From positions 1 through 40,058 of the IMG/VR virus record IMGVR_UViG_3300049445_000518: DNA of 40,058 nucleotides. One strand, given 5' to 3'. Below, piece after piece: positions 1 to 40,058 of the stretch (positions are counted from its first letter, which is position 1; the number at the start of each line of letters is the position of its first letter). Source of the stretch: a virus. The notes beneath the pieces were generated by a model, which was given only the letters and a program-made list of their open reading frames with translations, had not been told where the DNA came from and did no database searches. Made by a program: the position numbers and the translations under genes.

Positions 1-127
1 TTCTCAACGAGTACGTCGTCGTGGCCTTCGGCCGCATCACGGCGGTCAAGGTGTACGCCACCACGGCCGGCACCGGCGGCGCCAACACCGTCGTCGACGT
101 GCTGGTCAACGGCACCAGCATCTGGGC
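1..127. repeat. Terminal redundancy, left copy (circular contig)
   Basis: The first 127 bases are identical to bases 39932-40058. The open frame ending at 308 has no start of its own here but is completed by the frame that starts at 39850, so the sequence is circular or circularly permuted. A repeat of exactly 127 bp equals a common maximum assembly k-mer, so it is more likely an assembly overlap than a biological direct terminal repeat. The unique genome length is 39,931 bp. Confidence 0.95.
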
Positions 128-308
128 TACGGCTGGCAACAAGCCGACGCTGCTGGCCACCTCCACCGGCGAGTTCGCCAATACCACCGGGGATCCGAAC
201 AAAGTCGGCGTACGGCCTGGCGATCGCGTCGCCGTCCAGGTGGCTTCCATCTCGAGCACCGGGCACGCGCGGCTCAGCGCGAGCGTCGCCATCGAGGGTA
301 ACGCCTGA
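1..308 (+). CDS. Virion structural beta-rich protein, 3' part of gene split by window ends
   Basis: This is the rest of the gene that starts at 39850. Joined, it encodes 129 residues rich in Ala, Thr, Gly and Val with alternating hydrophobic residues, as in a small beta-sandwich capsid-decoration or tail protein. It lies in the late operon between the zinc-finger gene (38989-39825) and the gene at 309, whose GTG follows its TGA directly. I recognise no named family. The function is inferred from position and composition. Confidence 0.8.
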   Translation, partial: LNEYVVVAFGRITAVKVYATTAGTGGANTVVDVLVNGTSIWATAGNKPTLLATSTGEFANTTGDPNKVGVRPGDRVAVQVASISSTGHARLSASVAIEGNA

Positions 309-500
309 GTGGACGTCAGTCTCGTCCCGGTCGCGGGCAGCCTGAGCGCCAGGGTCATTCGCGCGTGTCCCGAGCACGCCCAGTGCTCGCTCGAGTGCCC
401 GCGGCGCACGGTCGAGGACCTGGGCGAGATCGCCAGTTTCGAAAGAAAGGAGGACGGCGGTCTATGGCATCGCTTGTTCCAAACGTTGGCAAGGCCATAA
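309..500 (+). CDS. Small Cys-containing late-operon protein
   Basis: A 63-residue frame starts with GTG immediately after the TGA at 306-308 and overlaps the next gene by 37 bp. It has Cys at residues 20, 26 and 30 and a short acidic segment (TVEDLGEI), reminiscent of small accessory proteins between phage tail genes. The upstream stop may supply translation by coupling, as no strong Shine-Dalgarno is present. It is not assigned to a family, and the gene could be a shadow of the leader of the next gene. Confidence 0.55.
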   Translation: MDVSLVPVAGSLSARVIRACPEHAQCSLECPRRTVEDLGEIASFERKEDGGLWHRLFQTLARP

Positions 501-859
501 TCAGCGGCCGCATGTTCGGCGGTACGCCGACGCAGACCGAGCCGCACTTCGTCGGCTGGGGGACCGGCGCCGGCGCGGGCGCCGCGGGCAGCACCGACCT
601 GTCGACGCCGGCCACCGAGGCGCGCGTCAGCGGCACGAGCACCCAGGTCACCACCACCCAGACCAACGACACCCATCAGGTCGTGGCGACCATTACCGCG
701 GCGGGCACGAAAACCATCACCAACGTCGGCATCTTCGACGCGGCGGGCTCGGGTTCACCCCCATCGGGTGGCGTGTTGTACGCCATCTTCGACGGGCTGT
801 CTCAGGCGCTCAACTCGGGCGACTCAATCCAGTTCACAGCAAAAGTGCAATTCTCCTGA
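464..859 (+). CDS. Tail fibre/appendage-like structural protein
   Basis: 131 residues. The ATG at 464 follows a strong AAAGGAGG box at about 446-453. After a short N-terminus the protein runs through a Ser/Thr-rich region (STDLSTPATEARVSGTSTQV) into a pattern ending TITNVGIFDAAG...GDSIQFTAKVQFS. Phage tail-fibre-like beta proteins often have this pattern, with a variable front, a conserved GIFD-type strand and a terminal gDsi...v.F strand. It stops directly before the ATG at 860. Assignment is by pattern memory only. Confidence 0.7.
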   Translation: MASLVPNVGKAIISGRMFGGTPTQTEPHFVGWGTGAGAGAAGSTDLSTPATEARVSGTSTQVTTTQTNDTHQVVATITAAGTKTITNVGIFDAAGSGSPPSGGVLYAIFDGLSQALNSGDSIQFTAKVQFS

Positions 860-1207
860 ATGACCGTCGTCTCGCAGCGCACCTACGTCGATCTTCCTGG
901 GGCGCCGCCCGTGCAGTACTACCCGGATGAGATGGGTGACGCCATTCCGCCGGGTGGGGCGAGATGGCAGCTCCTGGTCGACTCGGCAGGCTATCCGGAG
1001 GGCTCGTCGGCTGATCTGGCGCTGGAGTATCAGTACGACGGCATGTGGCTCCAGGACACGATCGTCGGCGGCTTTGAGTTGGGCTCGGTCAATTGGTTGC
1101 GCTCGAGCATTGGCGCGATGGCGATGCCCTATCCCTCCCATGCGCGCGTGCGCGTCGATCGCCTCGATGCCGGTACGCTCGCCTCCGTCACCCTGGAGAT
1201 CTTGTAG
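860..1207 (+). CDS. Tail-region hypothetical protein
   Basis: 115 residues, starting at the ATG that directly follows the previous TGA. The sequence is rich in Tyr, Trp and beta-forming residues (for example WQLLVDSAGYPEG and LASVTLEIL at the C-terminus), with no signal or membrane segment. It reads like a small beta-sandwich virion protein. It ends in TAG, followed without a gap by the GTG of the next gene. I recognise no family. The structural role is inferred from the operon. Confidence 0.75.
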   Translation: MTVVSQRTYVDLPGAPPVQYYPDEMGDAIPPGGARWQLLVDSAGYPEGSSADLALEYQYDGMWLQDTIVGGFELGSVNWLRSSIGAMAMPYPSHARVRVDRLDAGTLASVTLEIL

Positions 1208-1942
1208 GTGGCAACGGCCCACGTGCAGACCAAGGATGCGCAGACGGCTTCGGGCACGAGTCTCGGAGTGAGTCTCACGGCAGTCGGCGCCGGCAATCAC
1301 CTGTACGCGGCGACGATCGTCGGATCGGGCGGGACCACGGTCACCGGCGACCTCCTGATCCCGACCAGCACGCCCAGCGCGACCTGGTCGAACGCCGTGG
1401 CCGCGTTCGTGCCGAATGGCGCCACGGGCGATTGCGGCATGCGCGCCGACTACAGCGAGAACGTCGCCTCCGGGTCCTGGACGGTGACGGCCCACGCCAA
1501 CGCCACACGTGAGATCACCGCGATCGTGTCCGAGTCATCGGGTGTCTTGACGAGCCTGTCAATCGGTGCAGTCAACCACGGCATCGCGGCGACCTCCGGT
1601 ACGACCATCGCCACCGGCAGCATCACGCCCGCGGCTGGCTCGATTCTGTACACATCCATCTGCGACAACGGCGGCACGACGACGGCCGGCACGATCGACA
1701 ACTCGTTCGTGGTCTCGAGCGATGCAACGGCCTGGAACGGGGCGAACCAGCGTGCTGGCACGGCGCACAAGGACAACGTCGCCAACAGTGCGGTGAACCC
1801 GACGTGGACCGTGCCCAGCGTGACCCAGCGCGGTGCGCTGATTGCGGAGTTCAAAGTCGCGGCCGGCGGCTTCGATCCCAGCGTGTTGCCATGGCCGGTG
1901 CCACTCACCGAAACCGTCCAGTCGGGGCTGGTCGAATTCTGA
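1208..1942 (+). CDS. Ig-like/beta-sandwich virion protein
   Basis: 244 residues, starting with GTG directly after the TAG at 1205-1207. The composition (Ala, Thr, Ser, Gly; long alternating beta strands such as ITAIVSESSGVLTSLSIGAV) resembles phage surface proteins with a jelly-roll or Ig-like fold. Only two Cys are visible and there is no membrane segment. It may be an appendage or tail decoration. No specific homologue is recognised. Confidence 0.75.
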   Translation: MATAHVQTKDAQTASGTSLGVSLTAVGAGNHLYAATIVGSGGTTVTGDLLIPTSTPSATWSNAVAAFVPNGATGDCGMRADYSENVASGSWTVTAHANATREITAIVSESSGVLTSLSIGAVNHGIAATSGTTIATGSITPAAGSILYTSICDNGGTTTAGTIDNSFVVSSDATAWNGANQRAGTAHKDNVANSAVNPTWTVPSVTQRGALIAEFKVAAGGFDPSVLPWPVPLTETVQSGLVEF

Positions 1943-1963
1943 GCATGCAGGGGGAGGCGACGA

Positions 1964-2422
1964 GTGGCTAAATTCGCAGCGGCGGGTCTGAGTGGCGCGC
2001 TCACCACAACGATCAAGACGGCGCTCGGCATCCAGCAGCCGGCGTCGACGCTGAAGGGTCGTCTCGAGATGTACATGCTGGTGCTGAGCTCCGCGGCGAC
2101 GCCCGCGGACAGCGCCATCGAGTGGATCGTCCAGAAGACCAGCACGGCTGGTACGAGTACCGCGGTGACGGCGACCGACGTCGACGATGCCTCGAACACG
2201 CCCGTTGCGGTGGCCGGCCAGACGTTCACTGCGGAACCCACCGCGGTGGCCAACACGATCCTGCTGGACATCGGCTTGAACCAGCGCTCGCCGTACACCA
2301 TCGTGCTGGGCCAGGGCTACGAGTGGCCAGTCGCCAACACCGCCAGCCGCGGCATCAGCATCGGCGCCAAACATCCGTCCGCGACGCCGACGGTGATCGC
2401 GACGGGCTACTGGCGTGAATGA
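1964..2422 (+). CDS. Virion structural hypothetical protein
   Basis: 152 residues from a GTG preceded by GGGGGAGGCGACGA, a good ribosome-binding site. The sequence is Ala/Thr/Ser rich with a central segment containing a lone Trp (IEWIVQKTSTAG) and a C-terminal strand pair ending GYWRE. Its composition resembles that of the neighbouring proteins at 1208 and 39850, suggesting a family of beta-rich head or tail decorations. No named family is recognised. Confidence 0.75.
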   Translation: MAKFAAAGLSGALTTTIKTALGIQQPASTLKGRLEMYMLVLSSAATPADSAIEWIVQKTSTAGTSTAVTATDVDDASNTPVAVAGQTFTAEPTAVANTILLDIGLNQRSPYTIVLGQGYEWPVANTASRGISIGAKHPSATPTVIATGYWRE

Positions 2423-2430
2423 GTGAGTAA

Positions 2431-2640
2431 GTGCTGATCCTGCCGCGGCACACCGCGCGCATACCCGCCGGCGCGCTGCTCGAGGACGGTCGCCAGGTGG
2501 CCGACCTGCTGCAGTGCGGCCACTGCCGGTACACGTGGCGGCTGCAGCCTGGCTCGGGCCGCGTGCGCGGCTTCTGTTTTCGCTGCATGCGCGTGACGTG
2601 CGGCAAGCCCGCGTGCGCGCCGTGCAGGCCTGCTGAGTAA
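2431..2640 (+). CDS. Small zinc-ribbon protein
   Basis: 69 residues from GTG. The C-terminal half holds an ordered set of metal-ligand-like cysteines: CGHC, then CFRC, then CGKPACAPC. Small proteins with this rubredoxin-like layout are common between tail genes of phages, though their role is unknown to me. It starts a few bases after the TGA of the previous gene. The zinc-binding call rests on Cys spacing alone. Confidence 0.75.
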   Translation: MLILPRHTARIPAGALLEDGRQVADLLQCGHCRYTWRLQPGSGRVRGFCFRCMRVTCGKPACAPCRPAE

Positions 2641-2651
2641 CTGATAGATAG

Positions 2652-3353
2652 ATGCCGATCAGCCAGTCGACGTACACGCCGGTCAACCCGGACAGTGGCT
2701 GGATCACGGCAGCCCTGCCTGCCGGCGGCACGACGTTCAACCTGTCGGGCTCGATCACGCAGGGCCAGTCGCTGAGCCTGGTCAAGCAGGTCCGTCTGCC
2801 GCGCAGCATGACCCAGGCCCAGAGCCTCAGCATGGTGCGCGCCGTCGCGCTGGTGCGCAGCGTCAGCCAGGCCCAGACGCTGAGTCTGAGGCGCGCGGTC
2901 AGCCTGAGCCGCTCACTGGTGCAGGCGCAGGCCCTGAGCGTGCGCCAGGCCGTCCAGCGCACGCTATCGCTCACCCAGGCGCAGTCGCTATCCATCGTCG
3001 CGCAGCGCGTCTTCCTGCGCACCGTCACCGCGACGCAGGCGCAGTCGGCCACGCTGACCACGGCCGTCCGTCGCACCTACACGCTCACGGTCAGCGCCAT
3101 CCAGGCGCAGGTGCTGTCGCTGATCGCCGTCGTCAGCGGCCAGCCGCCGCCCGTGCCGGTGGCCGTGCCCAGTCGCGCGCCGTCGCCGGGTATCGCCGTT
3201 AGCAACTACCTCGACTGGCCGGTGCTCATCGTCACCTCGAGCGGTGTGCCACCATCGGGTCAGGCCACGCCCAGTGTGCTGGGCTCGCCGTCGCTGCGCA
3301 TCACCTCGACCACCATTCCGCCGCCCAACGGCGAAGCCACCGGAGGCGCGTAA
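2652..3353 (+). CDS. Repeat-containing late protein (QAQSLSL repeats)
   Basis: 233 residues. From about residue 30 to 160 it carries roughly seven degenerate tandem repeats of 17-20 residues with the core (S/T)QAQ(S/T)LS(L/M)xRAVxLxRS. The rest is a Pro-rich linker and a C-terminal segment in which a strand is repeated (VLIVTSSGVPPSG, then LRITSTTIPPPNG). Regular Gln/Ala/Leu spacing suggests a repetitive solenoid or coiled fibre, presumably a tail shaft or internal linker. The next gene starts immediately after its TAA. Confidence 0.75.
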   Translation: MPISQSTYTPVNPDSGWITAALPAGGTTFNLSGSITQGQSLSLVKQVRLPRSMTQAQSLSMVRAVALVRSVSQAQTLSLRRAVSLSRSLVQAQALSVRQAVQRTLSLTQAQSLSIVAQRVFLRTVTATQAQSATLTTAVRRTYTLTVSAIQAQVLSLIAVVSGQPPPVPVAVPSRAPSPGIAVSNYLDWPVLIVTSSGVPPSGQATPSVLGSPSLRITSTTIPPPNGEATGGA

Positions 3354-4565
3354 ATGAGCAACACGATCACGCTCGGTGAGCCGCAGGTGAACACGCTGAT
3401 GGGCACCTACCTGGGCATCCAGCTCGAGCGCGCGCACACCCAGAGCGGCACCTTCTCGCTGGTCGTGCAACTGCCGTACGTGCTCAATCAGACGGTTTAC
3501 TCATACGTCGACTCGAGCGGCGTGGTGACCGACTGGTATCGCACCGCGCGCTACACCGGCTCGGGTCTGGGTCCGTACTCCGCGGCATGGCCGGTCCAAT
3601 CGCAGCAGGGCACCGGCTTCAGCCTGACCCAGTACCGACATCGGCTCGCCGACGCGGCCGGTTTCAACATCATCACCCAGGCGACCGCCGACGCGACCAA
3701 CGCCAGCCAGCTCGTCGTGGCCGAGTTTCAGAGCACCGAGCTCGAGCCGTCCTTTCTAGGCAACACCTGGGAGTATCAGCCGAGCGGGCCCAACGCGGGC
3801 GAGGTGCGCCGCGTGGTCTACGGCGGCCTGCAGAATGGCCAGGGGCTGGTCAGCGTCGAGCGCGCGCACACCAACCTGACCCTGTCGGGTACTCAGGTCG
3901 AGTTCTACGGCAAGCTGCCGCCCGTCCGACACGAGGGACGGTTAGGCCTGAACGACATCGTCAACAAGGTGCTGGCCGAGTGCTGGACGATCCAGCGACT
4001 GTCGATACCCGCGGTCCAGAACCAGCGCGTGTATCCCGTCGGCACCATCGCCCCCTGGCTGATGGCCGAGGACCAGGTCGTCGAGGTCTACTATCGTCCC
4101 GCCAACAGCGACGTGAATGCCGACGACCAGTTGATGATCAACTGGCGATGGATGTCGGGCGGCGACAACCCTGGGATCGAGATCGCCCAGACGCTGAATA
4201 CGGGCGACACGCTGCTGGTGCAGTGCTACGTGCCGATGTCGTGGTGGATCAACACCGGCACCGGCTTCAGCCTGGGCCTGACCGAGGGCCTGCAGCTCGA
4301 GACCGACCGCGCCGTGCTGCCGATCAACGGCATGGAGATCGTCGGCGCGGCGTACGTGTACACCGAGCTCAGCAAGTGGGGCCTGCCCGACGACCAGGGC
4401 ACCGCGCGTCAGTTGCGCGCCCAGGCGCGCGCGGCGGCGAACCAGTGGAAGCGACTCACGCTCGAGCATCCGAAGGTGCGCAAGCAGCACTGGCCGTCGG
4501 TGCTCACCGTCCGCTCGCGTGACAACCTCGGCTACGGCACTCCAGTCTTTACGACGCCTGGATAA
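3354..4565 (+). CDS. Tail/connector structural protein
   Basis: 403 residues, ATG directly after the TAA. It has mixed alpha/beta composition with many Tyr and Trp (DWYRTARYTGSGLGPYSAAW) and a basic helical C-terminus rich in Arg (residues about 350-390). It has no membrane segment or Cys cluster. It sits just upstream of the nozzle-like protein, so an adaptor, head-tail joining or tail-tube role is plausible. I do not recognise the family. Confidence 0.75.
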   Translation: MSNTITLGEPQVNTLMGTYLGIQLERAHTQSGTFSLVVQLPYVLNQTVYSYVDSSGVVTDWYRTARYTGSGLGPYSAAWPVQSQQGTGFSLTQYRHRLADAAGFNIITQATADATNASQLVVAEFQSTELEPSFLGNTWEYQPSGPNAGEVRRVVYGGLQNGQGLVSVERAHTNLTLSGTQVEFYGKLPPVRHEGRLGLNDIVNKVLAECWTIQRLSIPAVQNQRVYPVGTIAPWLMAEDQVVEVYYRPANSDVNADDQLMINWRWMSGGDNPGIEIAQTLNTGDTLLVQCYVPMSWWINTGTGFSLGLTEGLQLETDRAVLPINGMEIVGAAYVYTELSKWGLPDDQGTARQLRAQARAAANQWKRLTLEHPKVRKQHWPSVLTVRSRDNLGYGTPVFTTPG

Positions 4566-4567
4566 GC

Positions 4568-6610
4568 ATGCCCTACCCGCTAAGGGATTCTCTGAGCATC
4601 AACGGCCACGACTACACGCTGTATCAGCCGAGCAGCGCGGGAAGGAACGGCACCGCGGCCGGCTTGCAGGCCGACCAGGAGACGGCTATCCCGCAGATCA
4701 CCGGCGAGCCCGTGGACGTGTCCGAGGAGCCGATCGTGCTCGACACGTTCCACCTGGGCGCTTTTTATTCCTGGCGCCTGCTCGGCGGAACGTACGCCTG
4801 GGCGAACAATGCCGATGCGCGCTTTCCCAGGCTGGTGCTGCCAGGCCCGTTCGTCAATAGCATCGCCCTGACTGGCGCCACGGATTTTCCCAGGTGCGGC
4901 ATGGACTTCGCGGGCGACCTGTATGTCGGCGCCGGACAATACGTGTACAAGATCGCCGGTGGCAACGGCGCGGTCACCCAGGACCAGGACCTCGGCGCCA
5001 CCATCAACGCCTGGAGCATGATTACCTTCGGCGGCAGCCTGTACGTGGGCACCAGCGTCGGCGCGACCAGCACCAGCGTGCCCGACAAGTTGTGGCAGAA
5101 GAGCGCCGGCTCCTGGACCAACAACGCGGGTGTCCTGAGAAAGTCGCTGGCGCAGGCGTGGTTCCAGACCACCGGCGCATTGGGGACCGTGGGCTCGTTT
5201 CAGATGATCGCCTCGGACACCATTTCGTCCGTGCGCAACGTGGCGACCGCGCCGCTCACGCCCGCCAACTGGGGTGCTTCGATTCCAGTGGGTGACACCA
5301 CGTACGGCATCAATCGGCTGATCGGCGACCAGACGCACGTGTACATCAACAAGACCAACGGCCTGCACGACCTGGACGGCGTGACCGGCTACGGCCCGAA
5401 CCTGATGCCATTCTTCGCCGCGGCGCTCGACGACGAGAACGGCATCGCCGGCCACTCGAGCGGCGGCCAGATTTACTCCAGCCACCTGAGCGGGCTCTTT
5501 CGGTTAGACGTCAGTGGCGCGGCCAGCTCGCGGTTGGTGACGGTCACGCCAGGGCACGGCCTGCCGAACGAAACGCCAGTGCGCGGCAAGATTACTGCCA
5601 GCACCACCTACGGCCCGTGGCAGATCGTGGCCGTGGACAATGGCGTCGACTGCTACATCTGCTGGGGCCGCGACATCATGCAGGGCGACGCGGGTGTCTC
5701 GCCCTTTGGGTACGGCTACGGCTACGGGCCGTCACCCTCGGCGATCGGGCCCTCGCCGATGCTGTGGCACGGCGGCATCATCGTGCTGCCTGGCCAGAAG
5801 TGTTATTTCCTGGGCATCTCGGGTCTGACGTCGCCGCCGCGGTTGTGGCTGGGTACAGGGTTGCGCGCGGGTGGCACCTATCAACTGCAGTGGTGCGTGC
5901 TGCCGCGGACCGAGAACCCGCTGCAAGACGTCGAGTACCGCTTTGCGCAGTCGTGGAGCTTCTACGTGCCTGGCCAGGACTGGGGCCATCCGGCAACGCC
6001 CAAGACGCTGCTGCAGGTCGACGTCGAGGGCGACAACCTGGGCGCCGGCGCGTCCATCATGGTCAACGGCAACGCCGAAGGCGGCATGTATACCCGCCTT
6101 GGCGTGGCGAACAACTCGCCCCAGTCGCAACTCATGGTCGCGCAGCCCTACGACGGCCGACGCATCGGCTTCCGTCTGGACGGCGCGAACCCGTCGACGG
6201 TGCCCAGCATCTTGCGGGTACTCATGCCTCGGGCCCAGATTCGCGTCGCGGTGCGCCCGGTGCGGACCTACCAACTGCTGCTCGGCGAGGGCAATGCCGA
6301 CCGCTTCGGTGGCCGCGACATCACCCGCGCGATCGACGAGTTCCGCGGCTTACAACAGTTGCAAACGGGCGATATGTGCACGCTACGCGACGAGTTCGGC
6401 GAAACGTACGACGCGCTCGTGTTGCCGCCGCTCGACCGCCAGTTGCTGTACCTGCGCGGCGAGTCGGGCAAGGGCACGGCTGAGCCCGTGATGGTGGTCA
6501 CGCTGCGGGTGAAACTGCTGCCGCCGGGGCCTGGCTCGCTGTCGACGGCGCCCTGGTTCTGGGACGATGGAACGCGCTGGGACGCTGGCCGTATCTGGAC
6601 GACTGGCTGA
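4568..6610 (+). CDS. Large tail protein, possible beta-propeller nozzle
   Basis: 680 residues. The central part (about 110-330) contains repeated blade-like strands such as DLYVGAGQYVYKI, SLYVGTSVGA, THVYINKTNGLHDL and GQIYSSHLSGLFRLD, typical of a beta-propeller. The last 200 residues look like a beta-sandwich. Podovirus tail nozzles are large propeller proteins, and the position between the connector-like gene and the fibre gene fits. That role is inferred. The gene starts three bases after the previous TAA and lacks an obvious strong ribosome-binding site. Confidence 0.75.
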   Translation: MPYPLRDSLSINGHDYTLYQPSSAGRNGTAAGLQADQETAIPQITGEPVDVSEEPIVLDTFHLGAFYSWRLLGGTYAWANNADARFPRLVLPGPFVNSIALTGATDFPRCGMDFAGDLYVGAGQYVYKIAGGNGAVTQDQDLGATINAWSMITFGGSLYVGTSVGATSTSVPDKLWQKSAGSWTNNAGVLRKSLAQAWFQTTGALGTVGSFQMIASDTISSVRNVATAPLTPANWGASIPVGDTTYGINRLIGDQTHVYINKTNGLHDLDGVTGYGPNLMPFFAAALDDENGIAGHSSGGQIYSSHLSGLFRLDVSGAASSRLVTVTPGHGLPNETPVRGKITASTTYGPWQIVAVDNGVDCYICWGRDIMQGDAGVSPFGYGYGYGPSPSAIGPSPMLWHGGIIVLPGQKCYFLGISGLTSPPRLWLGTGLRAGGTYQLQWCVLPRTENPLQDVEYRFAQSWSFYVPGQDWGHPATPKTLLQVDVEGDNLGAGASIMVNGNAEGGMYTRLGVANNSPQSQLMVAQPYDGRRIGFRLDGANPSTVPSILRVLMPRAQIRVAVRPVRTYQLLLGEGNADRFGGRDITRAIDEFRGLQQLQTGDMCTLRDEFGETYDALVLPPLDRQLLYLRGESGKGTAEPVMVVTLRVKLLPPGPGSLSTAPWFWDDGTRWDAGRIWTTG

Positions 6611-6628
6611 GGAGGAGGACTTGAGAAA

Positions 6629-7429
6629 ATGCCGACGCTGAACGACGTGCTGGCCGGCTCGCAGGCGCAGGCCGTCCAGGTACAGCAGATTGTCGATGCG
6701 CTGAAGGGCACGCCGAACAAAGGGGTGCCCATCGCGCTGGTAAGCCTGAATGATCCGAATAACTATGCGCTGACGGTGCAGAACGACGACCCCGTCAACT
6801 CGCGTGCGCTGAGCGTGCTGAAGGCCGACGGGACGACGCTGATTTCGGCCGATGCGACGGGTGTGACCTTAGGCTCGCCAGTCCATCTGCCGGTGGGTTC
6901 GGTCACGTCGTCGATGATTGCCGATGGCACCATCGCCACGGCCGACATCGCTGACAGCAGCGTGACGCGCGCGAAGATCGCGGCGCATGCCGTGACGCAC
7001 GCGGTCTACGACGTGGCCCAGACCACGGACCTGCTGACCAACAGCGCGCTCACTTCCCCGCTCACGTCGGTCATCAGCGCGCCCGTGGTGACGTTGGATG
7101 ACAGCGACGGCGATGCGCTGGTGCTGATCGAGGCAGCATTCGTCATCGTCTCGGGCACCAACGCGGTGCTTGGCTGGGATTTGCAATTGCAGAACTCGGG
7201 CACCTACCAGCGCATGGCGCGCTTTAACTATTTGAGCAGTTGGGGTACTGCCAACATCTCGGTAGCGGCGACCGTGTTCATTCCTAACAGCGCGCTGCCT
7301 GGGACGAGCTTTCAGGTCGCACCGGTGATCTATTCGAGCGTTGCTCTGGCTAATGGCGCGTACCTGCGCTGTTCATCGGCGCCCGCGACCGAGTATCTGC
7401 GGATGACCGTGATCGGGCTGCGTCGCTAA
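6629..7429 (+). CDS. Tail fibre / receptor-binding protein
   Basis: 266 residues; the ATG follows GAGGAGGAC. The N-terminal helix (residues 1-30, QAQAVQVQQIVDAL) may trimerise. A beta segment (SVLKADGTTLISADATGV) then leads into a shaft with the recurrent phage-fibre pattern MIADGTIATADIADSSVTRAKI (residues about 97-118). A compact C-terminal beta domain of about 140 residues ends MTVIGLRR. This arrangement matches a trimeric fibre with a C-terminal receptor-binding head. The host receptor cannot be told from sequence. Confidence 0.75.
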   Translation: MPTLNDVLAGSQAQAVQVQQIVDALKGTPNKGVPIALVSLNDPNNYALTVQNDDPVNSRALSVLKADGTTLISADATGVTLGSPVHLPVGSVTSSMIADGTIATADIADSSVTRAKIAAHAVTHAVYDVAQTTDLLTNSALTSPLTSVISAPVVTLDDSDGDALVLIEAAFVIVSGTNAVLGWDLQLQNSGTYQRMARFNYLSSWGTANISVAATVFIPNSALPGTSFQVAPVIYSSVALANGAYLRCSSAPATEYLRMTVIGLRR

Positions 7430-7446
7430 CCCGAGAAAGGACTTCT

Positions 7447-7704
7447 ATGACCGTTGGACTGTCACCCACGAATGCGGACGTGCTCAATACCCAGGTCGGC
7501 AGCGTGCTGCGTGCCTTCACTGACACCAAGGAAGGCGTTGGCCATTTCCAGGATTGGCTGCTGGCCACGGATCTGAAGGCTGAGCCGTACCTGATGTCGA
7601 CTGAGGATGAGACGCTCATCAAGTCGGCATTCTCGACACTCGATGCCACGCTTGACACCGTGGATATGACCTTCATCAACCGCCTGACAGGTCTGTGGGT
7701 GTGA
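7447..7704 (+). CDS. Small late hypothetical protein before lysis cassette
   Basis: 85 residues; the ATG has an upstream GAGAAAGGA box. It is acidic and mostly helical (VGSVLRAFTDTKEGVGHFQDWLLATDL), without Cys or membrane segments. It lies between the receptor-binding fibre and the lysin modules, so it could be a fibre chaperone or part of the lysis set. I do not recognise it. Confidence 0.7.
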   Translation: MTVGLSPTNADVLNTQVGSVLRAFTDTKEGVGHFQDWLLATDLKAEPYLMSTEDETLIKSAFSTLDATLDTVDMTFINRLTGLWV

Positions 7705-7708
7705 CCTG

Positions 7709-7933
7709 GTGTCGATGATTGACGATGTGGTGTGGCGGACCGCAGTACCCGACCTGGTGCTCAACACCGACGCAGCGATCTATCGCCTGTGGCGCAACTA
7801 CCGCGACGAGGGAAACTTTCTCGGTGTCCCGGTGACGCCGGAGATTTCGGTGTCTGACACGGAGGTGCAACAGGGGTTCTCTAGTTCTGCCGTCATCGCA
7901 TGGAATCCGACCGATGGGGCGCGCCTGGTCTGA
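7709..7933 (+). CDS. LGFP-like cell-wall-binding module (stand-alone)
   Basis: 74 residues from GTG 7709, or 72 from ATG 7715. The pattern IYRLWRN...FLGVPVTPE...QGFSSSAVIAWNPTDGARLV (residues about 24-74) matches the layout of an LGFP repeat: Trp, then LGxP, then an aromatic Gly-Phe strand, then I-x-W-x-P-x-x-GA. LGFP repeats occur in actinobacterial surface and phage lysin proteins and are thought to bind the cell wall. The gene ends 2 bp before the C39-like lysin, suggesting a lysin whose binding and catalytic parts are separate polypeptides. The match is by eye. Confidence 0.6.
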   Translation: MSMIDDVVWRTAVPDLVLNTDAAIYRLWRNYRDEGNFLGVPVTPEISVSDTEVQQGFSSSAVIAWNPTDGARLV

Positions 7934-7935
7934 GC

Positions 7936-8493
7936 ATGACCAACGTCGCGGCGCTCTACAGCCCGTCCAGGAAGTGGACACCGGCGCCGTGGCCTGAACC
8001 TGCGCCGCCCTCGTTCACGTTCAATCGCAACGAGCCCGCGGTACGGCAGTCAGCGAGCTGGACGTGCTCGTGTGCCAGTCTGGCCTGGGTCATGAACGCG
8101 CTGGGTGTGCCGGCACCCGATGGCAAGAAATGGGATGAATGGGACGGCGTCGAAGAGCTGCGTCGACTGTGCGGCTATGGCGCGGTCAGTCCTGACTACG
8201 GCCTCGCGTATGCCAGCGGTGTGGACCTGGAGACGGTGTATTCCGCGTACGGCTATGTGGTGCAGCGCCAGGTCGTGGGCTGGGCGGATCTGGCCTATCT
8301 GTGCGAGCTCGGCATCGGGCAACTTGGCGGAGCCAGGCTATATCACTGGATGGGCGTACGTGGCTACGACGGTAGAGAGTTCAACCTGGCCAATCCAGCG
8401 CTGACGTGGAAGGGCATCGGTGATGAACTCGACGCGGCCGAGTGGAATGCCTGGGGCGCCTGGAATGCCGTCGTGGTCACCGGCGTGCAATAG
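7936..8493 (+). CDS. C39-like cysteine peptidase, probable endolysin
   Basis: 185 residues from ATG 7936, two bases after the previous stop; an earlier in-frame ATG (7900) would overlap the upstream gene and lacks a ribosome site. VRQSASWTCSCASLAWVMNALG (about 37-57) resembles the nucleophile helix of papain/C39-like peptidases, with Cys44 or Cys46 as nucleophile. His137 in LYHWMGVRGYDG and a following Asn/Asp-containing strand could complete the active site. It is followed directly by tiny membrane genes, as expected for an endolysin. It has no signal peptide. Substrate (peptidoglycan stem or cross-bridge) is inferred. Confidence 0.65.
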   Translation: MTNVAALYSPSRKWTPAPWPEPAPPSFTFNRNEPAVRQSASWTCSCASLAWVMNALGVPAPDGKKWDEWDGVEELRRLCGYGAVSPDYGLAYASGVDLETVYSAYGYVVQRQVVGWADLAYLCELGIGQLGGARLYHWMGVRGYDGREFNLANPALTWKGIGDELDAAEWNAWGAWNAVVVTGVQ

Positions 8494-8502
8494 GAGGCCG
8501 TT

Positions 8503-8655
8503 ATGCAGATAAGTGCTCCTGTCGTCACGATCGGTTGGGTCATCGCCGTTCTGGTGCTGCTCCTGGCCATTCTGGGCATGCTCGGCGTGCTTCCGTTCAC
8601 TGCCCTGGTGATCTTCGGCTTGATCGGAGCTCTGGCCGTGGCGCGCTTGCTCTAG
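8503..8655 (+). CDS. Small holin-like membrane protein
   Basis: 50 residues; the ATG at 8503 has a perfect TAGGAGG box overlapping the lysin stop. Almost the whole chain is hydrophobic: two segments (about 8-29 and 31-46) separated by a Pro turn, ending in a single Arg. Size, two-segment topology and position after the lysin fit a holin. The stop is TAG (8653-8655), and the same frame stays open beyond it to 8811. Confidence 0.7.
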   Translation: MQISAPVVTIGWVIAVLVLLLAILGMLGVLPFTALVIFGLIGALAVARLL

Positions 8656-8658
8656 GGT

Positions 8659-8811
8659 GCTGCCATTCAGGCGCTGCTGCTGCTGCTGCAAGACAATCCC
8701 GCGGCCATCCAGGGCTTTCTTGGGGGATGCCTGGCTTCGATCCTGATCAACCTGATCACGTGGCGCTGGACGATCCGACGACGCAAACATTCGAATGGCA
8801 ATGGGACGTGA
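8659..8811 (+). CDS. Open frame with membrane segment, no canonical start (lysis region)
   Basis: After the holin TAG the same frame continues for 50 codons. It encodes an amphipathic start (about QALLLLLQDNPAAIQ), one strong membrane segment (FLGGCLASILINLITW) and a basic tail (TIRRRKHSNGNGT). The TGA at 8809-8811 overlaps the GTG of the next gene in a coupled GTGA. The frame has no ATG, GTG or TTG before the membrane segment, so it would need readthrough of TAG, or an ATT (8665) or CTG start. TAG serves as a normal stop elsewhere (for example at 1207, 13837 and 26826). Confidence 0.4.
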   Translation, partial: AAIQALLLLLQDNPAAIQGFLGGCLASILINLITWRWTIRRRKHSNGNGT

Positions 8812-8975
8812 GCGACCACGGCGAGGTGGAGATGCCTGGGCCGCCGCGGGCGCGTCAGGTGCTCGGCGCGCTGGTGCTTTTGCTGGGCGGGCTGGTGCTG
8901 TTCGGAGCGGTCCCGTTCGGCGCGACCACGTTCGGCGTGGCGCTGCTCCTGGTGGCGGCCGGGCTCATCGTGTAG
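8808..8975 (+). CDS. Second small membrane protein of lysis cassette
   Basis: 55 residues from GTG 8808; an upstream ATG at 8727 in the same frame would give 82 residues but overlaps the preceding membrane frame. A short charged N-terminus is followed by two hydrophobic segments (about 18-33 and 37-54) ending exactly at the stop. It could be a second holin, antiholin or spanin-like component. The GTG overlaps the previous TGA, suggesting coupled translation. Confidence 0.6.
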   Translation: MSDHGEVEMPGPPRARQVLGALVLLLGGLVLFGAVPFGATTFGVALLLVAAGLIV

Positions 8976-9005
8976 GCCAGGTGGCCTAGCTCGTTTGGCC
9001 TAGCT
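8973..9005. terminator. Palindrome plus direct repeat between convergent operons
   Basis: TAGGCCA and TGGCCTA form a 7-bp inverted repeat around two bases (8973-8988), beginning in the stop codon of the last late gene. TGGCCTAGCT occurs twice (8982-8991 and 8996-9005). The site separates the rightward late operon from the leftward methyltransferase gene. There is no T-run, so if it terminates transcription it is not a classical Rho-independent terminator. Confidence 0.4.
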
Positions 9006-9028
9006 AAGGGCTGTTATCTCTACCAAAC

Positions 9029-9685
9029 CTAGGCGGCGAACGGCAGCACGGCCTGCATCAGTCGCTTTGCAGCTAGTTCGCAGTACCGCTCAGACACGTC
9101 GATTCCGATTGCGCGGCGCCCGAAATTCTTGGCAGCTCGCAACGTGGTGCCGCTGCCCATCATCGGGTCGAGGACTACGCCGTCGGGCATCACTTTGAGC
9201 AGCCGCTGGTAGAGTGCAACGGGCTTCGGGCACGGGTGCCCGATCTGTGCTTCGTTGAACGGGAAACCTGCCACGACGTAGCGGAAGATGTCATCCCACC
9301 GTCCCTTGCCGCGACTGCCGTCTGGCAGGTTGTAGAAGCAGATTGGCTCCCATGTGGGGGAGGCGCCCACGTGAGTGATCCCTGACGTAAAGACCTTGTC
9401 CCAACAGCCGATCCACTGCGGCTTGCGTTTCAGATCGAACAGACGTGTGTGACTCAGTGTGAATGCCATCGGCTTCGGACGGTCTATCAGCCAGTCGGCC
9501 AGCATCTGCCAGTTCGGGATCGTATCTTTGTACACGTCGTACGCGATCTTCTGGCCTGTCCCATATGGCGGGTCCGTCAGAATCACGTCGTACTCAAGCG
9601 CAGCCTCGATTTCGCGGCAGTCGCCGTGATAAATGGTGATTCCGTCCTGCTCGTAAAAGGGCTGCACTGAGGGAAATTTAAGCAC
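9029..9685 (-). CDS. DNA N4-cytosine/N6-adenine methyltransferase
   Basis: 218 residues from GTG. Catalytic motif IV is DPPY at residues 38-41, following VILT. The AdoMet site is DPMMGSGTTLRAA at 173-185, followed by AIGIDVSERY (192-201). Motif IV preceding the AdoMet motif is the beta-class order, and the length is that of a compact solitary phage enzyme without a long target-recognition insert. It would methylate the exocyclic amine of A or C in phage DNA. No restriction endonuclease is adjacent, so protection against host restriction is the likely role. It is the last gene of the leftward operon. Confidence 0.88.
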   Translation of the reverse strand: MLKFPSVQPFYEQDGITIYHGDCREIEAALEYDVILTDPPYGTGQKIAYDVYKDTIPNWQMLADWLIDRPKPMAFTLSHTRLFDLKRKPQWIGCWDKVFTSGITHVGASPTWEPICFYNLPDGSRGKGRWDDIFRYVVAGFPFNEAQIGHPCPKPVALYQRLLKVMPDGVVLDPMMGSGTTLRAAKNFGRRAIGIDVSERYCELAAKRLMQAVLPFAA

Positions 9686-9752
9686 CTAGACCCCGACCAG
9701 AACTAGAGTTTCACGCATCACAATTTGGTCGATCTAACGGCACTTATGTCGC

Positions 9753-10364
9753 TCAAACCGTTGCGAGCCAGCGTTTGTAATCGCCGCCGCCACCGACGGC
9801 ATGGCCTCGGCGCCACCGCGGCTCGGTGTAACTCGCCCAAGGCATACGTTTCATTAGCGCCTCATCCTCAACTGCGAGCAGCTCCTCGCGTTCGGCATCG
9901 GGCAGTAACAGGAACACCCAGCGATCTTTGGCCGCCTGGGCTCCTGTACCCCAATCACCGTTACCTGTGGGTGGTGTGCGAAGCCGATGCCAGGTCGGTG
10001 CCCAACGCCAATTCGACGCGCGATAAAGGGCGCCGTTATGCCCTACAGACGGATCTGAGTAGCTGACGACCGTTGTGATGTGCGGATATTCCTTCCGCAA
10101 CCAACGCGTCGCCTGCGCCCACTGGCGCGTGCCTGAGCCCGGCTCGCCCGTGACGCACCATCGCAGCAGCTCGAGCCATCGGTCGTGGGGCAGTCGGCGC
10201 GAGTTGGGGTTGCCGAACACCATTACCCCGTACTGATCGCGATACGCATCGCCACGATCGACTGGTCCGAGATAGTGACGAGTCGCCAGCAGCACGTTGA
10301 CCGGCAGTTCAGCAGGATCGTCGAAAAGAGCAACTTGCTCAGGCTTGGCGATCAAGGGCGTCAC
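9753..10364 (-). CDS. Mom-like GNAT-fold DNA-modification protein
   Basis: 203 residues from GTG 10364. The N-terminus has LATRHYLGPVDRGDAYRDQYGVMVFGNP and a central block TTVVSYSDPSVGHNGALYRASNW (about 98-120). This resembles proteins annotated as Mom-family adenine modification enzymes, which have a strand, a D-x-x-x-G-H-x-G-x-x-Y-x-A-x-N/G-W block and an acyltransferase fold. Phage Mu Mom converts adenine to a methylcarbamoyl derivative that blocks restriction. The neighbouring amino-methyltransferase supports a modification role. The match is remembered, not searched; a related N-acyltransferase is the alternative. Confidence 0.6.
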   Translation of the reverse strand: MTPLIAKPEQVALFDDPAELPVNVLLATRHYLGPVDRGDAYRDQYGVMVFGNPNSRRLPHDRWLELLRWCVTGEPGSGTRQWAQATRWLRKEYPHITTVVSYSDPSVGHNGALYRASNWRWAPTWHRLRTPPTGNGDWGTGAQAAKDRWVFLLLPDAEREELLAVEDEALMKRMPWASYTEPRWRRGHAVGGGGDYKRWLATV

Positions 10365-10500
10365 GCTCAGCGTACAGGCGATCTAGCTCGGCAATCGCTT
10401 CAGGTAAGCCAAGGGCGTACCGTTTCGAGAACCGCAGATCGCGGATTTTTTGGTCGAGTGTCTGACGCCGCTCGTCGTCAGGTTTGCTAGCTATAACCAC
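10339..10500 (-). CDS. Small charged helical protein
   Basis: 53 residues from GTG 10500, preceded by AGGGAGA at a good distance. The chain is highly charged (DDERRQTLDQKIRDLRFSK, then AIAELDRLYAERDALDRQ) and should form a helical hairpin or coiled coil. It overlaps the start of the Mom-like gene by 26 bp, so the two are probably translationally coupled. It may be a partner or regulator of that enzyme. No family is recognised. Confidence 0.6.
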   Translation of the reverse strand: MVIASKPDDERRQTLDQKIRDLRFSKRYALGLPEAIAELDRLYAERDALDRQA

Positions 10501-10512
10501 TATTAAATCTCC

Positions 10513-10872
10513 CTAGTCGCCTTCGACCCAGGCGAGCCAGCTATCAGCAATTTTCAGCACGTCGCCGCTCCTCAGGTCAGGACGACTAGCGCCAAACTCG
10601 GCCGCGGCTTTCAGCACCGCGAGTCTGGTGATGGTCTCGTTGCGCGACACACTAGCTGTCACGGGCGTGTGCTCACTGAGCACCTCCAGATCCTTGATGT
10701 AGCCCTTCGCGTCGACCTCGAGCCGCACGTGCGCGCCCTGTTCTGGCAGTTCGATCGGATGGAATTGACTGACGTTCAGCCAGGCGCCGCCAATCCTGAT
10801 GCCGGTGCGGTTGGTGGCTTCGACGGTGCCTTCGACCTGCTGGGTGGGCACCCGACCGTTAGTCGTCGACAT
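10513..10872 (-). CDS. OB-fold-like hypothetical protein
   Basis: 119 residues. The first 60 residues read as five alternating strands (VEGTVEATNRTGIRIGGAWLNVS, then HVRLEVDAKGYIKDLEVL), consistent with a small OB or cold-shock-like barrel. The last 40 residues are helical (ITRLAVLKAAAEFGASR, then VLKIADSWLAWVEG). Such a layout suits a single-strand DNA- or RNA-binding accessory protein. Its ATG overlaps the stop of the upstream gene. I recognise the pattern but no named family. Confidence 0.7.
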   Translation of the reverse strand: MSTTNGRVPTQQVEGTVEATNRTGIRIGGAWLNVSQFHPIELPEQGAHVRLEVDAKGYIKDLEVLSEHTPVTASVSRNETITRLAVLKAAAEFGASRPDLRSGDVLKIADSWLAWVEGD

Positions 10873-11032
10873 CGCCGCTCACCTCGGTCACTCTCAGGCC
10901 AAAGCGGGCCCAGAAGTGGGCGACGATCCACTGCTCGAGTCGGTCCCACTCGACCAGCGACATGTTCGTGCTCGTCTCAGGTGCGACGGAGACGGTGATA
11001 ACGATGCGCGTAATCACCACGACACCTGACAT
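10859..11032 (-). CDS. Small hypothetical protein
   Basis: 57 residues. It starts at ATG 11032 within the end of the preceding gene (19-bp overlap) and ends overlapping the start of the OB-fold-like gene. It has an N-terminal strand (VVVITRIVITVSV), then a Trp-rich helix (VEWDRLEQWIVAHFWARFG) and an acidic tail. Being nested between two tightly overlapped genes of the same strand supports that it is real. Function unknown. Confidence 0.6.
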   Translation of the reverse strand: MSGVVVITRIVITVSVAPETSTNMSLVEWDRLEQWIVAHFWARFGLRVTEVSGDVDD

Positions 11033-11286
11033 TCGTCTTCGTCCCACACGGGCGCTGGGCGGCGGTCGCTGGCGCGGACCATATCCTCGACGGTGCCGTC
11101 CTCGAGCAGCAGGAGCAGGTCGCGTAGCAGCGGCACGAGCTCGATCAGACGGGACGAGTCCTGCATGGCCGCGCGGCCGCCGGCGCGCCAGGCGGCGCCC
11201 CAGATGGCCGACGGGTCTTCCGACTCGCGCGGGTGGTAGTGCTTCCATGCCCAGAAGGCGCTGGACGGGCTGACGGCCAGGCTCAT
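11014..11286 (-). CDS. Hypothetical protein, paralogue of the protein at 15567-15860
   Basis: 90 residues. The N-terminal motif FWAWKHYHPRESEDPSAIW, followed by GAAWRAGGRAAM, is clearly related to WFSWKRLHPAEAEDPASVW, then AAAWKAGSWDAI, in the rightward early operon. A central Leu-rich helix (LIELVPLLRDLLLLLE) precedes an acidic Trp/Asp-rich tail. Its start overlaps the stop of the SWIM gene. The two copies lie in oppositely oriented operons, suggesting a duplication put under two controls. Function unknown. Confidence 0.75.
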   Translation of the reverse strand: MSLAVSPSSAFWAWKHYHPRESEDPSAIWGAAWRAGGRAAMQDSSRLIELVPLLRDLLLLLEDGTVEDMVRASDRRPAPVWDEDECQVSW

Positions 11287-11666
11287 CAGTCCTCCCGCTC
11301 GATCTGGGCGGCGGGGATGACGCCGTGGCGCAGCGCGCGACCGGCGCTGAGGATGCGCGCGAGCGGCGCGGGGTCGTCGTCGAAGCGGGCGAAGATGTCG
11401 TCGTACTTCGCCGCGGCCTGCTCGTCGGCGACGTGCTGGCAGTGGAGCTGCACCGCGAGCATGTGCTTGCAGGTGTGGCGCTGCGCGTCGTAGCAGGTGC
11501 AGGAGGTGCGGGTGACGAGGTAGTAGTGGTCACCTTTGCTGGCGCGAATGCCGTAGGCCTTGCGGCCGTCAGCGGTGCGGCACTTGATCCATTGGCCAGC
11601 GTCGGTGGCCAGTTCGACGGCCTTGGGGCCGCGCGGGTCGGTGGATGGGAGGAGTAGGGTGGTCAT
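11286..11666 (-). CDS. SWIM zinc-finger protein
   Basis: 126 residues from ATG 11666, which has a GAAAGG box; an upstream GTG at 11741 would give 151 residues and sits at the predicted transcription start. Cys56, Cys58, Cys66 and His68 form a perfect SWIM signature C-x-C-x7-C-x-H (CTCYDAQRHTCKH), preceded by a strand pair (AYGIRASKGDHYYLV). SWIM fingers mediate DNA or protein contacts. It is the first gene of the leftward operon and could regulate or target the modification enzymes downstream. Confidence 0.8.
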   Translation of the reverse strand: MTTLLLPSTDPRGPKAVELATDAGQWIKCRTADGRKAYGIRASKGDHYYLVTRTSCTCYDAQRHTCKHMLAVQLHCQHVADEQAAAKYDDIFARFDDDPAPLARILSAGRALRHGVIPAAQIERED

Positions 11667-11747
11667 GGTTGGCACCTTTCGCCAGGTGTTGGCCACGAGC
11701 AGGTCGGCGTTCGTAGCGCTGGCCTGCTCTCTTTTGGTCACGTCCTA

Positions 11748-11783
11748 AGTATAGTGGACGCGATACATGCGCGCAACTATACT
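11748..11783. promoter_or_regulatory. Symmetric divergent promoter/operator
   Basis: AGTATAGT (11748-11755) and ACTATACT (11776-11783) form a perfect inverted repeat 20 bp apart. Rightward: TGGACG (11755-11760), 17 bp, TATACT (11778-11783), placing the start near the repressor ATG at 11791. Leftward: TTGCGC (complement of 11771-11776), 17 bp, TATACT (complement of 11748-11753), placing the start near 11741. Each -10 box is one arm of the inverted repeat, so one bound dimer could block both promoters. Confidence 0.7.
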
Positions 11784-11790
11784 CGACTAT

Positions 11791-12009
11791 ATGACAAGCA
11801 CTACTGATTCATTCGGGCAGCGGGTTCGCCGTCTGCGGTTGCGTAAGGCCCTTTCTCAAGCCGACCTCGCCGAGCGCGCGGGCATCAGCCGCGTGTCCGT
11901 CATTCACATCGAGAACGACGGACGTCCCGCGTGGCCAAGCACCATCCGCAAACTGGCGAAAGCGCTAGGCGTCAAGCCCGAGCAGCTCACCACTGACCAG
12001 GGCGAGTAA
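11791..12009 (+). CDS. XRE-family transcriptional repressor
   Basis: 72 residues from ATG 11791. An in-frame ATG at 11767 lies upstream of the predicted -10 box, so it is unlikely. The helix-turn-helix occupies most of the protein: VRRLRLRKALSQADLAERAGISRVSVIHIENDGR, then STIRKLAKALGVKPEQL. No dimerisation or cleavage domain follows, so this is a minimal Cro/CI-type repressor. The start appears to coincide with the transcript start, implying a leaderless mRNA as in lambda cI. It faces the leftward modification operon and precedes the integrase. Confidence 0.85.
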   Translation: MTSTTDSFGQRVRRLRLRKALSQADLAERAGISRVSVIHIENDGRPAWPSTIRKLAKALGVKPEQLTTDQGE

Positions 12010-12017
12010 AAAAGAGT

Positions 12018-12050
12018 TGCCCCGCGCTGCAGAGTCATACAGCCGGGGCA
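12018..12050. other. Long hairpin upstream of integrase (terminator or att candidate)
   Basis: TGCCCCG (12018-12024) pairs with CGGGGCA (12044-12050), and GCTG (12026-12029) with CAGC (12040-12043), giving 11 pairs with one bulge around a 10-base loop. On the minus strand it is followed by CTCTTTTTTA, resembling a leftward Rho-independent terminator. The imperfect dyad just upstream of a large serine integrase is also where attP sites often lie. Sequence alone does not decide. Confidence 0.5.
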
Positions 12051-12085
12051 GTGGCAGATCGAAGGGTTGAAAGGACTGACCTGCA

Positions 12086-13837
12086 ATGACCACTGTAATC
12101 GACAAGCGCCGTCGCAGTCGCCGAGCTACGTCCCGCGAGCTGGCCGCGGCAGGTGTCCCCACCCGCGTTGCCTTCTACGTTCGCGTCTCGAGCGAGGAGC
12201 AGACCGAGCGCGCCACGGCCAGGAACCAGGTCGACTTCCTGCAGAAGAAATACCAGGCCAACTTCGATAGCGACTCGCTTGAGCCGATGCAGTTCGTCGG
12301 GCAGTTCGTCGACGATGGCTACAGTGGCGCGCTGGCAATCGACGACCGGCCCGAGGGCAAGCGCTTGCTGGACCTGGTGCGCGCCCACGGCGTCGACGTC
12401 GTCATCTCGTACCGCCTCGACCGCCTTGGCCGACGCCTGGGCGTGCTGCTGGATATCCACGAGGAGTTCGAGCGCTACAACGTCGCCATCCTGAGCGCCA
12501 CCGAGCCGTTCGATACGCGCACCCCGATTGGCCAGTTCGTCTTCCAGCTCCTTGGCTCGATCGCCGAGCTGGAACGCGAAACGATCATCGAGCGCTTCAC
12601 CCTCGGACGCGACCGCAGCGCGCGCGACGGCAAGTTCATCAATGGCCCGGTGCCCATCGGCTACGACCTTCAGGACAATCGACTGGTGCCGTCCGAGCGC
12701 GCGGTCCCCCAGTTGGGCTGCACCGAAGCCGACATGGTCCGCCTGATCTTCGAGCGTGCCGCCGCGGGCGAGAGCGCCGCGTCGCTGACCGTCTGGCTCA
12801 GGGCCAATGGCGTGCCGTCGACCACGCGCTTTATCCGCCGCGACGGAGCCGAGCGCGAGCGCGTCGCCCAGCAATGGAACTCTGCACGCATGCAGGACCT
12901 GATCCACTCGCCGACCTACTACGGCGAGCGCGAGTTGAACTACTCGGGTGCCATCCTGCGCCAGGAAGTCGAGGCCCTGGTCGGCCGCGCGGTGTGGGAG
13001 CGCGCCAATGCCAACGTCAGCGGACGGGTGAGCAAGTTCAACGCCGGCCAGAACGACGGCTACGTGTACCTGCTGTCGGGCAAGCTGTTCTGCTCGGAGT
13101 GCGGCCGCCGCATGCTCGGCAACTACAAGCGCGACCGCGACAGCCTGTACTACGTCTGCTCATCGGCCCGGTCGCCGCGGGGCCGGCGTGGTCCTGATGA
13201 GTGCCATGCCCGACGCAATCACGACGGCGCCGCGCTCGAGGACTTCGTGCTAGAGGCGATCGACGAGTTCGTCGCCAACCCCGACGCTGCCCTCGAGATC
13301 CTGCGCACCCAGGCCCGCGAGCGGCACGGCTTCAGCGTCGACAGCGACGAGCGCGTGAAGGCACTGCGCGTCCGCCTAGCCGAGTACGAACGGGGCAAGG
13401 CCACACTACTAGCGCTCGTACGTCGCGGTAAGTTGAGCCAGGAGGACTACCTGCACGAGATGGATACCGCAGCCGAAGAGGCAACCGCCGTACGCCACGA
13501 ACTGGAGATGCTCGAGGCCGAGCACGCGCTGGGCGGCGTCATCGAGACTCGCCTGCTCAGCTCGGTTGGCCGCTTGCATGAACTACGCGAGCGCTGGCCC
13601 CGAGCACGCGCCGACGGCGACCGTGTCGAACTGCGCACAATGGTGCAGGAGACTCTCCAGGAGATGTACCTGTCGGCCGATGGCGCCGTGCGCATGGTCT
13701 TCGTGTTCTCGGCGCCGGCGTCACGCGAAAACAACCAGCAGCACTACCAGCATCTTTGGCGCGACAATTCAAGCGCTGTCGTGTCGCCCGTCAGTCTCCA
13801 GTTGCTTCGCTCGCTGCCGATCGCGCGACCGGCTTAG
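12086..13837 (+). CDS. int: Large serine integrase
   Basis: 583 residues. The resolvase catalytic domain begins AFYVRVSSEEQ, with Ser35 as the likely nucleophile and Arg33 beside it; DVVISYRLDRLGR and FQLLGSIAELERETIIER are typical of the family. A recombinase domain follows (about 180-300). A zinc ribbon has LFCSECGRRM, then YYVCSS and a later Cys, and a coiled coil (about 400-480) is typical of integrases that need a directionality factor to excise. This shows a temperate lifestyle by attP x attB integration. No excision factor is identified. Promoter control may come from the repressor transcript upstream. Confidence 0.95.
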   Translation: MTTVIDKRRRSRRATSRELAAAGVPTRVAFYVRVSSEEQTERATARNQVDFLQKKYQANFDSDSLEPMQFVGQFVDDGYSGALAIDDRPEGKRLLDLVRAHGVDVVISYRLDRLGRRLGVLLDIHEEFERYNVAILSATEPFDTRTPIGQFVFQLLGSIAELERETIIERFTLGRDRSARDGKFINGPVPIGYDLQDNRLVPSERAVPQLGCTEADMVRLIFERAAAGESAASLTVWLRANGVPSTTRFIRRDGAERERVAQQWNSARMQDLIHSPTYYGERELNYSGAILRQEVEALVGRAVWERANANVSGRVSKFNAGQNDGYVYLLSGKLFCSECGRRMLGNYKRDRDSLYYVCSSARSPRGRRGPDECHARRNHDGAALEDFVLEAIDEFVANPDAALEILRTQARERHGFSVDSDERVKALRVRLAEYERGKATLLALVRRGKLSQEDYLHEMDTAAEEATAVRHELEMLEAEHALGGVIETRLLSSVGRLHELRERWPRARADGDRVELRTMVQETLQEMYLSADGAVRMVFVFSAPASRENNQQHYQHLWRDNSSAVVSPVSLQLLRSLPIARPA

Positions 13838-13960
13838 CCGCAGGAAGTTTTCGATTGCCTGCGCCGCGGCGGCGTCATCGCCCAGGTAGGTGACGCTCTC
13901 GATGCGCAGACGGTAGTTGTCATCGGCGCGTCGCCTGGGTTTGCGCGCTGGCTCGGCCAT
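13769..13960 (-). CDS. Small hypothetical protein convergent with integrase
   Basis: 63 residues from ATG 13960; a TTG at 13990 would add ten. The N-terminus is very basic (ARKPRRRAD) and the middle reads YRLRIESVTYLGDDAAAAQAIENFLRLS, which looks like a genuine strand-helix unit. It overlaps the last 69 bp of the integrase on the other strand. Neither start has a clear ribosome site. It may be the last gene of the PAS/XRE leftward block, or a chance frame. Confidence 0.45.
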   Translation of the reverse strand: MAEPARKPRRRADDNYRLRIESVTYLGDDAAAAQAIENFLRLSRSRDRQRAKQLETDGRHDSA

Positions 13961-14007
13961 GCGAGCCAGTCTGCGGCCGAGCCACGGCAACTAAAAAGGG
14001 TGCTAAA

Positions 14008-14739
14008 TCAGGAAGTTCGATTGACGACCAGCGCGTCGATGTAGCGTTCCAACTGCTCGAGCGTGCCCCTCGGCACGGAGTGCTTGGTGCTGAGCGGTTG
14101 GAAGATGTACGGCTCGACATTGAACAGCGGGTTTTGCCGTGTATCTGCAGCGCAGGCCAGGACGGTGGCCTGGACGTAGAACGCGTGGTTGCGTGCGCCA
14201 TAGGCCCCCTGGATCTGCACCGGGATGTCGCTGCCATTGCGGTGGACGATGTAGGCCGGTGGCGGCGCGCTGGACTCGAGTCCACCATCACGCAGAGCGG
14301 TGAACTCGGCGCACAGTTGCGGATACTCCCGCCGCGCGTCATGGCCAGGCGACAGCGCCTCGATACCCAGTCGGCCGATCAACTCCCACGGCTCGTAGTC
14401 CAGGACTTCTCGAACGTTGGCCGAGATCCACAGCAGGGTGCGATCGTCGGCGTCGATCAGATAGACCAGGATCGGCCGTCGCTGGTCGTCGCTCGCGGGC
14501 ACCAGCGGGTACGGCAGGCCGTAGCCCTTGCGCCAGGTGCGCAACTGGTGGACCGACAGCGTATGGCCGTCTTCGGTCCGCTTGGTGCGAATCTGGGCGG
14601 TACGCAGGAACGCCTCCTGCGTCGGTTCACGCGTCGACCGTTCGTACTGCTCAGCCTTCTCGAGCAATTCGACTGCGGTCAGGCCAAATCCTGGTCGACG
14701 ACCAGCTGCCGCGTGATTCCACCTGCGCTCTGCTGTCAC
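14008..14739 (-). CDS. PAS-domain protein, possible lysogeny sensor
   Basis: 243 residues from GTG 14739, with GGAGGGG 8 bp upstream. The N-terminal 80 residues are helical and basic and end in HTLSVHQLRTWRKGYGLPYPLV, which could be a DNA-binding or recognition segment. A PAS-like fold covers about 88-200 (VYLIDADDRTLLWISANVREVLDYEPWELIGR, then later strands). There is no kinase, cyclase or membrane segment. It lies downstream of an XRE gene on the same strand. PAS domains sense ligands, redox or light in host regulators, and a phage-encoded copy is unusual. The ligand is unknown. Confidence 0.7.
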   Translation of the reverse strand: MTAERRWNHAAAGRRPGFGLTAVELLEKAEQYERSTREPTQEAFLRTAQIRTKRTEDGHTLSVHQLRTWRKGYGLPYPLVPASDDQRRPILVYLIDADDRTLLWISANVREVLDYEPWELIGRLGIEALSPGHDARREYPQLCAEFTALRDGGLESSAPPPAYIVHRNGSDIPVQIQGAYGARNHAFYVQATVLACAADTRQNPLFNVEPYIFQPLSTKHSVPRGTLEQLERYIDALVVNRTS

Positions 14740-14965
14740 GTGTCAAACCCCTCCCGCCCCTTCTGGCGTGAGGCAGCGGGCGGTCTACTCTGACGATGAT
14801 GCCCTCGTCCCCGTCGCTTGTCTCTGGATGCTGGGCAGTGTGCGGCAGACTAACCGAAAGTAAAAAGGGAAGACAATCCGTAACTTATTGGTGAACTTGC
14901 CGCAACGTATGCCTTCAGGATGATAACGGGTTGCCTTCGGGTTGCCGTTATATCTGCCGGCAGGA
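14740..14965. other. Intergenic region with dyad and direct repeat
   Basis: This 226-bp gap lies between the PAS gene start and the XRE gene end, both leftward. ATAACGG (14923-14929) and CCGTTAT (14945-14951) are an inverted repeat. GGGTTGCC occurs twice, three bases apart, overlapping the dyad, and CTGCCGGCAG (14954-14963) is a further palindrome beside the XRE stop. No convincing small gene is seen. The elements may be a terminator for the XRE gene or an operator for PAS expression. Confidence 0.4.
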
Positions 14966-15226
14966 TTACTGGGGCGGCTGTTGCTGCAGGGCTTCGGCAG
15001 AGACGCGCAGGGCGTGCGCAAGCTTCCTGACGCTCGATGGGCGGATGGGCAAGCCGCGCTCGCCGCGGGCGACGGTGGTACGGCCGACGCCGGCCTTTTC
15101 GGCGAGGTCATCCTGGCTGAGGGCGAAACGCCCGCGATGGTATCTCAAACTGGGCACTAACACCTCACCAGATGATCGTGGGTGAGACATTAGACGAACA
15201 GGCTGTGTAGCGGCGTACTCCTGCAT
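14966..15226 (-). CDS. XRE-family DNA-binding protein
   Basis: Up to 86 residues from ATG 15226; other starts are ATG 15190 or GTG 15157 (preceded by GGTGAGG), which sits directly before the domain. The helix-turn-helix is LRYHRGRFALSQDDLAEKAGVGRTTVARGERGL, then SSVRKLAHALRVSAEAL, with a short Gln/Pro tail. It is divergent from the rightward early operon and so is the best candidate for the repressor controlling lytic replication genes. It is only distantly similar to the XRE protein at 11791. Confidence 0.8.
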   Translation of the reverse strand: MQEYAATQPVRLMSHPRSSGEVLVPSLRYHRGRFALSQDDLAEKAGVGRTTVARGERGLPIRPSSVRKLAHALRVSAEALQQQPPQ

Positions 15227-15262
15227 AACTAGGTGTTGCCTACGGTAGCAGAAGGAGCCTCG

Positions 15263-15309
15263 CCCTGGCAGTGCCCAGGGGTTAATGAATCTCGAAGTTC
15301 CTGATTAAC
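15263..15309. promoter_or_regulatory. Divergent control region with two dyads
   Basis: Between the leftward XRE gene and the rightward early operon, CCCTGG (15263-15268) pairs with CCAGGG (15275-15280). Immediately after it GTTAAT (15281-15286) and ATTAAC (15304-15309) form a second inverted repeat. The position is that of an operator region. I cannot point to convincing -35/-10 pairs, so promoter positions are left open. Confidence 0.45.
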
Positions 15310-15351
15310 TTGGCTTTTTAGTTGCTGCCGGGCGGGTGCACAGTGGCGGGG

Positions 15352-15570
15352 ATGACTCTGGATCAAGCCACCCCGCACGGCTCAAAGGCGCACCGCGGCG
15401 TGCGCCTGGTCGCAGTCGATCTCGAACTTGACGAGGACCGCTGGCGCAAACTGTTCGATCTAGCAACTGACGACCGTCGTGACCCGCGCGCCTACGCGCT
15501 GATCGTGCTCGAGTCGCACGTCGATCGGCAGTGGCAGCGACGCGCGCGGAGGAAGGCCACCGTCGCGTGA
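15352..15570 (+). CDS. First gene of early operon, hypothetical
   Basis: 72 residues from ATG 15352 (a GTG at 15343 is also possible), with a GGCGGGG stretch just before it. It is charged and mostly helical (LELDEDRWRKLFDLATDD, then RAYALIVLESHVDRQWQRRAR) with a basic C-terminus, as in small early regulatory or DNA-associated proteins. Its TGA overlaps the GTG of the next gene. Being first after the XRE operator it would be the earliest lytic product. No family is recognised. Confidence 0.65.
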   Translation: MTLDQATPHGSKAHRGVRLVAVDLELDEDRWRKLFDLATDDRRDPRAYALIVLESHVDRQWQRRARRKATVA

Positions 15571-15860
15571 GCGCAGTCGACGCCGACCCGCGCAGTCGCT
15601 GGTTCAGCTGGAAACGGCTGCATCCCGCTGAGGCGGAAGACCCCGCCAGCGTGTGGGCCGCAGCGTGGAAGGCTGGCTCATGGGACGCCATCCGTCGCAA
15701 TGCGCAGCTCGGGCTGAACCTGAGCCAGATCGTGCAGCGGCTCGAGGAGCTGGCCAACCTGTACCGCGACGTCGATATCGAACGCGACATCGAGCGTGAG
15801 ATGGAAGAGGCCTCGGCCTACTGGCACGACGAGCAGGTCGATGAGAGCGTGCCGACGTGA
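15567..15860 (+). CDS. Hypothetical protein, paralogue of the protein at 11014-11286
   Basis: 97 residues from GTG 15567 in a GTGA overlap. WFSWKRLHPAEAEDPASVW (residues 12-30) and the following AAW-AG helix match the N-terminal domain of the leftward-operon protein. The C-terminal half differs: a long acidic helix (QIVQRLEELANLYRDVDIERDIEREMEEAS) that could be a coiled coil. The shared domain with different tails suggests a common partner or nucleic-acid target. Function unknown. Confidence 0.75.
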   Translation: MSAVDADPRSRWFSWKRLHPAEAEDPASVWAAAWKAGSWDAIRRNAQLGLNLSQIVQRLEELANLYRDVDIERDIEREMEEASAYWHDEQVDESVPT

Positions 15861-16090
15861 GCTTCGAGCCTGTGGAACTCCGCGGCATCGCCATCGACGA
15901 CAAGGCGCCGGTGGCGTCGTGCAACTTCTGCGGTTCGCCCATCTGGTGGGGCCTGACCGCGCGCAAAAAGCGCAATCCGTTCGATGTGCACCTGGACCAC
16001 GGTGTCGAACGCACGAGCATCACGCACTGGTCGACGTGCCCCGAGCGCGACGCCGCGCGCGCCCAGTTCTCGAAGGGACGCAACGGCTGA
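15857..16090 (+). CDS. Small zinc-binding protein
   Basis: 77 residues from GTG in a GTGA overlap. CNFCGSPIWWGLTARKKRNPFD (about 22-43), then HLDHG, then ITHWSTCPE supply two Cys, several His and a final Cys. This is a one-zinc ribbon layout common in small phage proteins. It may bind nucleic acid. Its TGA overlaps the ATG of the tiny membrane peptide that follows. Confidence 0.7.
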   Translation: MSFEPVELRGIAIDDKAPVASCNFCGSPIWWGLTARKKRNPFDVHLDHGVERTSITHWSTCPERDAARAQFSKGRNG

Positions 16091-16188
16091 TGGATACGCC
16101 CGTGTGGCGGCCAAAGCTCGGGGTCTACATCGCGTGCGCGCTGTCGCTGGCGTGCATGGTCATGTTCCTGTGGGTGGTGCTGCGCTGA
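16090..16188 (+). CDS. 32-residue membrane peptide
   Basis: The ATG lies in a TGATG overlap with the preceding stop, and the TGA overlaps the ATG of the methyltransferase in the same way. After a short polar start (MDTPVWRPK) the whole chain is one membrane helix (LGVYIACALSLACMVMFLWVVL). The double translational coupling supports a real gene. An inner-membrane peptide among DNA-metabolism genes could act in superinfection exclusion, which is a guess. Confidence 0.55.
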   Translation: MDTPVWRPKLGVYIACALSLACMVMFLWVVLR

Positions 16189-17033
16189 TGCTCGTGCTGA
16201 GCCTGTTTCCTGGCATCGGACTGCTTGATCGCGCCTTTGAGGAGGAGGGCTTCACCGTCGTACGTGGGCCTGACGTGCTGTGGGGCGGCGACATCCGTCG
16301 CTTCCATCCGCCGTCGGGTGTCTTCGACGGCGTCATCGGTGGGCCTCCGTGCCAGATGTTCAGCCGTCTGTCGATCATGGTGCGCCACAACGGCTACGAG
16401 CCGAAGTTCGGCAACCTGATCCCGGAGTTCGAGCGCTGCATTGGTGAAGCCGAGCCGAGGTGGTTCTTGATGGAGAACGTGCCGGCGGCGCCCGAGCCCG
16501 TCGTCGAGCGCTACGCAGTTGTCCACCAGGTCATCAACAACCGGTGGTTCATTGACGAGGGAGTCCTGGGCGCCGAGCAGCATCGTCAGCGACGCATTTC
16601 GTTCGGCACCACTGACGGCCGAGGATTGCCGTGGGACGTGGCGCTGTTCGAGCACCAGACCATCGCTACTGGTGTCACCAGTAGCGATGGCGGCGGTGTG
16701 ATGCGGGGGCGTCACGCCGTGCTCGGAGACAACCGACAGGTACCGAATCGGTACCTGTCCAACGGCGAGGAAAAGCGCTCGTTCGCGGTGACGGCGAGAC
16801 ACGCTGGCCGGCCACCCTGGGTGGCCGGCGCTGTCAGCGCCGGCCACGGCGGCGAGAACTCCAAGCAGTACGTGTACGGGCTGGAGGACGCGTGTGAGCT
16901 CCAGGGCTTGCCGCGCGACTTCACCGAGCACATGCCGTTCCGCAAGGACGCCAAGCTCAAGGCTGTCGCCAACGGTGTGCCACTGCCGATGGGCCGCGCC
17001 ATTGCTCGAGCCGTCAGAAGGGCGATGGCATGA
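16188..17033 (+). CDS. C5-cytosine DNA methyltransferase
   Basis: 281 residues from ATG 16188. Motif I is LFPGIGLLD (6-14), motif IV GGPPCQMFS with catalytic Cys55, motif VI ENV (96-98) and motif VIII QRR (134-136). The C-terminal motifs are ELQGLPRDF and VANGVPLPMGRAIARAV. The target-recognition region between motifs VIII and IX (about 140-225) is short and its DNA contains four perfect palindromes (16660-16847). No cognate nuclease is adjacent, so it is an orphan protective or regulatory methylase. It overlaps both neighbours by 1-4 bases. Confidence 0.9.
   Translation: MLVLSLFPGIGLLDRAFEEEGFTVVRGPDVLWGGDIRRFHPPSGVFDGVIGGPPCQMFSRLSIMVRHNGYEPKFGNLIPEFERCIGEAEPRWFLMENVPAAPEPVVERYAVVHQVINNRWFIDEGVLGAEQHRQRRISFGTTDGRGLPWDVALFEHQTIATGVTSSDGGGVMRGRHAVLGDNRQVPNRYLSNGEEKRSFAVTARHAGRPPWVAGAVSAGHGGENSKQYVYGLEDACELQGLPRDFTEHMPFRKDAKLKAVANGVPLPMGRAIARAVRRAMA
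16660..16690. repeat. Perfect 31-bp odd palindrome (P1) in methyltransferase gene
   Basis: The left arm CCATCGCTACTGGTG (16660-16674) and its exact reverse complement (16676-16690) flank a single T at 16675. All 15 pairs are perfect. It lies in codons about 158-168 of the C5-methyltransferase. Confidence 0.95.
16735..16759. repeat. Perfect 25-bp odd palindrome (P2)
   Basis: The arms GACAGGTACCGA (16735-16746) and TCGGTACCTGTC (16748-16759) flank a single A at 16747. All 12 pairs match. It has no sequence similarity to P1, so it is not a repeated copy. Confidence 0.95.
16807..16829. repeat. Perfect 23-bp odd palindrome (P3)
   Basis: The arms GCCGGCCACCC (16807-16817) and GGGTGGCCGGC (16819-16829) flank a single T at 16818. 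The centre reads CCTGG, a Dcm-type CCWGG site. Its right arm is shared with P4. Confidence 0.95.
16821..16847. repeat. Perfect 27-bp odd palindrome (P4)
   Basis: The arms GTGGCCGGCGCTG (16821-16833) and CAGCGCCGGCCAC (16835-16847) flank a single T at 16834. It overlaps P3 by nine bases, so GTGGCCGGC can pair either leftward or rightward. Confidence 0.95.
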
Positions 17034-17416
17034 GGACACGCCAACCAGCGCTCGTGGTCCACGGCCTGAGTTTCCCCGCGGCGCGCGTGCCGATGGCCAT
17101 CAGGCGCACCCGCGAAAACCCCGAGGAGCACTTTTTACAGAAAGTAGTGAGCTTTGCCCGCCTGTACGGCTGGGACTACCACCACGAGCACGACTCGCGG
17201 CGCTCGACGCCCGGTTGGCCCGACCTGGAATTGGTGCGAGGGCAGCGACACATCCGCGCGGAGCTCAAGGTGCATGAAAGCGACCGCGAGCTCAAGGGCG
17301 AGCAGCGACGCATCAACGAAGTGTTGCGCCAGGTGCCTGGCCTCGAGGTGTACGTCTGGACGCCGCGCGACCTGGACTCTGGCCTGATTACGCACATCCT
17401 GGCGCGGAGGACGTGA
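17030..17416 (+). CDS. VRR-NUC family nuclease
   Basis: 128 residues. ENPEEHFLQKVVSFARLYGWDYHHEH (about 29-54), then RRSTPGWPDLELVRG with Asp65, then RAELKVHESD with the E-x-K pair at 78-80, give the PD-(D/E)xK core of VRR-NUC enzymes. These stand-alone proteins act on branched or flap DNA. Its place near the RecT/Bet gene suggests a role in recombination-dependent replication or end processing. It starts in an ATGA overlap with the methyltransferase stop. Confidence 0.85.
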   Translation: MRTRQPALVVHGLSFPAARVPMAIRRTRENPEEHFLQKVVSFARLYGWDYHHEHDSRRSTPGWPDLELVRGQRHIRAELKVHESDRELKGEQRRINEVLRQVPGLEVYVWTPRDLDSGLITHILARRT

Positions 17417-17739
17417 TGGCTGAATTCACGGCGCACTACGAGCGGAAATTCAGTGATGGGAATTTCGGAAGCGAGGGCTACTCGCTGTCGTGGTCGTGGA
17501 TCAATGACGACGAGGATTCGGACCCGACCGAAGGGTTCGGCTCGGCTGGCGAGTTCCTGCGCAGGATGGTGCTCGAGCAGCTCGCCAAGTCTGCCTCGTA
17601 CAGCGTGGCCGCCGCCGCGAAACGCGAGTTGGAAGCGCCCGAGCGTGAGGCGCGAGCACGTGAGTCGGCCGAGTACGAGCTGGCGGCTGGGTTGCGCGAC
17701 AACGCCCGCGGCGACAACGACGACGAGGAACCGTTCTGA
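17416..17739 (+). CDS. Acidic early hypothetical protein
   Basis: 107 residues from ATG 17416, with GCGGAGGA upstream (a GTG at 17413 is also possible). The N-terminus is beta-like with aromatic residues (YSLSWSWINDDED). A long Ala/Glu helix follows (FLRRMVLEQLAKSASYSVAAAAKRELEAPEREARARESAEYE) and a very acidic tail (RGDNDDEEPF). An acidic C-terminal tail is typical of single-strand-binding-protein-like partners. No family is recognised. Confidence 0.7.
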   Translation: MAEFTAHYERKFSDGNFGSEGYSLSWSWINDDEDSDPTEGFGSAGEFLRRMVLEQLAKSASYSVAAAAKRELEAPEREARARESAEYELAAGLRDNARGDNDDEEPF

Positions 17740-17740
17740 A

Positions 17741-17983
17741 ATGGCGCGCTTTGTCGTGGTGTTCGGGTTGGTGGTGCTGGCGTCCGGCTGCTCGCTGGTG
17801 AGCGCAATCCTGCCAGCCTCGCCGACCGCGACACCGGCGGCGGGGTTTGTGCCGCGCTACGCCAGTCCAGAAGAGATCGCGCCGATTGCCACGGCAGCTG
17901 CTGAGAGTTGCGGCAAGCAATATTTCGGCACGCTGTGTTCTGATGGCCGCGGCGGATACCGCTACGTGGAACGGGCGCCGTGA
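17741..17983 (+). CDS. Putative lipoprotein
   Basis: 80 residues. MARFVVVFGLVVLASGC is a lipoprotein signal peptide with lipobox LASGC and acylated Cys17. The mature part is Pro/Thr/Ala rich, then carries a pair of Cys (AESCGKQYFGTLCSDG) that could form a disulfide. Phage lipoproteins often mediate superinfection exclusion. The gene lies between nuclease-type early genes and the DpdA-like gene. Its first residues MARFVV are shared with the Rpf-like protein at 18961. Confidence 0.75.
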   Translation: MARFVVVFGLVVLASGCSLVSAILPASPTATPAAGFVPRYASPEEIAPIATAAAESCGKQYFGTLCSDGRGGYRYVERAP

Positions 17984-18135
17984 TGTTCTGGATCAGATGC
18001 TTCGGCAGTCGTTTCGCAGGTGCAATCTTTCCAGCCACAACGACCGACCGGTTCTTCATCGATATCTTCTGGATCGTTCCACGCGTGGTTATCGAGTCTG
18101 TGTCCGCAACGGCAAAGCGGATTGTGAACCCATGA
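17983..18135 (+). CDS. Small aromatic, hydrophobic frame (possibly degenerate gene)
   Basis: 50 residues from ATG 17983, overlapping the lipoprotein stop by one base. It is rich in Phe, Ile and Val with third codon positions less GC-rich than its neighbours. In another frame the stretch up to 18184 would read pieces resembling a zinc ribbon (SSLCPQRQSGL, stop, stop, then CSRCLKPV directly ahead of the DpdA-like start). So this segment may be a decayed small zinc-finger gene. Low certainty. Confidence 0.3.
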   Translation: MFWIRCFGSRFAGAIFPATTTDRFFIDIFWIVPRVVIESVSATAKRIVNP

Positions 18136-18184
18136 CATGTAGTCGAATTATGAAGTCCTGCTGTGCAGTCGGTGTCTCAAACCG

Positions 18185-19355
<1,171 letters not shown>

Positions 19356-19356
<1 letters not shown>

Positions 19357-20126
19357 TGCGCGTGTTGAGCCTCGGTGCCGGCGTCCAATCATCCACGCTG
19401 CTGCTGATGGCCTGTGAGGGCCAGGAGCGTATCGACGCGGCCATCTTCGCCGACACGGGCTGGGAGCCGTGGTGGGTGTATGAGCACCTGGGGCACCTGG
19501 AGGATGTGGCGAAAGCCGCTGGCATCCCCGTCTATCGGGTGAGTGCCGGCGACCTGCGAGCCGACGCCCTCGCCAACAAGACCGCCTCGTGGATGCCGCT
19601 GTATTCGGTCGGCCCAGATGGGGTCGAAAAGCTCAAACGACAATGCACGCGCAACTACAAAATCCGCCCAATTCGGCGGAAGGCGCGCGAGTTGAGCGGC
19701 GGCAAGCCCATTCAGCAACTCGTCGGCATCAGCCTCGACGAGTACGAACGCATCCGCGACTCGGACGTGAAGTACATCACCAACGTCTACCCGCTCATTG
19801 AGCAGCGCATGACGCGCGCCGATTGCGTCGCCTGGCTGCAGGCGCGTGAGTACCCGGTGCCGCGGAAGTCATCGTGCATCGCGTGTCCGCTACGCACGGC
19901 GGCTGAGTGGCGAGACATCCAGGCGGATAAGACATCCTGGGCTGACGCCGTGGACTTCGACGAGCGGATCAGGCGGGTGCGGGACCGCACCCGCCTGCAA
20001 GAAGTCTTTGTTCACCGCGAAGGCATCCCGCTCGCAGACGTAGACCTGCGCACCGAGCAGGACCGCGGCCAACTCGAGATGGACTTCGACGGGTGCGGTG
20101 TGCTGTGCGCCGGGGACGTGGCCTGA
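19356..20126 (+). CDS. PP-loop ATPase, PAPS-reductase-like
   Basis: 256 residues from ATG 19356 in a TGATG overlap. The PP-loop is LSLGAGVQSSTLLLMA (4-19), followed by AAIFADTGWEP (28-38). Cys97 (RQCTRNYKIRPIRR) and the pair Cys174/Cys177 (KSSCIACPLR) may bind a metal or carry sulfur, and two more Cys lie at the C-terminus. The family adenylates a substrate, as in PAPS reductase, QueC and DndC. Next to DpdA-like and methylase genes, a role in making or elaborating a modified base is plausible but unproven. Sulfur metabolism is the alternative. Confidence 0.8.
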
Positions 20127-20371
20127 TGGGCCGCTTTCTGCTGGTCGAGCTCGAGCCGGACCTGGCCCGCTTTGGCACGACGCATAACGGCGCTTTTCTA
20201 TCGGTGAAGCACGTCAATGGTGTGCGTTCGGTGTGCGACCTGGCGAGTATCAGCATGGACACGCTGAACACGCTATTGCTGCCCGATGGCGAGGCGTACC
20301 AGCCCGGCCCGAGAAAGCGCGGCGATCGAAACAACATCCGTCGTTACTGGAAAGGCGTGGAGGACTGCTAA
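20126..20371 (+). CDS. Small early hypothetical protein
   Basis: 81 residues from ATG 20126, in a one-base overlap with the PP-loop gene. It starts MGRFLLVELEPDLARFG and ends in a basic stretch (RKRGDRNNIRRYWKG). It has no membrane segment and three scattered features (one Cys near the middle, one at the end, and an LLLPDGEAY loop). It could be a small DNA-associated protein. No family is recognised. Confidence 0.65.
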   Translation: MGRFLLVELEPDLARFGTTHNGAFLSVKHVNGVRSVCDLASISMDTLNTLLLPDGEAYQPGPRKRGDRNNIRRYWKGVEDC

Positions 20372-20375
20372 AAGT

Positions 20376-21401
20376 ATGACCCAATCGTTGGCTCGCGCTG
20401 AGCCCGTCGGCCTGGTGCGATCGGTCTTTGGCGACGACGACCGCATCGCCGTGCTCAAGGAGCAGCTCGCGCGTGGCTGGAAGGAGCCGATGAGCGACGC
20501 CGAACTCGAGCACATCGCCATGCTGTGCCAGCGCACGCGCCTGGACCCACTGGCCAAGCCCGCGCAGATCTACTTCATCAAACGTTACGACTCAAAGCTC
20601 AGCAGAGAGGTGATGACGCCCCAGATCTCCATCGACGGGCTGCGATTGATCGCCCAGCGCTCGCGCAAAGCGTTCCAGCAGGTTGGTCCGCAGTGGACGG
20701 CTGACGGCTCCGCGTGGCTCGATGTGTGGCTGGCGAGTGATCCGCCGGCCGCTGCCCGCGTGGGCATCCGCCAGCGCGGATTTCATGAGCCGACGTGGAG
20801 CGTGGCGACCTGGCGCGAGTGCGCGCAGTACGCCAAGGACTCAAGGGGCAACCGCGTGCTGTCGTCGTTCTGGGCCAGCATGCCGTCGCATATGCTCGCC
20901 AAAGCGGCCGAGGCGCTCGCGCTCAAACGCCAGTTCTCACTGGAGACGAACGACCTGGAGTTGGCTGCCATCGACCAGGAGTGGCGCGAGCAGCAAGCCC
21001 AGCAGGCGCAGCGCTACACCGAGATTTTTGGGGCCGACGAGGACCACTCCGCATACGAGCTTCCCCAACGCACGGTCGACCACGAGACCGGCGAAGTCAT
21101 AGACGCGCAATCACCGGCTCAGGAGCTCACCGGCCCTGAGCGCTCGAGTGCGGTGGCGACGACTCCCCCCGCGACGTCGTCGCCACCGTCCGATTCACCA
21201 ATGGCGGACAAGTACCGTCGCAACCGCGAACTCATCGCGGAGTGTCGCAAGCGCAACATCGCCGGGATGGATCCACTCAAGCTCGGGATGGCGGAGGACG
21301 TGGTCGAAGCCGCCAACCTGGAGTTGGCCGACCGCATCGCGCGCTACGACTTCGAGAACGCCGAGGTGGCGCGACAGAAGGCCAAGGAAGGCCTCAGGTA
21401 A
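20376..21401 (+). CDS. RecT/Bet-type single-strand annealing protein
   Basis: 341 residues from ATG 20376, with GGAGG 13 bp upstream. The N-terminal half follows the Bet/RecT pattern: LKEQLARGWKEPMSDAELEHIAMLCQRTRLDPLAKPAQIYFIKRYDS, then ISIDGLRLIAQRS, then a conserved W-W strand pair and LAKAAEALALKRQF (about 185-198). The C-terminal third is a disordered linker and a charged helix. It anneals single strands in phage recombination. The VRR-NUC gene upstream may supply nuclease function, as no separate RecE or Exo is seen. Confidence 0.88.
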   Translation: MTQSLARAEPVGLVRSVFGDDDRIAVLKEQLARGWKEPMSDAELEHIAMLCQRTRLDPLAKPAQIYFIKRYDSKLSREVMTPQISIDGLRLIAQRSRKAFQQVGPQWTADGSAWLDVWLASDPPAAARVGIRQRGFHEPTWSVATWRECAQYAKDSRGNRVLSSFWASMPSHMLAKAAEALALKRQFSLETNDLELAAIDQEWREQQAQQAQRYTEIFGADEDHSAYELPQRTVDHETGEVIDAQSPAQELTGPERSSAVATTPPATSSPPSDSPMADKYRRNRELIAECRKRNIAGMDPLKLGMAEDVVEAANLELADRIARYDFENAEVARQKAKEGLR

Positions 21402-21429
21402 CGTTTTCGATGTTTCGGTGTAGTTCGTG

Positions 21430-22203
21430 ATGCCGTGGATCGAGTCGCATCAATCACTGGCGCGCCATCGCAAGACGCTGGAAGCGGTAGCCCTGCTCAG
21501 GGTCGATCGGCACAAATTGATCGGTCACCTGCACGAGTTGTGGTGGTGGGGTCTGGATAACGCCGACAGCTCGGGCATGGTCGGGCATGCACCTCCGGAG
21601 GCGCTGGCTGCGGCCGCAGGCTGGCCACTGCGCGACGCGAATCGATTCGTCGAAGCGTTGCGGACGGCAGGCTTTTTAGACCAGACGGAAGACGGGTACG
21701 TGCTCCACGACTGGTATGACTACGCGGGTCGCATGATTCAAAAACGTGCAGCGAACAAACAGCGCATGCAGGACGCACGTGCAGCGAACGTGCAACGCAC
21801 AAACGACGCACGTGCAGGGGCTACCGTACCGGACCTACCGGACCGTACCGTACCCCTAAACCCCCTCTCTGCACAGACCGCGGCTCACGAGGCGTCTGGC
21901 GCTAATGGGGCTGCGCCCCACGCCGACGCCACGCCGCACCAGGACGACGAGAGTCCGCCCCAGACGCTGCGTCCCGGCATGGCCATCTGCCCGCAGTGTC
22001 GCCTGCCGTTCTCAGGCCAGTACATCGACCACACCGCGGAGAAACACAAAGTCAACCCCTCGGCGTCCCCGGGCAATCTCGGCAGTAAGCTTCGCCGCGA
22101 CAGTGAGCCCGAGCCGCCGCCGCCCGACGTCGCCGCCCAGTTCGCCGCCATGCACCAGCGGCTCCAGGATCTCGAGCAGCAAACCGAGGTCAAGTCGTGC
22201 TGA
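21430..22203 (+). CDS. Replication initiator / replisome organiser
   Basis: 257 residues from ATG 21430 (the GTG at 21427 is also possible). The N-terminal 90 residues (MPWIESHQSLARHRKT, HELWWWGLDNADSSG, then EALRTAGFLDQTEDGYVLHDW) match the winged-helix N-terminus of phage replisome organisers. A basic 11-residue repeat (RAANKQRMQDA, then RAANVQRTNDA) follows, encoded by DNA iterons. Later come a Pro-rich linker, a Cys/His group (CPQCRLPFSGQYIDHTAEKH) and a helix that may contact helicase. As in lambda O, the origin may lie inside the gene. Confidence 0.75.
   Translation: MPWIESHQSLARHRKTLEAVALLRVDRHKLIGHLHELWWWGLDNADSSGMVGHAPPEALAAAAGWPLRDANRFVEALRTAGFLDQTEDGYVLHDWYDYAGRMIQKRAANKQRMQDARAANVQRTNDARAGATVPDLPDRTVPLNPLSAQTAAHEASGANGAAPHADATPHQDDESPPQTLRPGMAICPQCRLPFSGQYIDHTAEKHKVNPSASPGNLGSKLRRDSEPEPPPPDVAAQFAAMHQRLQDLEQQTEVKSC
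21744..21860. repeat. Iteron-like repeats, candidate replication origin
   Basis: ACGTGCAGCGAAC occurs at 21744-21756 and 21777-21789, and its first eight bases again at 21810-21817, each exactly 33 bp apart. Then 21822-21855 is a run of TACCG/GGACC words in tandem, followed by a C-rich tract. A 6-bp stem with a 3-base loop (21906-21920) lies just after. Iterons inside an initiator gene are the lambda-type origin layout. Confidence 0.65.
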
Positions 22204-22478
22204 CCACGCTGGCCGAGTGGCTCGAGCAGGAACTCACCCTGACGCCAGTCGAGATGCGCATCGTTCGCGTGTTGAGCACTGCCCCGGGCGAGTGGTTCCG
22301 CAACACGGCCATCATTCGCGATGTGTGGCGCGACGAGTACCGCGACCAGCAGCTCCTGGACTGCGAAGCGCATACGCTGCGCGTCCACCTCTCGCGTATC
22401 CGCCACAAGCTCGAGCCGACGCACTGGCGTATTGAGAACCGCTATCGGTATGGCTGGTACCGGCTGGGTGAGGTCTGA
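22197..22478 (+). CDS. Stand-alone OmpR/PhoB-type winged-helix protein
   Basis: 93 residues from GTG 22197, overlapping the initiator stop. The whole protein is a trans-activation winged helix: LTPVEMRIVRVLSTAPGEWFRN, recognition helix AHTLRVHLSRIRHKLEP, then wing RIENRYRYGWYRL. There is no receiver domain. It sits exactly between the early operon and the packaging/late genes, so a late-gene activator is an attractive guess. A perfect 15-bp odd palindrome overlaps its stop codon. Confidence 0.8.
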   Translation: MLTTLAEWLEQELTLTPVEMRIVRVLSTAPGEWFRNTAIIRDVWRDEYRDQQLLDCEAHTLRVHLSRIRHKLEPTHWRIENRYRYGWYRLGEV

Positions 22479-22483
22479 CCTCA
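22469..22483. promoter_or_regulatory. 15-bp odd palindrome before TerS gene
   Basis: TGAGGTC and GACCTCA flank a single T at 22476, spanning the stop of the winged-helix gene and the ATG of the TerS gene (22483). It could be an autoregulatory operator or an RNA hairpin covering the TerS start. Chance cannot be excluded at this length. Confidence 0.4.
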
Positions 22484-22872
22484 TGGTGAGTCGCAACCCC
22501 ATGGTGCAGTCGTTACGCTGCACGGCTCACAATCGGCAGGGCGGAGTGTGTGGCCACTGGGCGACGCCCGGGCAGCGCGTGTGCTTCCTGCATGGCTCGA
22601 AGTCACCGCAAGCAGTAGCCAATGCGGAGGAACGGCTCAAAGCACTGGTGCATCCGGCCATTACCGGACTCCAGGAGTTGATCAACAAAGCGGACTCCGA
22701 CTCCGTGCGCTTGAGTGCCATCAAGGACGTTTTGGATCGCGCCGGCTACCGCGCTGCCGACGCCCAGCCGGACGTCGCTGCTCAGACCATGCACATCACG
22801 CTTGCATTCGACCGCAACGAACCCTTAAATGCCAACGGTACGACCACGCTCAGCCTCGACGACGCCCAGTAA
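22483..22872 (+). CDS. Small terminase subunit-like protein
   Basis: 129 residues from ATG 22483 (ATG 22501 is possible). An N-terminal Cys/His motif, LRCTAHNRQGGVCGHWATPGQRVCFLHGSKSPQA, spaces C, C, C and H as in zinc-binding heads seen in some phage TerS-like proteins. It is followed by helices (LKALVHPAITGLQELINKADSDSVRLSAIKDVLDRAGYRA) typical of TerS oligomerisation domains. It precedes and overlaps terL by 44 bp. The role is DNA recognition for packaging. Confidence 0.7.
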   Translation: MVSRNPMVQSLRCTAHNRQGGVCGHWATPGQRVCFLHGSKSPQAVANAEERLKALVHPAITGLQELINKADSDSVRLSAIKDVLDRAGYRAADAQPDVAAQTMHITLAFDRNEPLNANGTTTLSLDDAQ

Positions 22873-24202
22873 CGGCGAGTGGCATCGCCCCGCGCTGTAC
22901 CCCAAGCAGCTCGAGGCGATTTACTCATCCGCGCGCTACTCGGTGATCGAAGCCAGCACGAAATCGGGCAAAACGGTCGGCTGCATGGTGTGGCTCGCCG
23001 AGCAGGCCTGGCTGGGCAAACGCGGATTCGAGTTCTGGTGGATCGCGCCCATATACGAGCAGGCGCGCATCGTGTTCCGCCGCCTCAAACGCGGCCTGAC
23101 GCAGGGCACGTTCACCACCAACGAATCGGAGTGCAGCATCACCCTGGCCAACGGCGCGGTGTTGCGTTTCAAGGGCGCCGACAACCCCGACAGCCTGTAC
23201 GGCGAGGACGTGCACGCCGCGGTCATCGACGAGGCCACCCGCGTCAAGGAGGACGCCTGGCACGCCATCCGCACGACGCTGACCGCGACGCGCGGCCCGG
23301 TGCGCATCATCGGCAACGTCAAGGGCCGCCGCAACTGGGCGTACCACCTCGCAAGGCGTGCTGAATCTGGCGAGTACGCCGACATGCACTACGCAAAGAT
23401 CACCGCCTACGACGCTATCCAGGCCGGCGTGCTGGATGCCGCGGAAGTCGCCGACGCGCGCTCGCAATTGCCCGAAAACGTGTTCCGCGAGCTGTACGAG
23501 GCTGAGCCGTCCGACGACGAGGGCAACCCGTTCGGCATCGCCGCCATCCGCGCCTGTCTGGAGCCGTTGCACCTGGAGTGCGACCCGGTGTGCTGGGGCT
23601 GGGATTTAGCCCGCGCGAACGACTGGACCTGGGGTATCGCGTTGTGCGACCACGCCGCGGTGTGTCGGAGTGAGCGCTGGAATCAGTCGCGCTATCCCGG
23701 TACTGCTGGAGCCGAAGGTGACTCGAGTTCACATCCGGAGTACTGGGAAGTCACACTCCGACGCGTGAAGGATCTGGTTGGCAGACTACCGGCCGCGGTG
23801 GACTCCACCGGACCAGGCGGACCCATCGACCAGGCCCTGAATGCCGCCCACCGCAACGTCGAGGGCTACGTGTTCTCGCAGCGCAGCAAGCAGCAGCTCA
23901 TGGAGGGTCTCGCCGTGGCGATTCAGCAGCACGCCGTAGGCTTCCCGGAGGGCCCGCTCAGCGTGGAGCTCGAGTCGTTCGAGTATCAGTACTCCAGAAC
24001 CGGCGTGCACTATGGCGCGCCAGAGGGCATGCACGATGACGGCGTCTGCGCGATTGCACTGGCCTGGTACAAGTTCGGCAAGCTCGAGTCGTTGCGCGCC
24101 CTGGATATCCTGCTCAGCCAGCCGACGCGCATCAAGCACCACGGCGTGCTCGTCGGCGGCAAGAACGGGCACGATGCATGGCGGAGTCCGCTCGAGCCAT
24201 GA
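22829..24202 (+). CDS. terL: Terminase large subunit
   Basis: 457 residues. Walker A is EASTKSGKTVG (41-51), Walker B AAVIDEATR (130-138) and the motif-III-like strand VRIIGNVKG (158-166). The RNase H-like nuclease has WGWDLARANDWTWG (Asp259, Asp265), AAVDSTGPGG (Asp325) and HDDG near residue 409. It pumps and cuts DNA during packaging. The ATG lies inside the TerS gene. I cannot tell cos from headful packaging from sequence alone. Confidence 0.93.
   Translation: MPTVRPRSASTTPSNGEWHRPALYPKQLEAIYSSARYSVIEASTKSGKTVGCMVWLAEQAWLGKRGFEFWWIAPIYEQARIVFRRLKRGLTQGTFTTNESECSITLANGAVLRFKGADNPDSLYGEDVHAAVIDEATRVKEDAWHAIRTTLTATRGPVRIIGNVKGRRNWAYHLARRAESGEYADMHYAKITAYDAIQAGVLDAAEVADARSQLPENVFRELYEAEPSDDEGNPFGIAAIRACLEPLHLECDPVCWGWDLARANDWTWGIALCDHAAVCRSERWNQSRYPGTAGAEGDSSSHPEYWEVTLRRVKDLVGRLPAAVDSTGPGGPIDQALNAAHRNVEGYVFSQRSKQQLMEGLAVAIQQHAVGFPEGPLSVELESFEYQYSRTGVHYGAPEGMHDDGVCAIALAWYKFGKLESLRALDILLSQPTRIKHHGVLVGGKNGHDAWRSPLEP
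23664..23762. repeat. Nested imperfect inverted repeat within terL
   Basis: GTCGGAGTG (23664-23672) pairs with CACTCCGAC (23754-23762). Inside it TCCCGGTACT (23695-23704) pairs with AGTACTGGGA (23739-23748) with one G-T pair, and GTGA (23718-23721) with TTCAC near the centre. The arrangement is centred on CTCGAG. It may be a folded RNA or a protein-binding dyad in the packaging gene. Confidence 0.45.
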
Positions 24203-24459
24203 CGCTTGACGACTGTGTGTCTACGGTGGGGCGGGTCGAGTTTCCGGACTGCCCGTGTCGGGAGCAGGGCTGCACGATCCATCGTTGGTACGACGTCCGA
24301 AACCTGCGCGAGGTATTCCGCCACGGCGACAACGAAGAGGCATTGCTCTTCGTCGATGACGAGACGGTGGTGCGTATGGAGCACCCGGAGGGGGTATTCG
24401 CCGAGTGGTCGCATCGCATTCACGAGTGGCTGGATCGGGGCGTAGACACCTGGGCGTAG
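24199..24459 (+). CDS. Small hypothetical protein after terL
   Basis: 86 residues from ATG 24199 in an ATGA overlap with the terL stop; an upstream ATG (24178) would overlap further. The pattern FPDCPCREQGCTIHRWYD gives a short Cys/His cluster, followed by an alternating strand-helix region (ALLFVDDETVVRMEHPEGVFAEWSHRIHEWLD). It is probably a packaging accessory. Not recognised. Confidence 0.65.
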   Translation: MTLDDCVSTVGRVEFPDCPCREQGCTIHRWYDVRNLREVFRHGDNEEALLFVDDETVVRMEHPEGVFAEWSHRIHEWLDRGVDTWA

Positions 24460-24468
24460 ACTGAGCGC

Positions 24469-24780
24469 ATGCCGACTGCATCTACCCGCGACCTGGCCGG
24501 CGAGGCCGCCATCCTGGCCGCGCAACTCGAAGCCTCTGATAGCGCGACCGTCTACACCGAGGTGCCGGGTCTCGACGAAGCTGGTGCCGAAGCCATGCTC
24601 GGTGCCGATCCGCCACTGCACGTCGAATGGGACGCGGTCCGCGGCATGTGGGCCGTGCGCGCCGCGACGGAGGACGAAGTTTTAGAAGCCGAAGCAGCCG
24701 CGGCAGCCGAAGCCGAGGCGACCAGCGCGCCACCGAGCGGCGCGGCACGCACCACCACATCGAGCAAATCGGCCGAATAG
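24469..24780 (+). CDS. Acidic Ala/Glu-rich protein before portal
   Basis: 103 residues. A folded-looking N-terminal part (AAILAAQLEASDSATVYTEVPGLDEAG, then HVEWDAVRGMWAVRAA) is followed by an Ala/Glu helix (EDEVLEAEAAAAAEAEA) and a Ser/Thr-rich tail. It ends in TAG with the portal GTG directly after. Possibly a small head-assembly factor. Not recognised. Confidence 0.65.
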   Translation: MPTASTRDLAGEAAILAAQLEASDSATVYTEVPGLDEAGAEAMLGADPPLHVEWDAVRGMWAVRAATEDEVLEAEAAAAAEAEATSAPPSGAARTTTSSKSAE

Positions 24781-26826
24781 GTGGTCCGCGATCGCGACGT
24801 CCCCACGCCTGGCCAACTCGCCACCATGTGGTGGAGTAAGTACAACGAGTGGCAGACGTCGCGACTCCGCGTGCGTGACTGTCGCGACTGGCTGAACAAC
24901 CGCTGGGACCCGGTCGTCCCAAAGGACTTCGCCCAGGTCGCCGGTAACCTGGCCATCAAGCTGCCGTATGCCGTCACGGTGCCATTGCACGCCGTGCAGA
25001 TGCTCAGCGGAAAGCGACCCAGACTGCGCCGCGACCCGATGGGCAAGAGCGTCAGCGCGCGGACGAATGCGTCCGACCTCGAGGTGTGGGCCAACTCCGC
25101 GGTCACGGCCATCGAAGAGCAGCACGGCCAGTTCTGGCGACCACTCATGGACATGCTCTTCAACCAGGGCAGTGCGGCGGTGCTGTGCTTTCCCGCCTCA
25201 GGTGGCTGGGAGAACATGCCCAGCTTCGTCGACGACGCCGGCAGCGTGTACCCGCAGTTCAAAAAGCAGAGCGTCAAGCAGTCCGCCTCGGAGTACGAGG
25301 ACTATCTGCTCGACTGGAAGGCGCGCCAGGTGCCGATGTGCATCAGGGTGATTGGCATCGACCAGTGCCTGCCCATCCTCGGGCCCGGTCATCGCCTCGA
25401 CGGCCTGCTCGTGCGCTCCCAGTACGCCCAGGAGGAACTCGAGGCACGTGGGTATCGCTGGCGCTTCGGCGATGATGGCCACATCGGACCGGGCTATGAC
25501 CCGGACTACATGAGCCAGTCGCGCGGCACGTACCCCAAGTTCACGCTGTACGAGCTGTGGCGACCGGGCAGTGTCGTCTACTACATCGGCCAGGGTGTGA
25601 CCGCGCCGGCCACCGATGGCAGCAACATCACGCTGGCGCACCGCGTCAATGCTGGCGGCGAGACGAACCTGGCCGCGGTCGACCTGGCCGCCGACTTCGG
25701 CATCAGCCGACTCTGTGGCACGTGGGTGTGGGGCTGCAACTTTGCCAGCGAGACGGACCCCGACCGCCGCGCCGTGCCGTTCCTGTGGCCCTTCCTGAGC
25801 GTGTTCCAGGGCATGAACAACCTGGCCACGGCCAAGCTCGCCCACACCTGGCAGCACGCGTTCGGCGGCTGGTTCATTCCGGCCAATGCCGACGTGTCAC
25901 CCGACCTGGTGATGGAGAACGGGCGGCCGCGCGAGATCGACATCCAGCCGATGAAGGCGCAGTACGTGGCTGGTACGCCGATCCCGGCGACGCATCCTGG
26001 CACGAACAAAGACGTCGACGAGCTCATGGGCCTGATGCTCGGCAGCATCCACGAAGAGGCGCCCTCGGCAGCGGCCGGTGGTGGTCCGGGTGCGACCTCG
26101 GGGCACGATCGGGCGCTGATCCGAAGCATGCTCCAGGACGCCTACGACGACGTGCTCAATGGCGGCTTGCAGGCCATGTCGTTCGTCGGCAGCATGGCCA
26201 CCGAGATCGCCGACCGCATCGTCGAACACTATGACGTGACCGTGCCGGTGTACTGCAGCGTCCAGCCCAAGGGCATGCGCCAGAGCGTGCGCAAGGCCCA
26301 GGAGCTCACCCGCGACATGACGTCGGGCGTGTATGACTTCTGGTGCGAGTATCCGCCCGAGGAAGGCGAAAATCTGCCCTACGCGCAGATGCTTATGCAG
26401 TGGTCGCTCGAGGGACGTATCCCCCTGCGTCAGGCGCTCGAGAAGGGTCTCGGTGACGAATCGCCCGATGAGACGATGATCGAGATCCAGACGGAGAAAC
26501 TGCTGTTCAACACGCCGCAGGGCCAGCAGTATCTGTTTCAGCTCGTCGCCAAGAAACTCGACGACGAGAAGATGGCGCAACTGTTCGCCGCGGTGCAGAG
26601 TGGTCAGGCCATGCCGGACGGCACGCCCACGGCGGCGTTACCGGGCGGCGGTGGTGGCCCCGGCGGCCAACTCCAGGGGACGAACGCGCCGCAGCCCGTA
26701 AACTCCGCGATAGGCGGCATCATGGCGGGTGCCATCGGCGCTGGGCCGATGCGTCAGGATGTGCTCGCTTCCCAGCAAGCGGGCGCCATAGTCGGACCGG
26801 GGGCCGCGGCTCCTCCGGGCGGATAG
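24781..26826 (+). CDS. Portal protein
   Basis: 681 residues from GTG. The N-terminal half has helical and wing-type strands (ELWRPGSVVYYIGQGVTAPATDG). The segment PFLWPFLSVFQGMNNLATAKLAHTW, followed by helices DRALIRSMLQDAYDDVLNGGLQAMSF, fits the stem and crown of podovirus-type portals. The C-terminus is Gly/Pro/Gln rich. Its size and its position after terL support the call. It forms the DNA channel at the head vertex. Confidence 0.85.
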   Translation: MVRDRDVPTPGQLATMWWSKYNEWQTSRLRVRDCRDWLNNRWDPVVPKDFAQVAGNLAIKLPYAVTVPLHAVQMLSGKRPRLRRDPMGKSVSARTNASDLEVWANSAVTAIEEQHGQFWRPLMDMLFNQGSAAVLCFPASGGWENMPSFVDDAGSVYPQFKKQSVKQSASEYEDYLLDWKARQVPMCIRVIGIDQCLPILGPGHRLDGLLVRSQYAQEELEARGYRWRFGDDGHIGPGYDPDYMSQSRGTYPKFTLYELWRPGSVVYYIGQGVTAPATDGSNITLAHRVNAGGETNLAAVDLAADFGISRLCGTWVWGCNFASETDPDRRAVPFLWPFLSVFQGMNNLATAKLAHTWQHAFGGWFIPANADVSPDLVMENGRPREIDIQPMKAQYVAGTPIPATHPGTNKDVDELMGLMLGSIHEEAPSAAAGGGPGATSGHDRALIRSMLQDAYDDVLNGGLQAMSFVGSMATEIADRIVEHYDVTVPVYCSVQPKGMRQSVRKAQELTRDMTSGVYDFWCEYPPEEGENLPYAQMLMQWSLEGRIPLRQALEKGLGDESPDETMIEIQTEKLLFNTPQGQQYLFQLVAKKLDDEKMAQLFAAVQSGQAMPDGTPTAALPGGGGGPGGQLQGTNAPQPVNSAIGGIMAGAIGAGPMRQDVLASQQAGAIVGPGAAAPPGG

Positions 26827-26836
26827 GCGGAGAGAC

Positions 26837-27052
26837 ATGTCCAAGATGCCGAACATTGGCAGCAACTCGAGCGGCACCAGCAATCCGAGCCCCAGCCCCG
26901 GCCGTATCGCCAGCCGCGGCGGCGCGTCGCTCGCTAATCAAGACAACTCGAACGTAGCCAACTTCCCCGAGGACCCGGAGGTTTTCAACGCGTCGCCTGC
27001 TACGAAGAAAAGTTATTCGTGGAACAAGGGCAGCACGGGGAATGCCACCTAA
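26837..27052 (+). CDS. Small Ser/Asn-rich protein
   Basis: 71 residues from ATG 26837, with GGCGGAGAGAC upstream. It is almost wholly low complexity (Ser, Asn, Pro, Gly), with a short C-terminal basic/aromatic stretch (TKKSYSWNKGS), and is predicted disordered. It begins a run of five tiny genes after the portal. A minor virion or DNA-associated component is plausible. Confidence 0.65.
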   Translation: MSKMPNIGSNSSGTSNPSPSPGRIASRGGASLANQDNSNVANFPEDPEVFNASPATKKSYSWNKGSTGNAT

Positions 27053-27170
27053 AAAGTGGACCGCGAAGGCGGACGCCGCCGCGGATCGCAAAGCGGGCAT
27101 CAAAGAAGGCTCGAAGCGCGACAACGCGCTGGATCGCAAACGCGGCGTGCCGGTGAAGAAAGGCAAGTGA
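27042..27170 (+). CDS. 42-residue Lys-rich peptide
   Basis: ATG 27042 overlaps the end of the previous gene by 11 bp. About one third of residues are Lys or Arg (PKKWTAKADAAADRKAG, then SKRDNALDRKRG, ending PVKKGK). It has no Cys or hydrophobic core, so a DNA-binding or DNA-condensing peptide packaged in the head is likely. Confidence 0.6.
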   Translation: MPPKKWTAKADAAADRKAGIKEGSKRDNALDRKRGVPVKKGK

Positions 27171-27172
27171 CG

Positions 27173-27322
27173 ATGGCCAAAGCACCCAAGATGCCCAAGA
27201 TGAAGATGCCGCCGATGCCGAAGGGCCCGACGGCGCCGGCGATGCGCATGGGCGCCGCGCCGAACCTGGGCGCTCGAGCGATGCGCGCGCCAAAGGCACC
27301 CAGCGGCAGGATCAAGCCATGA
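27173..27322 (+). CDS. 49-residue Lys/Met/Pro-rich peptide
   Basis: The ATG 27173 follows the previous TGA by two bases. The first 25 residues alternate Lys, Pro and Met (KAPKMPKMKMPPMPKGP), and the rest is Arg/Ala rich (MRMGAAPNLGARAMRAPKAPSGRIKP). It is strongly basic and disordered, like its neighbours. Its end overlaps the next gene by four bases. Confidence 0.6.
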   Translation: MAKAPKMPKMKMPPMPKGPTAPAMRMGAAPNLGARAMRAPKAPSGRIKP

Positions 27323-27540
27323 CGAGGGCTAAAGCCGAGAGCGACAACCGCAACGGTCAGGGCCCGTCGGCGTATCCCGACCTGGACCGCATGGCGCGGC
27401 TCAACGCGCAGTTGCTGCCACCGCAGCCGGCGATGCTCGAGTGCGACCGTCATTCGTACCCGTGCCCGCCCCAGCGACTGCACAAGGGCAATACGCCGAC
27501 GGGTGGCAACGGCGGCGGCCACCTGCACGACTCGTACTGA
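27319..27540 (+). CDS. Small hypothetical protein with Cys/His-containing tail
   Basis: 73 residues in an ATGA overlap with the previous gene. A polar N-terminal region (ARLNAQLLPPQPAML) is followed by ECDRHSYPCPPQRLHKGNTP, where two Cys and two His could bind a metal, and a Gly/His-rich end. Not recognised. Confidence 0.6.
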   Translation: MTRAKAESDNRNGQGPSAYPDLDRMARLNAQLLPPQPAMLECDRHSYPCPPQRLHKGNTPTGGNGGGHLHDSY

Positions 27541-27551
27541 ATTTTAAGAAC

Positions 27552-27686
27552 ATGCCACTCAAGAAGAGCGCGAGTAAGGCCGCGGTGAGCCAGAACATCA
27601 AGACTGAGATGGCCGCAGGGAAAGGCCAAAAGCAAGCCGTCGCGATCGCGCTCAATACCCAACGGCAGGCGAAAAAGCGGAAGTGA
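27552..27686 (+). CDS. DUF6496-like small basic protein
   Basis: 44 residues. The pattern MPLKKSASKAAVSQNIKTEM, then AAGKGQKQAVAIALN with a Lys/Arg tail (RQAKKRK), matches a family of tiny phage and bacterial proteins with the consensus KKg-s-k-visxNI...G-p-qkQAvAIAl. Their function is unknown. It ends the run of five small basic proteins. Confidence 0.7.
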   Translation: MPLKKSASKAAVSQNIKTEMAAGKGQKQAVAIALNTQRQAKKRK

Positions 27687-27691
27687 CGTAA

Positions 27692-28255
27692 GTGCCCGGC
27701 AGCACCTCGAGCTCCGACGTTCTGCAGCAGACCGTGAACGGCTTTGCTCAGCGCGTCACTGAGTACGCCGATGGCATCGCCGGGCGCCTCGGCCAGCCAA
27801 TGAGCGGCACCCAGTTGAGCAAGGACGACGTCATCGCACGCTGGAACTTTTCGCCATTAGGCTCAACGCAGGCCGCCGATGCGACGTACCACCAGCTCGT
27901 GGCGAGCGGAACGCCACCAGGCAAAGCGCTCGACCAGGTGTATCCGATGCGCAGCATGCTGTTCCGTGGACCCGATCTGCCGTCGGCGATAGACACGGCC
28001 AAGCAGATCCAGGGCTGGGCGGCCGACTCGAGCGGCCAGCCGGTGCCCGAGCAGCCGCAGCAGAACACGCTGGTGACGCATCTGCTGAATCAGCAGCAAG
28101 CCGCACAGATGCTGCCACAGGGGCCACAGATGCCACCCGCGCTGCCGCCTAGCCCGATGGGTGGTTTGCCACCTGCACCGCCTGTGGGCCCGCCTGGCGC
28201 GCTGTCAGGCATGCCACCGGCGCAGCCAGCGCCTATGCCGCAGGGGATGACCTGA
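27692..28255 (+). CDS. Head/ejection-region protein with Pro/Gln-rich tail
   Basis: 187 residues from GTG 27692. The first 110 residues look folded and helical (VLQQTVNGFAQRVTEYADGIAGRLG, then VIARWNFSPLGSTQAADATYHQLVASG). The last 70 are Pro/Gln/Met rich and disordered. It sits between the small basic proteins and the giant low-complexity proteins and may be an internal head protein. Not recognised. Confidence 0.7.
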   Translation: MPGSTSSSDVLQQTVNGFAQRVTEYADGIAGRLGQPMSGTQLSKDDVIARWNFSPLGSTQAADATYHQLVASGTPPGKALDQVYPMRSMLFRGPDLPSAIDTAKQIQGWAADSSGQPVPEQPQQNTLVTHLLNQQQAAQMLPQGPQMPPALPPSPMGGLPPAPPVGPPGALSGMPPAQPAPMPQGMT

Positions 28256-28256
28256 G

Positions 28257-30101
28257 ATGCCGCTGAACCGACCCAATCCAGCGTATCCGCGACCCAGCCC
28301 GTACCCGTATCTGGATCAATCCGGCGTCCCCACGAGTAATCCTGGGACAGCCGACACCACAGCCGCGCCAGCACCAGCACCAGCACCCGTAACCAACGTC
28401 GACATCGCGCCCGCCGGCAGCGCCGCTGCTTCGACTCCCGCGGCACCCGCTCCAGCGACCACGGCAACAACGACTGGCCCGGCCGCGGGGCCAGTGGGCC
28501 CCAGCGGGTACAGCGTCTCGCAGATCATCGCGGCATCGGACGACGAGCTGCGCAGCGCGAATAGCACGGTCAATGACCTGTGGGGTGAGCTCCAGAAGCA
28601 GCAGTCGACGGTCACCGATCTGCAGCAGCGGGTTTCGGGTGGCGACATCACCCAGCAAGCCACGCTCAACACGGCGACCAACGACCTGGCCGCGAAGTAC
28701 CAGGCGTACAGCCAGGCGCTCCAGCGGGTCGAGACCGCGAATGCGGGCCGGGCCAAGACGCTCAACGACGCAATCCACAACGGCACTGTCGATCCCTCGC
28801 AAGTCGAGGCCGCTAAGGCCACCGCGGATAAGGCCATAGCCGACGGCGGCCTTGCCAATACACAGGCCAAAGTCCTGCTCGACGGTGCAGATACCCAGAA
28901 GGCACTCGTTGCCGCTCAGGCAGCAGCGAGTGCGCAGCAGGGCTTGTTGGCCAAGGCGCAGGCCGACGCCGTCAATGCCAAGACGCCGGCTGAGAAAGCG
29001 CAACTCGAGGCTCAAGCCGCCGCGCTCAGCGCGCAGGCCAAGCAGACTCTCGAGCTGCTGCCAGGCCTGAAAGACAAGCAGGCGGCCGACACCAATCTCA
29101 CCATCGCGCAGACGGGTCTGACCGACGCAAACTCGGATTTGACCAGGGCAAATACGGCATCGGTCAATGCGGATGCCGCGCTCAAGCAGGCGCAACTTGC
29201 TGCAGGCTTGCCGGCCGCCCAGGTCGCAGCGACACAGGGCCAGGGCGCGCAGTCCCAGGCAGCAGCAGCAGCGTCGCAAGCCCAGATCGAGCAGGGGAAA
29301 CAGGGCCCGCTGTACGGCCTGCAGGACCAGCTCAAGATCGTGCAGGGCATCGATGCCATCCGACAGCAGATCTTCGGTCCAGGTGGCTCGGGCGACCCGG
29401 CGCACGCCAACGACCTGCTCAAGCAGTTCATGGAAGGCATCCCGGCCACACTCGCGGGCACCACGCCGTACGCGGCCAACGTCGCCGCGGCGAACGCCGG
29501 GCTGACCGCCTTCGGCACGCAGGCGTCGCTGGCCAACGCGGCGCAGGCCGCGGCTGCCTCGAGGGCCAACGCATACACCGGCTTCGGCAGCAACGCATTG
29601 AGCTCGCTGCTCGGCGTGATGAAGGACGCTCCGGCGGGCTCGCAATTGCTCGGCACGGCGTTCAACGACGTGATGAACCAGATGTCGGCGCGGACCGCGC
29701 AGGGCCAGTACGCCCCGCCGACGCAACCGACCGCGCCGCAGTTGCCGGCGTTGCTCCAGAAGCTCGCGCCTGGTCCGTCCATGCCCTCAGGGCCACCACT
29801 GCCAGGCCCCGCGGCAGCGCCCGTCATCCCGCAACAACCGCAGCAACCGCAGACCAGCGCGCCCATCACCATCAACGTGGGGGGTGGTCAGCCTCAGGGT
29901 GTGAGCCAGCAGACGACGCCAGGGTTCAACATGGGTGCCATGCCAGGTGCAGGGCCGCAGGGCCAGCAGAGCTCGCAGTTGCCCAGCATGCTGCAGAACT
30001 ACGCACCGCCAACAACTGACTTCGTCCACCAGTTGTGGGGTAACGAACTCGGCTCGGGCGCGGTCCGTTCACCGTACGCGGCGATGGGACAGGGAGGCTA
30101 G
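28257..30101 (+). CDS. Giant Ala/Gln-rich coiled-coil virion protein
   Basis: 614 residues. A Pro/Ala-rich N-terminus (about 1-80) leads to a long helical, coiled-coil-like stretch (about 95-330) full of Ala, Gln and Asp (LWGELQKQQSTVTDLQQRVSGG and similar). A mixed domain (340-480) and a Pro/Gln-rich tail follow. Extended Ala/Gln helices are typical of podovirus ejection proteins or tape-measure-like proteins. The next gene starts directly at its TAG. Confidence 0.7.
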   Translation: MPLNRPNPAYPRPSPYPYLDQSGVPTSNPGTADTTAAPAPAPAPVTNVDIAPAGSAAASTPAAPAPATTATTTGPAAGPVGPSGYSVSQIIAASDDELRSANSTVNDLWGELQKQQSTVTDLQQRVSGGDITQQATLNTATNDLAAKYQAYSQALQRVETANAGRAKTLNDAIHNGTVDPSQVEAAKATADKAIADGGLANTQAKVLLDGADTQKALVAAQAAASAQQGLLAKAQADAVNAKTPAEKAQLEAQAAALSAQAKQTLELLPGLKDKQAADTNLTIAQTGLTDANSDLTRANTASVNADAALKQAQLAAGLPAAQVAATQGQGAQSQAAAAASQAQIEQGKQGPLYGLQDQLKIVQGIDAIRQQIFGPGGSGDPAHANDLLKQFMEGIPATLAGTTPYAANVAAANAGLTAFGTQASLANAAQAAAASRANAYTGFGSNALSSLLGVMKDAPAGSQLLGTAFNDVMNQMSARTAQGQYAPPTQPTAPQLPALLQKLAPGPSMPSGPPLPGPAAAPVIPQQPQQPQTSAPITINVGGGQPQGVSQQTTPGFNMGAMPGAGPQGQQSSQLPSMLQNYAPPTTDFVHQLWGNELGSGAVRSPYAAMGQGG

Positions 30102-31622
30102 ATGGCTGCGTTCGACCCTCAGGGCAGTACGGCAGCGCTGAATGCGGCTGGCTATCTGGATAGTCCCGCGGGGCGTGCGTCGTACACGCAGGACACCGGC
30201 GCTACGGCGTATCCCTCGTCGGCAAGCCTGAATGTCGATGCATCCGGGCGGTTGGTTGGACCACCTGGAACCGCGCTGAATCCCGGTCCGACGACCAATA
30301 ACCCGTACAACGCCAGCACGGACGGATTGAATGCCTTAGGCGCGTCGATTTCGGGCGTTACTCAGGCGCAACTGGCTCAGCAAAAAGCCGAGTTCGATGC
30401 GCAACTGGCCTTTGCCAAGGACCAGATGGAGAAGTTGGGCATTCCCCAGCTCCAGATCAACCAGCAGCTCGCTCAGCTTCAGCAGCAGCAATTCCAGGCG
30501 CAACTGTCGCTCGCCCAACAGGCTCAGCAGTACACCCAGGCGGCCACCACCGCTCAGCTCACCGGCTATTTCACGCCGCCACCGGGGGTGCCGAGCGTTT
30601 CTCAGTGGACGAATCCAACGACTGGCGCGACCAGTGCTGGTGGAGCGACCGGCACCGGTCAACAAGATCAGTACGTGCAGGCGCGCACTCAGCAGTTGAT
30701 GGGCGTTGCCAACATGCCGCAGGCACAGGCCCAGCAGACTGCCGCCTCAGAATGGAGCCAGGGCCTGGCTCAAGCTGGCAACGTCGCGTACGGCATGCCG
30801 CAAGGCTTCACGCTCGGGGGCACCGCGGCACCCGCCGCGACGGGTGGCCCGACGCAGGACCAGTACGTGACCGCGCGAACCACACAGTTGCAGGGCATGG
30901 GATTCGATCCTGCTCAAGCGTCTCAGACGGCGCTGGCCGAGTGGAGCCAGGGGCTCGCGCAGAGTGGCAATGTGGCTGGCGGTCTGCCGTCCGGCATCAG
31001 TTTCACGGCTCCGGCAACAACCGGCGGAGCCGCGGCCACGGGTGGAGGTGGCGCACAGCAGACGCTCGCCGGTCAACTCCAGCAAGCGCAACTGACGGGC
31101 CAGTACCAGGGTGCTCCGACTGAGGCCGCCAGCGAGTTCGCGCGTCAACTCCAGCTCCAACAGGGGCAGCTTGGCCAACAATATTTGGCAACTGCTGCCA
31201 GTCTCCAGGGCCCACAGAACACCTTTCAACTCTCGAACTACATGCGCGGCGCGCAGGGTAATCCGAACGTGCCGACCTACCTGCAGTCGCTGGCCGGCAA
31301 CACGGGTATGGCCGCATTCCAGGGACCAGGCACGACGCCGCCGACGGCCAACACTATGGCTGGCGTAGCCGGCCAACTCGGTGGTGGACAGTCGGCAACG
31401 CCTGGCTGGGACTATGCGCAGACGCTGGGCACCATGCAGGGCATCGCCAACCGCGGCGCGCAGGCCCTCGCGCCGGGCGCGCTCGAGCGGCTCACGCCCG
31501 AGGAGCTGCAGGCCTTCGGCTCGGGCCTGGGTGCGGTGGGTGGCTCGCTGCCATCGTTCCTGCAGCAGTACCAGCAGTCGCGCGTTGGACAGACGGCAGC
31601 CGGTACACCGGCGCTGGCATAA
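30102..31622 (+). CDS. Gln/Ala-rich virion protein with 64-residue repeats
   Basis: 506 residues. The N-terminal third includes a long Gln-rich helix (LAQQKAEFDAQLAFAKDQ and similar). Two related units follow at about 189-240 and 253-304, beginning DQYVQARTQQLMG and DQYVTARTTQLQG and sharing SEWSQGLAQ/AEWSQGLAQ and a GNVA turn. The C-terminus has Gly/Ala-rich helices. It is probably a second ejection or internal virion protein. No enzyme domain is seen. Confidence 0.7.
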   Translation: MAAFDPQGSTAALNAAGYLDSPAGRASYTQDTGATAYPSSASLNVDASGRLVGPPGTALNPGPTTNNPYNASTDGLNALGASISGVTQAQLAQQKAEFDAQLAFAKDQMEKLGIPQLQINQQLAQLQQQQFQAQLSLAQQAQQYTQAATTAQLTGYFTPPPGVPSVSQWTNPTTGATSAGGATGTGQQDQYVQARTQQLMGVANMPQAQAQQTAASEWSQGLAQAGNVAYGMPQGFTLGGTAAPAATGGPTQDQYVTARTTQLQGMGFDPAQASQTALAEWSQGLAQSGNVAGGLPSGISFTAPATTGGAAATGGGGAQQTLAGQLQQAQLTGQYQGAPTEAASEFARQLQLQQGQLGQQYLATAASLQGPQNTFQLSNYMRGAQGNPNVPTYLQSLAGNTGMAAFQGPGTTPPTANTMAGVAGQLGGGQSATPGWDYAQTLGTMQGIANRGAQALAPGALERLTPEELQAFGSGLGAVGGSLPSFLQQYQQSRVGQTAAGTPALA

Positions 31623-31625
31623 GTC

Positions 31626-34600
31626 GTGGCTGGCTCGGGCATCTGGCTCGACGACGCGACGTTCCTGCAGACGCAGGGCCAGATCTGGGCGCAGCAGCAG
31701 ACCCAGAACGTGCACGCCGGCGTCTCGTGGGCGCAGCAGGCCATGCAGGACGCGCTCAAGCCGGTCCAGGACTCGATGGCCAGGCTCCAGCAGATGGTGC
31801 CCCAGGTGCCAACCACGCCCGCGGCACCGGTAGCTCCGCCACCCACGCCCGTAGCGCCACCCGTCGAGCCTCCGCCATCCATGCCGGCGCCCGCACCGCC
31901 GGTGCCGATTGGTGGGACACCCGTGGCGACGCCGACGCCGGCACCAGGCGACCTGACTGGTGGTATCGCGCCAGCACCGACGCCGACGCTGCCGGCCGCG
32001 GTTCCGCCGCCGCCGCCACCCGCCCCGAGCATGGCCGACGTGGGTCAGAACTGGGCCCAGCAGCAAATTCAGAACCTGCTCAACCCGTCCGCGCCCTCGA
32101 GCACGGCAACACCGGCAGCGACGCCGCAGCCCATCCCTGGTTTACCCCCGACCACGACCCCGCCCTCGCCTGGCTCCGCTTCCCTCCCGTTGCCTTCTCA
32201 GGCGCAGGGTGGGGTTCCGCCGGCGACGCCCGCGACCACACCGGGCGCGCCGGCGGGCCCGCGTGACATGCCCAACGTCCAGGTCGACGCGAGCTCGCCC
32301 GAGGCCTTCGTCCGCTCGGTCACACCGGCTGCCCAGTACATCCAGGACAAGACCGGCATTCCCGCCGCGGCGATGATCGGCATGGCCGCCAACGAGACCG
32401 GCTACGGCAAGGCCGCGCCGGGGAACAACCTGTTCGGCATCAAAGGCAGCGGCCCCGCGGGATCGACGACCTCGGGCACCTGGGAGGACTACGGCAACGG
32501 GCCCGTGCAGATCACCGACCAGTTTCGCCGCTACGACAACGCCACCCAGAGTTTTTCCGACTTCGTCGATTTTCTCAGGCAGAACCCGCGCTACCAGAAC
32601 GTCATGAGTTTGGTCGACCAGGGCAAGGCCGACGTCGGTACCTTCGTGCAGGGGCTGAAGGACGCCGGCTATATGACCGACCCGAACTACGTAGGCAAGA
32701 TCCAGAACATCGTCAACCAGTGGCAGCCGACTATCGACCAGGCGCGCCAGACGGTGCAGGGTGCCATCAGCACCGGCCAGACCGCGGTCAACACGGCCGT
32801 CCAGGGTGTGCAGTCGGCGGTTGCCGCGCGTGCATCGCAGTTCGGCCTGGGGCTGAGCTCGGGCGATGCGATGGCCTTCTGCGGACCTACCGCGGCGATC
32901 GCCTTCGCTCAGACGTACGGTCGCAATCCAACGGTCGCCGAGGCCAAGCAGCTCGCGCAGCAGGTCGGCTGGGATCCGAACCAGGGCATGGCCGGCGTTG
33001 GCTCCGAGGTTTCCCTACTGAAAACCATGGGAGTCGACGCGCACGCGACGTCCGGCGTCGATTGGTCGCAGGTCGGCCGCGACGCTTCGGGCGGTAACCC
33101 CGTCATCATCGACACGCCAGGCCACTATTACTACGTCGACGGCTACAACGCCGACACCGGCCAGTTGCACGTCGGCACCAGCGGTACCGATCTGAAGGGT
33201 GGCTCCGAGTGGATGACGCCCGATCAGATCAACGCCATGCCGCAGTCGCACGGCTCGGCTCGAGCGGCGATCTTCGCCGACCATCCACTGGCGCAGCAGG
33301 ACGGTCTCGCCCAATCCAGCAGCCGTAGCCTCACGATGGGCACCAATCAGCCGGCGACACCCGACCTCGGCCAGGCCGCTGGTCAGGTACTCGGCAATGT
33401 GCCGCTGCCATTCGTGGGCATGAGCGCCAACGACCTCACGTCGCTACTCGGTCAGAACGCGCAGCAGTTGCAGACCGGCCGCGACATCGTCGGCGGCCTG
33501 CTCTCACCCGATTCGAGCGTGTCCAGGCCGCTGCGGGCGAAGGCGGACAGCATCCTGCAAGCCGTCCAGGACGTCGGCTCGCAGGCGACTCAGGCCGGTC
33601 AGGACCTGCTCCAGCAAGGACAACAGGCCCTTCAGCAGGCACCTCAGACGATCGGCGACATCCTGCAGCAGAATGCACTCACAAGCCAGGGCATCCCGAA
33701 CATCGGCGGCAACCTGCTCGAGGGCGCGGGCCAACTCGGTCAGAACCTCAGCGTGCAGAACATGGCCTCGAACCCGCTCATGCCGAGCAATCTCCTGAGC
33801 GGGGCCGAGCAAGGGTTGGGTCAGAACGTCGTCGGACCCGCGATCAACGCACTCCTGCCAGGTGGCGCGCTCGAGCAGGGACGTCAGGCGCTGGGTGGCG
33901 CCATCGCCGGATCCATGCCGGACATGCCTGTACTGGGTGGTGTGACCCAGGCGGCGGGCGGCATGCTCGCGGCGCCGAGCGTCATCGAGCAGATGCAGAC
34001 CATGCAGGAGTTGTCGCAGAAGTACGCCCCCGGCGGACTCTTCCCTGATCCCAGCACGATGACCCCGGAGGACGCCGAGCGCTGGAACAGCGCGACGATG
34101 GCCATCGCGGGCACTGTTGGACCGCCCGAGACACACGGGCGTGCCGGAGTTCCGCCGCCGCCGCCGGGCTCGGCCGCGCGCATGGACTGGCTGCTCGACC
34201 GTGGCAAGTTTGCACCGCCCGAAACGCAGACGCCCGGACTCTTGAGCACGATCGGTCGATCTATCCAGGCTGGTCGTATTGGGGCGCTCGCAGGCGGCAT
34301 TCCCACCGTGGCGCACATCGCCTTCAATGCCCCCGTCCAGATCGGGCTGAAGCTGCTCTCCGATGTGCCGGCGTCGGTGCTCAGTGGCCATGCGGAAGCC
34401 GTGGGGCCAGAGCTCTACGGCGCAATGCAGGGCTTGCGCTCGTGGGCCCTGAACGCATCCCAGACATTGCGGCAGCCCGGTCCGTTGGCCGAGAGCATGG
34501 GTGGCGGGACCGGCGCCCAGGCGCTCGAGACAGGACTCACCGGGTTGGTCCGCGCGCACCCCGTGCTCCAGGATGCCGCGCGGCAACTGGCGACCAGCGC

Positions 34601-36113
34601 GGACCTGTGGAAGACCGCGGCCATGGAGGCCACGAATCGCGGCTACGCGCCAAACACGTCGGCTTGGCAGGCCAGGGTTGCGGACCTCGTGTCGAACCCC
34701 ACCGATGCCATGACGACCTCCGCGCAGCACGCCGGCGACCGAGCCGCGCTGAGTGGCGCGATGGGCACGACTGGCCAGACCCTGGCGGACGCGATCAAGA
34801 AGGCGCCGGTGCTGCGCTTCTTCGCGCCGATTTTCAATGTCGGTTACCACGTTGCCAGTCAGGGTCTCGAGACCTCGCCGCTCGGCCTGGTCGGTACAGG
34901 CCTGGACGTCGCGCGTGCCGCCGTTGGCGAGGGACCGTATGCGGGAGCCGAGGGTTTCGCTGGCCGCGGCGGCGCAGGAGCTGTGACGCCGCTGGCCGAG
35001 CGCTTCCGAAACAACCTGATCGGCGTAGGACTGGCTGCAGGGGCCTATATGGCCGCTGGGCAGGGTCTCATTACGGGTGAGGGCCCGTCCGATCCGAGGC
35101 AGCAGGCTGCACTCAGGGATACCGGCTGGCAGCCGGACTCGATCAAAATCGGTGGCCGCTACTTCAACGCGCACCTACTTGGCCCTGTCGGATGGTCGCT
35201 CATCCAGGGCGCCAACGCCTACGAGGCAACGCATACACCTGAGGAAGGCGGCGCGCTCAAGCCTATCCTGACGCCGCAGGGCGCGCGCGCGCCCGGTCCG
35301 CAGGACATCCTGGGCGACCTTGTGGCGCGGCAAGCGCGCTACTTCAATAACGAGACCTTCTTGAATGGTGTCGGCTCGGTGCTGAATGCGCTCAGCGCGA
35401 GCGCGCAGGGCGGTCAGATGGCCACCCGTGAGGCAGAGAGCGTCATCCAATCGTTCATTCCGCAGGGCGCGCTGCTCGCCAACGCGGCATCGGCTATGGA
35501 CCCGTACGAGCGTCAAGCGCGCGGCAGCACTGCTCAAGAAACCTTCGGGCAGGCCCTCGAGACTCGCCTGCCGGGCCTGCGCCAGAACGTTCCGCCACGC
35601 TTGACCGCGACCGGTGCCCCCATCCCGAACCCACAGCAGGGCGCGGGCCTGCTCATGCCGCGAAGTAGCGTGGTCAATGCTGACCCCGTCCTGGTGGCCA
35701 TGGCGCAAGCGGGTGTGACACCGTCAGCAGCCCCGTCGTCGGTCCCCTATGGCCCATACAGCGAGATCCGCCTGACGCCCCAGGAACAGCAGGCATGGGA
35801 GCAATACCGCGGCCAGATCGTTGCGCGCTCGGCCGGCAATCTGGTCGCGTCGCCGAACTTCCAGCAGTTGCCACCCAAGACGCAGCAGGTCAACCTGCAA
35901 CGGATCAATACCATCGCCGACGATGCCGCGGGCAAGATGGTGCTGCGCGACATCATGCTGGGCGGACCAGCGGCAGCTCAGGGTCGCTCAATGCCGACGG
36001 GGCTGGCCGCGCCCGTCTACAGTTACGCGCCGATGGGTCTTGGCGACCAGTCCATGCTGTACCGCAACCAGGCTCAGCACCAGGCGCTCATGCAGTCGCT
36101 TTTAGGTCCATGA
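31626..36113 (+). CDS. Giant virion protein with GH73-like and C39-like muralytic domains
   Basis: 1,495 residues from GTG. A Pro-rich N-terminus comes first. At about 222-365 lies a FlgJ/GH73-type glucosaminidase (MIGMAANETGYGK with Glu257, NNLFGIKG, DFLRQNPRYQN). At about 412-545 lies a C39/papain-like domain (FCGPTAAIAFAQTYG with Cys419, GHYYYVDGY with His500). A long Gln/Ala-rich region follows, with two hydrophobic stretches near 900-930 and 1125-1150 that could enter a membrane. It probably opens the cell wall and helps form a conduit during DNA ejection. The tape-measure role of a long tail is the alternative. Confidence 0.82.
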   Translation: MAGSGIWLDDATFLQTQGQIWAQQQTQNVHAGVSWAQQAMQDALKPVQDSMARLQQMVPQVPTTPAAPVAPPPTPVAPPVEPPPSMPAPAPPVPIGGTPVATPTPAPGDLTGGIAPAPTPTLPAAVPPPPPPAPSMADVGQNWAQQQIQNLLNPSAPSSTATPAATPQPIPGLPPTTTPPSPGSASLPLPSQAQGGVPPATPATTPGAPAGPRDMPNVQVDASSPEAFVRSVTPAAQYIQDKTGIPAAAMIGMAANETGYGKAAPGNNLFGIKGSGPAGSTTSGTWEDYGNGPVQITDQFRRYDNATQSFSDFVDFLRQNPRYQNVMSLVDQGKADVGTFVQGLKDAGYMTDPNYVGKIQNIVNQWQPTIDQARQTVQGAISTGQTAVNTAVQGVQSAVAARASQFGLGLSSGDAMAFCGPTAAIAFAQTYGRNPTVAEAKQLAQQVGWDPNQGMAGVGSEVSLLKTMGVDAHATSGVDWSQVGRDASGGNPVIIDTPGHYYYVDGYNADTGQLHVGTSGTDLKGGSEWMTPDQINAMPQSHGSARAAIFADHPLAQQDGLAQSSSRSLTMGTNQPATPDLGQAAGQVLGNVPLPFVGMSANDLTSLLGQNAQQLQTGRDIVGGLLSPDSSVSRPLRAKADSILQAVQDVGSQATQAGQDLLQQGQQALQQAPQTIGDILQQNALTSQGIPNIGGNLLEGAGQLGQNLSVQNMASNPLMPSNLLSGAEQGLGQNVVGPAINALLPGGALEQGRQALGGAIAGSMPDMPVLGGVTQAAGGMLAAPSVIEQMQTMQELSQKYAPGGLFPDPSTMTPEDAERWNSATMAIAGTVGPPETHGRAGVPPPPPGSAARMDWLLDRGKFAPPETQTPGLLSTIGRSIQAGRIGALAGGIPTVAHIAFNAPVQIGLKLLSDVPASVLSGHAEAVGPELYGAMQGLRSWALNASQTLRQPGPLAESMGGGTGAQALETGLTGLVRAHPVLQDAARQLATSADLWKTAAMEATNRGYAPNTSAWQARVADLVSNPTDAMTTSAQHAGDRAALSGAMGTTGQTLADAIKKAPVLRFFAPIFNVGYHVASQGLETSPLGLVGTGLDVARAAVGEGPYAGAEGFAGRGGAGAVTPLAERFRNNLIGVGLAAGAYMAAGQGLITGEGPSDPRQQAALRDTGWQPDSIKIGGRYFNAHLLGPVGWSLIQGANAYEATHTPEEGGALKPILTPQGARAPGPQDILGDLVARQARYFNNETFLNGVGSVLNALSASAQGGQMATREAESVIQSFIPQGALLANAASAMDPYERQARGSTAQETFGQALETRLPGLRQNVPPRLTATGAPIPNPQQGAGLLMPRSSVVNADPVLVAMAQAGVTPSAAPSSVPYGPYSEIRLTPQEQQAWEQYRGQIVARSAGNLVASPNFQQLPPKTQQVNLQRINTIADDAAGKMVLRDIMLGGPAAAQGRSMPTGLAAPVYSYAPMGLGDQSMLYRNQAQHQALMQSLLGP

Positions 36114-36320
36114 GCGTTTCATCGGTCCGTAGAGATATAGCCAGACCAGCCATCCCAATGGGATGAACAGGCCCAAATAGCCGACCGCTTGCCCCCAGTT
36201 TCCGTCATACAGGTACGGCAACCCGTGACTTCCCAGGAAGTAGGCCGACCAGAGCACCGGAACGGCGAGGATGACGAAAATCAATCCTGGCCACCATGAC
36301 GTCTTAGACTGAGACTGCAT
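36102..36320 (-). CDS. Isolated leftward membrane protein (moron candidate)
   Basis: 72 residues from ATG 36320, with CGGAGG nine bases upstream. Two clear membrane helices (WWPGLIFVILAVPVLWSAYFLG and AVGYLGLFIPLGWLVWLYLYG) are joined by a polar loop. It is the only gene on the minus strand within the late region, between the giant ejection gene (12-bp overlap at the stop) and the scaffold. Such an insertion is typical of a moron expressed in the lysogen, perhaps for superinfection exclusion. Not recognised by family. Confidence 0.7.
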   Translation of the reverse strand: MQSQSKTSWWPGLIFVILAVPVLWSAYFLGSHGLPYLYDGNWGQAVGYLGLFIPLGWLVWLYLYGPMKRSWT

Positions 36321-36366
36321 CGCGGGTAACCTCCGAGGTGCCGAGCTCCCGGTCGCGCCATGCATA

Positions 36367-36387
36367 CCGCGACGCGGGGGCTTTTTT
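36367..36387 (+). terminator. Weak Rho-independent terminator
   Basis: CCGC and GCGG (36367-36377) form a short stem around GAC, followed by GGGC and TTTTTT (36382-36387). It would end rightward transcription of the packaging/ejection operon ahead of a new promoter for scaffold and capsid. The stem is short, so efficiency is doubtful. Confidence 0.45.
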
Positions 36388-36423
36388 CTATGGTGCCCGC
36401 ACTATAGCCCGCCGGTGTAGCAG

Positions 36424-36452
36424 TTCTCCTGAATCCGAACACGCGGTACAGT
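36424..36452 (+). promoter_or_regulatory. Candidate promoter of scaffold/capsid operon
   Basis: TTCTCC (36424-36429), 17 bp, then TACAGT (36447-36452), 14 bp before the scaffold ATG at 36467. The -35 box is weak. The position after a terminator-like element and a leftward gene supports a separate transcription start for the late structural operon. Confidence 0.4.
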
Positions 36453-36466
36453 AGCGACTGTCTGAG

Positions 36467-37330
36467 ATGCCAGAGGCAGAGCCAGGCGCACCTGCAGCGA
36501 CGAGCCCGGACGGCGGCGAACCCCAGGTTTCCATCGCACTCGGTCCCGATCCTTCGATCTACCCCGAGAGCTTGAGACCCCAGGAGACGTCGCCCGCACC
36601 GCCCGTCGAGGCACCGGAACCTGACGAAGCCACCATCCCCGAGCCACCGCCCGAGAGCGCTGGAACCGTGCCTTCACCCGAAGAGGGTGAGTCGCGGGGG
36701 ACCCGCCGACGAGCAGCCGAGGATGCGTACCAGCGTGGTCTGGCAGAGGGTCAAGCCAAATACGAACGCGAGCAGCAGCAACGCGCGCACCAGGACCAGG
36801 CCGAGCAAACCCAACGCGAAGCCAACCAGCGCGTTGAGCAGTTGTTCAATGACCTGAACTCCCCGGACTATGCCACGCAGGACCGTGCTCGCCAGGGCAT
36901 CCTGCAGATGTACCACGGCAACCGTCAGGCCTCGGCCCTGCAGCAGACCACGCGTCAGCAGGTCCTGGCCGAGATGGCCGCCGACTTCGGCACGCTGAAG
37001 GATCTTCCAGGCGTCGACGACGAGGGGTACCAGGCACTGCACACGGCACCGTCCGCGGCTGACCTGGCCAAACGCGCGTTCGACCTCGGCAAGAAGTCTC
37101 AGGGCGACCAGATTGCTCGCCTCGAGGCCGAATTGCAGGGCCTGCGCGGACGCCTCGTCGGCTCACGCGCGACGCCCGAACGGGCCAATGGTGCAACCCA
37201 CTCAGACGGCAACGTATCGATTGAGGAATACGCGACCTTGTCGCCGAAGGACGCGCGCAAACTGAGCCCGGCGCAAATCGATGCGCTGACCGCCCAGCTC
37301 GCCGCCGACGCCGCGCGCAGTCGCAGCTAA
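36467..37330 (+). CDS. Scaffolding protein
   Basis: 287 residues. The N-terminal 70 residues are Pro/Glu/Ser rich and disordered. A long charged, Gln-rich helix follows (about 85-130, EDAYQRGLAEGQAKYEREQQQRAHQDQAEQ and on). More helices and a C-terminal EEYATLSPKDARKLSPAQIDALTAQLA follow. The Glu/Gln-rich helical make-up and the place immediately before the capsid gene are typical of phage scaffolds. It is expected to be absent from mature heads. Confidence 0.8.
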   Translation: MPEAEPGAPAATSPDGGEPQVSIALGPDPSIYPESLRPQETSPAPPVEAPEPDEATIPEPPPESAGTVPSPEEGESRGTRRRAAEDAYQRGLAEGQAKYEREQQQRAHQDQAEQTQREANQRVEQLFNDLNSPDYATQDRARQGILQMYHGNRQASALQQTTRQQVLAEMAADFGTLKDLPGVDDEGYQALHTAPSAADLAKRAFDLGKKSQGDQIARLEAELQGLRGRLVGSRATPERANGATHSDGNVSIEEYATLSPKDARKLSPAQIDALTAQLAADAARSRS

Positions 37331-37334
37331 TAGT

Positions 37335-37361
37335 GGGCTGAAAACAGCCCTCCGCGGAGGG
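37335..37361 (+). promoter_or_regulatory. Overlapping hairpins covering the capsid ribosome-binding site
   Basis: GGGCTG (37335-37340) and CAGCCC (37345-37350) pair around AAAA. The perfect palindrome CCCTCCGCGGAGGG spans 37348-37361, and its GGAGGG is the only Shine-Dalgarno for the capsid TTG at 37373. The two structures share CCC (37348-37350), so they exclude each other. Forming the first hairpin would free the ribosome site, and forming the second would hide it. Confidence 0.6.
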
Positions 37362-37372
37362 TTCATACAACC

Positions 37373-38254
37373 TTGGCTGACGTCACGATTACGACGGCCG
37401 CGCTTTTCATCGACCAGGTCTGGTCGCCTGAACTCAATCGGGCAATCCAGTACGACGTCGTGGTCGCGGCACTCTTCGACGACAAAAGCGCGCTGGTCGA
37501 CCAGCACGCCAACACCATCAACCTGCCGTCACGGCACAACCTGACCGCTAACGCCAAAGCGGCCGGCGCCGCGCTCACGCCGCAGGCCATCACCGAAACC
37601 CAGCAGCAGTTCGTGCTGCCGATGACCAACGGTCACCGGGCGATCGCGCAGATGATTGAGGACATCGCCGAGATCCAGAGCCGATACGACATCCGCTCGG
37701 AGACGACGATCGCGGGCGCCTACGCGTTGGCGCGCCAGATGGACGTCGACGCGGCGAGCTTGTTCGCCGCGCTGGCCACCAGCGTGGGCACCTCGAGTGC
37801 GGAGCTCACCGACGACAATCTGATCGCCGGGCGTACCGGGCTGCGCAACGCTGCTGCGCCGCGGCCGTGGTACATCTGCGTCCCGCCCGCCACCTACTCG
37901 GGCTTTCTCAAGCTCGAGAAATTCACCAACATGCTGTACATCGGCGAGTCCGAGAACGGCACCGCGGTCGAAGAGGCCAGAGTCGGCAAGATCTACGGTG
38001 CCGACGTGTACGAGTCGCAGTTGCTGGCGGGCTCCGCGCCGGCTGCATCGGGCGCGTTCTGGTCCAAGACGCACTTTTTCAAAGCGATCCAGCGCCAGCC
38101 GACGACGCACACCTGGTACAGCCCGCTCGACCTGAGCTGGGTTGTCTCGATGGACACCATTTACGGGATGTTCGAGCGACTGGAAGCGGACGAGGCGGCG
38201 GCCGCCACGACGAATAGCTCTTTATGGGGCGTCAAGCTGGCTTGTACGAAGTGA
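37373..38254 (+). CDS. Major capsid protein
   Basis: 293 residues from TTG 37373, the only start consistent with the GGAGGG at 37356-37361. It reads ALFIDQVWSPELNRAIQYDVVVAALFDDKS, then VLPMTNGHRAIAQMIEDIAEIQSRYDIRSE, then WYICVPPATYSGFLKLEKFTNM, then GKIYGADVYESQLLAG. This is the E-loop, spine helix and P-domain order of an HK97-like capsid protein, and it is directly downstream of the scaffold. It is small compared with many phage capsid proteins. The rare TTG start on what should be the most abundant protein is odd. Confidence 0.85.
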   Translation: MADVTITTAALFIDQVWSPELNRAIQYDVVVAALFDDKSALVDQHANTINLPSRHNLTANAKAAGAALTPQAITETQQQFVLPMTNGHRAIAQMIEDIAEIQSRYDIRSETTIAGAYALARQMDVDAASLFAALATSVGTSSAELTDDNLIAGRTGLRNAAAPRPWYICVPPATYSGFLKLEKFTNMLYIGESENGTAVEEARVGKIYGADVYESQLLAGSAPAASGAFWSKTHFFKAIQRQPTTHTWYSPLDLSWVVSMDTIYGMFERLEADEAAAATTNSSLWGVKLACTK

Positions 38255-38258
38255 TCCC

Positions 38259-38543
38259 GTGTCCAACGTCGACACTTTCCAGGGCCAGAGCTACGCCGCG
38301 TTCACGACTTCGAACGTGGCCGTCAAGGCGCGCGCCGGACGCATCGCCAAGATCGTCGTCACGGCTGCGGTGACGGGCAGCCTGACCATCTACGACAACC
38401 CGTCGGCCGCCAGCGGCACGATCCTGTACGTGTCGGCCGCGACCCCCGCGGTCGGCACCATCCTGGTGCTCGACATCCCGGCCCGATCGGGCATCTTCCT
38501 GGTGCCTGGCTCGGCCGGCGCGGGCATCGTCGTCTATAGCTGA
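38259..38543 (+). CDS. Small decoration-like head protein
   Basis: 94 residues from GTG 38259, five bases after the capsid stop. Strands alternate along its length (VAVKARAGRIAKIVVTAAVTGSLTIYDNPSAASGTILYVSAA), with few charged residues. This is a small beta-sandwich, typical of head decoration or head-completion proteins. Composition resembles the protein at 39850. No specific homologue is recognised. Confidence 0.75.
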   Translation: MSNVDTFQGQSYAAFTTSNVAVKARAGRIAKIVVTAAVTGSLTIYDNPSAASGTILYVSAATPAVGTILVLDIPARSGIFLVPGSAGAGIVVYS

Positions 38544-38545
38544 AC

Positions 38546-39004
38546 GTGACCAACATCATCATCAGGCGCGACCTCGAGCAGCAGGCCTACACGGTCAGGT
38601 TTCACGTGCGACTGCCCGCCCGCGCGGACTCCGACCTCATTGAAAAACGGCTGCAATGGTCGCTCGAGCGCATGATCACGCGTCTGGAGCGTCAGGGCTG
38701 GACGTTCGTACGCCTGTCCGACCGGCCGCCGCGCGGGCCGCTGCCGGTGGTGCCCGTCAAAGGTTTTGGAAAGAAGCCACCCAAAATCAGGCGCCAACCA
38801 GGTCAGGCGTCACCGCCGGCGCCGCCTGACGACAGCCTGTGGCGCGTGAGCACGCTGCCACAATTCGGCCCCAAAGCCGCGCATCTGATGACTGACGAGG
38901 TCGATTGGGAGTACGCCGCATTGTTCCATCGACCCACCATTCCGACCGCGTACGTGCAGGAGTCTGAGAAAGGGGAGCCCGAGCCGACATGGCTGAAGCA
39001 CTAA
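38546..39004 (+). CDS. Head-region hypothetical protein
   Basis: 152 residues from GTG 38546. The N-terminal strand-helix unit (IIIRRDLEQQAYTVRFHVRLP, then EKRLQWSLERMITRLERQGW) looks folded. A basic Pro-rich linker and an aromatic C-terminal segment (VDWEYAALFHRPTIPTAYVQE) follow. Its end overlaps the zinc-finger gene by 16 bp. It could be a head-tail connector accessory. Not recognised. Confidence 0.7.
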   Translation: MTNIIIRRDLEQQAYTVRFHVRLPARADSDLIEKRLQWSLERMITRLERQGWTFVRLSDRPPRGPLPVVPVKGFGKKPPKIRRQPGQASPPAPPDDSLWRVSTLPQFGPKAAHLMTDEVDWEYAALFHRPTIPTAYVQESEKGEPEPTWLKH

Positions 39005-39825
39005 CCGCCGAGGCGCCGAACGCCGTTATTGCCGACGAGGGCCTGGTCTACTGCCGTTTTCCCAACGGTGAGATCGCCGCCTGCGACTCCTCGCCGATGG
39101 AGCTCATGAAGAAGATCAACCGCGGCATTACGCCGCTGAACGACTACGGCCAGTTCGGCTCGAACGTGTACTACATGGAGCACCCGTACGAGCCACTGTT
39201 TCAGGCCGGTGGCGCGCACGAGCTGAGCGTCGACCAGATCATCACGCTGGGCTACCACCTGCGGCCGCCGCTGGTGCCGACCTGCGAACAGCACGTCGGT
39301 CAGGGCAAGGACCACCTGATGCACCGCGGTCGTCCAGGTGGCGGCTCGGCCAAAGCGCAGGGTTGCTGGCGCGGCGCGCGGCCGGTGCGTTTCCCGCAAC
39401 TCGAGCGCATCGCCGTGCCCGAGGCGCCCGAGGAGTGCGAGTTCTGCGCGCGCGATGATTTTCCGACCCAGAAGGCCCTGAAACAGCACCAGGACGTCAT
39501 GCACAACGACCGTCGCCAGCAGCAGCAGTTGGGCGAGGCGATCGTTTCGGGGCTGCACCAGACGGGCGTTGTGGGCGGTAGCGGGGTCGACGCGCAAGCC
39601 ATCGCCGCGGCGGTCGCGGCGACACTCCAGGCGCTCGGCTACGGCACGCGCCAGACACCGGGACCGGACCCCATGCCTGGCGACGAGGAGGAGGACGACG
39701 ACCAGCCCGAGGCGCCCGAGCCGCAGCCGGCGCCACAACCCGAGCCGACGGCTCAACGGCCAGTAAGCGGGTGGGCCCGCGATCGAGCCAGGGCCGCGGC
39801 TCGCGGCCAGACTTCCGACAACTAA
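38989..39825 (+). CDS. Late-operon protein with classical C2H2 zinc finger
   Basis: 278 residues; GGGGA lies upstream of ATG 38989. A folded N-terminal domain (about 1-110) contains further Cys/His (VYCRFPNGEIAACDSS, PTCEQHVGQ). ECEFCARDDFPTQKALKQHQ, continuing to DVMH, gives C-x2-C-x13-H-x4-H, close to a eukaryotic-type C2H2 finger. A Gln-rich helix and a Pro/Glu-rich acidic tail (EEEDDDQPEAPEP) follow. It may be a virion-associated DNA- or protein-binding factor. Its position in the capsid/tail operon suggests a structural location. Confidence 0.75.
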   Translation: MAEALTAEAPNAVIADEGLVYCRFPNGEIAACDSSPMELMKKINRGITPLNDYGQFGSNVYYMEHPYEPLFQAGGAHELSVDQIITLGYHLRPPLVPTCEQHVGQGKDHLMHRGRPGGGSAKAQGCWRGARPVRFPQLERIAVPEAPEECEFCARDDFPTQKALKQHQDVMHNDRRQQQQLGEAIVSGLHQTGVVGGSGVDAQAIAAAVAATLQALGYGTRQTPGPDPMPGDEEEDDDQPEAPEPQPAPQPEPTAQRPVSGWARDRARAAARGQTSDN

Positions 39826-39849
39826 TTCAAGGCAGGAGGCTTTCCCCTA

Positions 39850-40058
39850 ATGCCAGGCACTCGAGCGCAAGCCAAGAACATCATCGACACGGTCGCCGGC
39901 TACTCCAATGCTGCGGTCACGGCGACCCAGTTTCTCAACGAGTACGTCGTCGTGGCCTTCGGCCGCATCACGGCGGTCAAGGTGTACGCCACCACGGCCG
40001 GCACCGGCGGCGCCAACACCGTCGTCGACGTGCTGGTCAACGGCACCAGCATCTGGGC
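39850..40058 (+). CDS. Virion structural beta-rich protein, 5' part of gene split by window ends
   Basis: ATG 39850 has AGGAGG at 39834-39839. The frame continues through the terminal repeat and is completed by bases 1-308 (129 residues in all). It starts MPGTRAQAKNIIDTVAGYSN, then becomes beta-rich (VVVAFGRITAVKVYATTAG). It lies in the late operon right after the zinc-finger gene. A decoration or tail role is inferred. Confidence 0.85.
   Translation, partial: MPGTRAQAKNIIDTVAGYSNAAVTATQFLNEYVVVAFGRITAVKVYATTAGTGGANTVVDVLVNGTSIW
39932..40058. repeat. Terminal redundancy, right copy
   Basis: Exact duplicate of bases 1-127. It lies inside the coding sequence that starts at 39850 and continues at base 1. 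Remove one copy when circularising. Confidence 0.95.

Follow-up and report, generated by a model that had tools for sequence, protein, structure and literature searches.

The analysed window comprises 40,058 nucleotides of IMG/VR record IMGVR_UViG_3300049445_000518, a tailed, integrase-bearing phage whose record includes genes for terminase, a serine integrase, DpdA and RecT. A cytosine-C5 DNA methyltransferase of 281 amino acids is encoded on the plus strand at 16188..17033 (PF00145, E=1.6e-16; DNA methyltransferase in PHROG). The protein contains the motifs FPGIG, PPCQ, ENVP, QxRxR, LQGLP and NGVP, with the catalytic PPC motif, ENV, QxRxR and the C-terminal NG(V)P placing it in PF00145. Its nearest solved structure is M.HaeIII, and the profile match extends over the full length. 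Alignment of homologues located the target-recognition region at 16600..16880 (plus strand), where three V-T type modules, VTSSDGGG, VTARHAGR and VSAGHGG, were recognized. In an AlphaFold2 model this region is poorly ordered, with pLDDT below 50 at residues 169-184, 198-209 and 211-225.

Two further observations concern the surroundings of this region. After PPCQ, about 16 codons in a row (16360-16430) are identical at the DNA level to those of the relatives L029, L030 and L032, the remaining gene being about 75% identical. A gene overlapping the methyltransferase stop codon (17030-17416) appears by eye to encode a VRR-NUC nuclease-like protein (GWPDL..AELK); it gave no Pfam or NCBIfam match, and the methyltransferase is not its neighbour in most relatives or carriers.

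Perfect palindromes in the target-recognition region

A preliminary description of this DNA had reported four perfect palindromes within 188 bp of the methyltransferase gene, and their positions, arm lengths, central bases (T, A, T, T) and the overlap of P3 and P4 were reproduced exactly. All lie in frame between motif VIII (QHRQRR) and motif IX (LQGLP), as described, and none carries a strand assignment. P1 (16660..16690, 31 bp, CCATCGCTACTGGTG T CACCAGTAGCGATGG) has 15-bp arms and encodes IATGVTSSDG; its central T is the middle base of the Val codon GTC. P2 (16735..16759, GACAGGTACCGA A TCGGTACCTGTC) has 12-bp arms. P3 (16807..16829, GCCGGCCACCC T GGGTGGCCGGC) has 11-bp arms and is identical in L029. 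P4 (16821..16847, GTGGCCGGCGCTG T CAGCGCCGGCCAC) has 13-bp arms, encodes VAGAVSAGH and is likewise centred on the middle base of a GTC Val codon. P3 and P4 have GTGGCCGGC in common; otherwise the four sequences are mutually unrelated and possess no common core. The CCTGG at the P3 centre, previously pointed out as a Dcm-type site, is absent from the other palindromes and does not characterize the group. Most of P2-P4 falls in the low-confidence part of the structure model, which is consistent with a segment tolerant of change.

Composition alone predicts 0.002 palindromes with arms of at least 11 bp in the methyltransferase gene. When synonymous codons were resampled for the same protein, a longest arm of at least 11 was reached in 5 of 2000 trials and one of 15 in none of 2000. 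Because even one arm of this length was so rarely obtained, chance and protein constraint are excluded as an explanation of the palindromes, and the earlier judgement that they lie far beyond chance stands. A search of the whole 40 kb for inverted repeats with arms of at least 10 bp and a centre of 0-3 nt, the check proposed at the outset, returned only one further palindrome, at 19970-19997. It has 13-bp arms and a 2-nt centre and lies near DpdA in a gene that looks PAPS-reductase-like by eye and gave no Pfam match. Between P1 and P2, a fifth, imperfect inverted repeat (16694-16719; 11 pairs, two of them G-T, and a loop of 4) was seen in the RNA fold.

Occurrence among related methyltransferases

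About 100 homologous viral loci, plus bacterial ones, were gathered. Within the close clade, the recognition region is built from modules (VTSSDGGG / VTARHAGR / VTAGHGG) joined by variable linkers. Nine of ten close relatives have long perfect inverted repeats in it, which frequently coincide in residue position while differing in sequence. At the P4 residues, for example, the palindrome reads GTGGCCGGCGCTG.. in the window, GTGCCCAGCAGTG.. in L018 and TGCCCAGCCGGT.. in L035, so that L018/L039 and L035 carry palindromes other than P4 at this place. Against simulations of the same protein, the recognition regions of the window and of nine of ten distinct clade relatives beat all 60 runs, as did those of L064, L066 and L091/L094, which are more distantly related. 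The exception within the clade was L038, from which the P1 module is missing. Some 65 other homologues showed no clear excess, except marginally L041 and L069. Palindromes with paired changes recur in independent metagenomes.

The confinement of the palindromes to the methyltransferase recognition region is reflected in their density. With arms of at least 10 bp, 26 palindromes were counted in 17.5 kb of methyltransferase genes and 16 in 713 kb elsewhere in the same phages (23 phage records), or 1.49 versus 0.022 per kb, a difference of about 70-fold; of the 26, three are a single sequence that recurs in three contigs, and two, of 10-11 bp, are N-terminal. An N-terminal palindrome with 10-11-bp arms, AGCCTTCGAGCTCGAAGGCT, was observed in L029 and L032 at methyltransferase residues ~14-20, in the conserved AFELEGF; in the window, E replaces L at its centre and the perfect palindrome is absent.

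Individual palindromes are missing from some close relatives, P1 from L031 and P4 from L033 and L034. L031 encodes the peptide ATGVTSSDG at P1 without DNA symmetry. Such a homologue, with the same residues and no symmetry, had been named beforehand as a finding that would speak for chance or protein-level constraint; it exists, yet what follows from it is that the symmetry is not dictated by the protein; it is no evidence that the symmetry arose by chance. Perfect repeats outnumber imperfect ones (19 versus 7 at 12 pairs or more). The features of the coding palindromes known from Nematomorpha, namely perfect translated arms, gain and loss across the clade and no excess of imperfect repeats, are therefore all present here.

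Palindromes are not a general property of C5 methyltransferases, since no clear excess was seen in about 65 members of the family other than the carriers, and 80 loci from genome contigs contained just three long palindromes in or near a C5-methyltransferase gene. Nor could they be regarded as a general property of N4/N6 methyltransferases, where 32 homologues yielded 4 repeats, with 0.6 expected, and half of the 4 came from the query gene. In a related phage, an N4/N6 DNA methyltransferase (L207:9445-10686) has two perfect palindromes in a variable insert, with 14- and 13-bp arms (G012 29421-29449 and 29461-29489). An MT-A70-like methyltransferase (L192:13447-13995) has a palindrome with 11-bp arms just past its DPPW motif (G002 31995-32019), in a phage that also has P1/P4-type palindromes. 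These cases are few and represent a lead rather than a result.

Paired arm changes, inverted centres and a mosaic gene

The two arms of a palindrome change together. Covariation was detected at four pairs (six cells) of P1 and five pairs (11 cells) of P4, and neither score was reached in any of 500 shuffles. In L034, two inner pairs of P1 differ from the window, both sides having changed. At the P2 place L029 and L030 each have a 13-bp palindrome; four paired transitions separate the two and alter amino acids on both sides (ALGD/RPVP versus VLSD/RSTP). Nearly all arm pairs are Watson-Crick; G-U was found in two of about 200 cells, at the outermost pair only. Paired multi-base changes between relatives are the arm homogenization expected of template switching.

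Silent sites in the arms are conserved as well. Arm codons were synonymous-identical at 16/16 to 19/19 positions between the window and L029, L030 and L032 (0.59-0.64 in the rest of the gene), and at 19/20 between L018 and L039 (0.39 outside the arms). This is what tied arms would predict, in that silent sites are no longer free because a copied third-position change becomes a first-position change in the other arm; it could alternatively result from selection for structure or from recent exchange between phages.

A further class of differences concerns the centres. L018 and L039/L022, which are 79% identical overall, have common 16-bp arms enclosing 5-bp spacers that are reverse complements of each other (TACTG versus CAGTA), and BLAST aligned this region perfectly over 38 bp, with one of the two sequences inverted. 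At a second palindrome of the same pair, 11-bp arms enclose 3-bp spacers GGA and TCC. Inversion of a spacer between identical arms, a signature of template switching, was thus found in this pair. In the column of the P1-centre Val, a conserved residue followed by Thr or Ser, two of 51 homologues have D or H instead, the sole charged residues among them, and both are palindromic there: the codon is GAC (Asp) in L034 and CAC (His) in L030. At the P4 centre, GAC was found in L029 and CAC in L031. GAC is the reverse complement of the Val codon GTC, and CAC that of the Val codon GTG. By point mutation, Val to His takes at least two changes within the codon. His (CAC) at the two centres requires a GTG ancestor, and GTG itself was not observed at those places. 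Comparison of phage with phage suggests that these centres have been inverted.

One relative, L018, is a mosaic. Its recognition region resembles that of L039 as far as the right edge of its own P4, and the sequence beyond resembles L029/L030/L032, which the C-terminal tree supports (99/97). The left edge of P4 is joined to differing linkers in L029, L030, L031 and L032, and breakpoints therefore cluster at palindrome edges. Together, the spacer inversions, the arm covariation and the mosaic relative support a reading as cruciform or hairpin rearrangement, in line with the earlier proposal that the palindromes are linked to diversification or recombination of the recognition region.

Origin of the palindromes and their possible role

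We consider it probable that these coding palindromes are made and kept perfect by a hairpin process at the DNA level, most likely template switching during replication. On reaching an inverted repeat, the nascent strand would fold back, or jump to the sister template, copy one arm onto the other and then return. Such an event could make an imperfect inverted repeat perfect, transfer an arm mutation to the opposite arm, or leave the unpaired centre inverted. Because arms and centres are themselves codons of the recognition region, one event could rewrite several residues with the frame intact, including Val (GTC/GTG) to Asp (GAC) or His (CAC). In E. coli, quasipalindromes are established sites of template switching, and trapped cytosine methylase-DNA complexes stimulate the process (PMC6357072); that such complexes might act on the palindromes described here is speculation. 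The simplest account would be a mutational process surviving where protein constraint is weak, the palindromes occupying an insert of the recognition domain that is itself variable. Template switching is not gene-specific, and the near-absence of palindromes from the remaining phage genome is only partly explained.

Among the alternatives, selection of the hairpins as structures, either in mRNA (translation pausing, stability, enzyme binding) or as cruciforms, with arms covarying to preserve the fold, appears unlikely. The window segment does fold far better as RNA than its shuffles (z = -7.7), and the paired covariation at P1 and P4 and the strong conservation of the arms agree with such selection. 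However, selection for a fold would tolerate single mismatches, whereas the pairs seen are almost all Watson-Crick, and perfect arms outnumber imperfect ones. Reverse-complement centres would not be predicted, P1 and P4 are each absent from some close relatives, and no Rfam match was found. The last result also led us to reject an operator or RNA element, and the operator sites suggested initially find no support, the four sequences being unrelated to each other, placed mid-gene and replaced by other palindromes in relatives.

Inversion or exchange of segments by a phage recombinase or strand-annealing protein (site-specific or RecT-type), without template switching, seems less probable again. 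It would accommodate the spacer inversions and the breakpoint of L018 at the P4 edge, and the window phage encodes both a serine integrase and RecT. Yet P1-P4 have no core in common, and inversion alone would not hold arms identical. Neither a recombinase shared by the carriers nor a shared crossover sequence, both expected of site-specific inversion, was found in records that may be incomplete: serine and tyrosine recombinases alternate among the carriers (mostly fragments), and RecT occurs in just two of ten phage records, likewise fragments, and was rejected as the agent. The earlier idea of a recombination or cruciform site thus survives in part, in the spacer inversions, the arm covariation and the L018 breakpoint at the right edge of P4. 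The downstream nuclease-like gene was rejected as the agent in view of its missing Pfam match and its position away from the methyltransferase gene in most carriers.

In-frame insertion of small mobile palindromic elements (Rickettsia RPE or MITE-like) is very improbable. Length differences between homologues do fall in the recognition region, but the P1 and P4 sequences are confined to the methyltransferase family among 2.9 million viral contigs, bar one P1-like match, at about chance level, in an unrelated 205-kb contig, where the sequence appears to be non-coding. The same element was not found at several unrelated loci, as would be expected of RPE or MITE elements, and same-place palindromes differ in sequence between relatives, with arms that encode largely conserved residues; the palindromic insertions proposed in the preliminary description find no counterpart in these results. 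A scan with the GGGVMRG DNA pattern revealed no new carriers. The possibility of chance, protein-level constraint or assembly artefact is negligible: Gly/Ala/Thr codons (GGC/GCC/ACC) favour short inverted repeats in the motif, but the codon simulations, the asymmetric L031 and the recurrence of paired changes in independent metagenomes all argue against it.

We know of no phage methyltransferase for which a comparable process has been described. A close likeness is to Saccharomyces genes, where template switching has produced arm homogenization and spacer inversion, including tcc to gga (PMC8604942). Both systems display in-frame homogenization and inversion, arms of ~10-16 bp, centres of 2-5 bp and parallel flips; the yeast events are spread over 39 genes, whereas here at most four palindromes occupy one recognition region and the same residues are hit repeatedly through the phage lineage. 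Template switching has also been invoked for palindromes in the mitochondrial genes of Nematomorpha (PMC6649704); there too both arms are perfect and coding, palindromes are gained and lost between species, and the long ones lie in codon phases 1 and 2. The nematomorph palindromes reach 284 bp and affect many genes, whereas those described here are short, lie in one gene and have documented inverted centres. RNA hairpins originating from and maintained by template switching (PMC8794818) similarly acquire multi-base compensatory changes in one copying event, in RNA genes rather than in a protein-coding recognition region.

Two other systems resemble the present one in outcome. As in the shuffling of pneumococcal Type I HsdS (PMC4948785), DNA inversion changes the recognition part of a methyltransferase, but there it takes place among hsdS genes, whereas here hairpin centres of 1-5 bp are involved and no recombinase was identified. 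As in diversity-generating retroelements (PMC3240598), a phage recognition part is diversified locally; here, however, neither a reverse transcriptase (in ten phage records, fragments that may be incomplete) nor a template repeat was found, and a retroelement was rejected.

The palindromes might, more tentatively, act as a selected, recombinase-free switch through which the lineage, facing host restriction, goes on sampling different methylation specificities or states of activity, a possibility to which we give well below even weight. Hairpin template switching would then flip centre codons (Val to Asp/His, Ser-Ser to Thr-Gly, Ser to Gly), and linkers would be swapped in DNA-recognition loops. 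In this small natural locus, template switching appears to have written and rewritten the codons of a recognition region, and its traces, inverted centres and copied arms, can be read from the sequence. If the flips alter methylation, they would provide variation in specificity without a recombinase, a reverse transcriptase or repeats elsewhere.

Follow-up and report, generated by a model that had tools for sequence, protein, structure and literature searches.

A candidate replication origin within the initiator gene of a temperate phage, composed of 11-bp iterons and an adjoining short-repeat tract

Replication origins located inside the gene of their own initiator are an already known kind. 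In the P335 phages Tuc2009 and TP901-1 the origin was reported in the initiator's own gene: TP901-1 ORF13 and Tuc2009 Rep are stated to bind repeats located within the genes that encode them, and these repeats act as ori (PMC8965321). The oriL of SPP1 lies in gene 38, the replisome organizer gene, which contains direct repeats, and an AT-rich DUE is described there (PMC6316719). In pSK41 the N-terminal winged helix of Rep binds Rep boxes inside rep, where the linker-coding DNA is the ori and the linker encoded by it is dispensable as protein (PMC5703833). The origin of phage lambda consists of 18-bp iterons within the O gene and an AT-rich unwinding region, with no 5-bp array.

The window, meaning the whole stretch of DNA that was analysed, is a complete virus record of 40,058 bases. 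It resembles lambda and SPP1 in carrying repeats inside an initiator gene, and Tuc2009 in that 11-bp iterons are followed by a 5-bp array; unlike in lambda and SPP1, an AT-rich unwinding region was not found next to the repeats, neither in the window, where AT content shows no local excess, nor in the majority of the GC-rich relatives. The genes and the protein domain concerned are as follows:

20286-21401, + strand: recT-type single-strand annealing protein gene (RecT PF03837, E=4e-15; phrog_2780, 7.4e-37)
21430-22203, + strand: gene for the phage replication initiation protein, starting at ATG, with GTG at 21427 as a possible alternative start
21433-21711, + strand: predicted winged-helix N-terminal domain of the initiator, residues 2-94 (AlphaFold2 pLDDT >90 over most of the domain)

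The recT gene lies directly upstream of the initiator gene in a replication/recombination module, and the other genes of the window include a serine integrase-type gene (12086-13837) as well as genes for a small winged-helix protein, terminase, lysis and head. Helicase, primase and helicase loader genes were not found among the main ORFs scanned in the window, so that host replication proteins are probably used; lambda, in contrast, has its own helicase loader P. A perfect 13-bp inverted repeat with a 12-nt loop (CGGTGGCGACGAC/GTCGTCGCCACCG) was seen in the 3' part of recT (21151-21188). Judging from a DpdA-type gene at 18185-18961 (PF23859, E=7.6e-78), the phage genome likely carries a deazapurine DNA modification.

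The initiator protein was matched over its N-terminal domain (residues 2-131) to the profile of phrog_9474, 'replication initiation protein' (E=1.3e-37), and secondly to phrog_13246, 'replisome organizer' (4.5e-10). Homologues start with MAWIESHQ at the position equivalent to the ATG at 21430. In the AlphaFold2 model the winged helix is followed, beyond about residue 94, by a long helix (95-130) and then by a linker predicted to be disordered (pLDDT <50 for residues 146-186), and the repeats fall within the DNA that encodes this helix and the first part of the linker. A winged-helix N-terminus, an ori-encoded linker and a separate C-terminal domain likewise make up pSK41 Rep (PMC5703833). RepA_N-type plasmid initiators were ranked best among the structural matches of the winged helix (4pql, 5kbj and 4pt7, Z 6.2-6.6, VIA-align), yet MarR/CRP winged helices score within Z 1 of them, so that the ranking does not stand out from winged helices in general. 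With Foldseek alone no match at E <0.001 was obtained, and a Pfam scan up to E=0.1 gave none either, RepA_N (PF06970) included; RepA_N initiators also differ in belonging to plasmids, not phages. The winged-helix domain is presumed to be the iteron binder.

No profile match of the window initiator was obtained to the P335 Rep2009/DnaD-like helicase loader families (phrog_5708 and 8489), to which Tuc2009 Rep belongs, and a profile-profile comparison of the phrog_9474 and Rep2009 families aligned a 23-column motif alone, at a probability of 3%. The DnaD/DnaB_2 C-terminal domain (PF07261), present in 9/30 relatives, was not found in the window initiator. At residues ~187-212 (21985-22065) the protein has a C-terminal CPQC...H...H module, a possible zinc finger. 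The same module occurs in the homologous loci L039, L041 and L042, whose N-terminal part differs or does not match; L042 matches the initiator only over residues 178-249, at 64%. By its distribution, it looks like a module swapped in for the DnaD domain.

Within the initiator gene and close to each other, the following elements were delimited:

21744-21820, + strand: iteron array, seven consecutive 11-bp units of type ACRWRCARCGM (read in rows of 11)
21822-21854, + strand: tract of short repeats, [T/G]ACC seven times, spaced 5, 5, 4, 5, 5 and 5 bp apart (candidate opening element)
21853-21865, + strand: C-rich tract CCCC-TAAA-CCCCC, corresponding in degenerate form to the paired C7-8 tracts of GC-rich relatives
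21907-21919, no strand assigned: hairpin GGGGC-TGC-GCCCC (sequence only)

The word ACGTGCA is found in the iteron array at 21744, 21777, 21788 and 21810, i.e. four times in 74 bp, versus 11 times in the whole 40 kb (both strands). The palindrome GCACGTGC lies at 21775 and 21808, and an inverted repeat GTGC-AAC-GCAC at 21790-21800. The original prediction had described three copies of a 33-bp iteron; the starts (21744, 21777 and 21810) were right, three full copies were not, as copy 2 shares 76% identity with copy 1 across the 33 bp, and of a third there are just ~11 bp (2.2 copies by TRF). Periodicity was evaluated against a synonymous-codon null, where each codon is randomly swapped for synonyms according to the codon usage of the locus itself, leaving the protein unchanged. 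With the protein fixed, lags 11 and 22 were significant (p=0.0023) and lag 33 was explained by the protein (p=0.22); the 33-bp unit was accordingly rejected in favour of a basic unit of 11 bp. As three 11-bp units make 33 bp, the 33-bp repeat is an in-frame shadow of the 11-bp repeat, and 15 bp is likewise the in-frame shadow of a 5-bp repeat. The repeats of the window are more degenerate than those in many relatives.

The words of the short-repeat tract are TACC at 21822, 21827, 21836, 21846 and 21851 and GACC at 21832 and 21841, forming the strongest 5-bp array in the window (21/28 matches vs 17/28 for the next best). The tandem TACCG/GGACC words that had been pointed out earlier are real by the same null (lags 5 and 10, p=0.0012); as a correction, the tract appears from sequence comparison to be one instance of a general short-repeat array. 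A C-rich tract and a hairpin had also been named, and both are present, the former not significant in the window itself (p=0.46) and the latter without a demonstrated role. Two C7-C8 runs come immediately after the short array, on its 3' side, in six of the GC-rich relatives (p 0.002-0.044 for each).

For comparison, 36 non-redundant homologous linkers were analysed under the same protein-fixed null. Lags 5, 10, 11, 15, 20 and 22 stood out, with 33 weaker (3/36); at z>3, lag 5 was recovered in 16/36 and lag 11 in 11/36. Among other genes (658 windows; rates of 0.5% and 1.1% in control ORFs) such periods were absent, as they were from the winged-helix part of the same genes (0/36 and 1/36). Exact 6-mers were repeated 160 times at spacing 11 and 118 times at spacing 5, where 7.3 and 8.2 were expected. 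Across the 36 homology-selected loci, the initiator gene represents 9.3% of the DNA and holds 9/10 strong 5-bp and 7/7 strong 11-bp arrays; the sole strong 5-bp array outside it is of (ACAAC)n type, in L020 at ~4670. A clear signal was missing in some homologues, e.g. L016, L022, L031 and L049.

The iteron words vary from phage to phage and recur in all reading frames. In L017 a GGACATCC-type word is repeated at five exact 11-bp steps in frames 2, 1, 0, 2 and 1; the window, L004 and L006 have GCACGTGC or ACGTGCA in common, in more than one frame and with different peptides; and other relatives have words of GGACGTCC, GCTGAC or TGGAATTC type. In the 5-bp units (99 units from 13 genes), the core A and C never change, whichever of codon positions 1, 2 and 3 they occupy, whereas the fifth base is variable even where it falls on codon position 1 or 2; this is the reverse of what constraint on the protein would give and argues against recent slippage. 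It had been proposed that loss of the DNA repeats in homologues that keep the protein repeats would speak against an origin; the opposite was observed, homologues keeping the DNA repeats and changing the peptide. The constraint on the repeats lies in the DNA and not in the protein. That an 11-residue motif was selected in the protein and the DNA merely followed is already contradicted, and we give this explanation almost no credence: it accounts for lag 33 and for the similar 11-mers encoded by copies 1 and 2 (RAANKQRMQDA and RAANVQRTNDA), but leaves lags 11, 22 and 5 unexplained, and homologues retain the DNA words despite changed frames and peptides. The Rep2009-type core, found on the other strand with GKVRLGK rather than TVPNRT as its peptide, is equally at odds with it.

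IMG/VR was then scanned by DNA pattern alone for (WACCN)5, keeping ORFs of at least 180 aa. Among the matches listed were 60 distinct ORFs, 31 matching phrog_9474 and 23 phrog_8489. The latter group is the family of Tuc2009 Rep, in which the core is on the opposite strand (GGTWN on the coding strand) and encodes GKVRLGKVR versus TVPNRT. The Tuc2009 record carries the annotation 'contains origin of replication', and its rep gave lags 11/22 and then 5/10/20/25 in the same protein-fixed test. Relatives of Tuc2009 Rep chosen by homology (n=21, non-redundant) showed lag 5 in 16/21 and lag 10 in 20/21 at z>3, and lag 11 in 6/21, and their peptides read GKDRIGKD, SIEENRIEEN or RVEESRVEES. The rep of TP901-1, with an established in-gene origin, had neither the 11-bp nor the 5-bp period. 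Lambda O served as positive control, and its iteron spacings of 20/23 were recovered by the lag method.

A (WACCNNN)5 scan was run as a control pattern, and among the matches listed 38/40 ORFs matched a single initiator family, phrog_4118 ('primosomal protein'). Genes of this third family were collected by their linker-peptide pattern and tested with the peptide kept fixed. The 31 genes showed lags 7, 14, 21 and 28 plus 11 and 22, with lag 7 in 27/31, lag 14 in 22/31 and lag 11 in 11/31. In the linkers of L556-L674 and L675-L754, (AACCAWW)n heptamer arrays encoding NHKPITNNQEPIT are combined with 11-bp iterons. The iterons were 5' of the short array in all 31 testable genes in which both arrays are strong (5/5, 10/10 and 16/16). 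The mirrored pattern (CCAWN)5 failed as a negative control, since initiator genes of other PHROGs were also found among the matches listed, implying that the 5-bp word differs between families; CCATC, CCAAT and GGAAT words occur in such genes (L268-L352), encoding IPSHPIPSHP, IQSNPIQSNP or EWNGMEWNG. A period-6 pattern yielded, among the matches listed, mostly generic EPEPEP/QPQPQP proteins. No dominant 5 or 11 period was present in 55 other matched ORFs from genome searches, so the two-period rule is not universal.

These comparisons bear on whether the repeats could be neutral, generated by slippage in a permissive linker and without function. The linker is predicted to be disordered, and disordered regions tolerate repeats, but slippage within a gene should favour multiples of 3, and the units seen are 5, 7 and 11; core bases are invariant next to a variable spacer base, and position and order are identical across three families. 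Neutral repeats are on this evidence very unlikely.

In two families duplex stability drops to a local low at the short array, with more stable DNA on both sides, the effect being modest; for the window itself, stability is lowest at 21845-21860 and in the stretch ahead of the iterons. It is also conceivable, though improbable, that the iterons are an operator, bound by the initiator or another regulator that represses or times its own operon, and that the short tract is incidental, as palindromic iteron words together with a winged-helix protein are just as typical of repressors. The sites are nevertheless ~300 bp inside the gene rather than at a promoter, the adjoining short-period array and its low duplex stability would be left unexplained, and Tuc2009 rep, with its reported origin, has the same layout.

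It is instead likely, on comparative sequence grounds, that 21744-21865 serves a temperate phage as its replication origin, situated in the linker-coding part of the initiator gene in a lambda-O/RepA_N-like manner. This in-gene origin is well supported by comparison: the repeats are constrained at the DNA level, a predicted winged helix is encoded ahead of them and the architecture matches that of Tuc2009 rep. The lambda-O arrangement of the original prediction is partly supported, its 33-bp iteron and the GC skew proposed as a check excepted. The cumulative GC-skew maximum of the whole record, at 21792, falls inside the iteron array, but on a broad plateau and with a sign opposite to that of a classical bidirectional origin, and was rejected as support. 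Against the origin further stand the missing AT-rich DUE, the degenerate repeats of the window, the lack of either period in TP901-1 rep and the homologues in which no clear signal was seen.

Initiation at such an origin may proceed as follows. The N-terminal winged helix of the initiator would bind the 11-bp-phased iterons, which, at one per helical turn, would all be on one face of the DNA, and oligomerisation of the initiator would strain the DNA. The adjoining short-repeat tract, locally the weakest duplex in relatives, would open and be kept as a regularly spaced single-stranded track for the initiator or a loader, and the host helicase and primase could be loaded there.

The two-period architecture appears to be undescribed and widespread; no description of the rule or of the short arrays was found in the open-licence literature. 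On balance we lean, by a small degree, towards a general phage origin grammar inside initiator genes, in which 11-bp-phased iterons would always be followed by a 5- or 7-bp array with an (A/T)ACC-type core, acting as an opening or loading track (functionally like DnaA-trios), on either strand and with freely changing iteron words across three or more initiator families.

To our knowledge, phage origins have rarely been mapped and are usually unpredictable from sequence. Should the rule hold, many temperate phages, uncultured ones included, could have their origin read directly from the initiator gene, and the recogniser of the 5- or 7-base track would become a question testable in a small system, e.g. 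Tuc2009. Odd repeat peptides in many phage proteins would be explained as DNA signals, the linker peptides TVPNRTVPN, GKVRLGKVR, SIEENRIEEN and NHKPITNNQEPIT being, if the grammar is true, shadows of a DNA element.
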